64,000 nucleotides of DNA from Bryobacter sp. Lineage in GTDB: Bacteria > Acidobacteriota > Terriglobia > Bryobacterales > Bryobacteraceae. The translations under genes and the position numbers were made by a program. Location: contig JALHNH010000020.1 of the NCBI GenBank assembly GCA_022843625.1, positions 1-64,000 on the forward strand. The letters are read 5' to 3'. The notes beneath the pieces are model-generated. The model made no database searches and was not told the DNA's origin. It saw nothing but the letters and a program-made list of their open reading frames with translations. Positions 1 to 64,000 of this stretch are shown here, in pieces (positions within the stretch are counted from its first letter, which is position 1; each line of letters starts with the position of its first letter).

Positions 1-1
1 A

Positions 2-2611
2 AAGACCAGCCCTTGTTTTATCCGAGCCAATCCGCCGATTCTTGTTGGTTTCATTTTTAGGGAAACCTTTGGAAATTGCACAGGAGAACCTCAGGATTCT
101 GGAGATGGCGGCCCACTCACCCGTGCCCGATTCAACAAAATCAGCGGCATCGGGATCGACTACACGGATGGCATTTACATCTACGATGAAGGTGCCCAAA
201 AACTCCGATACTCAGGGCCCGATGGCCAGATTCGCTCTATTGCTACTAATGTGCGCCTCGCTTCCGGCAGTGGAGATCAGCCTGCTCTTTATCCGGCACA
301 CCCCTCCGGCGGTATTCTTGCCCTCCGCATCAGCGATGATGCCCTGGTTCGTTACCATCCAAATGGCTTCGAAGTCATTAACGTTCCCGATTTCAGCGTT
401 TTCAGGCCCTACACTTTAGACCTGGCTGGCAACTTCTATTACTTCAGGTCCTCCGATAGAGCGCTTGTCCGCCGCGCTCCCAATGGCTCGATCACCATAA
501 TTGGCCTGAACGGCCAAATCAACAACTTCACCGAGGGCATGCCTGCCGCCTCACTGAACTACCAAACTGCCACCGGCATTGCCGCCGATACCAGCGGCAA
601 TATCTATCTATTTGAGGGCAAACGGGGATTCCTTGCGCCCAACACCACAGACTTTCGCCTCTTCCGCATAACCATTCCCGGCACCTATCAGCCGCCCTGT
701 TCCTTCTCGCTCGGGCCTGCAACCCTGCCTTCCTCCGCCGGGCCCTTCTCATTAACCATTACGGCCAATTCTCAGAATTGCTTCTGGTCTCTTACGTCTT
801 CTGACTTCTGGCTCAGCGTCCCCTCCACCATACAGCGTGGCTCCGGCAATATTTCGATAACCTTGGAGGCCAATCCGAATCCAACCGAACGCCGCGCCAC
901 CATCCTCCTCAACGGCCAGTCCTTCAGCCTGACTCAATCAGCTTCCACCAACACAGCCCCGGAGTTAAATGGCATTATCGAAACTTTCGCCGGTGATCCG
1001 CGCCTGGCCGATGGCCGTCCACTCACCAGTCCCATCCCCGTCCGCGAGCTGCGCTTCGGCAATCCTCGTGAAATTGCCTTCGATTCCCAAGGCAATCTGC
1101 TCGTCGTCGATGCCGAAAAAAGCCAGGTCCTTCGCCTGTCTCTTTCGGACAACACGGTTAGTGCTATAGCCGGAACTGGTGCGCCAGTATCAGAACCATC
1201 CGGCTATGGCGGCCCAGCAACCTCGGCACGTCTCTTGGCAAACACCGCGCTCGCGATAGACAGTGCAGACAACATCTATACGGCCTCCGGTTCTGTTATT
1301 CAGCGCTTCCGTCTTGGTGGCACCTTCGAGCGGGTAAGCGACGGCCCGGGTGGTCCTCGCTTCATCGGTTCCACTTACGATTCCTTCCGAAACAGATTTC
1401 TCTTCGGAGGGGCTAACGGCCTATATGAATTGCGCGGTAACACCCTTGCTCTTCTATCGGCACGCACCCCCACTAACCCCTCACTCTCGGGCGTAGCCCT
1501 CTCCACTGTTGCCGCCTCGCCTCGTGCCATCGTTACAGATCGCGAGGGCAACATCTACTATTCCGACACGGCGGAAAATATGGTCTGGCGAGTTTCCCCA
1601 ACCGGCATCCGCTCTTTGTTTGCCGGCATTGGATCTCCAAGCTCCACCGGCGATGGACTCCCTCCATCTATCGCCTCTATCTATGGGCCTCTTGGCCTTG
1701 CGTTCGATGCCCAGGGCGCACTCTATATTGCCGACACCTTTGGCGGGCGTATCCGCCGTGTTTCCGGCCGGATCATCCAAACCATCGCGGGAAATGGTTC
1801 TATCGGCAATAGCGGCGACGGTGGGCTTGCCCGTAACGCCTCTATCTTTCCAGAGCATCTCGCCTTCGCTCCCAACGGGGATCTCTTCTTCACCAGTGGA
1901 TCCGCGATTCGTCGTATACGCTTTCCCAGGTCACCTGCATCTATCAGCCGCGGGGGCGTTATCAATCTCTCCGGCGGCGCTCTTTCGCCGGGTGGCTTGT
2001 TCTCCATCTACGGCTCAAGCCTCGCTGCAACGACAGCGGCTGCTTCCTCATCCCCTCTCCCCACAGTTCTTGCCGGTGTCTCCGTCCTGGTCAACGGCAG
2101 CGCTGTCCCACTCAGCTTCGTGAGTCCTACACAGATCAATGCCCAAATGCCAGTAACCCTCTCTCCAGGCCCTGCCACTCTTGCTATCCGATCCAGCGCT
2201 GGCACCTCAGAAACGACTCCCATTGATCTTGTTGCTGCCGCCCCGGCCATTCTCGAATATGGGAACCGACGCGCTGTAGCTACCTCGCCATCAGCCCTGC
2301 TCAACTCTCCATCAGACCCAGCCGCACCGGGCGATGCAGTAGTTGTGTATCTGACGGGCATCGGCCCTGTCGATCCTCCGGCCGCCACTGGTGCAGCCGC
2401 ACCTTCCGACCAACTCTCCAACGCTTCTCTGACTGCCTCGGCCACAATTGGCGGAGAGCCGGCCACCATTCTCTTCCTTGGGCTAGCTCCAGGTTTTGTT
2501 GGCCTCGCTCAGGCGAATATCCTGGTGCCTGCCATCCCTGCCGGAGATCACCCTCTGGAGATCACAATCGCAGATCGCAAAAGCAATTCTCCCTTGCTCG
2601 CCATTCGTTAA
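2..2611 (+). CDS. NHL-repeat / BACON-domain protein with TIGR03437-like C-terminal domain, 5' truncated by window edge
   Basis: Frame is open to the left edge (..GDGGPLTRARFNKISGIGIDYTDGIYIYDEGAQKLRYSG.. precedes the track start at 251); BACON-like CSFSLGP..NCFWSLTSSDFWLSV; C-term GGLFSIYGSSLA..PTQINAQMP.. Confidence 0.85.
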   Translation, partial: KTSPCFIRANPPILVGFIFRETFGNCTGEPQDSGDGGPLTRARFNKISGIGIDYTDGIYIYDEGAQKLRYSGPDGQIRSIATNVRLASGSGDQPALYPAHPSGGILALRISDDALVRYHPNGFEVINVPDFSVFRPYTLDLAGNFYYFRSSDRALVRRAPNGSITIIGLNGQINNFTEGMPAASLNYQTATGIAADTSGNIYLFEGKRGFLAPNTTDFRLFRITIPGTYQPPCSFSLGPATLPSSAGPFSLTITANSQNCFWSLTSSDFWLSVPSTIQRGSGNISITLEANPNPTERRATILLNGQSFSLTQSASTNTAPELNGIIETFAGDPRLADGRPLTSPIPVRELRFGNPREIAFDSQGNLLVVDAEKSQVLRLSLSDNTVSAIAGTGAPVSEPSGYGGPATSARLLANTALAIDSADNIYTASGSVIQRFRLGGTFERVSDGPGGPRFIGSTYDSFRNRFLFGGANGLYELRGNTLALLSARTPTNPSLSGVALSTVAASPRAIVTDREGNIYYSDTAENMVWRVSPTGIRSLFAGIGSPSSTGDGLPPSIASIYGPLGLAFDAQGALYIADTFGGRIRRVSGRIIQTIAGNGSIGNSGDGGLARNASIFPEHLAFAPNGDLFFTSGSAIRRIRFPRSPASISRGGVINLSGGALSPGGLFSIYGSSLAATTAAASSSPLPTVLAGVSVLVNGSAVPLSFVSPTQINAQMPVTLSPGPATLAIRSSAGTSETTPIDLVAAAPAILEYGNRRAVATSPSALLNSPSDPAAPGDAVVVYLTGIGPVDPPAATGAAAPSDQLSNASLTASATIGGEPATILFLGLAPGFVGLAQANILVPAIPAGDHPLEITIADRKSNSPLLAIR

Positions 2612-3435
2612 GTCGCGCTTAGCCTAGCCTTTACGATCTCTCCGAATTTCGTTCCTTGCAAGTGGGGCTTGTCTCGCCAGCTCCAGGCCGTCCAGCTCAT
2701 CTGCCGTTCGTCGAAGTAATCCATGAGCTTTTCACCCCAGACGAGGTCTTCATCCCAGCCGCCGAACTCACCGGCAAAGACCGGCACCTCGCGTGCCAGG
2801 TTGCCGAAGCACTCGTCCCACTTGTAGCCCTTGTTCGGGTAGACGTGAGTGGAATAGATCACGTTCGGGATCTCAAGTCTTACCCCGCGCAGGTCATAGG
2901 CCCAGTCGAGGCCCCCTACCATCACCACTCTTTGCCGGTCCACGGCTCTTACCGTTTCGCTCAATAAATAGGCCCATTCGAGCCACTGCGACACCGGGAT
3001 GTCGTGCGGCTCATTGAGGAGATCGAAGATCACGTGTGGCTGGTCATCGAAGGACCTCGCCAGGGTATCCCAACAATCCACCGAACCGAGGTCCGGCTCA
3101 GGGGGGACCCCGCTTTCGGGGGTCAGCCACTGGAGATCAAGAATCGCAAACGAACCCAAATCCCAGAGCCACTTCACGATCTGCCTCAACTCATCGACAT
3201 ACTCGCTGCTGGCGACGCGAGACTGCACAAATGGGATTCGCACAATGTCACAGTTCCATCCCTCGACAACAAGCTTCAACTCATCCGGGTTCATTCCGGC
3301 ATAGGGCAGATGTGAATATTCCATTCCACTGATGTTGACGCCCCTCAGAAGCAATGGCTTGCCTGTAGCGACTTCAACAATGTGGCGTCCCGAAGTTGCG
3401 AGTCTCAAAACAACCTCCCAACGCCGAAGAACCAC
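2608..3435 (-). CDS. glycoside hydrolase family 5 (cellulase-like) protein
   Basis: GKPLLLRGVNISGMEY, FDLLNEPH (acid/base NEP), FAGEFGG (nucleophile E), WSWRD. Confidence 0.8.
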   Translation of the reverse strand: MVLRRWEVVLRLATSGRHIVEVATGKPLLLRGVNISGMEYSHLPYAGMNPDELKLVVEGWNCDIVRIPFVQSRVASSEYVDELRQIVKWLWDLGSFAILDLQWLTPESGVPPEPDLGSVDCWDTLARSFDDQPHVIFDLLNEPHDIPVSQWLEWAYLLSETVRAVDRQRVVMVGGLDWAYDLRGVRLEIPNVIYSTHVYPNKGYKWDECFGNLAREVPVFAGEFGGWDEDLVWGEKLMDYFDERQMSWTAWSWRDKPHLQGTKFGEIVKARLSAT

Positions 3436-5537
3436 TTGCGATTCCCGCGGTCGCCCAAGCTGCCACCGAGAAAGACAGGCCCAAACAGTGTGCGCAAAAG
3501 AACAGAGCCAGTGGCATTGACGGGGTAACGCAAATCGCGGAAGAGGTCGTAGGTTCTTGCTCCCTGGACAAAGCCAGTAACAAAAACCTTGCTCCCCAGA
3601 AGCGATGGCTGGCTTTTGATCTCGTGCAGGATTCCAACGGTGCCGATCGCATAATTGCGAGCGAGGATCTCGTTGATCCCATAAGCACCCAGCCTCTGTG
3701 GGCCACCAAGGGTAAAGGTGAGAAGGCTGGATGACAAGGGCCCAAAGATGCTTCCACCCGAGAAGCCGGTGATGAGGGAGTTCTGTTTCGAGATTGGCTG
3801 CGCAAAGCTGGCATTGAGTTCGCTGAGGCTATAGCCGAAGGCAGGAAAATATTCGGCGCGCGCTTTCAGACGAACCCCTCGCCGGGCGACGATTGCGTCG
3901 TCCTGCCCTTCGTAGGAATAACGCATGGCAAGCGCGTCACGGCGAAAGCCAATGGTGCTGAGTTCGGGAATCGGAAGGCCGATCCGCTGATTGGCTTTGT
4001 ACCAGTTGAACTGATAGCCCAAACGGACTTCTGAGAACCGATTGATGGCGATTCCAGCATCCATCGCGGCCCCTTGCTGGCGAAGGCGATAGTTTGAAAT
4101 CGGCTCGCCCAGCAGGTAGAGATCAAAGGGATTGCTATCCACATAAACACGCGGAGCGATAAAGAAGCGGCTATTCGGAGTTACCGGCTTGTAAAGTTCG
4201 CTGGACGCACCAAAGCGAGAGCCAAACCAGACATCACTGCGCAGTTCGCTTCGGAAACCCCAGAGATCCAGCCAGGTGATTCGCCCTCCAAGAGAGAACC
4301 GCGTATCGGTAGAATCGACACCATTGATATCGACTCCAGGGCTTAGAAAGATAGGGCCGCCGGGCTTTGGTGTGGCCGTAACCTCAAGGCCCGACTTTCC
4401 ATCTTTGATCGCCTGCTGGTATTGAAGACTGGCAAAGCGGCCAAGGCCAACAATTTTGGTGAGCTCGGATTCAAGCTCTTTCGGATTATCGAGGTCAGCC
4501 AGCCGTTGCCTGACAGACTCATCGGCGCCAATCACAGAGACGAAGTTCGGTGGCTCAGTTGGAGCCTTCCGGACTTTGGCCATACGCGCCCGCTGGAAGT
4601 CTTCGTAGTCTTTGGGATCAAGGGCAAAGCGCCGCAGCACGTTGGCTTTGAGCTCGGCGGCCTGCTTGCCGATGGCAACGATCTCGGCACTTTTGGTGTA
4701 GTCGGTGGTGCTGTACTTGCCCAGCTCAGCGACGAGCACAACATCGGCCTGGGTGATGGTGCGCATCTCGGCGGCACCGATCACTACACTGATGCTTCTG
4801 CCAAGAACTTCGACCATGCTTCCAATCGCCTTGGGATCCACCGGGCCTTTGCTCAAGTGGACCGCAATTACCAGATCGGCACCCATCTGCCTTGCGACAT
4901 CGACGGGCAGGTTATCAAGCAAGCCTCCATCTACATAGATGCCGCCGTCTTTACGGACTGGAGAGAACACGGCCGGGATCGACATAGTGCTGCGCAGAGC
5001 TTCGTTCAGCAAGCCGCTGCTCCAGACCTTGCTCTTGCCACTCACCAGGTCAGCCGAAACGCAGCGAAAGGGAGTTGGCATTTCATCGAAGCTTTTGAGC
5101 GCTGGGTAGCCCAGGGTGAGGCGGCTGAGCAAAAGGCCAATCTGGTGGCCTTCGTTAAAGCCTGCCGGCAGCTGGAGGCCTTTGCTTACGCCGAGTTCGA
5201 TGCGGTTCGGGAAGGCCAGCCGGTCTTCCTTACGACGGTACGCTAGATCACGAAAATTGGCCTCGCCACCAAGAAGGCTGGCCCAATCGGCTTCGCTTGC
5301 GATTTTTTGAATTTCTGCTGGAGTATAGCCCGCAGCGTAGAGACCGCCGATAAGCCCCCCCATGCTGGTGCCAGCGATCTTGTCGATGGGGATACGATTG
5401 GCTTCGAGCCATTCGAGTACGCCAACATGCGCAAAGCCAAGTGCCGCTCCACCTTCGAATACCAAAGCAATTTTGGGTCGCTTCTGTTGCGCACCCAGAG
5501 TGGCAACCAGGCAGAGCATCACGAGGAAGCGGTTCAT
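3405..5537 (-). CDS. patatin-like phospholipase with C-terminal Omp85/BamA-like beta-barrel (PlpD-like)
   Basis: Signal peptide; GGAALGFAHVGVL, GTSMGG, VDGGLLDNLP; about 300-aa barrel-like C-term ending in aromatic F (..FFGVGRLF). Confidence 0.88.
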   Translation of the reverse strand: MNRFLVMLCLVATLGAQQKRPKIALVFEGGAALGFAHVGVLEWLEANRIPIDKIAGTSMGGLIGGLYAAGYTPAEIQKIASEADWASLLGGEANFRDLAYRRKEDRLAFPNRIELGVSKGLQLPAGFNEGHQIGLLLSRLTLGYPALKSFDEMPTPFRCVSADLVSGKSKVWSSGLLNEALRSTMSIPAVFSPVRKDGGIYVDGGLLDNLPVDVARQMGADLVIAVHLSKGPVDPKAIGSMVEVLGRSISVVIGAAEMRTITQADVVLVAELGKYSTTDYTKSAEIVAIGKQAAELKANVLRRFALDPKDYEDFQRARMAKVRKAPTEPPNFVSVIGADESVRQRLADLDNPKELESELTKIVGLGRFASLQYQQAIKDGKSGLEVTATPKPGGPIFLSPGVDINGVDSTDTRFSLGGRITWLDLWGFRSELRSDVWFGSRFGASSELYKPVTPNSRFFIAPRVYVDSNPFDLYLLGEPISNYRLRQQGAAMDAGIAINRFSEVRLGYQFNWYKANQRIGLPIPELSTIGFRRDALAMRYSYEGQDDAIVARRGVRLKARAEYFPAFGYSLSELNASFAQPISKQNSLITGFSGGSIFGPLSSSLLTFTLGGPQRLGAYGINEILARNYAIGTVGILHEIKSQPSLLGSKVFVTGFVQGARTYDLFRDLRYPVNATGSVLLRTLFGPVFLGGSLGDRGNRKWFFGVGRLF

Positions 5538-7006
5538 GCGATACGATCCAGCCTCTTGGAGTACAGGCCCGTACCCTTGAGGTCGCGCAGAGTCACAGTC
5601 AGCGCGCGAGTCTTTGCATCAATTTCGACTTCGCCGAAGAACTGCATGCCCTGCACTGGAGAAAGGTTGAACTTACCCTTTTCAGGGGCCTTGAAGTAGG
5701 CAACCTCGATACCAAAGGTTGGGTCCGTTTGGCCAGGGCCAAAGGTGCCAGCGTTGAGCGGACCGCTAACGAATTCCCAGAAGGGATCAAAGTTGGTGAA
5801 TTTCGCTTTGGCCGGGTTGTAATAGTGAGCTGCAGTGTAGTGCACGTCGGCGGTGAGCCAGACAGTGTTGCGGATCTTCTCGCGCTTCATGTAGGAGAGC
5901 AGATCTGAGAATTCGAGTTCGCGGCCGAGAGGCGGGCCGCCGTCCCCGTTAGCCTGGTTCTCGAAGTTCGGCCCATCGGCAACGATGAGACCAAGCGGCA
6001 TGTCCGCAGCGATGACTTTCCAGTCGGCCTTTGAAACCTTGAGTTCACGTTTGAGCCATGCGCGTTGGTCCGCTCCGAGGAACTCCGTCTCAGGACCTTC
6101 AACCGGCTGACGGTTGGGACTGTTCGCCGCGCGATAGGAACGCATGTCGAGCATGAAGACATCGAGCAGCGGGCCGTAAGAAATCTTGCGATAGACCCGT
6201 TCGGCTTCGATTGGATTTCTGCGCATCGGCGCATATTCACGGAAGGCTTGACCAGCGTTGGCAATCATCAAGTTGCCAGGCCGGCCGGGTGACCAGTTGT
6301 TTTGAACCTCATGATCGTCCCACTGCCAGACTTGGGCAACCTGCGAATTAAAGCGTCTCACATGCTCGTCAAGCATGTTGTATTGGTAGCAGCCCCGGAA
6401 GTCTTCAAGCGTTGTTGCGGGCTTGCTCTTGGCTTCAGTGACGATATTGCGCCAGGTGCCACCTTCAGGTGGCTGCCAGGATGCCTGAATTGGGCCATCG
6501 GCATAAATGGTATCGCCTGAGTGCAGGAAGAAATCCGGCTGGCGAGAGAGCATTTCGCTGAAGATTTTGATACCGCCAAGGTCGGGATTGATGCCGTAGC
6601 CCTGCCCAACCATGTCGCCGCTCCAGAGGAAGCGGATGTTGCGAGGGACGGCTGGCGCAGTCTTGAAGTGGCCAACAGAAGCCTCGCTGAGCGCGCGACC
6701 TTCTTTGAGATCTTCGAGCGTGATGCGGTAGTGGAGATCAGCCCCGGCAGGCAGACCGGTAACTACGTGACTGCCAGTGAAGTCTGTCGAAGGCAGCAGA
6801 TGCGGCCCACGAACCCGCTGCAGGATCTTGGTAAATTTTTCGTCACTGGCTACTTCGATGAGCATGCGGGACGGACGGTCGGCACGGGTCCAGAGCAAGG
6901 CAGAATCGACGGAAGGATCGCCGGACTGTGTGCCATGCGTGATTACCGGTCTTGAGCTTTGTGCACGGAGAAATGCGGGAGCGAATAGCAGAGTTCGGCG
7001 TTTCAT
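5534..7006 (-). CDS. PhoD-like alkaline phosphatase D family protein
   Basis: THGTQSGDPSVDSALLWTRAD, HSGDTIYADGP, WDDHEVQNNW, WLTADVHYTAAHYY. Confidence 0.88.
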   Translation of the reverse strand: MKRRTLLFAPAFLRAQSSRPVITHGTQSGDPSVDSALLWTRADRPSRMLIEVASDEKFTKILQRVRGPHLLPSTDFTGSHVVTGLPAGADLHYRITLEDLKEGRALSEASVGHFKTAPAVPRNIRFLWSGDMVGQGYGINPDLGGIKIFSEMLSRQPDFFLHSGDTIYADGPIQASWQPPEGGTWRNIVTEAKSKPATTLEDFRGCYQYNMLDEHVRRFNSQVAQVWQWDDHEVQNNWSPGRPGNLMIANAGQAFREYAPMRRNPIEAERVYRKISYGPLLDVFMLDMRSYRAANSPNRQPVEGPETEFLGADQRAWLKRELKVSKADWKVIAADMPLGLIVADGPNFENQANGDGGPPLGRELEFSDLLSYMKREKIRNTVWLTADVHYTAAHYYNPAKAKFTNFDPFWEFVSGPLNAGTFGPGQTDPTFGIEVAYFKAPEKGKFNLSPVQGMQFFGEVEIDAKTRALTVTLRDLKGTGLYSKRLDRIA

Positions 7007-8295
7007 CGAGTCACCTTTTTGAGAAGCGTCTTGACCTTGTCGATGATGATTTCCTCGATCTCGCCCTTGAGTGGGGCGGGCATCCCGTAGTACATAAAAC
7101 TGTCTTTGGCTTCATAGCCGCCTTCTTCAACAATCTTCTTTGTGGGGATGTAACACATGACGTCGTTCGAGTAGCCCATGACAAAAAGCTTGTCGTTGCC
7201 TGTCTCGCGCTTGAGACGCAGACAGTAGTCGACGACTACTTCGCCACCCATGGTGACGACGCTGGCCTGGCCAAGTTTGATGGCCTGGATTGGGTAGGCT
7301 AGCTCACGGGAGATGCTACGGTTGTCCATCGCAGTGAGAATCACTTTGGCACGGCTCACGACATAGCGGTTGGTCGACTTCAGATCTTCTTCAAAGTCGT
7401 TTCGACCGAAGGGTTGGAAGGGCAGGTCAATCATCTGGTAACGAGAACGAATGCGACCTTTGAGGACTTCGCCTTTGCGGCCGGCGCTTGCGATCACGGA
7501 TTCAGCGAGTTCATGACCGTGGGTCTTTGCATGCTCAAGCGAGCTGCGGGGGTAGGGGTTTTGATCTCCTCCGCAACCGCTGGTAAAGAGTGCGACACTG
7601 CCCGGGAATCTGGCTTCGACCTCAGCTTGAGCAAAGCCAGCATAGTCGCCGCTAAGTTGGTAGAACTCACCTGTGAGTGTTGTGTTGTGGCAGGAGTAAC
7701 CGAAGAGGATGGCAGTGAGTTGGCCTTTGGCATCGCGGACGCGAAGCGTTGGCACGGCGTGATCGGTGGGGCCGTTTCGTTGGGGGTTGCGGCGGTAGCT
7801 GGCAAAGTTCGCCTGTCCTAGATCGTACTCAACTTGAGCTGGCTTGAGGTTACCGATTGCGGCTCCGATGAGGTCTACGGTTTGGGCCACGAGCTTGCGG
7901 GTGAAGGCCTCCACTTTGGCGCGCTCGGCGGCGGAGAAGAAATACATTGAAGAGAGGTTGGGCCAAACGACCGGGCCGCTATGAGTGTGCGAAGCGTTTA
8001 GGACGAGTTGCGAACGCTCGAGCTTGTACTCTTTGAGTGCCGCGATGGCGATCTCTTCGGCAACACTTTTGGGGAAGCCGATGATGTCTGCACTCACAAA
8101 AACGATTCGCCCCTTGCGGCCATCGTCAATAGCGAGAGCTTTGGCGTGCAGAGGCATCAGGACGCCTTCACTGGGCTTGGTGCGAGCGGCGTAGCCGGCC
8201 ATCCAGACGGGGCCATCAGGGGTGATGTCCACCTTGGCAGCACCAGCTTGCCAGGACTGGGCCATGACTGTGGTTGCGAGGATCAGGGTCAACAT
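7003..8295 (-). CDS. neutral/alkaline ceramidase-like secreted protein
   Basis: AGAAKVDITPDGPVWMAGYAAR, LNASHTHSGPVV, YSCHNTTL, GCGGDQNPYP. Confidence 0.8.
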   Translation of the reverse strand: MLTLILATTVMAQSWQAGAAKVDITPDGPVWMAGYAARTKPSEGVLMPLHAKALAIDDGRKGRIVFVSADIIGFPKSVAEEIAIAALKEYKLERSQLVLNASHTHSGPVVWPNLSSMYFFSAAERAKVEAFTRKLVAQTVDLIGAAIGNLKPAQVEYDLGQANFASYRRNPQRNGPTDHAVPTLRVRDAKGQLTAILFGYSCHNTTLTGEFYQLSGDYAGFAQAEVEARFPGSVALFTSGCGGDQNPYPRSSLEHAKTHGHELAESVIASAGRKGEVLKGRIRSRYQMIDLPFQPFGRNDFEEDLKSTNRYVVSRAKVILTAMDNRSISRELAYPIQAIKLGQASVVTMGGEVVVDYCLRLKRETGNDKLFVMGYSNDVMCYIPTKKIVEEGGYEAKDSFMYYGMPAPLKGEIEEIIIDKVKTLLKKVTR

Positions 8296-9593
8296 CAGTT
8301 CACCTCCGGGATGACGAGTGGGGCAATTTCAATGGGGACGAGGCCGATCAGGCGGCGGCCAGCTTCGAGGCGCAGCACTTTGGGGCCTGAGCCAAGCGAG
8401 ACGGGCAAGCGGAAGTTGATTTCGTGGCGCGGGGGCATTGGGTCTGTGCAAAGGATCGAATAGTCGTAGGCGGGAACTCCATCAACACTCGCTACGAGAG
8501 TTTCGGGCTCGAAGAGTTCTTCGACGAAGAGCTTGACGCTGCCGCTAACGATGCGAGTGCCGGACATGTAGTCGAGGCCGTCAACGGCCTCGACCAGTCT
8601 AGGGACAGCAGGCGGTGCAGGGATGATACGGAAAACACTTTCGGCCAGAGTCTGGTCTCTGAGCTTCAGTTCGACAGGTTGCAGACCTGTCGAGAGGTTT
8701 TTGGGCAGGACAGCGTTGAGTTGCACGAGGCCATCCATCTCGGGGGCGCTTAGATAGGTAAGCCTTGCTGGTTGGCCGCCGACCGTGAGAGTGAGGGAGA
8801 GGAGCTCGGCGGTTATGGGCAAGTTCTCGATCCAGAGCGAGACAGCGGAATAGCGGCCACGATTGGGCGCGACCGGTTCGCTCGATTCGCTGTTGGTGAT
8901 GCGGCGGATACGGGGTGTTCCTGAAGATACAGCTTCGGGGCCGGGCTTGCGGATGGTGACCCACATGTATTGCGTCTTGACGGCTTCGAGAGCCAGTAGG
9001 CGAAGGCCGAAGCTGGCGGCATAGGCGCGGATTTCTTCGGCTTCGATTGAGCAACCGTGCCAGGTCTCTTTTGCTGTGCGAGCGGCTTCGAGGTTGTTGG
9101 CCTGGAAGCGCATGAGGCCACCGGGCTTGAGGACGCGGGCGGCGTCGGCCAGGTATGAGAAGACTACTTCCTTGGAAGGGATGTGCTGGAAGACGGCGTA
9201 GCTGTAGATGAAGTCGAAGCTGTCGTCGGCGAAGAGGCGCAGATCTGCCCCACTGCCTACGTGCGGGTGAGCATGGGGGATTGGCTTCAATCGTTCTTTG
9301 GCGAGCGCGATCATTTCGTCGGAGACATCGACGCCATGGATCTCACCAAAGATGCGGGAGAGCGGCTTCATCAGGCGGCCAGGGCCGCAACCGATCTCAA
9401 GAGCCCGGCGGGCGCGCGGGTTTGTACCGGGGAGGCCACGCTTCATTTCGCGTTCGAGGCCGCGCAGGACGTCGCTGGCGGTTGAAAGGAATTCTTCTTC
9501 GTCCTGTTCGTGGCGGCCGAAGGCGACGTAGTAATGGGCGTCTTCTTTGGCGCGGCGATTCCAGTCTTCGCGCATCTGTTCTTCGACGCTCAT
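8295..9593 (-). CDS. class I SAM-dependent methyltransferase with C-terminal Ig-like/TIGR03437-like region
   Basis: ALEIGCGPGRLMKPLSRIFGEIHGVDVSDEMI, FDFIYSYAVFQHI; C-term beta-rich extension. Confidence 0.85.
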   Translation of the reverse strand: MSVEEQMREDWNRRAKEDAHYYVAFGRHEQDEEEFLSTASDVLRGLEREMKRGLPGTNPRARRALEIGCGPGRLMKPLSRIFGEIHGVDVSDEMIALAKERLKPIPHAHPHVGSGADLRLFADDSFDFIYSYAVFQHIPSKEVVFSYLADAARVLKPGGLMRFQANNLEAARTAKETWHGCSIEAEEIRAYAASFGLRLLALEAVKTQYMWVTIRKPGPEAVSSGTPRIRRITNSESSEPVAPNRGRYSAVSLWIENLPITAELLSLTLTVGGQPARLTYLSAPEMDGLVQLNAVLPKNLSTGLQPVELKLRDQTLAESVFRIIPAPPAVPRLVEAVDGLDYMSGTRIVSGSVKLFVEELFEPETLVASVDGVPAYDYSILCTDPMPPRHEINFRLPVSLGSGPKVLRLEAGRRLIGLVPIEIAPLVIPEVN

Positions 9594-10903
9594 TTCTTCT
9601 TTGCCTTCCTTTCTGCGTCGACACAGATGTTCTGTTCGACTTTCAATTTCGTTTTGGGGATCGCAGGCGAATAGCCGATGCAGCGTTCTTTCATTTTGTA
9701 GCCAGTGATGAGGTTGTTCTCGACGACGGTGTTGCTTGCGGGGTCTGGCCGCTCAGCGCCTTTGCCAAAGTAGATGCCACTTCGTAGCAGATCTGGCTCG
9801 TCGCCGAAGTAACATTCAGCGCCTTTGCCGTGGCTTTCGGTACAGCTTGAGGTGTTGAGGAAGCGCATGCGATTTTTGCGCACGATATGGTTTCTTCCGA
9901 TCAGGAAGATGCCGCCATACTTCATCCCTTCGATCTCGTTGTCTTCGATGAGGATGTCTTCACTTCTCATGTCGGGGTTGGTGTTGTTGAGCACAATGCC
10001 GAAGTGGCCTTGCGGATACGCAGTGGCGGGCTTGGCGTTGTAGCAGCGGTTGGAGAGGATCTCACCGTGATGAAAGCCGTCGAGGTCGAGGCATTTGCCG
10101 TTGACCTCCTGAATCAGGTTTTCGGCATACAAACTCTTGTCGACATTGCCTGCTGTGTCGATGCCGACCGGTATGCCGCCGTTGGCCATGTCGACCAGCT
10201 CCACGGGGTAACCGATGTTGACCATCACGTTTTTCAGGACGCGGATGTTGGTAGCGTGGCCGACCTGGATCGCGTCGCGGGCGCTGCCGTTGATTTCATT
10301 TTCCTGGATGAGGCCATCTCGGTTGCGGGGACTTTCGTAGCGGGAATGCGTCCAGATGCCGTTGCCGCGGATGCCCCGCAGTTTGACGAAACGGATCTCA
10401 AAGTCGGCAGTGCCTTCTTCTAAAAGGATGCCGCCGGTGGTGTTGTTTTTGCCCTTGTCGTCCCGTGAGCCTGAGTACTCTATGCGGGCCGTCTGGATGC
10501 GAACCTGACTCGACCTTGAGACGAGGATAGGAAAGTTCACGACATTCCGGATCTCGATGTCTCGCAGGATCACGCCCTGGCAGTTGTCGATGAGGATGCC
10601 GTTGAGGGGATAGAAGTCTGAGAAGGCCTTGTCGTAAGGTGCGATGGGGAAACTACGCTCTAGCTGCTGGCGGTTGCCGTCGAGCTTGAGGCGCTGGATG
10701 GTGAGCTCTTTGAGACCACGCGCGACGATGAGAGCGGGGCCTTTGAAATTGGCTGAGGCCTTGAGGGTAGAACCCGAAGGGGCACCTAGAAGCTGGGTGC
10801 TTTCCTCGATCACCATAGGCTGGTCGAGCACGGTGATGCCGGGCTTGAGCGTAATCTCTTTTGCCGCGAAGGCGAGCATCGCTATGCTTAATAGAATGTC
10901 CAT
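9590..10903 (-). CDS. right-handed parallel beta-helix repeat protein, secreted
   Basis: Start re-assigned from 11200 to MDILLSIAMLAFA (signal peptide); NCQGVILRDIEIRNV, ILIEDNEIEGMKYGGIFLIGRNHIVRKNRM repeats. Confidence 0.85.
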   Translation of the reverse strand: MDILLSIAMLAFAAKEITLKPGITVLDQPMVIEESTQLLGAPSGSTLKASANFKGPALIVARGLKELTIQRLKLDGNRQQLERSFPIAPYDKAFSDFYPLNGILIDNCQGVILRDIEIRNVVNFPILVSRSSQVRIQTARIEYSGSRDDKGKNNTTGGILLEEGTADFEIRFVKLRGIRGNGIWTHSRYESPRNRDGLIQENEINGSARDAIQVGHATNIRVLKNVMVNIGYPVELVDMANGGIPVGIDTAGNVDKSLYAENLIQEVNGKCLDLDGFHHGEILSNRCYNAKPATAYPQGHFGIVLNNTNPDMRSEDILIEDNEIEGMKYGGIFLIGRNHIVRKNRMRFLNTSSCTESHGKGAECYFGDEPDLLRSGIYFGKGAERPDPASNTVVENNLITGYKMKERCIGYSPAIPKTKLKVEQNICVDAERKAKKK

Positions 10904-11678
10904 TCGCTTTGACAAGTTTAGCGTCAGTGCCCCGGCCGGGAGTTGGATCGGGATCGTTGGCCACGGAGAATCTGGAATCGTAGAAGTATTGGAGGCGGCA
11001 GCACACAGTTGCCAGAATCTGAGTGCGCTTGAATTGCCAGCCCGGCTGAGCTGGTTGGCCGAGGCAGAAAGGGTGAGGCGGAGCGGCGGCGTTGTGATTG
11101 CCGGAGCGAGCGACCCTGAGATGCTGCGCAACCTAGCAGATGAAATCTGGTGGCTCGATGGCGGCCAGATGGTGAAGCGTGGCGATGCTAAAGAAGTCAT
11201 AGAGGCTTACCTCAAGAGTGTTTATGCCTCGGTCCCGGAGATGGCCCCGAGTTTGCGGCGGGGCGATGGGCGGGCCGAGATTCTGTCGATTGAAGTGCTC
11301 GATGCAGGCGACAAGCCAACGGCACTGATTGCCAGCGGGGAGCAGGCGGCGATTCGCGTGGTAGCGAAGTACGCTGCCTCAGTAGCTGACCCGGTGATCG
11401 GGATTCTGATCCGGACACGGATTGGCTTTGAAGTGTATGGCACCAATACCGAGTTGGAGCAGTTGAAGCTGGGGCCGGTTGAAGCTGGCCAGACGCGGAC
11501 AGTGACGTTTCGATTTGAGTGTCAACTTTGCCCGCAGAGCTATACGATTACGGCTGCCTCACATGACCCTGACGGGGTATGGCATGAATGGATGGAAGAC
11601 GCGATCAGCTTTGCCGTCTCTGACAGCCGCTACACTGCGGGTGTAGCCAACTTAAGAGCGCGAGCGGAACTTTCTTAA
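10884..11678 (+). CDS. degenerate/truncated ABC ATPase-like region fused to Wzt-type C-terminal carbohydrate-binding domain
   Basis: IGIVGHGESGIVE (eroded Walker A), ASDPEMLRNLADEIWWLDGGQMVKRGDAKEVIEAYL (ABC C-term end), then Wzt_C-like beta domain (GRAEILSIEVLD..GIEV-like..TYTITA). Start ATG at 10884 or 10896. Confidence 0.7.
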   Translation: MLNRMSIRFDKFSVSAPAGSWIGIVGHGESGIVEVLEAAAHSCQNLSALELPARLSWLAEAERVRRSGGVVIAGASDPEMLRNLADEIWWLDGGQMVKRGDAKEVIEAYLKSVYASVPEMAPSLRRGDGRAEILSIEVLDAGDKPTALIASGEQAAIRVVAKYAASVADPVIGILIRTRIGFEVYGTNTELEQLKLGPVEAGQTRTVTFRFECQLCPQSYTITAASHDPDGVWHEWMEDAISFAVSDSRYTAGVANLRARAELS

Positions 11679-11699
11679 GCGCGATAGCGTATCCGTAGT

Positions 11700-11990
11700 A
11701 TGTTCTGCACAAAATGCGGTGGTGCAATAGAAGAAAAAGCGGGCTTCTGCCCGCTTTGTGGGACCTCCGTTGTAGCGGGAGCGGTCCCTGGACCCACAGT
11801 TGAAAAGAAGCTGGTACGTCCACAAAACGACAAATGGATTGCCGGAGTGTGTCAGGGCTTTGCCCGGTACTTTGGCATCGATGTCACACTGGTTCGACTG
11901 GTGTGGGTATCGACGGTGATCCTTGCGGGTACCGGGCTTCTAGCCTATTTGATCTGCTGGATTGTTATCCCTCGAGAGTATTCAACGTAG
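11700..11990 (+). CDS. zinc-ribbon plus PspC domain protein
   Basis: MFCTKCGGAIEEKAGFCPLCG; NDKWIAGVCQGFARYFGIDVTLVRLVWV. Confidence 0.9.
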   Translation: MFCTKCGGAIEEKAGFCPLCGTSVVAGAVPGPTVEKKLVRPQNDKWIAGVCQGFARYFGIDVTLVRLVWVSTVILAGTGLLAYLICWIVIPREYST

Positions 11991-12564
11991 AGAATCGCTT
12001 GGCCTCGTAGGCGGCGATTGCATCGTTGTTCTTGAGGATGAATCCAAGTTCGTCGACGCCTTCGAGCAGACACTGCTTCGAAAAGCCGTCAACGTGGAAT
12101 TCTGCCTTGGTGCCGTCGGCAAGAGTGATCGTTTGTGAAGCAAGATCGACTTGTACGCTGGACTCTGGCATCGAGAAAAGCTTCTTGTGAATCTCGGGGC
12201 TCACGACGATGGGGAGCAGACTGTTCTTGAGCGCGTTGCTCTTGAAGATGTCAGCGAAAGAAGTGCTCAGGATGGCACGGAAGCCGTACTGGGTGAGAGC
12301 CCAGGGGGCGTGTTCGCGCGAGCTGCCGCAACCGAAGTTGTCGCCGGCGAGCAGGATCTTGAGGCCCTTGGAGGAATCCTGATTCAGGATGAAGTCTGGC
12401 TTGGGTGTGCCATCGGATTCATAGCGCCAATCGTTGAAGAGCAGGTCGCCCCAGCCTTCCATGTCGGTCTTCTTGAGGAAGCGGGCGGGGATGACCTGGT
12501 CGGTATCGATGTTGTCGACGGGCATGACAACCATGCGGCTTTCAAAGGGTAGGAATTTTTCCAT
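11965..12564 (-). CDS. leuD: 3-isopropylmalate dehydratase small subunit
   Basis: Start re-assigned to MEKFLPFESRMVVMPVDNIDTDQVIPARFLK; GDNFGCGSSREHAPWAL. Confidence 0.96.
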   Translation of the reverse strand: MEKFLPFESRMVVMPVDNIDTDQVIPARFLKKTDMEGWGDLLFNDWRYESDGTPKPDFILNQDSSKGLKILLAGDNFGCGSSREHAPWALTQYGFRAILSTSFADIFKSNALKNSLLPIVVSPEIHKKLFSMPESSVQVDLASQTITLADGTKAEFHVDGFSKQCLLEGVDELGFILKNNDAIAAYEAKRFSTLNTLEG

Positions 12565-12566
12565 GG

Positions 12567-13982
12567 TTAGTTGCCTCCCAACAGGGTGCGGACATCGGTG
12601 ACTTTGCCAGTGACGGCGCTGGCGGCGGCGGTGAGGGGGCTGGCGAGGAAGGTGCGGCCACCCTTGCCCTGACGGCCTTCGAAGTTGCGGTTCGAAGTGG
12701 AGACGCTGTACTGGCCGGGGCTCAACTGATCGCCGTTCATGGCGATGCACATGCTGCAGCCCGCTTCGCGCCATTCGGCACCGGAGGCACGGAAGATCTC
12801 GTGGAGGCCTTCAGCTTCGGCCTGACGCTTGATCTGCTGCGAGCCGGGGACAACCATGACACGGACGTTGTCAGCAACCTTGCGACCCTTGAGGATCGAG
12901 GCAGCGCTGCGGAGATCGCTCATGCGGGAGTTGGTGCAGGAGCCGATGAAGACTACATCAATGGGATGACCGAGGAGGGGCTTGCCAGCGTCGAGCGCCA
13001 TGTAGGCAAGAGCCTTCTTCAAGCTATCGCGCTCGAGGGCGTCGGCGATGTTGCCTGGATCGGGGATTGAATCGTTGATACCCATGCCCATGCCGGGGTT
13101 GGTGCCGAAGGTGATCATCGGAGCTAGCTTCGCGCCGTCGATCGAGATCGTACGGTCGTAGGTTGCGCCTTCGTCGGTGGGAAGGGTCTTCCAGTAAGCT
13201 ACGGCGGCATCCCAGGCTTCGCCCTTGGGCGAGAAGGTGCGGCCCTTGAGATACTCGAAGGTGGTTTCGTCTGGAGCAATCAGACCCGCGCGAGCGCCGG
13301 CTTCGATTGACATGTTGCAGACCGTCATGCGCTCTTCCATCGAAAGATCGCGAATGGTGGAGCCGCAGAATTCAAAGACGCAACCGGTACCGCCGCCGAT
13401 GCCAATGCGGGCAATCAGAGCGAGGATGATGTCCTTAGCGCCGACGCCGGGGGCAAGCTTGCCTTCTACCAGAACCTGGAAGGATTTAGAGGGCCGTTGG
13501 AGCAGGCACTGACTGGCGAGGACGTGCTCGACTTCGCTGGTGCCGATGCCAAAGGCAAGTGCGCCGAAGGCACCATGGGTGGCAGTGTGGCTATCGCCGC
13601 AGACAACGGTCATGCCAGGCTGGGTGAGGCCGTTTTCGGGGCCAATGACGTGGCAGATGCCTTGCTTGTCGCTTTGGAAGCCGAAGCAGGGGATGCCAAA
13701 TTCACTTGCGTTGCGTTCGAGCTTCTCGACCTGGCTCTTGGCGATGGGGTCGAGGATGGGCAGGTTGCGCGGCGTGGTGGGCGTGGAGTGATCGGTGGTG
13801 GCGAAGGTGAGGTCGGGACGGCGGACCTTGAGGCCACGGCGGCGGAGGCCGTCGAAGGCCTGGGCGCTGGTGACTTCGTGCACGAGGTGGAGGTCGATGA
13901 AGAGTAGAGCGGGAGAGCCGGGAGGGTTGGCTACGACGTGGGAATCCCAAAGTTTTTGAATGATGGTTCTTGGCTGACTCAT
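12567..13982 (-). CDS. leuC: 3-isopropylmalate dehydratase large subunit
   Basis: [47 protein letters not shown]. Confidence 0.97.
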
Positions 13983-13987
13983 ATTAG

Positions 13988-15064
13988 TTATCCGATTGCC
14001 TCACAGATGGCCCTGCCGACTTGTTCGGTTGAGGAGTTGCCTTTGAGGTCTTTTGTGGTGATGCCGGCATTGAGCGTGGCTTCCATGGCGGTGTTGACCG
14101 CAGTTGCCTCTTCGATCAGGCCGAAGGTGTATTCGAACATGGCGGCGATGGAGCCGATAGCGCCGAGGGGGTTAGCAATGCCTTTGCCTGCGATGTCTGG
14201 TGCGGAGCCGTGGACGGGCTCATAGAGGCCGACCCATGCGCCTGAGGGACGCTGTGCGCCGACTGAGGCAGAGGGGAGCATGCCGATGGAGCCGGTGATG
14301 ACAGAGCCTTCGTCAGAGAGGATGTCGCCGAACATGTTCTCCATGAGGAGAACGTCGAACTGGGCAGGCTTGAGGACAAGCTGCATGGCGGCGTTGTCGA
14401 CCAGGAGGTGATCGAGCTGGACGTCGGGGAATTCGGGGGCGATCTCGACTACGACTTTGCGCCAGAGCTGTGAGGTCTCAAGGACGTTGGACTTGTCGAC
14501 GGAGGTGACCTTCTTTTTACGCTTGCGAGCCAAGTTGAAGGCCATGCGGGTAACGCGGGCGATCTCGGCGCGAGTGTAGGTCATGGTGTTGGTGCCACGC
14601 TCTTCGTCGCCTTCGCCCGAGATGCCACGGGGGGTGCCGTAATAGAGGCCGCCGGTGAGTTCGCGGACGATGATCATGTCGACGCCGGTGAGGAGATGGT
14701 TCTTGAGAGGCGAGGCATCGATCAAGGCGTCGTAGGCCTTGACGGGGCGCAGGTTGGCGAAGACGCCGAGAGTCTTGCGGATACCAAGGAGGCCTTTTTC
14801 GGGACGCATGGCGGGAGGCGCGTTGTCGAACTCGGGGAGGCCGAATGCGCCCATGATTGTGGCGTCGGCTTCGAGGGCGAGGCGCTCGGTTTCAGCCGGG
14901 TAGGGAGTGCCCGTCTTGTGGATGGCGATGCCGCCAAGCAGGCCTTCGGTAAGGACTAATTCGTGGTTGAACTTTTTCGCGACGTGGCGGAGGACACGCA
15001 GGCCTTCTGCGGTGACTTCAGTTCCGATTCCATCGCCCGGGAGGGCGAGAACTTTCAATTGCAT
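13988..15064 (-). CDS. leuB: 3-isopropylmalate dehydrogenase
   Basis: [52 protein letters not shown]. Confidence 0.97.
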
Positions 15065-16264
15065 CTAGCTGACTTTCTCGGCGGATTTTTCTAGCGCCGT
15101 TTCAATGAATTCGGTGATCTCTTCGTTGGTAAAGCCTTTTTTGTTGTCGGCAGCGTTGGTGAAGAACTCGTAGACCATGTCGAGCTGCTCTTTGGTGAGC
15201 TCTTCAAAGCCGAGTTCTTTGACGCGCTCTTTGAGAGCGTGCCGGCCACTGTGTTTACCAAGGATGAGTTTGCCGGCGGGGACGCCGACGCTGTGGGGGT
15301 CGATGATCTCGTAGGTGCTCTTGTTCTTGAGGTAGCCGTCCTGATGGATGCCTGCCTCGTGAGCGAAGGCGTTTGCGCCAACGATGGCTTTGTTTGGTTG
15401 CGGCCCGAAGGTGATGATGCTCGAGAGCAACTGGCTGGCCGGGTAAAGCTGTTCGGTGACGATGTTGGTGTCGTAGGGGTAGAAGTCGCGACGGGTCTTC
15501 ATGACCATGACTACTTCTTCGAGGGAGCAGTTGCCGGCTCGTTCGCCGATGCCGTTCATGGTGCACTCGATTTGGCGAGCGCCAGCTTTGACGGCGGCGA
15601 GGGAGTTGGCCACGGCGAGGCCAAGATCGTCGTGGCAGTGAACACTGACGATGGCGCGGTCACCGAGGAGACGAGCGATGCGACCGATGCGTTCTGAGTA
15701 GTCTTCGGGAACAGAGTAGCCGACAGTGTCTGGCAGATTGACCGTGGTTGCTCCGGCGGCGACTACGGCGAGGCTGATCTCTTCGAGATAGGCGATGTCG
15801 GTGCGGGTGGCGTCTTCGGCTGAGAACTCTACGTCATCGACATACTTGCGGGCGAGTTCGACGGCGCGGACGGCGTCTTCGAGGACCTGCTGGCGGGTCT
15901 TCTTAAGCTTGAATTCAAGATGGATGTCGCTGGTAGCGATGAAGGTATGGATGCGCGGGCGCCTGGCCTTCTCAAGGGAAGTTGCGGCGCGTTCGACGTC
16001 GCCTTTAGTGGCGCGTGCGAGCGCGGCAACGCGCATGTTGGGAAATTCTTCGCTGACGCGACGGACGGCTTCCCAGTCGCCTTCAGAGGCGATGGGGAAA
16101 CCTGCTTCCATAATGTCGACACCGAGGTCGACGAGTTTTGCAGCCATACGCAGCTTCTCGGGTACGGTCATGCTGCAACCGGGGGACTGCTCTCCATCGC
16201 GCAAAGTCGTGTCAAATATGTAGACTCTGGGCTGATGAATTGGCTGTTTTTGGGCCTCAGTCAT
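15065..16264 (-). CDS. leuA: 2-isopropylmalate synthase, short form without C-terminal regulatory domain
   Basis: [62 protein letters not shown]; only 399 aa. Confidence 0.92.
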
Positions 16265-16356
16265 GGGCGCCTCCTATTTGCTCTTTTATTATGTTCTGGC
16301 GACTTTGATTTAGCAAATTTATATTGCTTGCGTCGGGGATAATCGGTCATAATCAG

Positions 16357-16379
16357 ATAAGGCAGACTTATTCAATAAG
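16357..16379. promoter_or_regulatory. candidate LysR-type operator (T-N11-A) between leuA and divergent lysR
   Basis: ATAAG-gcaga-CTTAT (16357-16371) overlapping CTTAT-tca-ATAAG (16367-16379) in the leuA/lysR intergenic region. Confidence 0.55.
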
Positions 16380-16397
16380 CCAAACGAAAGAGGTCCT

Positions 16398-17318
16398 GTG
16401 CTTTTACACTCGCTCAAGGTGTTTTTGTCGGTTGCAAATGAAAAATCCTTCAGCCGTGCGGCTGAGAAGATGTTGCGAACACAACCTGCTATCTCTTTGG
16501 CAGTGCAGCGTTTAGAGGCTGAACTGGAAGAGAAGTTGATTGACCGCTCCGCCAAGGAGCTATTACTCACCGATGCGGGGAAAGTGATAGTGGAATTTGC
16601 GAGGCGCTTCGAGAATCTCGAAGGGGAGATGCACAATTCGCTGGCGGAGTTGAGGGACAACTCGTCGGGGCGGCTCACCATTGGAGCAAACGAATCGACT
16701 TCGTTGTACCTATTGAGCCATATTGAACAGTACAGACGGCAGTATCCGAAGGTGAAGGTTCAGGTACGGCGGAGTTTGTCGAGCAAGATTCCGGCGCAGT
16801 TGATGGACGGGGATCTTGAACTCGGGTTGATCTCGTTTGATCCCGGGGATGAACGGATCGTGTCGACGGTGATCTACACGGACCGGCTTGTGTTTGTGGT
16901 GTCTCCGAATCACCGGTTGGCTTCGAGACCAGAGGTATCGATTACGGAGTTGGGGATGGAGACGTTTATCGCGCACAACGTGTTGAGCCCTTATCGGGAG
17001 ATCGTGCTGCGTGAGTTTCAGCGGCATCGCGTGCCATTGAATATGGACGTGGAGATGCCAACGGTTGAAACGATCCGCAGGTTGGTGCAGCGGAACGAGG
17101 GCGTGGCGTTTCTACCCAAAATGTGCGTGGAGCCAGAACTGGACGCCGGGTTGCTGTGTGAGGTCCGGGTAAAAGAGATGGATGTCGAGCGCAAGATCCG
17201 ACTTGTGTATCCGGCAAAGCGGGCGTTGAGTCATGCGGCTAAGGCGTTTCTTGAATTGGTAGACAAGGATGCAGCTGCTGCAGTGCCGGTGGCCGATCTA
17301 GCTTCGATTATTGGCTAG
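16398..17318 (+). CDS. LysR family transcriptional regulator
   Basis: N-terminal HTH LKVFLSVANEKSFSRAAEKMLRTQPAISLAVQRLEAELEEKLIDRS; LysR substrate domain; GTG start. Confidence 0.93.
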   Translation: MLLHSLKVFLSVANEKSFSRAAEKMLRTQPAISLAVQRLEAELEEKLIDRSAKELLLTDAGKVIVEFARRFENLEGEMHNSLAELRDNSSGRLTIGANESTSLYLLSHIEQYRRQYPKVKVQVRRSLSSKIPAQLMDGDLELGLISFDPGDERIVSTVIYTDRLVFVVSPNHRLASRPEVSITELGMETFIAHNVLSPYREIVLREFQRHRVPLNMDVEMPTVETIRRLVQRNEGVAFLPKMCVEPELDAGLLCEVRVKEMDVERKIRLVYPAKRALSHAAKAFLELVDKDAAAAVPVADLASIIG

Positions 17319-17969
17319 GTTCAGATCTGCCAGCTTGATTGGCGGGAAAGGGATTGGCTCTCTCATGTTATCCATGATGTCGCGGGCTTCCGGGAGGAGG
17401 GCCATGAGGCGAAGTGCCAAGATTCCGGCACCGGTTTTGGACAGGTCTGTTTTGCGGACTTCGAACATTGGGAAGGTAGCGGGCATGGGGACTTTTTTCT
17501 CAAGCAGATAGTGTTCGGTCTGAACGTCCATAGCGAGAATACGGTCTGTCTGGATCTTTTTGAATTCCTGGAGGGCTTTGTCGGCGCGGCGTTCCTGGGC
17601 GGCACCGAGCTTGAGCATTTGTTGCATTTGCTGGAAGTGGGTGGGGTTAGTGGGTTCGTTTAGCCAACGCTCCTGGGCGTCGATTTCCATTTGCCTGGCA
17701 CGGTCGGACTGGAAGAGGGCGAAGACGTAGCGCTCGAAAGTTTGGAGTTCAAGTTCGCCTTCAGGGAGGCATTGCAGGAGTAGCTTTGCTTTGAGTGAGT
17801 CGTATTGGCTTCGTTCGCGCGGGTTGTTTTCGAAGATGGTGGTGGGGTTGGCCTGGAGGCCGTGTTTGGTGCTGTTGGATGCGGAGGCGGCGCGGCCTTC
17901 GGCAGTTTTGGGTCCGGTAGACTTCTTTGCGTTGGTGCGATTTGCGTTGATTTGGGCTTGTGTAGCCAT
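17298..17969 (-). CDS. hypothetical protein with N-terminal NAxxSTGPKTxEGxA..NSTKHGL motif
   Basis: MATQAQINANRTNAKKSTGPKTAEGRAASASNSTKHGLQA; coding-like ORF. Confidence 0.75.
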   Translation of the reverse strand: MATQAQINANRTNAKKSTGPKTAEGRAASASNSTKHGLQANPTTIFENNPRERSQYDSLKAKLLLQCLPEGELELQTFERYVFALFQSDRARQMEIDAQERWLNEPTNPTHFQQMQQMLKLGAAQERRADKALQEFKKIQTDRILAMDVQTEHYLLEKKVPMPATFPMFEVRKTDLSKTGAGILALRLMALLPEARDIMDNMREPIPFPPIKLADLNLANNRS

Positions 17970-18140
17970 GGTGATCCTGCTTTCTGAGTTTTTAAATTAG
18001 AAGAGGGGCGCAAGAGCGCCCCTACGATTGCGAAGGTATCAGTCGGGGTTGGGGAAACGAACCATAGTTTTTGGATCTTGTTGATTTTGGGGGAAATAAA
18101 GTCGAATTTTTCTTTGAACCGATTTGAGAGAATTGAGGGC

Positions 18141-20696
18141 ATGTCTTTTTCCGCTGGTGACAAAGTTGGGCCTTACGAGATCATTTCGCAGCTTGGAGCT
18201 GGCGGGATGGGTGAGGTTTATAAGGCCCGGGATCCGCGGCTGGACCGGACGGTGGCGATCAAGACTTCGAAGGTGCAGTTCAGTGAGCGGTTCGAGCGGG
18301 AAGCACAGGCGGTGGCGGCGCTGAATCATCCGAATATTTGCATTCTGCATGATGTGGGGCTGAATTACCTGGTGATGGAGTTGGTGGATGGGCAGCCGCT
18401 GAAGGGGCCGCTGCCGATTGATAAGGTGCTTAGCTATGCTTCGCAGATTTGCGATGCGCTGAGTGCGGCACACGCTAAGGGGATTACGCATCGGGATCTG
18501 AAGCCGGCCAATATTCTTGTTGGCAAACAGGGGATCAAGCTGCTTGATTTTGGATTGGCCAAGCGGGTGGAGGCTAAGCCCGTTAGCGAAGAGACGGTGA
18601 CGAGTGCGCTGACGGGTGAAGGGGTGGTGCTGGGGACGCCGCAGTATATGGCCCCGGAGCAGATTGAGGGGCGGGAGGCGGATGCGCGGTCGGATATCTT
18701 TGCGCTGGGTTGCGTGATGTATGAGATGGTGACGGGGAAGAAGGCGTTTGAGGGGAAGACGGCTTCGTCGATTGCGGCGGCGATTCTGGCTCGGGAGCCG
18801 GAGCCGATTTCGAATGTTCAGCCGTTGACGCCCAAGTCGCTGGAGCGGGTGATTCAGGCTTGCCTTGCGAAGGACCCGGATGAACGGTGGCAATCGGCGC
18901 GGGATGTGAAGATTGGGCTTAAAAGTGTTGGAGTAGTTGCGGATGTGGACGTGGTGCAGAAGCCGTCGCGGGTGTGGCAGGTTGCGGCTGCTGGTTGCGC
19001 CCTGTTGGCTGTGGTGGCGGGGGTTGCGCTTTACTGGAAAGCAGATGCTCCGGCCGGGGAAGTGGGACGCTTTGAGATGACGGAAAATGTCTTCGAAGCC
19101 AATGGGCGCAATTATGCGTTGATATCTCCCGATGGACGCACGCTAGCATTTCTCTCGAATCGCGCGGATGGGCGGCGGCAAATCTATCTCAGGCGGCTGG
19201 ATTCTGTAACACCGATCGCGGTGGGGGGCACAGAGGGAGTTAACAATTACTTCTGGTCTCCTGATTCGAAATCCATCGGCTTCGCGATCGACACCACTAT
19301 GCAAAAGGTGGATTTGTCGAGCGGCAGCGTCACGACAATTTTTGAGGGCGGAGCCAAGAGCGCGATCTGGGTAAATAAAGACACTATTGTCTTTGAACCC
19401 AGCACGCCTGGGCCACTGATGAAAGTGAGTGTCAATGGAGGAGCCGCTGAAGGGGTGAGCGTGCTTGGGGAGCAGCCGCGCGAGTTGCAGCATGATCGTC
19501 TGGCCACCTGTGGTGAGGATGGGCGATTTCTCTATGGGGCCAAGCTAGAGGATGGAAAAGAGGTGTGGCGTGTTGGGTCCATTACCGGGAAGAAGCCCGT
19601 AACAATTCAATCGAGCGGTCCAATGTTGGCTTGCAGCATGGTGGGAAGCGGACCAGCGAAGGGAGAATACCTGATCAGTTATGCAGGGACGGCGATTCAG
19701 GCACGGCGCTTCGATCTGGACACGGGGGAACTGATTGGCCCGGCGGTGAAACTTGCTGAGAGCAAGTATAAAAACCTCAGCAATAGCCTCTCCAATCATT
19801 ATTCTGTTTCCAATAACGGAGTCCTTGTTTACCGGAGCCAACAAGGAACTGAAAGCGGTCTCGCATGGTTCGACCGGAATGGAAAGTTAGTTGAGGAGTT
19901 GCCTCGGGAGATTGTGGGGCTGAACCCTGCGATTTCACCAGATGGGAAGATGGTGGCAATGGGCCGCGGGATGGAGGGATGGGTATCTGATTTAGCGAGA
20001 GGGACGTCGATGCGACTCACTCAAGGGGAGCAGCAATGCACACTGCCTACATGGTCGGTTGACAGCAAGCGGATTGCTTGCGCTCATGGTGGTCAAATTG
20101 TGGAGTTGGAGGTCAACGGCAGCGGTGCAACAAGGAACATAGCCAAGGTGCCCTTAGCCTGGCTTCAACATTATTCTCCGGATGGGCAGAGAATTCTCTA
20201 TGTCGATCCTTCTCGCAAGTCGCTTATGTCGATTGGGGTGGATGGCAAGGAGGCTCCTGTTGAGATTGCGCCGAGTGGGCCGTCTTACTTCCCGGCAACT
20301 TATTCTCCCGATGGCCGGTTTATTAGTTATGCCTCTGGAGAATCTGGCCGGCTTGAGGTTTATGTCCGGGCGGTTGCACCTGGTACGGGGAAGTGGCTTG
20401 TGTCCACTCAAGGGGGTGGGATGCCAGCGTGGCGCGGGGATGGGAAGGAGTTGTTTTATTTGTCGCCAGAGCTAGACATGATGGCAGTTGATGTTGAGTT
20501 GAACCCGACGTTTCAGCCTTCGGCTCCGCGTGTGTTGTTTCGGACCAAGGTGAGTGGAAACAATAATCGGCGCAATAATTTTGCGGTTGCAAGGGATGGG
20601 CAGAAGTTTTTGATCTCGACGCAGAGGGGGGAGGCTTCGCCGATTTCGATTGTGTTGAATTGGCCGGCGTTGCTTGATGCGCCGTCTGCGCCTTGA
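18141..20696 (+). CDS. serine/threonine protein kinase with C-terminal TolB/WD40-like beta-propeller
   Basis: LGAGGMGEVYKARD, THRDLKPANILV, LLDFGLAKR, GTPQYMAPEQ; TM segment then YSPDGRFISYAS, WSPDSK repeats. Confidence 0.95.
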   Translation: MSFSAGDKVGPYEIISQLGAGGMGEVYKARDPRLDRTVAIKTSKVQFSERFEREAQAVAALNHPNICILHDVGLNYLVMELVDGQPLKGPLPIDKVLSYASQICDALSAAHAKGITHRDLKPANILVGKQGIKLLDFGLAKRVEAKPVSEETVTSALTGEGVVLGTPQYMAPEQIEGREADARSDIFALGCVMYEMVTGKKAFEGKTASSIAAAILAREPEPISNVQPLTPKSLERVIQACLAKDPDERWQSARDVKIGLKSVGVVADVDVVQKPSRVWQVAAAGCALLAVVAGVALYWKADAPAGEVGRFEMTENVFEANGRNYALISPDGRTLAFLSNRADGRRQIYLRRLDSVTPIAVGGTEGVNNYFWSPDSKSIGFAIDTTMQKVDLSSGSVTTIFEGGAKSAIWVNKDTIVFEPSTPGPLMKVSVNGGAAEGVSVLGEQPRELQHDRLATCGEDGRFLYGAKLEDGKEVWRVGSITGKKPVTIQSSGPMLACSMVGSGPAKGEYLISYAGTAIQARRFDLDTGELIGPAVKLAESKYKNLSNSLSNHYSVSNNGVLVYRSQQGTESGLAWFDRNGKLVEELPREIVGLNPAISPDGKMVAMGRGMEGWVSDLARGTSMRLTQGEQQCTLPTWSVDSKRIACAHGGQIVELEVNGSGATRNIAKVPLAWLQHYSPDGQRILYVDPSRKSLMSIGVDGKEAPVEIAPSGPSYFPATYSPDGRFISYASGESGRLEVYVRAVAPGTGKWLVSTQGGGMPAWRGDGKELFYLSPELDMMAVDVELNPTFQPSAPRVLFRTKVSGNNNRRNNFAVARDGQKFLISTQRGEASPISIVLNWPALLDAPSAP

Positions 20697-20697
20697 G

Positions 20698-21879
20698 CTA
20701 GCGCGCGTATTTTTTGATCATGGCTTCGGTGATCTCTACGCCGAATCCTGGTTTGGTGCTGGGGTATAGATAGCCGTCGGCGAAGCGTGGAGACATGGCT
20801 TGCATGATGTCGTTGCCGGGTTCGCCTACGCCGAAGCTTTCGGCGAGGTTGCAGTGGGCTGTGGCCAGGATGAGGTTGAGGCCGTAGACGCTGCCTCCGC
20901 GGTGGGGAATCATGGGGAGCTGATGGGCACTGGCGAGGGCGGCGATTTTGCGTAGCTCGGTGAGACCTCCACTCCAGGTGATGTCGGGCTGGAGGATGTG
21001 GGCGGCCTTGCGGGCAATCAGGTTTTCGAAGCCGTAACGGGTGTATTCGTGCTCGCCGCTGGCGATGCTGGTGGACTTTACTTTGGCACAGAGTTGGGCG
21101 TAGCCGGCCATGTCGTCGGGGGAGAGAGGCTCTTCGATAAACATGAGTCGCGAGGGGGCTAGACGGTCGACCATTTCGAGAGTGTAGGGGACGTCCCAGC
21201 GGCAGAGGACGTCGATCATGAGGTCTGCGTCGGGGCCAATGGATTTGCGGGCGGCTTCGATTTGCCCGACGGCTTTACGCATGCCGTCTTTGCCTTCGTA
21301 GGGGGCGCTATCGATGGGGAGCTTGAAGGCCTTGATGCCTTGCTTGAGGCCGAAGTCTACGTTTCTGCTGGTGAGATAGACGGGTACTTTGTCTTTGGTT
21401 GCGCCACCTAGTAACTTGTAGACGGGTAGGTTGGCGGTTTTGCCGGCTAGATCCCAGAGGGCGAGGTCGATGCCGCTGATGGCGTGGATGGCGAGGCCCT
21501 TGCGGCCGTAGAAGAGGGATGAGGCATAGAGCTGTTCCCAGAGGGCTTCGATGTTGGCGGGGTCGGCTTTGAGGAGGAGGTCGCGGAGGTGGTTGTCGAT
21601 GATATGGACGGCGGCAGAACCGCCGCCTCCGAGGCCATAGCCGGTAAGGCCACCGGTGGTTTTGATCTCGACGAGGATGGAGCCGGCGAGTTGTGAGAAG
21701 GGGCCGTACCAGCGGTAGCGGGCGGGGTCTTGATCGCCTTTGAATTCGGCGGTGCCGAAGCGGGCGGTGGGGAGGAGTGGGAGGGCCCAGGCTTTAACGG
21801 AGTCGATGCGTTGCTGGCCTTGGGCTAGCAGGGGGAGGGTTGATGCGGCCGTGAGGATGTTGCGCCGGGTCCAGTTCAT
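20698..21879 (-). CDS. mandelate racemase / muconate lactonizing enzyme family protein
   Basis: Tat-like MNWTRRNILTAAS; GIDLALWDLAGKTANLPVYKLLGG, FIEEPLSPDDMAGYAQL, QPDITWSGGLTELRKIAALA. Confidence 0.9.
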   Translation of the reverse strand: MNWTRRNILTAASTLPLLAQGQQRIDSVKAWALPLLPTARFGTAEFKGDQDPARYRWYGPFSQLAGSILVEIKTTGGLTGYGLGGGGSAAVHIIDNHLRDLLLKADPANIEALWEQLYASSLFYGRKGLAIHAISGIDLALWDLAGKTANLPVYKLLGGATKDKVPVYLTSRNVDFGLKQGIKAFKLPIDSAPYEGKDGMRKAVGQIEAARKSIGPDADLMIDVLCRWDVPYTLEMVDRLAPSRLMFIEEPLSPDDMAGYAQLCAKVKSTSIASGEHEYTRYGFENLIARKAAHILQPDITWSGGLTELRKIAALASAHQLPMIPHRGGSVYGLNLILATAHCNLAESFGVGEPGNDIMQAMSPRFADGYLYPSTKPGFGVEITEAMIKKYAR

Positions 21880-22823
21880 AGTGATACGCCTTCCCAGAGG
21901 GTTTTGAGGGCTTGCTTGCCCTGGTCGTCCAGTTTTGATTTTGTCGCGAGGACACCTACGTCGCCGTTGCGGGGAGCCCGGACCTTGTGATTCGGGAAGA
22001 CGCCCCGGAGCATGAGTAAGTACTTGAGGCCTTCGATGCCGTATTGCTCGAATTCCGGGATGAGGACGGCGGCGCGGGCGAAAGTGCGGACGGCTTCATT
22101 GTGCTTGTTTTGACGCCACTGGTTGTAAGCCCTGGTGTAGAGGTCTGCCGGGCCGGCGGCTGGCATGCAGCCGGATGCGCCTCGGAGGAGTTCGTCGATC
22201 ATGGTGCGGCCGTGGGCTCCGGTGAAGATGGTTAGTTGAGGGGCTTTGGTGTGGAATTCGGTGATACGGGGGAGGGTGACGCCAGCTTCGTCTTTGACAA
22301 TTTTGACGGCGGGTACGTCGCGGGAGAGGGCGATGACTTCGTCAACGGTGATCTTGCCTACGGCCTGGAGACAGAGGGGGAGGCCTGGTGCGGCGGCGGA
22401 GATTTGTTTGAAGAAGGCGGGGAGGGTGGTGCCTTCGGGCGGGAGAGAGATGAGGGCGTGGGCGCCATGTTTCGCTGCGTGTTTCGCCATGCGGATGGAT
22501 TCGTCGATGTTACCGGACTGGACTCCGATCATGATCTTTATCGAGCTTCCCTTCCCTGCGGCGAGTAAGGTTTCGGCGCCTTTTAGGCGTTCTTCGATGG
22601 TTAGGGACCAGAACTCGCTGGCGAGTTGCGGCCAGGCGAGGCCGTGGACGCCGCACTTTGCGAGGTAGGCGGTTTGCTTCTTTAGGGTTTCGGTGTCCAG
22701 GGTGTCGTCATCGCGGAATGGGGTTTGGGCGATGGGGTAGATGCCGTGGAAGGCGGAGTTGGGTTGGGGCTTGGCGGCGAGGAGCGACGTGGATGCGAGG
22801 AAGGTGCGCCGGGTGTGAGTCAC
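21876..22823 (-). CDS. dihydrodipicolinate synthase family protein
   Basis: Start re-assigned to GTG at 22823 (VTHTRRTFLASTSLLAAKP, Tat-like); FHGIYPIAQTPFRDDDTLD, IMIGVQSGNIDESIRMAKHAAKHGAHAL, VKIVKDEAG. Confidence 0.85.
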   Translation of the reverse strand: MTHTRRTFLASTSLLAAKPQPNSAFHGIYPIAQTPFRDDDTLDTETLKKQTAYLAKCGVHGLAWPQLASEFWSLTIEERLKGAETLLAAGKGSSIKIMIGVQSGNIDESIRMAKHAAKHGAHALISLPPEGTTLPAFFKQISAAAPGLPLCLQAVGKITVDEVIALSRDVPAVKIVKDEAGVTLPRITEFHTKAPQLTIFTGAHGRTMIDELLRGASGCMPAAGPADLYTRAYNQWRQNKHNEAVRTFARAAVLIPEFEQYGIEGLKYLLMLRGVFPNHKVRAPRNGDVGVLATKSKLDDQGKQALKTLWEGVSL

Positions 22824-22874
22824 GGTTGCGATTCTATCGCAGGGACTTTCGACGTGTATGTTGGAGATGTGGGG

Positions 22875-23261
22875 ATGTTTAGTGCGTTGGGGTGGATTCG
22901 GAAAGGGTGGGCTCAGTTGCAAGCTCGGCGACGAGCCAAGACTGCGATTGTGTCTTGCGATGCTGTTGGTTTTCGGTTGAGGGATAGGGCAAGCGAGGAA
23001 GTTGTTGCCTGGGAGAAGATCCATCGTGTGGTTGCCTTCAAACGCGATTGCTACACGGTGGATATGATTTGCATTGCGTTTATGGATCGGGACGGGTTGG
23101 TTCTGTTGGAGGTGGATGAGAGTGCGGCGGGTTATCAGGAGTTGGTGGACAGATTGCCGCAGCACCTGGTTGGGTGTCTGTCGATGGGGGAATGGTTTAT
23201 ACAGGTTGCATTTCCGGCGTTTGAGGTGAATTTGACTGAGTTGTACCGGCGCGGTGTTTAG
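22875..23261 (+). CDS. small hypothetical protein preceding the STAND ATPase gene
   Basis: Start re-assigned to MFSALGWIRKGW; ends 21 bp before the next same-strand gene. Confidence 0.7.
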   Translation: MFSALGWIRKGWAQLQARRRAKTAIVSCDAVGFRLRDRASEEVVAWEKIHRVVAFKRDCYTVDMICIAFMDRDGLVLLEVDESAAGYQELVDRLPQHLVGCLSMGEWFIQVAFPAFEVNLTELYRRGV

Positions 23262-23282
23262 TAGCTTAGTAAGAGTAACCCG

Positions 23283-26039
23283 ATGGCAGATCCGTTTAGT
23301 CTTGCACTGGCCGCAGGAGCATCGTTCTCAGCGATGCAGGAGTTGGCTGGGAATCTGGTTCCGGAGTTTGTGGGGGATTTGGCTTCGCCTCGGGAGCGGC
23401 TGAAGCAGTTGCGGGAACGTTTGAATCTCGCCAGGCCTGATGAGAACCATGATTTGTTTCGGGCCTTGACCGATGCTTATTGGATTGCGCTGCTGCTGGT
23501 GGTGGCGCTTGTGGGGGAGGCGGCGGGGGAGCCTGTTTGTTGGCCTGAGGCGCTGGGGGCGGGTTCGACGGTGACCAAGGCCTGGAGGAAGGTTCGGGAG
23601 TTGTTTCCTTCGGGGCAGTCGCGCGTTGGATTGCAGAATGCGGCTACGGCTGAGATTGCTCTTGCGCTCTACCCGAAGATTTTGGAGCAACTAGAGGATT
23701 CTTTGAAGATGCCGCCGGTTGGGATTGAGGCGGCTTATGCGGAGGTGGAGAGTTTGTTTGTGCGATCGCAGGGGTCGGCTCCGGAGTTTGCGCGGACGCT
23801 GATTGGGGAGGCGGGTGAGGGGTTGAGGAGGCTTGCTTATCCGCATGTACTTACGGCGGGGATGGAGGCATACCTTGAGGCACATTGGTTCTTGTTGTTT
23901 CGTGGGGCGCTGGCGGAGACGGTAAAACGAAATGAAGAGGTTGAGCGGATTCTCAACATCACGCTTGTGTCGGAGATCCATCAAGGGGTTCAGACGCTGC
24001 TGAAGATTGCGACAGGGCAAGCTGTTCGACCAATTGTTCGGAGTAATGTTCCTTCGATGGGTAAGCGGCCTTTTTTGGGGCGGGAAAAGTTGCTTGAGAA
24101 GATTGGTGCTGGGTTGGGGGATGTTGATCGTGAGAGCGTCGCTGTGCTGCATGGCCAGCCGGGGGTGGGGAAGAGTGAGGTGGCGCGGGAGTTTGCGAGA
24201 CGTAGTGGGGATCGATATAGCGGCGGTACGTTCTGGGTGGATGCATCGAAAGGCGGGCTGGGCCTTGCGTTTGCGACGATCGGGAAGACGATGCTGAATC
24301 TGGCTGCTCCTGCCGGATTCACGATTGAGGAGCAGGGTCAGTTTTGCTTCCAGCGGCTTGGGGCAGAACCGATGCTGCTCATTTATGACAACGTGGTGAG
24401 ATTTGAGGAGATCGCGGAGTGGTTGCCGGTGAGTGGGATGCAGTTGCATGTTTTGCTCACGACGTTTGTGGTTGGGGATGAGAGGGCATGGGATTGGATT
24501 GAGGTGCCGCTGCTTACGGAGGAAGAATCGGTGGCGGTGGCGAGGGAGCTAACCGAGGGGAGGTTAAGCGAAGAGAAGTGCCGGGAGATTGCCCGGTTTG
24601 CGGGTGGGCTGAGTATCCAGGTGGTTTCGGAAGCAGCGGCTACGAATGTGGAGATGCGGCGGAGGAGAGTGCCGGCGGTGGGGGCCGGGATCGCGCCTGC
24701 GACGGGGGAGAGTTTTGCGCGGCCTTATGCGCTGCTGGATGCCGATGCGCGGCTGTTGGCTCATGCGGTACGGTATTTGAGTCCGCAGCGGATCCCGATT
24801 GTCGAGGTTTCGTTGCATCTATGCGGGGGAGCGGGCTGGGATGAGGATCGATTCGCGAAAGCTTTGGATCTTTGTGAGGACCTTCATTTGGTTGCCTTGG
24901 ATACGCATCTGAGCATGCACCAGTTGTTCGCCAGGTTTTTGGACGGAGAGACACTTGGGGCTGAAGAAGCGGTGGGGCTAGGAGCAGTGCGGCGGCGGCA
25001 GTGGGAACGCTTTCGGGAGTTGGCTGGGGTGGTGGCAGCGAATCCAGCGGAGTTGGAGGTGGTTGGTTTGCTTGTTGCTTACCCGATTGCCGTTGCGGGT
25101 TGGAGGGATATTCTCGATGAGGGGCAGTATGAAGCAGGCACCGTGGTGGGCCGAGCTCTGTATGAGATTGGCCGCTTTGCCGAGTCGCAGCCGTGGTTTG
25201 AAGAGGCTGTCGCTAAGGCCCGGCTTGGGGACAGCAACGGGTGCCTGGACCACGACAGCCTGGGCCGCAGCCTGCATCTGGTGGGATCTTGCCTGTCAAA
25301 CCGGGGCCAGTTTGCCGAGGCGCAGCCGTGGTTTGTAGAGGCTGTCACTGAGAAGCGGCAAGGGGACAGCCACGGGCGCTTGGACCACGCGAGCTTGGGC
25401 ACCAGCCTGCATCAGGTGGGATATTGCCTATCGGGCCGGGGCCAGTTTGCCGAGGCGCAGCCGTGGTTTGAAAAGGCTGTCGCTGAAGTGCGGCTAGGGG
25501 ACAGTCACGGGCGCCTTGACCACGCGAGCCTGGGCCGCAGCCTGCATCAGGTGGGAATTTGCCTGTGGGGCCGGGGCCAGTTTGCCGAGGCGCAGCCGTG
25601 GTTTGAAGAGGCTATCGCTGAGAAGCGGCAAGGGGACAGCCACGGGCGCTTGGACCACGAGAACCTGGGCAGCAGCCTGAATCTGGTGGGATTTTGCCTG
25701 TCGAGCCGGGGCCAGTTTGCCGAGGCGCAGCCGTGGTTTGAAGAGGCTGTCGCTGAGAAGCGGCAAGGGGACAGCCACGGGCGCATGGACCACGAGAGTC
25801 TGAGCAGCAGCCTGCATATGGTGGGATATTGCCTGTCGAGCCGAGGGAAGTTTGCCGAGGCACAGCCGTGGTTTGAAGAGGCTGCCGCTGAGGCACGGCT
25901 AGGGGATGTCTTCGGCAGAGTTGACCACGAAAGCCTTGCCCGAAGCATAGATTGGGTGGGCATATGCAGGGCTAAGTTAGGCGATGCAGTTGGGGCGGCA
26001 GAGTGGCGGGCTATGGCGGCGAAGGAACGGGCTCTCTAG
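23283..26039 (+). CDS. NLR-like STAND (NB-ARC-type) ATPase with C-terminal 45-aa TPR-like repeats and unknown alpha-helical N-terminal domain
   Basis: Walker A VLHGQPGVGKSEVAREFA, Walker B MLLIYDNV, FAGGLSIQV (GLPL-like), LSMHQLFARFL winged-helix-like end, then tandem GQFAEAQPWFEEAVAEKRQGDSHGRLDHESLGSSLHxVGxCLSSR. Confidence 0.9.
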   Translation: MADPFSLALAAGASFSAMQELAGNLVPEFVGDLASPRERLKQLRERLNLARPDENHDLFRALTDAYWIALLLVVALVGEAAGEPVCWPEALGAGSTVTKAWRKVRELFPSGQSRVGLQNAATAEIALALYPKILEQLEDSLKMPPVGIEAAYAEVESLFVRSQGSAPEFARTLIGEAGEGLRRLAYPHVLTAGMEAYLEAHWFLLFRGALAETVKRNEEVERILNITLVSEIHQGVQTLLKIATGQAVRPIVRSNVPSMGKRPFLGREKLLEKIGAGLGDVDRESVAVLHGQPGVGKSEVAREFARRSGDRYSGGTFWVDASKGGLGLAFATIGKTMLNLAAPAGFTIEEQGQFCFQRLGAEPMLLIYDNVVRFEEIAEWLPVSGMQLHVLLTTFVVGDERAWDWIEVPLLTEEESVAVARELTEGRLSEEKCREIARFAGGLSIQVVSEAAATNVEMRRRRVPAVGAGIAPATGESFARPYALLDADARLLAHAVRYLSPQRIPIVEVSLHLCGGAGWDEDRFAKALDLCEDLHLVALDTHLSMHQLFARFLDGETLGAEEAVGLGAVRRRQWERFRELAGVVAANPAELEVVGLLVAYPIAVAGWRDILDEGQYEAGTVVGRALYEIGRFAESQPWFEEAVAKARLGDSNGCLDHDSLGRSLHLVGSCLSNRGQFAEAQPWFVEAVTEKRQGDSHGRLDHASLGTSLHQVGYCLSGRGQFAEAQPWFEKAVAEVRLGDSHGRLDHASLGRSLHQVGICLWGRGQFAEAQPWFEEAIAEKRQGDSHGRLDHENLGSSLNLVGFCLSSRGQFAEAQPWFEEAVAEKRQGDSHGRMDHESLSSSLHMVGYCLSSRGKFAEAQPWFEEAAAEARLGDVFGRVDHESLARSIDWVGICRAKLGDAVGAAEWRAMAAKERAL
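25173..25985 (+). repeat. about six tandem 135-bp (45-aa) repeats within the STAND gene
   Basis: Motif ttgccgag(g/t)c(g/a)cagccgtggtttg recurs at 135-bp spacing (starts near 25176, 25311, 25446, 25581, 25716, 25851). Confidence 0.95.
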
Positions 26040-26304
26040 GCCGGGGATTTTTCGTATTGCATGGCGCCGGCGAGGTTGCCTTTTGGGTCCTGGAAGAAGA
26101 TTAGGGTTCCTACGGTTGGGATTGTTAGTTTTGGCATCACGATCTTGCCCCCATCTTCTCTTAAGTGGCTTGGGTTGCGTCGATGTCTTCTACTCCGAAG
26201 CTGCATTCCATTCCGGACATTTTCAGGCCTGGGACTAGTTCTCTTCTGGGCTGGATGGCGGCCATTAGTCCGGGGCTTGCGGTGTTTAAGAAGCCGTGAT
26301 TGCC
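26036..26304 (-). pseudogene. VOC/glyoxalase-family remnant, frameshifted and N-terminally truncated
   Basis: Minus strand: frame 1 LMAAIQPRRELVPGLKMSGMECSFGVEDIDATQAT*; frame 2 resumes REDGGKIVMPKLTIPTVGTLIFFQDPKGNLAGAMQYEKSPA*. Confidence 0.75.
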
Positions 26305-26378
26305 ACAAGGAGGCTATGAACTTAATGTCAAACTCCCAAGGATCAGTTCGCACTTAAGTACACTTTTTAGGGACACTC

Positions 26379-28040
26379 ATGTACATTCTCTTTTTGTTGG
26401 CCGCCGTGACGGCCCTTGCTCAAGACGTCACGATCCAGGTGGACGCAGCCCGGCCAATGGGACCGCTGCGCCCGGTTTGGAGTTTCTTTGGCTATGACGA
26501 GCCGAACTACACGTATATGAAGGACGGCAAGAAGTTGCTGTCGGAACTATCTGCACTAAGCCCGGTGACGGTGCATGTGCGCGCACACAATCTATTAACA
26601 ACCGGGGATGGCACGGCTGCACTGAAGTGGGGTTCGACCAATGCCTACACGGAAGATGCACAGGGAAATCCCAAGTACGACTGGACCATCGTCGACCGTA
26701 TCTTCGACACGTACATCGAGCGCAAGATGAAACCGCTGGTGGAGATTGGATTCATGCCGGAAGCACTGAGTGTGAAGCCTCAGCCTTACCGGCACGATTG
26801 GTCCCCGGACAAGGTTTACAACAAAATATACACGGGCTGGGCGCATCCGCCGAAGGATTACAAGAAGTGGGGTGAGCTGGTTTACCAGTGGGTAAAGCAT
26901 TGCATTGAGAGATACGGACGGGAAGAGGTGGCGAGCTGGTGGTGGGAGGTTTGGAATGAACCAGACATTGCCTACTGGCAAGGCACACCGGAAGAATATT
27001 TCAAGACTTATGACTATGCCGCGGACGCAGTGAAGCGAGCGCTGCCGGCGATCCGGATCGGAGGCCCAACGTCGACCGGGCCAAAGAACGAGAAAGCGGC
27101 AAAGTTTCTGCGTGATTTTCTGCAGCATGTAGTTAGCGGGAAGAACTACGTTACGGGTAAAACTGGCTCGCCACTGGACTACATCAGCTTTCATGCCAAG
27201 GGACGGCCCAAGATTATTGAGAACCGGGTGCAGATGGGGAGTGAATTCCAGATGAGCGACCTGGACGTGGGCTTCGGCATTGTGGCTTCATTCCCAACGC
27301 TGAAGCGGCTTCCGATCATCATCGGCGAGTCTGACCCGGAAGGGTGTGCGGCTTGTTCGGTGCGATTCAACCCGCAGAATGGTTATCGAAACGGCACTAT
27401 GTATTCCAGCTATACGGCCGCCACGTTTGCGCGGAAACATGAACTGGCGGCCAAGCACGGTGTGAATTTCGAGGGGGCGGTTACGTGGGCGTTTGAATTC
27501 GAGGATCAGCCTTATTTTGACGGGTTCCGGGATCTGGCTACAAATGGAATCGACAAGCCGGTGCTGAATGTCTTTCGCATGTTCGGGCTGATGAGTGGGC
27601 AGCGTCTGCCGGTGCAGAGCTCTGGTGCTTTAGCATTGGCGGATATCGTGAAGGGCGGAGTGAAGGGAAAGGCAGATATCAACGCGTTTGCGAGCAAGGC
27701 GGAGCGGGCGGTACATGTAATGGCCTGGAACTATCATGACGACGATCTTCAGGTTGCCCCGGCGGCGGTGAAGACGTCGGTGAGCGGGATTCCTCTGACG
27801 GCTCGACGCGTACTGGTAAGGCATTACCGGATCGATGAAAGCCACAGCAATTCTTATAGCGTTTGGAAAGCTATGGGGTCGCCGCAGCAGCCTAGTGCCG
27901 CGCAATATGCGCAGCTTGAGGCGGCGGGACAGTTGGAGATGCTGGGTTCGCCGGAATGGCGGACGCCTGTGAAGGGTGCGCTTGATTTGAACTTTGCATT
28001 GCCGCGGCAGGGAGTGTCGCTGGTGGAGATCAGTTGGTAA
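26379..28040 (+). CDS. glycoside hydrolase family 39-like (beta-xylosidase-type) secreted protein
   Basis: Signal peptide; WWWEVWNEPDIAYWQGTPEEYFKTYDYAADAVKRALP; IIIGESDPEG. Confidence 0.85.
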   Translation: MYILFLLAAVTALAQDVTIQVDAARPMGPLRPVWSFFGYDEPNYTYMKDGKKLLSELSALSPVTVHVRAHNLLTTGDGTAALKWGSTNAYTEDAQGNPKYDWTIVDRIFDTYIERKMKPLVEIGFMPEALSVKPQPYRHDWSPDKVYNKIYTGWAHPPKDYKKWGELVYQWVKHCIERYGREEVASWWWEVWNEPDIAYWQGTPEEYFKTYDYAADAVKRALPAIRIGGPTSTGPKNEKAAKFLRDFLQHVVSGKNYVTGKTGSPLDYISFHAKGRPKIIENRVQMGSEFQMSDLDVGFGIVASFPTLKRLPIIIGESDPEGCAACSVRFNPQNGYRNGTMYSSYTAATFARKHELAAKHGVNFEGAVTWAFEFEDQPYFDGFRDLATNGIDKPVLNVFRMFGLMSGQRLPVQSSGALALADIVKGGVKGKADINAFASKAERAVHVMAWNYHDDDLQVAPAAVKTSVSGIPLTARRVLVRHYRIDESHSNSYSVWKAMGSPQQPSAAQYAQLEAAGQLEMLGSPEWRTPVKGALDLNFALPRQGVSLVEISW

Positions 28041-29335
28041 AGGTCTTGCGCTGGCGGATTTCATTATTGCTTGCGGTCGCAATCGCCATCAGTTACTTTG
28101 ACCGGCAAACGTTGCCAGTGGCGATCCGGGCGATCCAGAACGATATCCCCATTTCGAACACGCAGTTTTCACAGTTGCAGGCAGCATTTCTCACTGCCTA
28201 TGCCCTTATGTATGCCGGTGGTGGAAAGCTGATCGACATTCTTGGGACACGCAAGGGATTTCTGCTGATCATGATCTGGTGGTCTGTTGCATGTGCAAGC
28301 CACGGGTTGGCCGCGAGTTTTGGAATGCTGGCGGTGAGCCGGTTTCTATTGGGCGGCGGCGAGGGCGGTGGCTTTCCGGCAGCGACCAAGGCAGTGGCGG
28401 AGTGGTTTCCTGTCCGGGAACGTTCGACGGCCATGGGGATTATCAACGCGGGGACTTCTGCAGGAGCAGTGATTGCTCCGCCGCTGATCGCACTGATTCT
28501 TGCGACACTCAACTGGCGATGGGTTTTCTATCTTTCGGGAGCGGTGGGATTTGTCTGGGCAGTGTGGTGGATGCGCAGTTACTTTCCCCCGCTGGAACAT
28601 TCCAAGCTTGGGAGTGAAGAACGAGCAGCGATTGCTGAGGTATTGCAGCCGCAATCCAATTTAGAGAGTCAGGGCTCCTGGCTGGGACTATTTCGCTTTC
28701 CGCAAGTGTGGGGCATTGTGTTCGGCAAGTTTCTTAGTGATGCAGCCTGGTATTTTTATCTTTTCTGGCTGCCGAAGTACCTTTACGATGTGCGGCAATT
28801 CGACACCAAGCAGGTTGGGTATTATGCGTGGATTCCGTATGCTGCGGCTGGTGTGGGGAGTTTGTGCGGTGGCTGGTTTTCCAGCAGGCTGATACAGAGT
28901 GGGAAGTCACTGAACTTTTCGCGGAAGATGGTGCTTGGGATGAGTGCGGCCTTGATGCCGTGGGTCTTCTTTGTTACGCAGTCGCCGGTGGAGATTGCGA
29001 TTGTGCTGTTTAGTATTGCCTTTGCGGGACAGCAATCCTGGTCTACGCTGGTGATGATTTTGCCGGCTGATCTTTTCCCTCAGCGTGCGGTTGGGTCTGT
29101 GGCGGGGCTTGTTGGATTTGGCGGCGCGATGGGGGGCGTAGTCTTCGGCCTGGTTGTGGGGTACCTGCTGGATCATGGATTTGGATATGGCGTAGTGTTT
29201 GGCGTGGTTAGCACTTTTCATGTGCTTGCGTTCCTAGTAATTCTGGTGACGATCCGAAAGGTAGAACCTTTGGAGATGACGGCAGGACCAGATTCAACTA
29301 TGGTCGCCCCGGAACACAAAATCAGCTCTTCATAA
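28034..29335 (+). CDS. MFS transporter, hexuronate/ExuT-like
   Basis: ISYFDRQTLPVAIRAIQNDIPISNTQFSQLQAAFLTAYALMYAGGGKLIDILGTRKGF; 12-TM-like hydrophobicity. Confidence 0.9.
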   Translation: MVKVLRWRISLLLAVAIAISYFDRQTLPVAIRAIQNDIPISNTQFSQLQAAFLTAYALMYAGGGKLIDILGTRKGFLLIMIWWSVACASHGLAASFGMLAVSRFLLGGGEGGGFPAATKAVAEWFPVRERSTAMGIINAGTSAGAVIAPPLIALILATLNWRWVFYLSGAVGFVWAVWWMRSYFPPLEHSKLGSEERAAIAEVLQPQSNLESQGSWLGLFRFPQVWGIVFGKFLSDAAWYFYLFWLPKYLYDVRQFDTKQVGYYAWIPYAAAGVGSLCGGWFSSRLIQSGKSLNFSRKMVLGMSAALMPWVFFVTQSPVEIAIVLFSIAFAGQQSWSTLVMILPADLFPQRAVGSVAGLVGFGGAMGGVVFGLVVGYLLDHGFGYGVVFGVVSTFHVLAFLVILVTIRKVEPLEMTAGPDSTMVAPEHKISSS

Positions 29336-29577
29336 GGCCCGGAATCCGAGGCGGGACCGGGACGGCATGAGAGCCACACCAAATTCTTCTCGAGGCAGGA
29401 AGGCTGCTGGAATGGCGCATCCCCGTGATGAGGGCTATGGTGGAGGACCGAACCGTTTCATTTTTCCGCAAAATGAGCGTACCAGTACTGATTACATAAT
29501 TCCCGTGGCGGGCTCTAGGCTGTAGCACCAACTCGACTTCGCGTTGGACGACTCATCTCACAGACAAGGAGTTCGTC

Positions 29578-30309
29578 TTGAACATCACGACTAAACTTTC
29601 AATACTGGCTTTTGCCGGTTCCAATCTCATTTTCGGATCTCTGTTGCCAATTGGCTTCGTAGACCTTTCCGGTAGCGGTAACGGTGCCGTGCCAACGGCT
29701 CTCATATTCTCCTCGCCAGGTTCCACTTCCAATGAAAGCGGTTGCGTTGGGTTTGCCGGAAATGCAAATGTCACCGGCCCCTCAACATGCCCGGTGGGAT
29801 TCGCTGGGGGCAACGAACAAACAGCACTTAACTCGACCTATACAGCGGCTAGTCTAGGACTGGTCAGCTTCAGCAACTTGCAATTAATTTTCAACGTTGT
29901 GGAGCCGAATAATGCGGCAAATCGGTCGATTACAATCGATGCGCTTGCAATCACCCTGTGGGATTCCACTACCGCTACCCCCACGTTGATTGACAGTTTC
30001 CGTACTGTTGCCCCGTACGTAATCTCAGACCCACAGGGTACAGGTGGCGGGAATTCCGGATACGGTTTTGTCCTTGATGCGGCGCAAGCAGCGCAAGCAA
30101 ATCTGCGCCTATTGCAAAATCCCAGCCTGCGAATTGGCGTGGCAGCTAATGCTTCCAATGCTACTGGAGGACCAGAAAGAGTGTTTTTTCGTGTCGTCCC
30201 CGATGACGACGGTGGTGGCGGCGTAAACGAGCTTCCCGAGCCTGGCACGTACGCTCTTGTCGGTTTTGGACTGATTTCGGCTGTATTTTATAAACGCCGC
30301 ATCAGGTAG
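29578..30309 (+). CDS. PEP-CTERM sorting domain protein
   Basis: N-terminal signal peptide; C-terminal LPEPGTYALVGFGLISAVFYKRRIR. Confidence 0.85.
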   Translation: MNITTKLSILAFAGSNLIFGSLLPIGFVDLSGSGNGAVPTALIFSSPGSTSNESGCVGFAGNANVTGPSTCPVGFAGGNEQTALNSTYTAASLGLVSFSNLQLIFNVVEPNNAANRSITIDALAITLWDSTTATPTLIDSFRTVAPYVISDPQGTGGGNSGYGFVLDAAQAAQANLRLLQNPSLRIGVAANASNATGGPERVFFRVVPDDDGGGGVNELPEPGTYALVGFGLISAVFYKRRIR

Positions 30310-30330
30310 TACTTCGTTCAAACGTTGATG

Positions 30331-30363
30331 ATCCGCGAAGAGAAGTTCTTTCTCTTCGCGGAT
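30331..30363. terminator. perfect 14-bp stem, 5-nt loop between convergent genes
   Basis: ATCCGCGAAGAGAA-gttct-TTCTCTTCGCGGAT; no clear poly-T tail. Confidence 0.55.
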
Positions 30364-30383
30364 TGGTCTGTCAAGATGCAGAG

Positions 30384-31823
30384 TTACCTGTATACGGTTA
30401 CGGTTGAGGACAGGGTTGAATTTCCCGCCGCATCGAAAGCCCGCGACTGCAAGAAGAAAGTGCCCCTAGAGCGCTTGTTTACATTCCAGTCGATATTGAA
30501 TGGTGCGCTTGACGAAGCTCCGGTGACTGTTCCGTTGACCAGCAACTCGACCCGCGTTACGGATACGTTATCGCTGGCGGACACGGACACGGTTGTATTT
30601 CCCCATAAAGTAGCCCCTTGAGTTGGAGAAAGAATGCGGACTGTAGGAGCCTGAGTGTCCGAAATTGGAGTTGGTGTCTGGTTGAGAGCAAGGCCTACGG
30701 CCCTGGCCGCGTTTACTCGACCACTGCCATATTGGATGTCATAACCTGCCGGCCCCAAATCATCCGCAGAGCTCACAAGGATCGACGTCACCTGTGCAGA
30801 TGTGAGATTTGGATTTCGGGACAGAACGAGAGCAGCAACGCCTGCTACCACCGGAGAAGAGAAGGATGTTCCACAAGCGGACCCGTAGCCGTTGCCATTG
30901 AAGGTGGTGTACACACAACCCGGTGCCGAGAGTTTTACGCGATTCCCGGTTGTAGACCAGCTATAAAGAAGGTCGTTGGGATCTGTGGCGCTGACCGTGA
31001 TGATGTAGGGACTGGCAGCAAGATTGCTCGATATCCCAGAATTGCCGGCCGAGCTGATCACGACCCCGTTTCTGCTCTGAAAATACTGCGCGGCTGCGCT
31101 AACGCTGGAACTCCCGACTACATCGAAGCTAATGTTGGCGACCCTAGCGCCGTTGTCAGATGCCCATGTCAAAGCGCTGGCGATTGATGAATAAGTGGCA
31201 TAGCCGGTGGCATCGGATACTCGAATCGGCATGATCAGAGTGTTCCATGCCACACCCGCTACCCCGAGTCCGTTGTTGCCTGATGCACTTGCGGTACCAG
31301 CGACTTTTGTTCCGTGCCCATGTACATCCGTGGAATCTGAGTTCCCTGAGTAGGTGTTCCAGCCAGCAGTGAGCCGAGAATTTAGGTCGGAGTGTGAAGG
31401 ATCGACGCCGGTATCGAGAATTGCGATTTTAATTGCGGGGCTTCCCTGGGTGGTAACCCAGGCGGAAGGAGCCTGAATTTTGGGAAGGTGCCACTGGCTA
31501 GAATAGCCTGGATCGTTTGGAACAACGGCGGCTTGAACGGGCGCGAGAATCATGTCTGGCTCAATGAATTCCAGTTCTGGAAGGTTCCGGAACTGGTTTG
31601 CAACTGCATTGGGGTTGGCGGTTGGCGGGAGATCCACTATGTGGACGGAAAGGCGTGAGAGCTTTTTGCTGCTGCGCGCACCCATTTTCCTGATCACGTC
31701 ATCTGATTGAGATTCGCTCACATTTGATTTGAATCCAACCAAAAATCTTCCTGGGACGGAAGTCTGCCCGAACGCCGTGGCTACACTAGCCACTATAAAA
31801 ATAGAAGACATCAAATAATGCAT
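30384..31823 (-). CDS. S8 family subtilisin-like serine protease with C-terminal Ig-like domain
   Basis: IAILDTGVDPSHSDL, HGHGTKVAGTASA, GTSFSSPVVAGVAAL; propeptide-like N-term. Confidence 0.95.
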   Translation of the reverse strand: MHYLMSSIFIVASVATAFGQTSVPGRFLVGFKSNVSESQSDDVIRKMGARSSKKLSRLSVHIVDLPPTANPNAVANQFRNLPELEFIEPDMILAPVQAAVVPNDPGYSSQWHLPKIQAPSAWVTTQGSPAIKIAILDTGVDPSHSDLNSRLTAGWNTYSGNSDSTDVHGHGTKVAGTASASGNNGLGVAGVAWNTLIMPIRVSDATGYATYSSIASALTWASDNGARVANISFDVVGSSSVSAAAQYFQSRNGVVISSAGNSGISSNLAASPYIITVSATDPNDLLYSWSTTGNRVKLSAPGCVYTTFNGNGYGSACGTSFSSPVVAGVAALVLSRNPNLTSAQVTSILVSSADDLGPAGYDIQYGSGRVNAARAVGLALNQTPTPISDTQAPTVRILSPTQGATLWGNTTVSVSASDNVSVTRVELLVNGTVTGASSSAPFNIDWNVNKRSRGTFFLQSRAFDAAGNSTLSSTVTVYR

Positions 31824-32191
31824 GAATAGAGGTCCTTTACGTCTCTATGGGCTATCGCTGTTTCCCAGCTGGTGAATCTAGATTGAAGTGTTAAGAACGC
31901 TTCCTGATTCGCCTCAGACTGATTGGACACACTGGACGAGGCTCTCCTGATGCAATTCGTTCGGGCAGAGGAATCGAGGGGGATGGGTTCGTATTTGTGC
32001 TACCGGGCAGGTAATCCGTCGAAGAACTGGCAGGGGTTTGGCGCTAGTTGAACCCACACAAAGGTAGCACGGTAGTTCCAGACCGAGTCAAGAACGATTT
32101 TTTAAAGTTTCTAGGTAAATTTGCCGATGCTCCCATCACACCAATCACCGTAGACTGAGCGTCAAGCTTGGAATACGGGCAGAAGACGAAG

Positions 32192-33280
32192 ATGGAAACA
32201 CAATCGGCAACGACGAAGCGCGGGCTATTGAGCGATGCTGTCCAGGCGATACGGCTGGGGCAGAAGGCGTTTGCACGCGAAATTTTGGCCGACATTCTCA
32301 GGGAAGACCCGGTGAATGAACATGCTTATATCTGGTCTGCGGCGATAGCCGAGACGCGGGAAGAGGCTGTGCGGTATCTGGAGCGGGTGTTGCGGATCAA
32401 TCCTGATAATACGCTGGCGGCGAATACGCTGGCGGCGCAGAGGCTGGAGAGGCGGGAGCCTGCTGGAGTGGCACCCGAGGAGCGGCTCCCCCTTTCTGCT
32501 CCCAAAGTTGCTTTTCAACCCGAGCGGACAGAGCAGGTAGCGGAATGTCCATTGTGCGGATATCAAAGGAAGCCGAATGCAGTTTCGTGTGGGGCTTGCG
32601 GTGCGTATTACTCCATCCACGATTTTCCCGAAAAGGGGATCAGTGGCAATACTGTAAACGAGCGGCTGATCGAGGAGTGCATCCGAAAATGGAAGATGCG
32701 CCTGGAACAAGAAACTACGTTTGATGCCTATATGAGCATCGCGTTGGGACATCTGAATTTGAACCGGTCCGGGGAAGCTCTGCCGTTTTTGTGGCGGGCG
32801 TGGGCGTTGCGGACGCAGGATGCACGGTTGCGACAATTCAACGATCAGTTGGCCGCGAAGAAGCTGATTCTGGTGGTGGACGACTCCGCAACGGTGAGGC
32901 GTCTGGTGTCAATCACTCTTGAGCGACGAGGGCATCGGGTGAGGACTGCGGTGGATGGGCTCGATGGGTTGAAGAAGTTTGAAGAAGAGATGCCGGATCT
33001 GGTGTTGATGGACATCACTATGCCGGAGATGGACGGCTATGAGCTATGCCGGATGCTGAGGCGGAATCCGAGTGCAAAACGAATGCCGATTCTGATGCTG
33101 TCGGGGAACGACGGGTTCTTTGACAAGGTGCGGGGCAAGATGGCTGGCGCGACAGACTATCTGACAAAGCCATTTCGTAGCGATGTGTTGCTGAACGCGC
33201 TGGACAAGTTCTTGCGGATGGATAGCGAGAAAACCGGTTTCTATCATCTTGCCCCGGAAGAAGAAACAAGAAGGAATTAA
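32192..33280 (+). CDS. TPR/zinc-ribbon protein with C-terminal response regulator receiver domain (PilG-like)
   Basis: CPLCGYQRKPNAVSCGACGAYY; LVVDDSATVRRLVSITLERRGH..LVLMDITMPEMDGYE. Confidence 0.88.
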   Translation: METQSATTKRGLLSDAVQAIRLGQKAFAREILADILREDPVNEHAYIWSAAIAETREEAVRYLERVLRINPDNTLAANTLAAQRLERREPAGVAPEERLPLSAPKVAFQPERTEQVAECPLCGYQRKPNAVSCGACGAYYSIHDFPEKGISGNTVNERLIEECIRKWKMRLEQETTFDAYMSIALGHLNLNRSGEALPFLWRAWALRTQDARLRQFNDQLAAKKLILVVDDSATVRRLVSITLERRGHRVRTAVDGLDGLKKFEEEMPDLVLMDITMPEMDGYELCRMLRRNPSAKRMPILMLSGNDGFFDKVRGKMAGATDYLTKPFRSDVLLNALDKFLRMDSEKTGFYHLAPEEETRRN

Positions 33281-33287
33281 GAGAGCC

Positions 33288-33659
33288 ATGCAGAAAACGA
33301 TCTTAGTTGTAGAAGACAGCCCGATGGAAATGAAGCTGATGCTTGGACTACTTGCGAACACGGGTTATGAAGTTTTGAGTGCAACCGATGGAGAGCAGGC
33401 AGTGGCTGCAGCGCAGGAACATCATCCTGATTTGATTCTGCTGGATGTGGTGTTGCCTAAGAAGAACGGGTATCAAGTGTGCCGTCAATTGAAGGGTTCG
33501 CCTGATACGGCAGGGAGCAAGATCGTGATGGTTTCGAGCAAGTCTCAGGAGACCGATCGGTTCTGGGGGATGAAGCAGGGTGCAGACGATTATGTAACCA
33601 AGCCCATCGATGCAGCAGTGATGCTGGCAGCGATTGAGCGAGCGATGAAGGGCCACTAA
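33288..33659 (+). CDS. response regulator (PilH/CheY-like)
   Basis: TILVVEDSPMEMKLMLGLL..LILLDVVLPKKNGYQVCRQLKG..VTKPIDAA. Confidence 0.92.
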   Translation: MQKTILVVEDSPMEMKLMLGLLANTGYEVLSATDGEQAVAAAQEHHPDLILLDVVLPKKNGYQVCRQLKGSPDTAGSKIVMVSSKSQETDRFWGMKQGADDYVTKPIDAAVMLAAIERAMKGH

Positions 33660-33681
33660 GCCTGGGCAATAGGAATCTGTG

Positions 33682-34287
33682 ATGGCGAATGAAGAGCCAC
33701 AAGTCGAGGTGGGCATGGAGGGGATGCCCGATCTACTGTCTGCATTGCTCGGGCAGTGGAATGAGCCTGAGCCTGAAGTGATAGTGAAGGTGGCGCGAGC
33801 GACTGAAGAGAATCCGAGGCCAGCGAAAGAAGACCGGGCCACGGATGTAGAAGCCAAGGACCGCTATATCAAGTTCTGGATGGGGGATGAGGCTTATGCA
33901 TTGCCGATCGCACAAGTGATCGAGTCTGACAAGCTGGCTGAAGTAACGCCGCTGCCGCGAGTGAATGAAGCGATTCGTGGGCTGATTCATCTGCGGGGCG
34001 AGATTCTGCCGATGGTGGATCTACGATTGATCCTCGGCAGTAAGGGTAGTGAAGTGGATGAGCGCATGTTGATTGTGCGAACGAAGAATTCTTCGGGAGC
34101 TTGCGGGCTTGCCGTGGATCGTGTGAGCGGATTGATTGCGATCCGTCCGCATGAGCTCGAGCAATGTGAGAGCAAGTATGTGAACAGTTATTGCGAGCGT
34201 CAGGGCAGTCGGATTGGGCTGCTGGATCTGGACCGCATCTTTGAAGGTTTGTCGAATCCGTTGTCTGTGAGGAATTGCGATGTTTGA
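33682..34287 (+). CDS. CheW-domain protein (PilI-like)
   Basis: [55 protein letters not shown]. Confidence 0.92.
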
Positions 34288-36487
34288 AAAAATAAGCAAC
34301 TTGAAGATCTGGCAGAAGCTTCTGGTGGTTACGAGCCTGCTGGCATTACCCATCCTTTTGCTGCTTTACATCTTTGTCGATAAGCAAAATGAGCAGATCG
34401 ACCTTGGCTATAAGGAACAGAGGGGCCTTGAGTACATTGCAGCGTTGCGGCCGGTTCTCGAACATGTGCCGCAACATCGGGACACTTCGGTTGCCATTCT
34501 CTATGGAGATGAGACGTTACGCGACAGCCTGGACTCAACTCGCAAGAAGATTGAGAGCGATCTGGCGGCGGTGGATGCGGTGGACGATCGATTGGGTAAG
34601 GAGTTGCGAAGTTCCAGCGCATGGCAAGCGTTGCGGGCTTCATGGCGTCAATTGCAGCCGCAGGCGACGACAGTGTTGGCACGAGATTCTTTCGTGCGGC
34701 ATACGGCAATTGTGGAGCAGACTCTCGATTTGATCCGTCTGGTGGGTGAGAATTCTTCACTGACAACCGACCAGCATCTCGATGCTTTCTATCTTTCAGA
34801 TACGTTGATTCAGCAAGCATCTTCAATGACTGAGAATCTGAGTCAGATGCGTGGTCTTGGCGCGGCGCTGGCGGCACGCGGCCGGACTAGCCCGGAAGAA
34901 GCGGGACAGATGCTTTATTACATGCGGCTGGTGGAGAACTCAAATGCTATCGTTCAGCGGAATATGACTTCGATTTTCAAGTTGAATCCGGCATTGCAAT
35001 CGGGGCTTGGAGAAGTTTCGAAAAATGCCATCAGCGCAGCGGACAAGTTCAAGAAAACGGTGGAACGCGAGTTGATTGCCAAAGCCGAAGCAGTGGATAT
35101 TATGCCCCGGGCTTATTCCGACCTCGGAACAGTGGCGATTGAAGATTACTTTGTGATGTACGATGCTGCGGTTGCGAATATGAAATCTTTGCTGAGCCGC
35201 AGAACCGGTGATCTTCGCGACCAGAAATACGCGCAGCTGGGATTGGGATTCATGATTTTGGGGCTGATGGGAGTTACTGTGTTTTCGATCAACCTCGGGA
35301 TCAACCGGCAAGTGCAGTCAATGTTGAAGATGTTTCAGTCTATTGGTGTTGGCGATTACCAGGCCCGAGCCGATGTTTATTCGAAGGATGAATTAGGGCA
35401 GCTGGCGAACTCTCTAAATACAATGCTGGACAGCACACTGGTGCTGATTCAATCGCGTGAGGAGAGAGACCAGATTCAAGGCAGCATTATGAAGCTGCTG
35501 GAGGAAGTGTCTGGTGTTGGCGATGGAGACTTGCGTAAAGAAGCGGAAGTAACTTCAGACATTACGGGGGCGATTGCCGATTCGTTCAATTACATGATTG
35601 GCGAATTGAGGGGGATTATCAGCTCTGTACAGACTACGACGAAACAGGTGGATAAGTCAGCCCGACTTATGCAGGTGAACGCGGAGTCACTGGCACAAGG
35701 TTCGGTGGAGCAGTCGGCTCAAATCGTTGAAGCATCGCAGACGATTGAGAAAATTAACGCTTCGATCCGTCATGTGTCGAAGACGGCTGGGACGGCGGCA
35801 GGTGTAGCCGAGACGGCGCTGTCAAATGCCAAGAGCGGCTCGCAATCGGTGCAGCGCACGATTGAGGGTATGGACGCGATTCGCGTGCAGGTGCAGGAAA
35901 CTTCGAAGCGCGTGAAGAGGCTTGGTGAGAGCTCGCAAGAGATTGGTGAAATTGTTGAGCTGATTGGCGACATCGCCGACCGTACGTCGATACTGGCTTT
36001 GAATGCTTCGATTCAGGCAGCTGCGGCTGGAGAGGCGGGGCGTGGATTCGCAGTAGTGGCCGAGGAAGTAGACAGGCTGGCGGAGCGAGCGGCCTTGTCG
36101 ACGAAGAAGATTTCGGCGCTGATACGCTCTGTGCAGGCGGATACGAACGAAGCCATTCTCGCTATGGAGAAAACGACACGCGAAGTAGTGGGTGGATCGC
36201 AGTTGGCCAATGATGCGGGCCTCAAGCTGGGCGAGATCGAGAGCGTATCGAACGAGATTTCGAGGCTGGTGAGAGAGATTCTGGAGGCATCGCGGAGCCA
36301 GGCAGTGAGCTCTGAAGATGTAACCCGCAAGGTGATTGGCGTCACTGAATTTACAACCCGTACAGCGCAAGGAGCGCAAGAGGTAGAGGGATCAGTACGG
36401 CAACTGGCGGCGCTGGCCAAGAATCTGAATGAGTCTATGAGCCGGTTTAAGTTACCGGCAGACGAAGGCCGGACCGTCGTAGCTTAA
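34280..36487 (+). CDS. methyl-accepting chemotaxis protein (PilJ-like)
   Basis: Two TM helices, HAMP-like; [57 protein letters not shown]. Confidence 0.95.
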
Positions 36488-36496
36488 GACAACGCC

Positions 36497-39049
36497 ATGG
36501 GATCGAGTGTTGATTCAAACACGATCGCCGGCTTTCATGAGGAAGCACGCGGGTATCTGCCTGGACTGGCGGAATGTCTGCGACGTCTTGGTGAAGCGCA
36601 GGCCGAGACGGAAGCGCTGGGAGAGATGCACCGGCTAGTGCATTTGATTCGCGGGGCGAGCAGTGTTGTGGGACTGGGGCAACTGGCTCAATTGAGCGAG
36701 GGGCTGGAAACTTATGTCGATGATCTGGCCGGTGGTGTTGTGGAGTGGGACGAGCAGACACTGGGGATTCTTGCCGAGGCAGTGGAAGGGATCCGGGTGA
36801 ATCTGGAGGAAGGACCGGTGGTGCGGACGGGGCCTGCGGAAGTATCGATAGCGGTTGATCCGGAGATTTTATCGGGCTTTCTGATTGAGGCTCAGGAGGC
36901 GCTGGAGATTGTAGCCGGGAAGCTGCGGCTGATTGAAGACAAAGGAGCGCTGCTTGAGATTCGGCGTGCAGTGCATACGCTTAAGGGTGCCGGTGCAATG
37001 GTGGGGTTGAGTGCTCTGAGTTCGGTGGCTCATCGGATGGAAGATGCGCTTGACGCTCTGTACGAGGGCCAGGCAATGCTCGATGCGGGGCTTGCGGGTT
37101 TGCTGGAAGACACAACAGATTTGTTGGTTCGGTTGGTGGAGGCGGGCGGAACAGACGTTTCAATTGAAGCCGGGATCCCCACACTGTTTTTGCGTTACCG
37201 CCCGGATGAGGTGATTGAGACGCGGGTGGTTGAGCCTTCGATGCCGGAGAGCGTGGAAGCTGGACAATATGTGCGGGTGCCGCTGGAGAAGGTAGACGAA
37301 CTGGTTCGAATGGTGAGCGAGTTGTTTGTGCATCGTTCCACGTTTGAGAGGACCCTGGGCAAGTTTGGGCATGAGGTTGGAGAGTTGTCGCTGTCGCTTG
37401 AGCGATTGCAGCGGTTGGGGACATCGTTCCAGGAAGAGCAGGTATTGGTTCAGGCTGGGGTGTCGACAGGCGGGGGGAGTGCAATTGCGACTGAGTTTGA
37501 TGCACTAGAATTTGATCGCTATACGCAGTTGCATACTCATTCGCGGGATCTGAATGAGACAGCGGCGGATTTGGGTGCTGCTGAGACACAGCTTCGGGTT
37601 TTGCAGGATGATTTTGATGGATTCCTGAGCGTTGAGAAGCAGTTGAGTTCACAAATTCAGGAACGGCTGATGCGATTCCGGATGGTGCCGATGTCGACGC
37701 TGGAGGCGCGGTTGCGGCGGACTGCTCGGATGGCGGCGGCGCAGTGCGGGAGGCTGGTTGAGCTTGTAATTGAGGGTGGCACGGTTGAGCTGGACAAGAC
37801 GTTGCTTGAGAAGATCAGCGGGCCGCTGGAGCATCTGCTGCGGAATGCGGTGGCGCATGGGATTGAGACGCCGGAAGAACGGCGGCGTTGCGGAAAGCCG
37901 GAGGCGGGGCGGATTGAGTTGAAGGTGGTGAATGAAGGGGCGCAGGTGGTGATGCGCCTGAGCGATGACGGGGGTGGGCTGCGGAAGTCGCGGATTCTTG
38001 CACGTGCGATGGAGACAGGGTTGATTGCGGGTGAGGAAGTGGATGAGGAGGAGATCTATGGGTTGCTGTTTCGACCGGGATTTTCGACGGCTGACGATGT
38101 GACAGAGTTGGCTGGCCGGGGCATTGGGCTGGATGTAGTGAAAAACAGCGTTGAGGACATGAAGGGGAGCCTGAATGTGGAGTCGGCGGAGGGACGAGGG
38201 ACGAGCTTTTCAATGCGCCTTCCGGTGACGCTGGCGATTACGAAAGTGTTGATGGTGGAGACACAGGGGCAAATGTTTGGGCTGCCGATTGCTTCGGTGC
38301 GTGAGGTGGCGCGGGTGGCGGCGGTGGACGTGGAACGCAGAGCGAATGGGGATCTGGTTCGGATTGGCGGTGGACTGGTAAGGTTGCTAGGGCTTGATGA
38401 GGTGCTTGGGTTGGCTGGTAGCGGGGAGGAGCCGGCGAGTATGCTGGTGGCGTTGGTGAAGAATGGAGATGATGACTTTGCGTTGGGCATGGAACGCATT
38501 GTGGAAGCGCGGGAAGTTGTGGTGAAGCCGCTCAGTGGATTGATTGGGAGAGCACCGCATCTGGTGGGTGCGGCGGCGTTGGGTGATGGGCGGATTGTGC
38601 CGATTTTGAATGCCGGAGCACTTGCGGATGGACGTGGGATGAAACGGAAAGCAGTGCGTGGTGTAGCCGTTGCACGCAAGAGTCTGGATGTGTTGATCGT
38701 CGACGACTCACTCAGCGTTAGGCGCGTGCTGGCGAGTTTGATGTCGAGACAGGGATGGAACCATGCGCAGGCCAAGGATGGCGTGGAGGCAATGGAGCAT
38801 CTGAGACGAGTGGGTGTGGTGCCGGATCTAATTTTGATGGACGTTGAAATGCCGCGGATGGATGGGTTTGAATTAACGGCGGCATTGCGTGCGGATTGGG
38901 CTTTCGAGCATGTGCCGATTGTGATGTTGACTTCGCGAGGTGGGGATAAACACCGGGCAAAGGCGTTTGCTGTTGGAGTAACTGAGTATCTGGTGAAGCC
39001 TTATCAGGAAGAGCAGCTTCTGGAGACGATTTTACGGCTGGTTGGGTAG
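36497..39049 (+). CDS. CheA/ChpA-like hybrid histidine kinase (2 Hpt, HATPase, CheW, REC)
   Basis: HLIRGASSVVG and HTLKGAGAMVG Hpt motifs; LEHLLRNAVAHGIETPEERRRCGKP; DVVKNSVEDMKGSL; C-term LIVDDSLSVRRVLASLM..LILMDVEMPRMDGFEL. Confidence 0.95.
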   Translation: MGSSVDSNTIAGFHEEARGYLPGLAECLRRLGEAQAETEALGEMHRLVHLIRGASSVVGLGQLAQLSEGLETYVDDLAGGVVEWDEQTLGILAEAVEGIRVNLEEGPVVRTGPAEVSIAVDPEILSGFLIEAQEALEIVAGKLRLIEDKGALLEIRRAVHTLKGAGAMVGLSALSSVAHRMEDALDALYEGQAMLDAGLAGLLEDTTDLLVRLVEAGGTDVSIEAGIPTLFLRYRPDEVIETRVVEPSMPESVEAGQYVRVPLEKVDELVRMVSELFVHRSTFERTLGKFGHEVGELSLSLERLQRLGTSFQEEQVLVQAGVSTGGGSAIATEFDALEFDRYTQLHTHSRDLNETAADLGAAETQLRVLQDDFDGFLSVEKQLSSQIQERLMRFRMVPMSTLEARLRRTARMAAAQCGRLVELVIEGGTVELDKTLLEKISGPLEHLLRNAVAHGIETPEERRRCGKPEAGRIELKVVNEGAQVVMRLSDDGGGLRKSRILARAMETGLIAGEEVDEEEIYGLLFRPGFSTADDVTELAGRGIGLDVVKNSVEDMKGSLNVESAEGRGTSFSMRLPVTLAITKVLMVETQGQMFGLPIASVREVARVAAVDVERRANGDLVRIGGGLVRLLGLDEVLGLAGSGEEPASMLVALVKNGDDDFALGMERIVEAREVVVKPLSGLIGRAPHLVGAAALGDGRIVPILNAGALADGRGMKRKAVRGVAVARKSLDVLIVDDSLSVRRVLASLMSRQGWNHAQAKDGVEAMEHLRRVGVVPDLILMDVEMPRMDGFELTAALRADWAFEHVPIVMLTSRGGDKHRAKAFAVGVTEYLVKPYQEEQLLETILRLVG

Positions 39050-39580
39050 TTGTTTGTAGTAGATGCTGGTGGGTTCCAGAGTGGCTGTGTGGGTGGTGCG
39101 GGCGTAGTTGGGGATGGTGCCGGAGAGTTGGTAGCCGAGGGATTGGTAGAGAGGTTCGGCAGAACTGCCGGTTACTGTGTCGAGGGTGATGAGAGTACGA
39201 TTTTCGTCGATGGCAATGTGTTCGATGGCGGTCATGAGTGCGCGGGCGAGGCCCTGGCGGCGGTGTTCAGGATGGACGAGGAGCTTGGCAACCTCGGCGC
39301 GGTGCTGCTGGTTTGGTGGCATGTCGAGAATCAACTGAACCGAGGCGACGATGGTATTGGTTGCGGTATGACGGGCGATGAGGATGTGACGCTGGTAACT
39401 GTTGGCTTGGGGGAGGATTTTGGTGCGCCACCAGTCGAGGGAATCCTGGTGGGTGAAGGGAAGAATGAAGCTTACGCTGGCACCGTCGTGGACAGTCGCG
39501 TGGAGGAGGGTTGCGAGTTGGTGGAGATCGGTATCGAGAGTCCTGGTAGGTGGCCAGGACTCGATGATGTAACTTTGCAT
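39032..39580 (-). CDS. GNAT family N-acetyltransferase
   Basis: AEVAKLLVHPEHRRQGLARALMTAIEHIA..LYQSLGYQLSGTIPNYA. Confidence 0.92.
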   Translation of the reverse strand: MQSYIIESWPPTRTLDTDLHQLATLLHATVHDGASVSFILPFTHQDSLDWWRTKILPQANSYQRHILIARHTATNTIVASVQLILDMPPNQQHRAEVAKLLVHPEHRRQGLARALMTAIEHIAIDENRTLITLDTVTGSSAEPLYQSLGYQLSGTIPNYARTTHTATLEPTSIYYKQLPNQP

Positions 39581-39595
39581 TCGACTTAGTCCAGC

Positions 39596-42061
39596 TTAAG
39601 GCAAAGCTGAGCAAGGGAGGGTGGCGGTGCGGATGGCGTTACCGCCGGTTTCGCTGTCGTCGGCCCAAAACGCGAGGCGTTGGCCGGCGGAGCATTGGCC
39701 GATGGTGAAGCCTTCGTTGTTGAGATTGGGCATTAGGGCGGGACGCTCGTAGCGGAGGGCGGGGCTGAACTTGTTGGTTGCATCGATGCGGAGGACGATC
39801 ATGCGACCGTCGCAGGTGTTGTCGCACACGGCCCAGAGGTCATTGAGGGTGAGGTCGAAGTGGAGGTCCATGACACCGGCGAGGCCGGTAGAGATGGTGG
39901 CGATGCGGGTGAAGGTGCCGTTGGTTTGATTGAGAGCGTAGGCGTAGATGGTGCCGTTGGCTTCGAGGCCGACAAAGAAGAGGCCAGTGCCGTGGTCTGG
40001 GTAGTCGGCGGGATTGTAGGCGCGGTTCTTGCTTTCGTCGATGAAGTTGCGGGAGGTGAGGTAGGAGTCAGGAACGAAGGTGATGCCTTCGAGGCCGACG
40101 TTGGGGCCGACCGGGGGAAGGTCTGCGGTAAGGTTCCATTCCATGTTGGCGGTGAGGGTTGCGCCGGGGGCGGCGGGATCGACTCGGAGGATGCTGTTGC
40201 GGCTGACGGAGTTGTTTGCGTTGTCTCGCTCGGTGGCTATATAGAGGAGGCCGTTGACGATGGTGACGCCTTCTGCGTCGGCGTCGCCGGTGCCAGTGGG
40301 ATAACGGAGGGCTTTGGTGGCGGACGGGTCTGGACGCCAGAGGCCAGCGTCGAGGCGGAGACGGAAGACGGAGCCGGGGCCGTTGCGGACGGCCCAGAGG
40401 GTGGAGTCTGGGGCGAAGGCGAGCCCACTGAGGTTGCCATTGAAGGTGGCAGGGGGATCTACGACTGAGATCTCGCGTGAGCCGGGCCAGGCGAGGAAGG
40501 AGACATCACCGGGGCAGGCGTTGACGGTGCCTTTGGTGGAGGAGCTGGTGTTGGTGAAAGCGCCGGTACCGTTGGGGCAGCGGCCGTAGGTGGAGGTGGC
40601 GTGGGTGGTCCAGGAGTAGGAATCGATCAGGGTGGAGGTGTTGTCGAAGAGGCGGGCGGTGTCGGCTGCATTGAGAGTAATTTGCTCGATTACGAGGTAG
40701 CCGCTGGCCGGGATGGTGGTGTTGGCAGGGATTGTGTGGGAGTTGGTGTCAGTGCTATTGCGGACGATGTAGCCGGAGACATCGACAGGTGAGGCTGAGG
40801 GGTTGATGAGCTCGACCCAGTCGCTGGGGGTGCCGCCGTCGGACTCGACTTCGTTGATGCGAATGGGGGAGCCGCAGTTGTTGGCGGTGCCTTTGGTGGA
40901 GGTTGAGTTGGGAGTGAGAGGACCTGTGCCGTTGGGGCAACGGCCATAGGTGATGGCGGCATGGGCGGTCCATTCATAGGAGTCGGCGAGAGTGCCGTCG
41001 GGACGGTAGAGACGGGCGGAATCGGCAGCGCCTAGACCGAAGTTGAAGTCTGCTTCTTCCAGAAGGAGATAGCCGCCCGGGGCAACGATGGCGGTGGCCG
41101 GGAGGGCGAAGGTGCGGGAGTTGTCGTTGTCTTTGAAGATGTAGCCGGCGAGGTTGATGGGCGTGGTGCCGACGTTGTAGAGTTCGACCCAGTCGCCGGG
41201 GGTGCCGCCGTTGGATTCGACTTCGTTGATGCGGATTGTGGTGGCGGCGGGGCAAGCGTCTGAGTTGGAGGTGGCGATGGTGACGGGGTTGCTAAGGATT
41301 GCGCCGGTGCGGACCTGGATCATCACCTGGCAGTTGAGGGCTGCGGTAGAGGGGAGAGTGAAGACGATCTGATCTAGGCCAGGATAGCCCTGGGAGCGGC
41401 CGGCGTAGAGGGGAGTGACTTCGGTGCCGTTTATGAGAACGCGGATTTGAGCGGCTGCGGTTTGGTCGCCGGAGGTGCCGCCGTTGTCTGAGGCTGTGTC
41501 TGGACCGAGGCCGGTGCCCCAGAGATCGATGCGCTCACCGGGGCGAGCGGGACGGGTGTCGAAGTCGCCGATGCGACCCTGATTGGTGTTGCGCTGGAGG
41601 ATGAATTTGCCGTCGAGGGTGGCCTGAACGGCGCCTGCACCGTCGCCAGAGACGGTGACGATGCCGGGCTTACGGGCGACTACGGCGGTGCGGAAGGGGG
41701 CCGAGACGGCAGTGCCGGTGGTGACGCGGAGATCGTAGGAGCCGGTGGGGACGGTTGAGGGCAGGACGGCGGCGAGTTGGTTGACGCCGGATTGGTTATA
41801 GGTGTAGACAAGGCGAGCGGAGATGGCTGGTGCGCCGCCGGTGGGAGTCAGTGAAATGCCGACGGTGTTGAGGGTGGTGGGATAGGAGGGGGCAGCGGCA
41901 GTGGCGAGGCCGGCTGGGCTGAGGTTGGTGCCTTTGACTACGAAGACGGAGCCTTGGGCGATGTTGGGAGTGTAGGCCGCACCGTCGAGGACTGCGTTGA
42001 CGACGGGCTGCGCGAAGGTGGTGAAGGCGGAGAGGATGAGGAGGAGTGAGGTGCGGAGCAT
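39596..42061 (-). CDS. secreted protein with TIGR03437-like domain, two lamin-tail (LTD) domains and C-terminal esterase-like phytase-type propeller
   Basis: IRINEVESNGGTPGDWVELYNVG and IRINEVESDGGTPSDWVELINP; LSGLAFAPDSTLWAVRNGPGSVFRL..LEGITFVPDSYL. Confidence 0.8.
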   Translation of the reverse strand: MLRTSLLLILSAFTTFAQPVVNAVLDGAAYTPNIAQGSVFVVKGTNLSPAGLATAAAPSYPTTLNTVGISLTPTGGAPAISARLVYTYNQSGVNQLAAVLPSTVPTGSYDLRVTTGTAVSAPFRTAVVARKPGIVTVSGDGAGAVQATLDGKFILQRNTNQGRIGDFDTRPARPGERIDLWGTGLGPDTASDNGGTSGDQTAAAQIRVLINGTEVTPLYAGRSQGYPGLDQIVFTLPSTAALNCQVMIQVRTGAILSNPVTIATSNSDACPAATTIRINEVESNGGTPGDWVELYNVGTTPINLAGYIFKDNDNSRTFALPATAIVAPGGYLLLEEADFNFGLGAADSARLYRPDGTLADSYEWTAHAAITYGRCPNGTGPLTPNSTSTKGTANNCGSPIRINEVESDGGTPSDWVELINPSASPVDVSGYIVRNSTDTNSHTIPANTTIPASGYLVIEQITLNAADTARLFDNTSTLIDSYSWTTHATSTYGRCPNGTGAFTNTSSSTKGTVNACPGDVSFLAWPGSREISVVDPPATFNGNLSGLAFAPDSTLWAVRNGPGSVFRLRLDAGLWRPDPSATKALRYPTGTGDADAEGVTIVNGLLYIATERDNANNSVSRNSILRVDPAAPGATLTANMEWNLTADLPPVGPNVGLEGITFVPDSYLTSRNFIDESKNRAYNPADYPDHGTGLFFVGLEANGTIYAYALNQTNGTFTRIATISTGLAGVMDLHFDLTLNDLWAVCDNTCDGRMIVLRIDATNKFSPALRYERPALMPNLNNEGFTIGQCSAGQRLAFWADDSETGGNAIRTATLPCSALP

Positions 42062-42191
42062 GGGATTGAGGTGAATGTAAGTAAGGGTGTCACGCGAATG
42101 TTAACTATAGATGAATTTCGGGATTCCGATTGATCAGGCAAATGGAGAAGTTAACAGTAGTGAAACACGGTGCAATTAAGCTGGTAATCTC

Positions 42192-43361
42192 ATGAGGCAA
42201 ATGATTTGGTTGGCGTTTGGCATTTTATTGACCTGGGCGGGGCTTGGGCAGGGACGGCCGGAGGAGCGATGGTGGAAGGGGAATTTGCATACGCATTCGT
42301 TCTGGTCGGATGGAGATGAGTTTCCGGAAATGGTGGCGGATTGGTATCGCGAGCATGGGTATCATTTTTTGACGCTGAGTGACCACAACGTGCTGAGTGT
42401 GGGCGAGAAGTGGATAAAAGTTGGCGGAGATGCGCTTTTGCGTTACGAGGCGAAGTTTGGGAAGGATTGGGTGGAGGCCCGGCGGGGAGAAGTGAGATTG
42501 AAGACGTTTGATGAGGTGAGGAGCCGGGTGGAGGAGCGGGACCGGTTTTTGATGATGCCATCGGAGGAGATCACCGGTCGCTCGGGGGACGGACGGGATA
42601 TTCATATGAATGCGACCAATCTCGGTGAAGTGTTGCCGGTGGAAGTGGGCGGGACGCTAGCGGATACGATTGTCCGGAATCAGCAGGCAGTGATGGCTTC
42701 GGCCAAGCGGACCGGGCGGCCGGTGATGTTTCATGTGAATCATCCGAACTATAAGTGGGGAGTGAGTGCGGACGCTCTGGCGGCAGTGGCGGACTTGCAG
42801 TTTGTCGAGATATGGAATGGTGTGGACAACGATAACGATCCGGGGGACGCGACACATATCAGTTCAGAGGCGATGTGGGACGTGGCGAATGCGTTGCGGA
42901 TGACGCAGTATGGACGGGGGCCCTTGTATGGACTGGCGACAGACGATGCGCATGACCATCAGCCCGGGAAGACACGGGCGATTCCGGGGAGGGCTTGGGT
43001 GATGGTAAAGGCACGTTTTTTGAGCACGGAGTCGTTGCTGAATGCGATGAGTTCCGGTGAGTTTTATGCGTCGAGTGGGGTAAGGCTGAAGGACGTTCGC
43101 TTTGATCGTGAGGCGCGGCGTCTGGATTTGGCTATAGAGGGAGTGGCTGGTGAGAAGTTTGTGACCAAGTTTGTGGGGGTGAAGAAGGGTGGGAAAGCGG
43201 GTGTTGTTCTGGCTGAGGTGGCAGGCACCAATCCGAGTTATGCGATGCGTGGGGATGAGTTGTATGTAAGGGCGGTGGTGAGTTCTTCGCTTACACCGGA
43301 GGTGCCTTCACAGGAAGATCCGTATCAGCGGGCCTGGACACAGCCGGTAGGTTGGAGATGA
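42192..43361 (+). CDS. secreted PHP-domain metal-dependent phosphoesterase-like protein
   Basis: Signal peptide; KGNLHTHSFWSDGDEFPEMVADWYREHGYHFLTLSDHN. Confidence 0.85.
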   Translation: MRQMIWLAFGILLTWAGLGQGRPEERWWKGNLHTHSFWSDGDEFPEMVADWYREHGYHFLTLSDHNVLSVGEKWIKVGGDALLRYEAKFGKDWVEARRGEVRLKTFDEVRSRVEERDRFLMMPSEEITGRSGDGRDIHMNATNLGEVLPVEVGGTLADTIVRNQQAVMASAKRTGRPVMFHVNHPNYKWGVSADALAAVADLQFVEIWNGVDNDNDPGDATHISSEAMWDVANALRMTQYGRGPLYGLATDDAHDHQPGKTRAIPGRAWVMVKARFLSTESLLNAMSSGEFYASSGVRLKDVRFDREARRLDLAIEGVAGEKFVTKFVGVKKGGKAGVVLAEVAGTNPSYAMRGDELYVRAVVSSSLTPEVPSQEDPYQRAWTQPVGWR

Positions 43362-44563
43362 CGGACAGGTTTGCGGTTGCGCAGCAGCGGGTGCTGTGGG
43401 GGGTGATGGTTTGCTACCTGTTCTTTTATACGGGGCGGCAGAATCTTGGCTTTGCCGTGAAGGGAATGCGAGGGGAGCTGGGGTTCTCTGCGACCGATAT
43501 TGCCTGGTTGAATGCGGCGCTGTTGCTTGGATATGGACTGGGACAGGTGTTGAACGGGAACCTGTCGGATATGTTCAGCGCGAGGCGAATGGTGGCGGCT
43601 GGGGCTGTATTGTCTCTTTGTTTGAACTGGGGATTCAGCTTTGTGGGTTCGGCGGCTGCGGGGATGACGATCTGGTTTGCGAATGGGTTAGTGCAGTCTT
43701 CTGCTTCGCCGGCGCTGAGGCGGTTGATTGTGGACTGGTTTCCGCAGGCTGAACGTGGAAGGGCACTGGGGTATCACTTACTCACGGCGGGCTTTTCGAG
43801 TTCGTTGACTTATGCACTTTGTATCTGGACGCTGACTGGCTTTGACTGGCGGTGGGTGTTCCGGTTGCCGGTACTTACGATTCTGATTGGGACAGGATTG
43901 TTCCTGTGGCTGGTGAAGGATCATCCGCGGGATCTTGGGTTGCCGGAACTGCCTGCAGAGGAAGCGGAATTGGCGGCAGCGAAATCGGGTGAGACGCCGA
44001 TGGAGCGATACCGGATGGTGTTGCGGTGCAGGCCGTTTTTGTTGTGCTGTCTTTCGATTGGATTTGAGAGCATGGTGCGTTATGGGCTGTTGAGCTGGGT
44101 ACCTGTGCACTTTTTGAAGACATCGAATTTGTGGGTGACGCTTGGGTTGCCGATCGGCATGGCGCTGGGCGCGTTTAGTGCAGGTTTGTTGACGGACAAA
44201 TGGTTTGCGCACAGGCGGGCGTGGGTGGCGAGCGGGCTGATGGCCGGGGCGGCGGGAGCGACGTTTTTGTTGAGCCTGATGCCAACGGATTCGCCATTTG
44301 CGTTTGCATTGCTGGCCGTTGCGGGTTTTCTTGTGTATGCGCCGCAGGCTTCTTATTGGGCGCTGGGACCTATGCTGGTGGGGCGGGACCGGGCGGGTAC
44401 GTCAACCGGCATTATGGATGCGGTAGCTTATGCGTTTGCGGCGCTTGGGCAGGTGGCGATTGGATGGACGATTGATGCCACGGGATCGACGTTTCCGGTA
44501 TTTGTGCTGCTGGCGGTTGCTTGTGTGTTGGGGGCGATTGTGATCTTGCCGGTGAGGCGATGA
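43358..44563 (+). CDS. MFS transporter, organophosphate/phosphonate-type candidate
   Basis: FFYTGRQNLGFAVKGMRGELGFSATDIAWLNAALLLGYGLGQVLNGNLSD; ATGA overlap with upstream gene. Confidence 0.88.
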   Translation: MTDRFAVAQQRVLWGVMVCYLFFYTGRQNLGFAVKGMRGELGFSATDIAWLNAALLLGYGLGQVLNGNLSDMFSARRMVAAGAVLSLCLNWGFSFVGSAAAGMTIWFANGLVQSSASPALRRLIVDWFPQAERGRALGYHLLTAGFSSSLTYALCIWTLTGFDWRWVFRLPVLTILIGTGLFLWLVKDHPRDLGLPELPAEEAELAAAKSGETPMERYRMVLRCRPFLLCCLSIGFESMVRYGLLSWVPVHFLKTSNLWVTLGLPIGMALGAFSAGLLTDKWFAHRRAWVASGLMAGAAGATFLLSLMPTDSPFAFALLAVAGFLVYAPQASYWALGPMLVGRDRAGTSTGIMDAVAYAFAALGQVAIGWTIDATGSTFPVFVLLAVACVLGAIVILPVRR

Positions 44564-45162
44564 TGGAAGAAAGGATGTTTATGAGTCGTAACGTGGAATC
44601 GGTAGTTGAAGAAGTTTTTGAGCTTTTGACTCGCACAGGTGGCGAGCAGTATTTTGGCGAGGCAGTATCGAAGCTGGTACATGCGGAGCAGTGTGCGTGG
44701 TTTGCAGAGAAGGCTGGGGCGGATGTTGAGCTTGTGCTGGCTTCGCTGTTGCATGACATCGGGCATTTGCTGGAGCATGAGATGGCGGTGCGGGATGAGC
44801 GGGTGGGCGTTGTAAATCATGATGAGCTGGGAGAGATGTGGTTGCTCGAGCGCGGGTTTGGGCCCAGGCTGGCGAGGCTTGTGGGCGGTCACGTGGATGC
44901 CAAGCGCTATTTGACTGCGACGAATGTGGCTTATATGGAAAAGCTTTCTGATGCAAGTAAAGAGACGCTGGTTTTGCAGGGTGGGCCGATGGATGCGGCG
45001 GATGCAGCGGCTTTTGCCTCCCAGCCGGAGTTGAGGGATATATTGCGTTTGCGGAGCTGGGATGAGATGGCGAAAGACCCGGAGTTGCTGGTGCCCGATA
45101 TCGAGAGTTACCGGCGGCGGATGGTGGATTATCTGACTGGCTTAGGGTCGCTCGCCGTTTGA
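44560..45162 (+). CDS. HD-domain protein of phosphonate operons, PhnZ-like
   Basis: GGEQYFGEAVSKLVHAEQCAWFAEKAGADVELVLASLLHDIGHLL; ATGA overlap with MFS gene. Confidence 0.8.
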   Translation: MMEERMFMSRNVESVVEEVFELLTRTGGEQYFGEAVSKLVHAEQCAWFAEKAGADVELVLASLLHDIGHLLEHEMAVRDERVGVVNHDELGEMWLLERGFGPRLARLVGGHVDAKRYLTATNVAYMEKLSDASKETLVLQGGPMDAADAAAFASQPELRDILRLRSWDEMAKDPELLVPDIESYRRRMVDYLTGLGSLAV

Positions 45163-45945
45163 AAGGCGGTGGTTGATGTGGTCAATGACCGAGGGGAGAT
45201 CCGCTACGGAGTCGATGATGTAGTCGGCACCGAGGGATTTGAATTTGGCATAGGCGGTCTGGAAACGTTGCTCGCGATCTTCGGTTGAGAGGGCGGCGAG
45301 GGCTTCTTGCGAGAGGCCGATCTCGTTGCCTGTCGCTACGATCGAGACAGCCCAGGCGCCGGCGGCTTTGGCTTCGGCAATGTCGATGGGGGTGTCGCCT
45401 ACTTTGATGAAGGTGTGGAGCGGGTAAAGGCCCATGTGTTTTGCGGCGTGGTAGATCATCCAGGGGGCAGGACGGCCGGTGCCGACGAGGTCTGGGGTCA
45501 TGAAGATTTCGGGCGTGAAACCGCCAGCTGCGGTAGAAGCTTTTACGGGGCCGAGCATGCCGGAATCAAAGCCTGTGGTAGTGGCGTAGCGGATCTTGCG
45601 GCGGACAAGTTCTTCGACGAGTTCTTTCACGCCAGGGAGCACTTCCACGTGGTTCGCGAGGGTTGCGATCTGGACGGCTGTGAACTCAGGGTAGATGGCG
45701 TCGACATCTGCGGCTGTGGGTGGCTGGCCTTTGAGGGCGATCCATTGGGCATGGATTTCAGGCTCGTTGAGCATGGCCCAGATGTGGTCCCATTTGTGAG
45801 AGCCCATAGGGCCGCGGGCTTGAGCTTCAGTAGCTTTGATGCCGTGTCGGCGGCATAGCTCTACGAAGGCGACTACAGGGCCGCGACTGCCGAAGTCGAT
45901 GACGGTACCGGAGAGGTCGAAGATAATGGCTTGTACAGTGTTCAT
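45142..45945 (-). CDS. phnX: phosphonoacetaldehyde hydrolase (HAD superfamily)
   Basis: Start re-assigned to MNTVQAIIFDLSGTVIDFGSRGPVVAFVELCRRHGI; ARGPMGSHKWDHI carries the Schiff-base Lys context. Confidence 0.88.
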   Translation of the reverse strand: MNTVQAIIFDLSGTVIDFGSRGPVVAFVELCRRHGIKATEAQARGPMGSHKWDHIWAMLNEPEIHAQWIALKGQPPTAADVDAIYPEFTAVQIATLANHVEVLPGVKELVEELVRRKIRYATTTGFDSGMLGPVKASTAAGGFTPEIFMTPDLVGTGRPAPWMIYHAAKHMGLYPLHTFIKVGDTPIDIAEAKAAGAWAVSIVATGNEIGLSQEALAALSTEDREQRFQTAYAKFKSLGADYIIDSVADLPSVIDHINHRLSNGERP

Positions 45946-46961
45946 TGTTTCTCGTTTGGGTAGATTGCGACGCGGGGTGGTTTGTGTGAGTGGGCGAAGG
46001 CGAAGGCTTCGTTGATTTCGTTGAGTGAGTAGTGGCCTTCGATCAGGGTTTCGAAGTTGTATGTTGTGGCGGCGAGGAAGTCGAGGGCGGCGGCGAGGTC
46101 GTTGGGGGAGTAATTGTGGACGCCTTCGATGCGGAGGCATTTGCGAACGATTTGTTCGGCAGGGAGCTCTATGGGACGGCTGGGGAAGACGGCGCCGGCG
46201 AGGATGAAGGCGGCGGCGGTGCGGAGGTATTGGATGCCCTGCTCCATGGCGTCGGGGTTGCCGGTGAAATCGAGAACGACGTGGGCGGAGTTTTGTTGAG
46301 GGTTGAGGGAGGCTCCGAATTGGGTGGCGAGGGCTTGACGCTGGGGATCGGTGTCGATGGCGAAGACTTCTTTTGCGCCCTGGTGTTTGGCCATGGCGCA
46401 GGCAGTGAGACCGAGCATGCCGGCACCGAGGATGACGATGGTCTGGCCTTTGATGGGAGATGCTTTGCGGAGGACGGCGGCTACGGTGGCGGTGGCGCAA
46501 TTGGCAATGCTGGCAACGGGATCTGGGATGTTGTCTGGGATTTTGAAGATCGCGGTGCCTGCGGGGAGGAGGCAGTATTGGGCGAAGCCTCCGGTGAAGT
46601 GGGAGGTGGGGGTGATGGCGGCATGGCCGAATTTATAGAGATGGTCACATTTGGAGTGGAGGCCGCGGAGGCAATTGTCGCAAGCGCCACAGGACCAGAC
46701 CATGGACCAGGTGATGCGGTCTCCGGGGTGGAAGCTGGTGTCTGTGGCTACGATGTCTCCAACCATTTCGTGACCGAGGACAGAGGGCGATGGTGAGTTG
46801 CGGCGGCCTGTGCGGGTGTGTAGATCGCTGCCACAGATGGTGGCGCAGCGGATGCGGACGAGAGTCTCGCCCTGGTTGATTTTTGGGATGGGAAAGGCGT
46901 CGATTGTGAGTGGCTGGCCGGGGGCGTGAAAGACGGCAGCGAGGGCTGTATCGACGGGCAT
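45942..46961 (-). CDS. zinc-binding alcohol dehydrogenase, phosphonate-catabolism-associated type
   Basis: CATICGSDLHTRTGRR, GHEMVGDIV, zinc Cys cluster CGACDNCLRGLHSKCDHL; 4-bp overlap with phnX. Confidence 0.88.
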   Translation of the reverse strand: MPVDTALAAVFHAPGQPLTIDAFPIPKINQGETLVRIRCATICGSDLHTRTGRRNSPSPSVLGHEMVGDIVATDTSFHPGDRITWSMVWSCGACDNCLRGLHSKCDHLYKFGHAAITPTSHFTGGFAQYCLLPAGTAIFKIPDNIPDPVASIANCATATVAAVLRKASPIKGQTIVILGAGMLGLTACAMAKHQGAKEVFAIDTDPQRQALATQFGASLNPQQNSAHVVLDFTGNPDAMEQGIQYLRTAAAFILAGAVFPSRPIELPAEQIVRKCLRIEGVHNYSPNDLAAALDFLAATTYNFETLIEGHYSLNEINEAFAFAHSHKPPRVAIYPNEKQ

Positions 46962-46971
46962 CTACATTAGA

Positions 46972-47550
46972 CTAGCGTGACTTGAGAAGGACCCAGGTGG
47001 TCATGGCGCGCTGGTTCTCAACGACGGTGGTTTTGATGGGGTCGAGGAGCTGCATGTTGCGGCCTTCGGCAATGTGGTGGAGGAGTTCTGCATCGACCAG
47101 GTATCGATCGGAGCCATCGGGGAGAAGGAAGCGGCGGCCGGTGATTTGCTGGATCTGGTGTTCAATTCCGATGGAGGAGGCGAGGCGGCAGAAGAGGATT
47201 CCGCCGGGGCGAAGCTTGTCGAAAATGTTGGAGAGCATAGCTTCGAAGTGGCCTTCGTCGTGGGCGAAATGGAGGACGGCGCTCGCGATGATGAAATCAA
47301 AAGAAGCATCGGGAAATGACATTGATTCGATGGGTTCGCACCGGAATTTTTCCGGGGGGAGACCCGGGATCGATTGGCGCTCCTGATCGACGGCGCTGAC
47401 GTCGTAGCCCTGGCTGATGAGGTAACGGATGTTGCGGCCTTCGCCGCAGCCGGCGTCGAGGATTTTCATTCCGGGCTGGATGCGACCCCGGAGCATTTGA
47501 TCGATGAGGTAGATGTCGGTGTTGCCGAGTTGTTGCTGGAGCGGGGTCAT
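46972..47550 (-). CDS. class I SAM-dependent methyltransferase
   Basis: MKILDAGCGEGRNIRYLISQGYDVSAVDQ, FDFIIASAVLHFAHDE. Confidence 0.88.
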   Translation of the reverse strand: MTPLQQQLGNTDIYLIDQMLRGRIQPGMKILDAGCGEGRNIRYLISQGYDVSAVDQERQSIPGLPPEKFRCEPIESMSFPDASFDFIIASAVLHFAHDEGHFEAMLSNIFDKLRPGGILFCRLASSIGIEHQIQQITGRRFLLPDGSDRYLVDAELLHHIAEGRNMQLLDPIKTTVVENQRAMTTWVLLKSR

Positions 47551-47579
47551 GCCTTTAGCGAGTGTAATAGGATTTTGGG

Positions 47580-48962
47580 ATGACTCGCAGAATGTTGTTG
47601 GGTGCGCCGATGCTGGCGCTGGGGAAGGCGGAGCGGCGGAACTGTTTGTTTATCGCCAGTGATGATTTGAATCACTCGATGAGTACGTTTGGGAATGCGC
47701 TGGTGCCGACGCCGAATCTGGACCGGATTGCGAAGCGGGGGGTTCGGTTTGACCGGGCTTATTGCCAGTTTGCATTTTGCAGCCCGTCGCGGACTTCGAT
47801 CATGACCGGGTTGAGCCCGGACCGGACGGGTGTTTATAACCTGACGACGCACTTTCGGACGAAGGTGCCGGATGTGGTGACGCTGGGGCAGTTGTTTCAG
47901 AAGAATGGGTACCATTCGGCGCGGGTGGGGAAGATTTATCACTACGGGAACCCGGGGCAGATTGGGACGGATGGCCTGGATGATGCCCCGACCTGGAACC
48001 AGCGGGTGAATCCACGGGGGATCGATAAGGATGAAGAAGGCAAGCTGACTAATTACACGCCGACACGCGCAGTGGGGAGTGCGCTGGCATATTATGCATC
48101 GCCGGGGCGGGATGAAGAACATACGGACGGGAAGGTGGCTGGCGAGTCGATCCGGATCCTCGAGGAGAACCGGGACCGGCCTTTCTTTTTGGGGGCGGGG
48201 TTCTATAAGCCGCATTGCCCGTTTATTGCGCCATCGAAGTACTTTGACCGGGTGCCGCTGGAAAAGGTAAAGGCACTGCCGTTTGAAGAGTGGGAGATGA
48301 ATATTGCTCCGAAGTGGGCTTACTTTACCAAGCCGGCGAATTGGGATCTGACGGAGAAGCAGCGGGCGGAAGTGATTCGGGCTTATTACGCTACGATCCT
48401 TTTTCTGGATGCGCAGATTGGGCGAGTGCTCGATGCGGTGGAGCGGTTGAAGCTGCAGGACCGAACGACGATTGTCTTTTGGAGTGATCACGGTTATCAC
48501 CTGGGTGAACATGGGCAGTGGATGAAGCAGACGGTGTTTGAAGGAGCGGCGCGGACACCGTTGATGATTTCTGGAACTGGGGTGAAGGCTCGCGGGAAGC
48601 GATGTGCGCGAACAGTGGAAATGCTGGATCTGTATCCGACGGTGGCGGATTTGTGTGGGCTTTCGGGGACGCCTTCGAATCTGCATGGGACTAGTCTGAG
48701 GCCGTTGCTGGATCACCCCGATGCAAGCTGGGAGCGGGCAGCAATGACGCAGGTGGAGCGGCCGAATCAGGGGAAGCCGGTGATGGGGTATTCGATCCGT
48801 GAGGAACGGTACCGGTACACGATGTGGAACGGCGGGGCCGAGGGTGAGGAGTTGTACGACTATGCACAGGACCCACGAGAACTCAAGAATGTGGTTGCGA
48901 CGGCGGGAGCCAAGGCCGAATTACGGTCGAGATTAGAGAGAATTATTTCTTCTAGAAAATAA
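47580..48962 (+). CDS. sulfatase (iduronate-2-sulfatase-like)
   Basis: ASDDLNHSMSTFGN, FCSPSRTSIMTGLSPDRTGVY (Cys-type CxPSR), WSDHGYHLGEHGQWMKQTVFEGAARTPL. Confidence 0.95.
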   Translation: MTRRMLLGAPMLALGKAERRNCLFIASDDLNHSMSTFGNALVPTPNLDRIAKRGVRFDRAYCQFAFCSPSRTSIMTGLSPDRTGVYNLTTHFRTKVPDVVTLGQLFQKNGYHSARVGKIYHYGNPGQIGTDGLDDAPTWNQRVNPRGIDKDEEGKLTNYTPTRAVGSALAYYASPGRDEEHTDGKVAGESIRILEENRDRPFFLGAGFYKPHCPFIAPSKYFDRVPLEKVKALPFEEWEMNIAPKWAYFTKPANWDLTEKQRAEVIRAYYATILFLDAQIGRVLDAVERLKLQDRTTIVFWSDHGYHLGEHGQWMKQTVFEGAARTPLMISGTGVKARGKRCARTVEMLDLYPTVADLCGLSGTPSNLHGTSLRPLLDHPDASWERAAMTQVERPNQGKPVMGYSIREERYRYTMWNGGAEGEELYDYAQDPRELKNVVATAGAKAELRSRLERIISSRK

Positions 48963-48980
48963 TTCTCACTATTTTTTTTC
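48938..48980 (+). terminator. rho-independent terminator overlapping the 3' end of the sulfatase gene
   Basis: GAGAATTATTT..AAATAATTCTC (11-bp stem) followed by actaTTTTTTTTc. Confidence 0.85.
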
Positions 48981-48988
48981 GAATTATC

Positions 48989-49017
48989 TTGAATTAATAA
49001 CAAATATATTTTACATT
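48989..49017 (+). promoter_or_regulatory. candidate sigma70-like promoter for the phage-like gene pair
   Basis: TTGAAT-N17-TACATT in a strongly AT-rich 60-bp patch. Confidence 0.45.
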
Positions 49018-49120
49018 AAACCCAAGGGAAATCTCTAATCCCTCGCTGAGGCGGCATGCTTATCCGACTCCACCCTTGGGCCTGTTACGCCCTCGCAACA
49101 CCCCGCCAGGAGACAGATTT

Positions 49121-49456
49121 ATGGCAATCAATCGTCATATTACGATTACGATCGCGCAAGGGAGTCCTTTAAGTGAAGGATTTCAATTGGATACCGGGAA
49201 TTTAGTTGGGATATTAATGCCTGACGTATTCACTGGAAATTCCCTTGCATTTGAGATATTACGTCCCACGGACGGAGCTTTTTTACCGCATTTTGACTCA
49301 ATGGGTCAGGAAGTCAATATTGCGGCAGCGCCTTCGCGGTCGATTGCGCTGGACGATGAAATTCAGGGGCTGCCGACGCGGGGGTTTGTGCGCGTGCGGG
49401 CGAATCAGATTCAGAATCAAGCGGCGCAGTTGATTTGCGTTATCACGGAGGGTTAA
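49121..49456 (+). CDS. small hypothetical protein, possible phage-like structural partner
   Basis: Start re-assigned to MAINRHITITIAQGSPL; ggaga RBS upstream; followed at 4 bp by the next gene. Confidence 0.7.
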   Translation: MAINRHITITIAQGSPLSEGFQLDTGNLVGILMPDVFTGNSLAFEILRPTDGAFLPHFDSMGQEVNIAAAPSRSIALDDEIQGLPTRGFVRVRANQIQNQAAQLICVITEG

Positions 49457-49460
49457 ACGA

Positions 49461-50657
49461 ATGGCACTCACAAGACCAGTAAAAGTGATTAGCGAAGGAC
49501 CGAAGACAGCTGCGAACAGCTTGTCGGTGACGTTTGCGACCGATGCAAGCGGGATGCCTGTATCGATGTCTGGCAGCGGTGTGAAGCCGATGGCGGAGAG
49601 TGTTTCGGTGACGCTGGCGTCAGATCAGCCGGCTTTGCCGGTGAGCATGAGCGGGACAGGGCAGTTGCCGATGGCGGCAAGCCAGTCGGTGACGATTGCA
49701 TCGAATCAATCGCCATTTGCAGTCAGTGTTGGGGAGGGTGGAGGGAGTATCGTAACCGGCAGCATTACGGCGAATGCACAGAGGGTGGCCGCGACGATGG
49801 CGCGATTTAATGGAGCTTCGATTTACATCAGCGGTACGTATGCTGGAGTGAATCTGAGCTTTGAAGCTAGCTACAACGATGGCGTAACCTATGTGGCAGT
49901 TCAAGCGGTTGCGATCAACGGAAGTACAGTTGTGACAGCTACAGGCTCGCTGACCAACACGACTAACGCCTATGAGGTGTACTGCCCCGGGGCGACGCAT
50001 GTTTCGGTTCGGTCGACTGCCTGGACTTCGGGTACGCAGAGTGTGAGGATTGCACCGTACACGATTGCAATGGACCCGAATCCGGTTGTGACGGGAGTAC
50101 TTAATGCCAATCAATCGGTAAACAACGCGCAGTGGGGCGGATCGAATAGTGTGAATGGCGGGAGTTCGGGATCTGTAGGGGTTGGCGGGCTGGCGGCAGA
50201 TTCGGCGGCAGTGAGCGGGAATCCGGTGCAGACTGGAGGCCGGGTTCGCACGGCTGTCGATACTACGCTGGCGGCTAATGATGCGATGGCGCTGACTGGT
50301 ACCAGTGGCATGCAGTTATTGATGAAACCTTATGGATTGCCTGAAACAGATTGGCAGTTCGCGAGTCTCATTACCAATGCAACTGTGACTGCGGCCAGAG
50401 CAGCGGGTGCGGCTGGCGTGCGCAATTACGTGACGGCAGTGCAGTATCAGAACACTTCTGCTACAGCGAGCGAAATTCAAATCCAGGACGGGGCGACCGT
50501 CATCTGGAGAGGACAAGCGACGGCTTCAATGGCGGCACCGGCAGTGATTTTATTGCCGACGCCACTGCGTGGAACTGCTGCAACGGCCTTGAACGTGCAG
50601 TTGATCACGACGGGTAGCAATACCTTTGTGAACCTGCAAGGTTATCAGGCCGCATAG
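49461..50657 (+). CDS. phage-like virion/tail-type repetitive protein
   Basis: Degenerate repeats SLSVTFATDASGMPVSMSGSG / SVSVTLASDQPALPVSMSGTG / SQSVTIASNQSPFAVSV; low-complexity A/T/S/G-rich beta style. Confidence 0.65.
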   Translation: MALTRPVKVISEGPKTAANSLSVTFATDASGMPVSMSGSGVKPMAESVSVTLASDQPALPVSMSGTGQLPMAASQSVTIASNQSPFAVSVGEGGGSIVTGSITANAQRVAATMARFNGASIYISGTYAGVNLSFEASYNDGVTYVAVQAVAINGSTVVTATGSLTNTTNAYEVYCPGATHVSVRSTAWTSGTQSVRIAPYTIAMDPNPVVTGVLNANQSVNNAQWGGSNSVNGGSSGSVGVGGLAADSAAVSGNPVQTGGRVRTAVDTTLAANDAMALTGTSGMQLLMKPYGLPETDWQFASLITNATVTAARAAGAAGVRNYVTAVQYQNTSATASEIQIQDGATVIWRGQATASMAAPAVILLPTPLRGTAATALNVQLITTGSNTFVNLQGYQAA

Positions 50658-50729
50658 ACCTTCCTGCGGGGGAAGAGGCGGGCTTACCGGTCTTTGGTTG
50701 GACATGTGAGCCCGTCTTCAACAGTTAAG

Positions 50730-51647
50730 CTAACGAACGATGCAAGCGGCCCAAATTTCAAAGTCACGAGATGCGGATATATGTGAGTTGGTCACGGTAC
50801 ACATCCAGCCAGTAACGTCGGAGCCAGAGTCGGTGCGCGGCCCTTCAATCTTTGGGCCCGAGTAGTTGACCCTGACCTCACGGGTTGCGCCGTTAAGATC
50901 ACGATGACCGCAGCCTCCTGCCACGAGTATGCGAAGCGTCCCACAAGAGATTGAGGCAGAGCACCTGTTGTCGGCAGGGCAACTGTAGCGTTCAGAGCGC
51001 CATCTGATTTCGTTCATGGTCCCCGCAGGGCCTTCAGGGCCCGCCGGGCCTTGGGGGCCGATTGGGCCTTGTGGACCAATGGGGCCGGTCAGAAACAAAG
51101 GATTGTAGTTGAGCATTAATTGGGGTGCGTGGCTGGTGGTTGGGCTTTCTTTGGAATCGAAGAGAACACTTGTATTGGGCGCGGATTGGGCGGGCGTGAT
51201 CAGAAAGCTGAGGCTGAGGCCGGTGCCGGTGTTGAGGGCGGTGCGAACGCGTTCTGTGACATCGATGTCGATGAAGTTTTGTGCGGCGGTTACCGGGAAC
51301 GTGCTGACAAGAGAGTTGCAGAGCTGTAGTTGCCGGTTGTTGTGGGTGAGAGCTTCTTCAGACACTGGCCGGCAATAAGCTCCGACTGATACGGCGCCTG
51401 GGGTGGTGAGGCGGTTGACGTAAAGCCTGAGGGTTGCTGTGATGAGATTCTCGGGGCGCTGGGAGCTGGCGATCAGAAATGAGTCGAACTGGAGATAGGT
51501 GGTGGAGTTTGGATCGACGGCCAGTTGGGGGAGAGTGCCGAGGGGAGTGTCCGGCATCGAAGCGCGGGTGTTGGTGTCGCTGATGAGCCGGAGATCCTGG
51601 GCAATCAGTGAAAGAGAAGCGAGAATGAGCAATGAGATCGTTTTCAT
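50730..51647 (-). CDS. DNRLRE-domain protein with short collagen-like Gly-X-Y tract
   Basis: TYLQFDSFLIASSQRPENLITATLRLYVNRL..FIDIDVTERVRTAL; GPIGPQGPIGPQGPAGPEGPAGT. Confidence 0.8.
   Translation of the reverse strand: MKTISLLILASLSLIAQDLRLISDTNTRASMPDTPLGTLPQLAVDPNSTTYLQFDSFLIASSQRPENLITATLRLYVNRLTTPGAVSVGAYCRPVSEEALTHNNRQLQLCNSLVSTFPVTAAQNFIDIDVTERVRTALNTGTGLSLSFLITPAQSAPNTSVLFDSKESPTTSHAPQLMLNYNPLFLTGPIGPQGPIGPQGPAGPEGPAGTMNEIRWRSERYSCPADNRCSASISCGTLRILVAGGCGHRDLNGATREVRVNYSGPKIEGPRTDSGSDVTGWMCTVTNSHISASRDFEIWAACIVR
51019..51090 (-). repeat. collagen-like Gly-Xaa-Yaa coding repeat
   Basis: About seven consecutive G-X-Y triplets in the DNRLRE protein. Confidence 0.8.
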
Positions 51648-52186
51648 TATTTTTTCCTTGTAAGAAGTAAAGCTAGAGCTAGAGCGGTTAGGGTAACGGT
51701 TTGAGGTTCGGGTACGGATTCCTCAGTTGGAATTGTGATATCGCCGGTGAGTTGCAGCGAGAAGTTTGGGGAGCGGGAGTCTCCGAATGGAGAAGAATAG
51801 GGGCCGTCGCCGAAGAATACGATTTGGGTGAATGCGCCTTGTCCGTCGCGGGTGAAACCGTCGTCGTAGGCGGGGCCGTTTGGGAGATTGTCGAGGACTG
51901 TTAGGACAAGGCGGTAGTCGCCCGGAGGGACGAAGGACTCAATGACGGCTTCACCGGGCATGCCAAAGGCGACGGAGAAAAGCTGGAGGTTTCTGAAGAG
52001 CGAAAGTACGGGGACAAATCCGCCGATGGAGTCGTTGAAAGTTTCAGCACGGATTGGGTTGTTTGAGTTAACGACAAAGTCGAGGGTGAAGCGTTGGTCC
52101 TCTCCTGGCAGAGCTCCTGAGTAGGAGAAGAGGGCTGCCGAAAGAGGATGGATGGCCAGAATCAAGAAAAGTAGAGTGGACTTCAT
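51647..52186 (-). CDS. PEP-CTERM sorting domain protein
   Basis: Start re-assigned to MKSTLLFLILAIHPLSA; C-term VPEPQTVTLTALALALLLTRKK; DVxVP-like pre-terminal region. Confidence 0.8.
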   Translation of the reverse strand: MKSTLLFLILAIHPLSAALFSYSGALPGEDQRFTLDFVVNSNNPIRAETFNDSIGGFVPVLSLFRNLQLFSVAFGMPGEAVIESFVPPGDYRLVLTVLDNLPNGPAYDDGFTRDGQGAFTQIVFFGDGPYSSPFGDSRSPNFSLQLTGDITIPTEESVPEPQTVTLTALALALLLTRKK

Positions 52187-52266
52187 TTGACTCGACTTTG
52201 GATGAGATTCGAGGGTGTTGAAAGTAGAATGGTGTGTTGTTGGAGTGTTCCACTCCGTGTAACACA

Positions 52267-54339
52267 ATGAAACATCTGAATTTGAGCAAAGAAACAAGGC
52301 GACAGCACCTGGAACGAATTCTTGGCTCGGCTGAGTTTGCAGCGGCCGAGCGAATGAGGCATTTGCTTCGCTTTTTGTTTGAGCAGGAGGAGGCACCGAA
52401 GGAAACGGTAATCGGAGTTGCGGTGTTTGGGCGGGATGCAGGGTATGACCCGAAGGTGGATGGAGTAGTGCGATCTGAGGTGAGGCGGCTGAGGGGGAAA
52501 TTGCAGGAGTTTTACGCGGGGAGTGGCAGTGGGGAGGTGGTGCAGTTTGAGATTCCGAAAGGGACTTATGTGGTGGTTGCATCTGAGCGGGGACAGCCGG
52601 TGGGGAAAGGGTGGTCTGGCGGGGAGTGGAAGATTGCGGTTGGGGTGATTGTTGTTTTGATTTTTGTGGTGGTGGCTTGGACGTGGAAAGGTGAGCAGAG
52701 GGTGGCAGCGGAGTCCCATCTGGTAACCGACAGCGTGGGGCAAGCGATGGAGCCGAGTCTTTCGGCGGATGGGAATTTGCTGGTCTACACTTACCGGGGC
52801 AGTGCGCCTGGGATTTATCTGAGGCGGATGGATACGGATGCGACGAAGCAGTTGGAAGGGACAGGATCTGGCGATAGCTGGCCAGCGCTTAGTTGGGATG
52901 GGAAGCGGGTTGCCTATTTGCGGGAAGAGGGGACGAACCGGTTTGCGGTAATGGTGCAGGAGTTGGCTGGAGGAGATCCGGCTCGGTGGACGACATTGCC
53001 GCGAAGGGACCGGATGGCCTGGTTGCCCGGAGATGCAGCATTGGTGGTTCGAGATAGCGTTGAAGGGACGCCGACGCTTGGACTGGTGATGCTGGACCGG
53101 CAAGGAAATCGAAAGACGCTTACACGACCGGGAGAAGGATTTCTTTATGACGGGATGCCGGCGGTGTCGATGGATGGGCGCCAGTTGTGGTTTGTGAGAG
53201 CGCGGGAGGCAGGGGTAGAGGAGTTGTTTACCCAAGAACTTGGGGAGGGGTTTGCAACGGTGGGGGTACCGAAACAGGTGACCAGCGAGAACCGGCACAT
53301 ATCCCGGTTTGCCGTTCTGCCAAATGGAAGGAGTGTCGTGGCGGCAATGCCGCGAGGAAAGGCGATTCGAGCTCTTTGGAGGATTGATCTTGCGGAGCCT
53401 GCGAAGTTCGTTCGACTGGACGGAACGCAGTTGCTGGCAGCGGATCCGGCGGTGGCGGCAAAGACGGGTCGGCTGGTTTATGCCGTTGCACTTGATGATT
53501 TGAATGTTTACCGGCTGAAACGAAGTGGAGGGGATGCGGTGGCGATATCGCCTTCTGCCACACTTGAAAGTTCTCCAGATTTGTCGCCGGATGGGACGCA
53601 GGTAGCGATGCGGAGCGCCCGATCGGGGACAAGCGAAATTTGGGTGATGGCAAGTGACGGGACAGGGCCGAAGAAGTTGACCAATGCACAGGGGCCGGTG
53701 ACGGGAAGCCCGAAATGGGCTCCGGGAGGGGACCGGTTGGCTTTTGATTCGCGGATGCGGGGAAATGCGGATGTCTATCTGGTTTCGTCAACAGGAGGCG
53801 AGGCCAAGGTGATGGCTGGAAGTGAATGGAACGAGGCGGTGCCCGGGTGGAGCCGGGATGGGAAGTGGCTGTATTTTGCCAGTGACCAGACGGGAAAGTG
53901 GCAGTTGTGGAAAATGCCGGCGGATCAGCAGGGGCAACCATTGCAGGTAACTCAGGCAGGCGGATTTCTGGCGGTGGAAAGCCTGGATGGGAAGTGGCTT
54001 TATTATTCCAAGCGGGAACCGTGGCGGGGATTGTGGAGATGCAGTTTGGCTGGTGGCAAAGAGGAGTTAGTGGTGGATTTGCCGGAATCTTTATGGGGCG
54101 GTTGGGCGCTGAGCAGGGATGGTGTGTATTGGGTGGAGGCACCGGCCAAGGAGAAGGCGCGCATCGTTTACCGGGGATTCGGTGAAGGGAAGGATACCGT
54201 TGTGCATACGTTTGAGAAGAACCCAGTGCTGTGGGATGGGCAGCTAGCTGTGCGACCCGATGGGAGCGAGATCTATTTCACGCAGCTCGATCGATCGGTG
54301 AGTGATCTTTACCGGGTAGAACTCAAGTTGCAGGAATAG
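52267..54339 (+). CDS. N-terminal DNA-binding-like domain, TM helix and TolB/WD40-like propeller
   Basis: HLERILGSAEFAAAERMRHLLRFLFEQ..DPKVDGVVRSEVRRLRGKLQEFY; LSPDGTQVAMRSARSGTSEIW; WSRDGKWLYFAS. Confidence 0.85.
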   Translation: MKHLNLSKETRRQHLERILGSAEFAAAERMRHLLRFLFEQEEAPKETVIGVAVFGRDAGYDPKVDGVVRSEVRRLRGKLQEFYAGSGSGEVVQFEIPKGTYVVVASERGQPVGKGWSGGEWKIAVGVIVVLIFVVVAWTWKGEQRVAAESHLVTDSVGQAMEPSLSADGNLLVYTYRGSAPGIYLRRMDTDATKQLEGTGSGDSWPALSWDGKRVAYLREEGTNRFAVMVQELAGGDPARWTTLPRRDRMAWLPGDAALVVRDSVEGTPTLGLVMLDRQGNRKTLTRPGEGFLYDGMPAVSMDGRQLWFVRAREAGVEELFTQELGEGFATVGVPKQVTSENRHISRFAVLPNGRSVVAAMPRGKAIRALWRIDLAEPAKFVRLDGTQLLAADPAVAAKTGRLVYAVALDDLNVYRLKRSGGDAVAISPSATLESSPDLSPDGTQVAMRSARSGTSEIWVMASDGTGPKKLTNAQGPVTGSPKWAPGGDRLAFDSRMRGNADVYLVSSTGGEAKVMAGSEWNEAVPGWSRDGKWLYFASDQTGKWQLWKMPADQQGQPLQVTQAGGFLAVESLDGKWLYYSKREPWRGLWRCSLAGGKEELVVDLPESLWGGWALSRDGVYWVEAPAKEKARIVYRGFGEGKDTVVHTFEKNPVLWDGQLAVRPDGSEIYFTQLDRSVSDLYRVELKLQE

Positions 54340-54382
54340 CCGAGGCTGGGTGAGACATTCTGGTTTGTCATAGAATGACCAC

Positions 54383-55216
54383 ATGACAAATCGACGATCT
54401 TTTCTGACACAATCGGCTGCGGTGGGAGCAGCTATGGCGACGCCGATGGCGGCGGCGCAGGCCGGGAGTAGTATGGGGCACCAGATTCAGTTGGGTGTGG
54501 CTAGCTATTCGTTGCGCGAGTTCAGCCGGAACTATGCGATCAAGACCATCAAGCAACTGGGCGTGAGCAATGTGAACATCAAGGAATTCCACTTGCCTTA
54601 TCTTGCCAAGCCCGAGGATATAGACAGGGGCCGGAAGCAGTTCGAGAATGCCGGGTTGAAGATACTGGGTGGCGGTACGGTGACCTTTGCCAAGGAAGAC
54701 GATGCCGATATCCGTTTCTACTTTGAGTATGCGAAGCGGGCAGGGATGCCGTTGATGGTGGCTGCGCCTAGTACGCGCGTGTTGCCGATGCTTGAGAAGT
54801 TTGTGAAGGAATACGACATCAAGATCGCGGTGCATAATCATGGGCCGGAGGATAAGTATTTTCCGAGCGGGCGCGATGCGCTGGCGCTCATGAAGAACAT
54901 GGATCCGCGGATGGGCATCTGCTGCGATATCGGGCACGAGTCGCGCGCGGGTAAGGACATCGTTGAGACGCTGGAGATGGCAGGGCCCCGGTTGCACGAT
55001 ATGCACATCAAGGATTTGAAGGTGGCGACGGGTAAGGATAGCCAGTGTGATGTGGGCGACGGGATTCTGCCGATTGTGCCGATCTTCAAGTATCTGAAGA
55101 AGTCGAAGTATGCAGGAGCAGTGATGCTGGAATATGAGATCAACGGGGATAACCCGGTGATGGGTATGGCCAAGAGCTTCTCTTATATGAGAGGTGTGCT
55201 GGCTGGGCTTGCCTAA
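54383..55216 (+). CDS. sugar phosphate isomerase/epimerase (xylose isomerase-like TIM barrel)
   Basis: Tat-like MTNRRSFLTQSAAVGAAMA; VHNHGPEDKYFPSGRDAL, GICCDIGHESRAGKD, HIKDLK. Confidence 0.9.
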   Translation: MTNRRSFLTQSAAVGAAMATPMAAAQAGSSMGHQIQLGVASYSLREFSRNYAIKTIKQLGVSNVNIKEFHLPYLAKPEDIDRGRKQFENAGLKILGGGTVTFAKEDDADIRFYFEYAKRAGMPLMVAAPSTRVLPMLEKFVKEYDIKIAVHNHGPEDKYFPSGRDALALMKNMDPRMGICCDIGHESRAGKDIVETLEMAGPRLHDMHIKDLKVATGKDSQCDVGDGILPIVPIFKYLKKSKYAGAVMLEYEINGDNPVMGMAKSFSYMRGVLAGLA

Positions 55217-55217
55217 G

Positions 55218-57899
55218 TTAGCGGACTGAAATATTGGTACCGGTGGGAGAGCTAGCCTCTCCCACTTTTATTTGGAGTGGAAGAGTTCCGGTGAGGCCTG
55301 CCGGTATTGAGACGTTGATTTGCATTACGCCGGCAACGAAGCCTGGTGCAGCTCCTGCGTAGAGGACGCTTGCGGGGCGGCCGCCGATTTGAACGGTGAC
55401 ATCGAGGATGGGTTTGGGGAAGACGCTGGTTGCCACGCTGCCATCGACACCGGCTGGGGCGGTCTGGCCTTCACCTGTGCCATAAAGAATCAATACAGAG
55501 TTGCGGGCGGCGGGGTTGGAAGCTGTGTTCACGCTACCATCCTGATTCGTGATGGCGAAGAGGCCCGGGGAAGCAGCTGCTACCGGTAAAGTGATGGTGT
55601 TGGTGGGGCGGCCTTGATAAACGACCTGAACGCGGGTGGTGGGAGAGCCGGCTGCGGCATAGGGGACCACGGTATTGACTTGGCCGGGGGAGACGTAGAG
55701 TAGTGGGGCGGGAATGCCATCGAAGAGGACCTGGGTACCGGCGAGTTGGGTGGAGACGCGGCCGGAGGAGTTGAGTTCGAGGCCTGCGCCTGCGGCAGGG
55801 CCGAGGTCAAAGCCAAAGATGCTGATGATTTCGCCGGGGGCGACAGGGCCTACCTTGAGAGTGGCGCCGTTGGTAACGCCTTCGGCAACGATGCGTGAAG
55901 GGGTTAGTTTACGGACAAGGTAGTTGCGCTGATCGACAAAGAAAATCGCACCTGAGGCATCGACCGCAACTCCTTGCGGACTGTCGAGGCTGGCTGCGGT
56001 GGCGAGGACGCCTTCGCCGGAGAAGCCAACAACGTTGTTGCCAGCGATGGTAGCGATGGAACGGGTGGGGGCATCGACCTTTCGGATTCGATTGGAGGTG
56101 GCGATGTAGAGAGTGTCCGAGGCATCGAAGGCGATGCCGGTGGGGACACCGAGCGCGGCTGAGGTTGCCGGGCCGCCATCGCCAGTTGCGCCCGTGGAAC
56201 CATTGCCAGCATAGGTTGAGATGATGCCGCCGGGAGTAACTCGGCGTATGCGGTTGTTGCCGGTGTCGGCGATGTAGAGGTTGCCTGCAGAATCAAAGGT
56301 GAGAAAGCGGGGATTGGTGAGTTGAGCCTGGGTGGCACGGCCATCATCGCCAGCGAATCCGGGATCGCCGGAGCCAGCGAAAGTAGAGATTGTGAGAGCA
56401 GCAGTATCTATGCGACGGATGCGATGGTTGCCTGTGTCGGCGATGTAAATGTTACCAGCAGCGTCTGCAGCAATGCCGTTGGGGTTGAGGAATGCAGCGG
56501 TTCGGGCGGGGCCGCCATCACCAGAGAAGCCAAGGTTGTTTCCGGCAATGGTGGAGATCAGACCGGCTGGGGTGATCCGTCGAATGGTAGGGCCCGCACC
56601 GGAAACAATCCAGAGGTTGTTGTTGCGATCAAAGGCAAGTCCTCTGGGCCCGCCAACCTGAGCGGCGAGGGCTTGGCCACCGTCGCCTTCAAATCCAAAA
56701 AATCCATTGCCGGCCAGGGTTGCAGCAATACCGGCTGGGGTGATGCGGCGGACACGATGTTCGACGTTATCGGAGACAAGCAAATTGCCTGAAGAGTCAA
56801 AGGTAAGCCCAAGAGGACTGAGTAATGGCGAGGAAAGGGCTGGGATATTTTCATCGGTGCTGGAGGAAGGGAGAACACCGGCGACGGTTGAGACGACTTG
56901 CTGGCTGAGCCGGCGAATCTGGCGGGCGGTAGAAACGGAAATCAGAAGATCGCCCCGGTTGTCGAGAGCGATGCTGGTGATGCCAGGCAAGCGGGCCTGA
57001 GAGGCCAGCCCATCGTTGTAGGATGAGCTACCGCCAGCAAGAGTAGAGATGAGGCCCTGGGCGTTGACGATGCGAATGCGGCCCGTGCTGCCATCGGCGA
57101 TCAGCAGATTACCGGAAGAATCGAAAGCGACATCGGCAGGGAGTGATAGCGATGCAGCAAGGGCTTGACCGCCGTCGCCGGTAAAGCGGCCAACGCCATC
57201 GCCGGCAACGGTTGAGATCACGCCGGCAGGGGTGACGCGCCGGATGCGGTGGTTGGAAGTATCGGCGAAGAAGAGATTGCCGCTGGAATCGAATTTCAGT
57301 CCATTTGGGGCAAAGAGGCGAGCAGCGGTGGCAGCGGCACCGTCGCCAGCAAAGCCTGAAGTGCCAGTGCCAGCAAAGACTGTGATCGTCCCATCGGGGG
57401 CGATGCGACGGATCGTGTGAAGAGAAGCCTGGCTCGCGTAAAGGTTGCCGGAAGAATCGAATGCCAAGCCGGTGGGACCAGCAAGGGTAGCGAAGGTGGA
57501 TATAACGCCGGCCGGGGTGACACGGCGGATGCGTCCATTGTCCTGATCGGCTATATAGAGATTGGAAGCTGAATCGAAAGCAAGAGCGACGGGATTATCG
57601 AGGAGGGCGGCAGAGGCTGCGCCTCCATCGCCAGAAGAGCCTTGCCGACCGGCACCGGCTATGAGGTTCAAAGCTCCGGCTGGAGTGACTTGCAAAACCT
57701 GATTGTAGAAAGAGTCGCTGAAATAGATGTTGCCGGCGGGATCGGACGTAACCCCTCTCGGATTGATCAGACGGGCGTTGCGGGCGATGGCGCCAGTGAA
57801 GTTGAGTTGCTGGCGGCCGCTGCCTGTAACTGTAGAAACAACATAGTATTGAGCGGTGAGATTGGAGACAAGAATCAGGAGAGAGATCAGGTTTCGCAC
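55218..57899 (-). CDS. NHL-repeat protein with TIGR03437-like C-terminal domain
   Basis: Many repeats of [56 protein letters not shown]; C-term [54 protein letters not shown]. Confidence 0.92.
   Translation of the reverse strand: [893 protein letters not shown]
55243..55272 (+). terminator. rho-independent terminator downstream of the isomerase gene
   Basis: GTGGGAGAG-ctagc-CTCTCCCAC followed by TTTTATTT; lies inside the 3' coding end of the convergent NHL gene. Confidence 0.85.
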
Positions 57900-57962
57900 T
57901 CAAGGATTCTACAAAGGCCAGTAGAGGGAGTCAATGGAGGGGGTGCGGAGGCCGAGCTCTAG

Positions 57963-57989
57963 AGCAGACCAGATCTGGTCTGGTCTGCT
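57963..57989. promoter_or_regulatory. candidate toxin-antitoxin operator, nested palindromes
   Basis: AGCAGACCAGA-tctgg-TCTGGTCTGCT outer palindrome; inner perfect 18-bp palindrome CAGACCAGATCTGGTCTG (57965-57982); 11 bp before antitoxin ATG. Confidence 0.7.
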
Positions 57990-58000
57990 ACTATTTGGAT

Positions 58001-58240
58001 ATGATTCTGAAGAATATTTCCGAGGCGAAGGCGGAGCTTTCAGCTTTGATTGAGGCTGTGCAAAAGGGAGAAGAGGTGATTCTGTCGAAGGCAGGAAAAC
58101 CGATTGCGCGACTCACAAAGTATCAGGGATTGGCAGCGCCCCGGAAGCTTGGAATGCTTAAAGGTCAGATCAAGGTGCATGGAGATCTGAAGGATCCAAT
58201 GCCTGCTGATATTGCTGCAGCGTTTGGACTAGCGGAATGA
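58001..58240 (+). CDS. type II antitoxin, Phd/YefM family
   Basis: ILKNISEAKAELSALIEAVQKGEEVILSKAGKPIARLTKY. Confidence 0.92.
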   Translation: MILKNISEAKAELSALIEAVQKGEEVILSKAGKPIARLTKYQGLAAPRKLGMLKGQIKVHGDLKDPMPADIAAAFGLAE

Positions 58241-58620
58241 AGCTATTGATCGATACTCAAATCCTTCTGTGGAGCTTGATGGAACCCAAGAAGCTGAGTA
58301 GCCTGGGGCGGGAGTTGGTTAGCGCACCCGAGAACACTGTTTTCTTAAGCGCTGTTTCGATGTGGGAAATTCGGATCAAAGAGGGTATTGGGAAGATCGA
58401 GTTGCCGGTGGGATTTGGGGATCGAGTTGCAGAATTGGGTTTTGAAGATCTGCCCTTGACGACTCAACACACGGAGTGGCTGCGAGAATTGCCTTTGCTT
58501 CACAGGGACCCGTTTGACAGAATCCTGGTAGCACAGGCAAAGGCAGAGGGATTGAAGTTGTTGAGTGCCGATTCGAGACTTGCAGAGTATGGAGAGTTTG
58601 TGATTCCGGTTAGGGGCTAG
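58237..58620 (+). CDS. PIN-domain toxin, VapC-like
   Basis: LLIDTQILLWSLMEPKKLS, AVSMWEIRIKEGIGKI, HRDPFDRILVAQAKAEGLKLLSADSRL; ATGA overlap with antitoxin. Confidence 0.92.
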   Translation: MKLLIDTQILLWSLMEPKKLSSLGRELVSAPENTVFLSAVSMWEIRIKEGIGKIELPVGFGDRVAELGFEDLPLTTQHTEWLRELPLLHRDPFDRILVAQAKAEGLKLLSADSRLAEYGEFVIPVRG

Positions 58621-58631
58621 ACGGGAAGCGA

Positions 58632-59198
58632 CTAGCTGGCGAGGCGCTCGAGCAGGTCTGTCGTATTCATTTTTTGGGCCCAGGACTGGAGATAAGAGTG
58701 ATCCAGATTGGATTGTTGCATCTGCCAGATTCCCTGCAAGTCACTCCATTGCCTCTCGGAGCTTTCCCCACCGAGGCGATACAAGGCGAGCTTAGACAGG
58801 AGCACGTCTTCAGGACTTAGGATTGGGACTCGCTCAGAATGGGCAAGAGCTGTCCCTTCGACGAGGATGCGACGGCTGATTTGCTGCGCACCATGAAGAA
58901 AGAATGTTGCGGGGAAGATGTCGAACTTATAGACGGCAGTCATGTGGAGCATATTGAAGGAGCGGTTGGCCGCGACAGACTGGCGGGCGTACTCTGGATC
59001 GGCGGCGAAATCTGCTGTAGCGAGCGTGGCAAGCTGGAAGGCCTGATCCGAGCTCAAGTCGACGACGAGATCGACATCAAGGGTGGAGCGTGGGATGCCG
59101 AAGGTGCTGCTGGCGAAGCTGCCGCCTACGACATAGGACAGGTTAAGTTTGTTCAGGTAACGAGTGAGATCAAGGAAAGCGCGCTCGAGTTGAGTCAT
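58632..59198 (-). CDS. nucleotidyltransferase-fold protein (AbiEii/DUF6036-like)
   Basis: YVVGGSFASSTFGIPRSTLDVDLVVDL (GGS..DxD); ILSPEDVLLSKLALYRLGGESSERQWSDLQGI. Confidence 0.8.
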   Translation of the reverse strand: MTQLERAFLDLTRYLNKLNLSYVVGGSFASSTFGIPRSTLDVDLVVDLSSDQAFQLATLATADFAADPEYARQSVAANRSFNMLHMTAVYKFDIFPATFFLHGAQQISRRILVEGTALAHSERVPILSPEDVLLSKLALYRLGGESSERQWSDLQGIWQMQQSNLDHSYLQSWAQKMNTTDLLERLAS

Positions 59199-59413
59199 TT
59201 GCTGGTAATGAGTTCGACCGCTTCGATGCCGTAGCAGGCTTCGGCCAGGCGGCGGCGCTGAGTGGCTTCGTCGAGATGGCTGATATTTGCGAGGAAGACA
59301 GAACGGACAGCATTACTGAGTTCAACGGCCTGGTTGAGGCGTTGGGCTGGGGTTTGGCGGCGAAGAGCTTCCCAATAGAGTTTTTGGAAGGCTTCACTGG
59401 TATCGCTGAGCAC
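59195..59413 (-). CDS. small helical partner protein of the nucleotidyltransferase
   Basis: WEALRRQTPAQRLNQAVELSNAVRSVFLANISHLDEATQRRRLAEACYG; 4-bp ATGA overlap. Confidence 0.75.
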   Translation of the reverse strand: MLSDTSEAFQKLYWEALRRQTPAQRLNQAVELSNAVRSVFLANISHLDEATQRRRLAEACYGIEAVELITSK

Positions 59414-59440
59414 AGGTTCAGTTTCGCAGATTTGTAGACG

Positions 59441-60403
59441 CTAGACGAAGCGGGGGAGGTGGATGACGTCTTCGGGGGGCACTTTTTCGAGGGGGTGACC
59501 GGCTTTTTTCCAGGCGTTGAGGCCTCCGACGACGACCTTGGCTTCGAAGCCGCCTTCGTGGAGGAGCTCTGCTACGCGCTGGCTGGTGGCCTCGTTCTGG
59601 CAACTGCAGTAGAGATAGACTTCGCGCTCTTTGGGGAGGGTGGGCAGGAGTTCGGGGAGGCGATTGGGCTCGATGCGGATGGAGCCTAGGATGCGGTCTG
59701 CACTGGAATCGTAATAGCCGTGGCTGCGAACGTCGGCGATGATGATGTCGTCGTTGAGGCGGGCAGCGAGATCGTCGACAGAGACACGAGTGATGCCGCT
59801 GAAGCGGCGGTTGCGACGGCTGCGGTAGATGCGCTGGGCTAGGTAGACGGCGATGGCAGAGGCTACCAGAAAGGTGGCGGCGCGACCGAGAGTGGCGAGC
59901 CAGTCTGTCATGGCACCGATCGCAGTATGGAAGGTGTAGCCGAGGGTGGTGTAAGTGAGGATGTAGAGCAGCGTACCGCCGAGGTCGTATCGGGCGAAGA
60001 CGAAGGGGTGCATGTTCATGCTGCCGGCCATTGGTGGGGCCATGGTGTTGATGCCGGGGAGAAACTTAGCGAAGAGGAGTGCGGTGCGGCCTCTTTTGTG
60101 AAAGTAAGAAGCACTGGAGTAGATGCAGGCTTCCGGGTTGACCGAGAGACGACAAAGAAGACCGAGAAGCCACCAACCGGTATGGCGGCCGAGCATAAAG
60201 AGAATCGTGTCGGCCGACAGCATCGCGATGATTGCGACGGTGAGGGAGGTGTAGGGGTCGAGGATGCCTTTGGCCGAGGCGGCACCGACAGCCAGGAGAG
60301 CCGGGGCGGCGGGAACTGGAAGGCCGATTGCCTCAAGGAAGACAATCAGGGCGAGGATCGGGTAGCCGTACTCAGTGAGGTAAATGAGCAGGCCATCCAT
60401 CAA
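59441..60403 (-). CDS. DedA/VTT-domain membrane protein fused to rhodanese domain
   Basis: LIVFLEAIGLPVPAAPALLAVGAASA..AKFLPGINTMAPPMAGSMNM; C-term DDIIIADVRSHGYYDSS..VYLYCSCQNEATSQRVAELL. Confidence 0.92.
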   Translation of the reverse strand: MMDGLLIYLTEYGYPILALIVFLEAIGLPVPAAPALLAVGAASAKGILDPYTSLTVAIIAMLSADTILFMLGRHTGWWLLGLLCRLSVNPEACIYSSASYFHKRGRTALLFAKFLPGINTMAPPMAGSMNMHPFVFARYDLGGTLLYILTYTTLGYTFHTAIGAMTDWLATLGRAATFLVASAIAVYLAQRIYRSRRNRRFSGITRVSVDDLAARLNDDIIIADVRSHGYYDSSADRILGSIRIEPNRLPELLPTLPKEREVYLYCSCQNEATSQRVAELLHEGGFEAKVVVGGLNAWKKAGHPLEKVPPEDVIHLPRFV

Positions 60404-61380
60404 CTGTGTCCGAGCACGGGATGGGGTTCGTAGAGTTCTTCGAGTTTGGTGGTTTCGGCCGGGTCGAGTTTAAGGTCGAGGGCGGCTACTGCGTCGAGGA
60501 GGTGTTGCTCTTTGCTAGCCCCGATGATGGGGCCGGTGACGGCTTTGTTTGAGAGGACCCAGGCGAGGGCGAGAGTGGCGCGGGAAACGCCACGGGCGGC
60601 GGCGACTTCGGCGACGCGGTCGGCGATCTGGAAGTCGTTTTCGCGGCTGTAAATTTGTTGGGCGTAGAGGTCTGTCTGGGCGCGGAGGCTGTCTTTGCTG
60701 TCGCGCTTGAGGCTGCCGGTGAGGAGGCCGCGGCCGAGGGGAGACCAGGGGATCATGCCGAGGCCCTGATCGAGGCAGAAGGGGATCATCTCGCGCTCTT
60801 CTTCACGATAGGCGAGGTTGTAGTGATTCTGCATGGAGATGAATTTTGCAGTGCCGGCTTTGTCCGCTACGTGGTTGAGCTTGGCCAGTTGCCAGGCGTA
60901 CATGGAGGAAGCGCCGAGGTAGAGAGCTTTTCCTTGCTTGACGACGCCGTCGAGACCGTCCATGACTTCTTCGGCGGGGGTGTTGTAGTCGTAACGGTGG
61001 ATTTGGTAGAGATCGATGTAATCGGTCTGGAGGCGGCGGAGGCTGTTTTCAATGGAGTGGTGGAGATGTTTGCGGCCGAGGCCCTTGTGGTTGGGGTCGT
61101 CACTCATCGGATTGTAGAGTTTGGTGGCGATGACGATTTTGTCGCGGGGGATGCCGAGGGTTTTGATGGCACGGCCAAGGATTTCTTCGCTGACTCCGAG
61201 GGAGTACATGTCGGCGGTGTCGAAGAAATTGATGCCGAGTTCCCAGGCTTTAGCGATGAGAGGGAGACTTTCTGCTTCTTCGAGGACCCACTGGCGCCAT
61301 TGCTTGCTGCCGTAGGTCATCATACCGAGACAGAGGCGGGAGACGGTGAGGCCGGTGGAGCCGAGACGGGTGTATTGCAT
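60400..61380 (-). CDS. aldo/keto reductase
   Basis: YTRLGSTGLTVSRLCLGMMTYG, INFFDTADMYSLGVSEEILGRAI, IDLYQIHRYDYNTPAEEVMDGL. Confidence 0.95.
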   Translation of the reverse strand: MQYTRLGSTGLTVSRLCLGMMTYGSKQWRQWVLEEAESLPLIAKAWELGINFFDTADMYSLGVSEEILGRAIKTLGIPRDKIVIATKLYNPMSDDPNHKGLGRKHLHHSIENSLRRLQTDYIDLYQIHRYDYNTPAEEVMDGLDGVVKQGKALYLGASSMYAWQLAKLNHVADKAGTAKFISMQNHYNLAYREEEREMIPFCLDQGLGMIPWSPLGRGLLTGSLKRDSKDSLRAQTDLYAQQIYSRENDFQIADRVAEVAAARGVSRATLALAWVLSNKAVTGPIIGASKEQHLLDAVAALDLKLDPAETTKLEELYEPHPVLGHS

Positions 61381-62019
61381 TTAGTTGTCCTTGAGAACTT
61401 CGGCGAGTTCTTTTTCTTCGATGGCGCCGTGTTTGATGATGCGCCAGTAGGGTTCGGTGATGTCGATGGTGGTGGCACCTTCACCGACGCAGTGGCCGCC
61501 GTCGACAACCAGATCGAGACGGCCGTCCATGGTGCCGAAGACTTCGATGCCAGAACGGCAGGTTGGGACTCCGCTCATGTTTGCGCTGGTTGCAATCAGG
61601 GGCATGTTGAGGAATTCGATGAGGGCGTTGCCGATGGGACTCTTGCTTTGGCGGAGAGCGAGTCGCCCGGTATTACCGGTGAGCTTGAGTGGGACCTTGG
61701 AGTTGGCCGGGACGATGATGGTGAGGGGACCGGGCCAGAAGCGGCGGGCGAGAACCTGGAAGCGTTTGGTGACTTCGCTGGCGAGGTCTTCGACCATCAG
61801 GATGTCGTTGACGAGGAGTGGGAGGCTGCGGGCGGTTTCGCGGCCCTTGGCGGCAAAGACTTTGCCTACAGCATTGAGGTTGTAGGGGTCGGCCACGAGC
61901 ATGTAGAGGGAGTCTGTAGGGATGGCGACAACGCCGCCCTGCCGTATCTTGTCGGCAGCGCGACGGATTACGGACGGATCGGGATTTTCGAGGTTGACTT
62001 CAATCAGATCGGTGATCAC
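61381..62019 (-). CDS. L-threonylcarbamoyladenylate synthase (Sua5/YciO/YrdC)
   Basis: GGVVAIPTDSLYMLVADPYN, KGRETARSLPLLV, FWPGPLTIIVPA, IATSANMSG. Confidence 0.9.
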   Translation of the reverse strand: MITDLIEVNLENPDPSVIRRAADKIRQGGVVAIPTDSLYMLVADPYNLNAVGKVFAAKGRETARSLPLLVNDILMVEDLASEVTKRFQVLARRFWPGPLTIIVPANSKVPLKLTGNTGRLALRQSKSPIGNALIEFLNMPLIATSANMSGVPTCRSGIEVFGTMDGRLDLVVDGGHCVGEGATTIDITEPYWRIIKHGAIEEKELAEVLKDN

Positions 62020-62054
62020 AAGTGAGACCTTCGATTCTAGCAGCGATGGAGGGT

Positions 62055-62864
62055 TTAGAGTTGCTGGCAGCGAGGGCAGAAGAAAGTGCTGCGGGCAGCC
62101 TGGACGATTCGCTCTATGGGGGTATTGCAGCGGGGGCAGGGTTCGCCGGTGCGGCCGTAGGCGGCGACGCCGAATTCTTCGCTGGCGATTTGGGTGCCGG
62201 GTTGCGAGTATTCTCTGTACGCGCTGGCTGTCGCTTCGGTAAGGACTTTCTGGATTGCGGCGTGGAGGGGTTTGATTTTGCTGGCGCGGATATCTTTGGC
62301 GGGAGTCGCTGGGTGGATGCGGGCGTGCCAGAGGGCTTCGCTTGCGTAGATGTTGCCGATGCCGGCGATGCGTGTTTGATCGAGGAGGGCTGGCTTGATG
62401 GGGCTCTTTACGTTGGCAAGGATGGTTTTGAGGAGGGCTGGGGTGAAGGCGGATTCGAGGGGTTCGGGGCCTAGTTCGGATTCGATTCGCTGGATGTCGT
62501 CGCTCGATACGAGGTGGACTTTGCCGAGGGCGCGAGAGTCGTCAAAGATGAGGACTCGGTTGTCGGTGAGGCGGCACCAGAGGCGGGTGGTGTGAGGGCG
62601 GAGGCGGTAGTCGGGGAGGACGTAGAGGTTGCCGGTCATGCGGAGGTGGATGTGGAGGTGTTGATTGGTGGAGAGGTGGATGAAGATGTGTTTGGCGCGG
62701 CGGCGGACGTCGAGGATGGTTGCGCCGTGGAGGGGCTTGAAGTCTGTAGGTTGGTGGGGAAGGACGGTGCCGGGGCGCTCGACTTTGATCGAGTGGATCG
62801 TGGAGTTGGCTGCGGCTTCGCGGAGGCGGCGGACTACGGCGTCAACTTCTGGGAGTTCGGGCAT
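62055..62864 (-). CDS. mutM: formamidopyrimidine-DNA glycosylase/AP lyase
   Basis: MPELPEVDAVVRRL, KPALLDQTRIAGIGNIYASEALW, C-terminal zinc finger GEPCPRCNTPIERIVQAARSTFFCPRCQ. Confidence 0.95.
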   Translation of the reverse strand: MPELPEVDAVVRRLREAAANSTIHSIKVERPGTVLPHQPTDFKPLHGATILDVRRRAKHIFIHLSTNQHLHIHLRMTGNLYVLPDYRLRPHTTRLWCRLTDNRVLIFDDSRALGKVHLVSSDDIQRIESELGPEPLESAFTPALLKTILANVKSPIKPALLDQTRIAGIGNIYASEALWHARIHPATPAKDIRASKIKPLHAAIQKVLTEATASAYREYSQPGTQIASEEFGVAAYGRTGEPCPRCNTPIERIVQAARSTFFCPRCQQL

Positions 62865-62897
62865 TGCTTATTCTCTTAGAGTAGGTGTTTCGATCTG

Positions 62898-64000
62898 ATG
62901 GATTTAAAGAGTTTTTATGACCGCAGAGTGATTGCGGCGATTGGACGGGATCTTGGTTCTGTTCATCGCGGGTTTGCTTTTGATGAGTTTGTTGCGGATT
63001 GCCTTGATGGGCTGGAAGAGCTTGAGTTGATGGGGCGGGCCTGGCATATTGCCGGGGTGATGCGGCGGCGGTTGCCTGAGGACTTTGCTGTGGCGGCAGA
63101 TGTGGTGGTGAGGTCTCTGCCGGCTGAAGATGCGGCTCGTGATGATTGGGGCGGGAGTATGGATGCGTTCCGGTTTCTTCCTCATGTGTTGTTTGTTTCG
63201 AAGTTTGGGCTGGAGCATTTTGAGGAGTCGATGCTTGCGTTTTATGAGTTGACCAAGCGGTTTACTTCTGAGTTTGGGGTGAGGGCTTTTTTTGATCAGC
63301 ATCCGGAGGCTACTCATGCGCGGTTTGTCGAGTGGGCTGGGGACTCGAATGTGCATGTGCGGCGGCTGGTGTCGGAGGGGTCTCGGCCGCGATTGCCCTG
63401 GGCTTCGCGGTTGCAGGCGTTTGAGCGGGATCCGGCGCCGGTGATTGCGTTGCTTGAGTTGCTTAAGGATGACCCGGAGATTTATGTGCGGCGGTCTGTC
63501 GCGAATAACCTGAACGATATTGCGAAGGATCATCCTGAGGTGGCTGTGGCGGTTTGCCGTCGTTGGGCGCGGAAGAAAGAACGGTTGTGGATTGTGCGTC
63601 ATGCGTTGCGGAGCCTGGTGAAGCAGGGGCATCCGGGAGCGCTGGAGATTTTGGGGTTTGGGGCAGCGCCGAAGGTGAGGGTTGCCAATGTTGTGTTTGA
63701 GCCGGAGCGGGTGGAGATTGGGGGCAAGTTGCGGTTTTGGTTTGAGTTGGTGAGTGAGGCGAAGCAGGAGCAGACGCTGCTGGTGGATTATGCGGTTCAT
63801 TACGTGAAGGCGAATGGGGGGACGGCGGCGAAGGTGTTCAAGATATCGTGTGTGAAGCTGGCGGCGAAGGGGGTTGTGAGGCTGGGGGCGAGCTTGTCGT
63901 TTCGGGAAATGACGACGCGGAAACACTATGCGGGAGTGCACCGGATTGAGGTGTTGGTGAATGGAGTGGCGCTGCCGCTGGGGGCAATCGAGGTGGTGCT
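62898..64000 (+). CDS. DNA alkylation repair protein, AlkC/AlkD-type HEAT-like repeats with C-terminal beta domain; 3' truncated by window edge
   Basis: Translated by eye from ATG 62898: MDLKSFYDRRVIAAIGRDLGSVHRGFAFDEFVADCLDGLEELELMGR..RLPWASRLQAFERDPAPVIALLELLKDDPEIYVRRSVANNLNDIAKDHPEVAVAVCRRWARKKERLWIVRHALRSLVKQGHPGALEILGFG..; no stop before 64000, absent from ORF track. Confidence 0.85.
   Translation, partial: MDLKSFYDRRVIAAIGRDLGSVHRGFAFDEFVADCLDGLEELELMGRAWHIAGVMRRRLPEDFAVAADVVVRSLPAEDAARDDWGGSMDAFRFLPHVLFVSKFGLEHFEESMLAFYELTKRFTSEFGVRAFFDQHPEATHARFVEWAGDSNVHVRRLVSEGSRPRLPWASRLQAFERDPAPVIALLELLKDDPEIYVRRSVANNLNDIAKDHPEVAVAVCRRWARKKERLWIVRHALRSLVKQGHPGALEILGFGAAPKVRVANVVFEPERVEIGGKLRFWFELVSEAKQEQTLLVDYAVHYVKANGGTAAKVFKISCVKLAAKGVVRLGASLSFREMTTRKHYAGVHRIEVLVNGVALPLGAIEVV

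Follow-up and report, generated by a model that had tools for sequence, protein, structure and literature searches.

The five genes at positions 42192–46961 of the window, a 64,000-nucleotide stretch of Bryobacter sp. contig JALHNH010000020.1, probably encode a phosphonatase pathway that works independently of PhnW. A PHP-domain protein and a transporter of the major facilitator superfamily (MFS) would supply the phosphonate, an alcohol dehydrogenase (ADH) would hand its product to the phosphonoacetaldehyde hydrolase PhnX, and an HD-domain protein would serve a side branch.

Results

Organisation of the locus

All five genes of the original prediction were found as intact reading frames at the positions given for them. 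PHP (42192..43361), MFS (43358..44563) and HD (44560..45162) lie on the plus strand and converge on PhnX (45142..45945) and ADH (45942..46961) on the minus strand. The ATGA overlaps described for PHP/MFS, MFS/HD and ADH/PhnX are exact (43358–43361, 44560–44563 and 45942–45945, respectively), and the 3′ ends of HD and PhnX overlap tail-to-tail by 21 bp.

A sixth gene, missing from the original prediction, encodes a class I SAM methyltransferase (46972..47550, minus strand; Methyltransf_11) and stands 10 bp upstream of ADH. It is possibly the first gene of the ADH-PhnX unit. The sister species (locus L024) keeps a methyltransferase fragment (93% identical, directly upstream of ADH), ADH (89% identical to that of the window) and PhnX, with a partial HD match ~2.2 kb beyond PhnX in the converging direction. 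Within the set of 83 ADH loci described below, a methyltransferase beside ADH was found only in the window and L024.

The dehydrogenase is found with phosphonoacetaldehyde-consuming enzymes across phyla

ADH had been linked to the phosphonate-associated family TIGR03366, and its membership holds (349.9 bits against a cut-off of 328.1); it is the sole copy over the cut-off in the genome. Its neighbourhood was compared across 83 loci selected on ADH similarity alone, comprising 80 from a scan of genome contigs with a three-ADH alignment, the window and two phylum hits. NCBIfam and Pfam served to check the names of neighbouring genes (PhnA TIGR02335, phosphonoacetaldehyde dehydrogenase TIGR03250, HpnW TIGR03364, PhnX TIGR01422 and DUF5690).

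Within 6 kb of ADH, 46 of the 83 loci encode PhnX, a PhnX-like protein or PhnA/PhnY; this count mixes strong and weaker cases because some partners, chiefly from Bacteroidota, are PhnX-like proteins that score below the TIGR01422 cut-off, and for these the name PhnX was withdrawn. The remaining 37 loci have no PhnX, PhnA or PhnY within 6 kb, some owing to short contigs. Neither HpnW nor a PhnW-type aminotransferase is encoded nearby in 29 of the 46 partnered loci, and either the MFS family of the window or a DUF5690 protein occurs within 6 kb in 53/83. Many Verrucomicrobiota and two Actinomycetota loci have ADH directly adjoining PhnY. A quick ADH tree built without bootstrap shows three or more switches of partner between the PhnX type and PhnY/PhnA, and at least five changes of transporter.

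Whole-genome searches of 50 genomes with ADH found PhnW over its cut-off in 8, PhnX in 10 and PhnA in 20; PhnX or PhnA was present in 30/50, and in 24 of the 26 genomes outside Bacteroidota. PhnX occurs in 7/7 Bryobacterales genomes with ADH compared to 9/396 genomes of the phylum sample (Fisher p about 1e-11, kinship ignored). At PhnX loci, ADH, HpnW and PhnW are alternative or combined neighbours. Phosphonoacetaldehyde is the metabolite common to the PhnX and PhnY/PhnA pathways. The recurrence across phyla of ADH with PhnX or PhnY/PhnA and an MFS transporter, mostly without PhnW, therefore fits an enzyme that makes phosphonoacetaldehyde. It also means that the combination is less unusual than first described, since this core is not unique to the window.

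ADH and PhnX overlap and PhnX yields acetaldehyde, so ADH might instead reduce that acetaldehyde to ethanol. We mark this down to an improbable role because ADH also occurs in 23 loci with PhnA/PhnY, clusters whose product is acetate rather than acetaldehyde; the conserved basic residues described below also speak against an uncharged substrate.

Conserved residues of the dehydrogenase suggest a charged substrate

The catalytic-zinc ligands C43, H64 and C155 are invariant in all 83 ADHs, and about 24 of them carry other residues in place of the structural-zinc cysteines. Six further residues (R54, W85, K110, H113, N283 and Y284) are equally invariant, and seven ADH paralogues from the same genome mostly differ at these positions. 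The basic set R54, K110 and H113 suggests a charged substrate, and we infer that these residues bind the phosphonate. All 83 sequences have Asp or Glu at position 203. An acidic residue at such a position in a dehydrogenase points to NAD+, which suggests NAD+ as the cofactor here. From its gene partners and conserved residues, the enzyme is thus predicted to be a zinc-dependent, NAD-linked 2-hydroxyethylphosphonate dehydrogenase that would use NAD+ to convert 2-hydroxyethylphosphonate to phosphonoacetaldehyde.

PhnX belongs to a distinct subtype encoded downstream of the dehydrogenase

PhnX, present in one copy in the genome, scores 299.1 bits against TIGR01422 (cut-off 220) and contains both the Asp nucleophile (FDLSGT) and the Schiff-base Lys (MGSHK). 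With its catalytic residues present, it would perform the family reaction, hydrolysis of phosphonoacetaldehyde to acetaldehyde and phosphate. The nucleophile motif reads DLSGT in place of DWAGT, which is typical of the family rather than a formal requirement. The D(L/I)SGT form was found in the window and in L024, L025, L027, L028, L029 and L033, in every case directly downstream of ADH. PhnX proteins beside HpnW or PhnW carry DWAGT in nearly all readable cases, and the association of D(L/I)SGT with an ADH neighbourhood has a Fisher p of about 1e-6 if kinship is ignored.

This subtype may reflect shared descent or a changed substrate, and it counts against our preferred reading insofar as phosphonoacetaldehyde as the plain substrate does not predict it. 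Under a changed substrate, ADH would oxidise another hydroxyphosphonate (2-hydroxypropyl- or 1,2-dihydroxyethylphosphonate, for example) to a ketone or hydroxyaldehyde, on which the D(L/I)SGT PhnX would be specialised to act. The strict pairing of motif and neighbour is what this explanation would lead one to expect. However, ADHs of this family, with an identical set of invariant residues, also partner PhnY and PhnA, a pair that requires an aldehyde on the way to phosphonoacetate. The loci with the motif fall into what is essentially a single ADH clade, and common ancestry may account for the pattern. We therefore regard a different hydroxyphosphonate as unlikely, though slightly less so than the acetaldehyde reductase role.

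Possible other sources of phosphonoacetaldehyde in the genome

The absence of PhnW noted in the window extends to the whole genome: in the phnW search that had been proposed, the highest-scoring protein, on C47, reached 99.8 bits where the cut-off is 400.8. It was rejected as PhnW, as it scores better as an aspartate-glyoxylate aminotransferase. Family searches of the whole genome likewise found neither PEP mutase nor the C-P lyase component PhnJ. The flavin oxidase HpnW is over its cut-off at two sites away from the locus (G000:C11 and C94), the former adjoining a divergent phosphodiesterase-like gene. The two HpnW stretches share 86% identity, which raises the possibility that one of them is a contaminant originating from a relative; the reported contamination of the genome is 5.12%.

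Because HpnW is encoded in the genome, ADH is not the sole possible source of phosphonoacetaldehyde. The distant HpnW could be the main supplier of PhnX, with N-methyl-aminoethylphosphonate as its substrate, leaving ADH to act in reverse (phosphonoacetaldehyde to 2-hydroxyethylphosphonate) or on an unrelated alcohol. In three of the seven Bryobacterales genomes with ADH, PhnX lies beside HpnW on a different contig from ADH. In the window, however, it is ADH and not HpnW that overlaps PhnX, and L024, L025, L027 and L028 all retain the ADH-PhnX pair. We consider HpnW a doubtful main supplier, on a par with the acetaldehyde reductase explanation. The originally proposed route, from 2-hydroxyethylphosphonate via phosphonoacetaldehyde to acetaldehyde and phosphate, thus gains cross-phylum partners and stands as the best-supported reading, with the qualification that HpnW could also feed PhnX.

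Proposed supply and side-branch proteins

The PHP-domain metallohydrolase falls short of the CehA/McbA family NF038032 (72.7 bits, cut-off 80) and has a probable signal peptide, judged by eye. It is predicted to be an exported phosphoester or phosphonate-ester hydrolase that would free the phosphonate from an ester. Relatives ~56% identical are encoded directly upstream of ADH in L085 and L088, two Verrucomicrobiota loci with near-identical ADHs, and the HxH/D/H/E/DxH residues are kept between these proteins and that of the window. The gene order in L088 is PHP-ADH-HD-DUF5690; with these neighbours, the association of PHP, HD, ADH and a transporter extends to two phyla. For PHP, these two closely similar loci offer slim support. 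A Pfam search of the long PHP relatives returned no domain, and an AlphaFold model of PHP from a three-sequence input was poor (pLDDT 36).

The transporter matches MFS_1 (144.9 bits) and resembles the OPA family (PgtP/GlpT/UhpT neighbours) without an exact family, scoring 147.3 bits against TIGR00881 where the cut-off is 407.75. The same MFS family adjoins ADH in many other loci. From family and linkage, it is predicted to import the phosphonate.

The HD protein had been linked to TIGR03276, and at 210.5 bits it falls 4 bits short of the cut-off of 214.6; we therefore call it PhnZ-like only. Its nearest solved structures are those of PhnZ (4n6w/4mlm, E about 1e-44), and alignment to them showed that the H..HD..H..H..D metal ligands, the YxxE loop and the KR pair are all kept. 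The YxxE glutamate of PhnZ makes contact with the amino group of the substrate (PMC8177086), and an amino-bearing 1-hydroxyphosphonate is therefore the simplest guess for the substrate of HD. The protein is accordingly predicted to be a mixed-valent diiron oxygenase whose likely substrate is an (R)-1-hydroxyphosphonate, for example 1-hydroxy-2-aminoethylphosphonate, which it would cleave by the PhnZ mechanism in a branch parallel to ADH and PhnX. HD was found in 8 of the 83 ADH loci, including the window, plus the partial match in L024. A genome-wide family search found one copy, at this locus, and a weak second match.

Discussion

The proposed route shares with the PhnW-PhnX phosphonatase pathway the hydrolysis of phosphonoacetaldehyde by PhnX and dedicated transport; it differs in that the genome has no PhnW above the cut-off and ADH takes the place of PhnW. 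The PhnW-PhnY-PhnA pathway is related through the ADH relatives that adjoin PhnY and PhnA, whereas the window uses PhnX. Clustered front-end enzymes that widen the substrate range of hydrolytic pathways are known from PbfA, PbfB/C/D and the racemase PbfF (PMC8154272, PMC10590968, PMC12366243), but the Pbf enzymes that form phosphonoacetaldehyde differ from the TIGR03366 zinc alcohol dehydrogenase of the window. The HD protein keeps the metal ligands and YxxE loop of the PhnY*/PhnZ oxidative pathway, although no PhnY* was noted beside it. The Achromobacter cluster hpnW-phnSXUT with phnHD (PMC11203657) likewise combines PhnX with an HD gene and lacks PhnW; it relies on the flavin oxidase HpnW and an ABC transporter, in contrast to the ADH and MFS of the window.

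We found no report of a catabolic 2-hydroxyethylphosphonate dehydrogenase in the open-access literature. For the unrelated PbfF, such an activity was considered no more than a less probable alternative, and the enzyme proved to be a racemase (PMC12366243). Judged from sequence comparison, the ADH-fed route, found in several phyla, would be a novel form of the phosphonatase pathway. A broader proposal, which we regard as evenly balanced, is that TIGR03366 supplies the missing 2-hydroxyethylphosphonate dehydrogenase in a modular pathway that spans multiple phyla and does without PhnW. The pathway would have dedicated importers, either OPA-like MFS or DUF5690 proteins, as well as exported esterases, PHP among them, and one clade would use a specialised PhnX of the D(L/I)SGT type.

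TIGR03366 is named by NCBI only as 'putative phosphonate catabolism associated', and the dehydrogenase route would give this family a function. Esters of 2-hydroxyethylphosphonate are reported in the phosphonate pool of marine dissolved organic matter (PMC9381506, PMC5649143), and the demonstrated route of their use is by C-P lyase, which releases ethylene. If the proposal is true, a dehydrogenase-PhnX/PhnA route would consume 2-hydroxyethylphosphonate without production of a hydrocarbon gas.

The phosphonoacetaldehyde hydrolase PhnX of the window (45142-45945, minus strand) carries D(L/I)SGT in place of DWAGT, as do its counterparts in six relatives' loci (L024, from the sister species, L025, L027, L028, L029 and L033). 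Throughout these loci and the window, PhnX of this type lies directly downstream of ADH, the predicted 2-hydroxyethylphosphonate dehydrogenase (45942-46961, minus strand). Directly upstream of ADH is a methyltransferase gene (46972-47550), a neighbour conserved only in the sister species.

A PuuR-like HTH-cupin regulator recurs in ADH clusters (L046, L048, L058, L063, L066, L070, L074, L075 and others); the window locus lacks it. DUF5690 (PF18943), probably a phosphonate transporter, repeatedly replaces the MFS transporter beside ADH (L029, L033, L034, L036, L037 and others). Four Gemmatimonadota/Latescibacterota loci (L060, L064, L078, L082) hold ADH-PhnA-HpnW clusters without PhnY, immediately preceded by IMP-dehydrogenase-like and NAD-epimerase-like proteins.

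Elsewhere in the Bryobacter genome, HpnW flavin oxidase genes occur on contigs C11 (155957-157045; L189) and C94 (5-1093; L190). Their flanking DNA is 86% identical, and a divergent phosphodiesterase-like gene adjoins one of them. Either this pair is in part contamination, or it represents a second source of phosphonoacetaldehyde.
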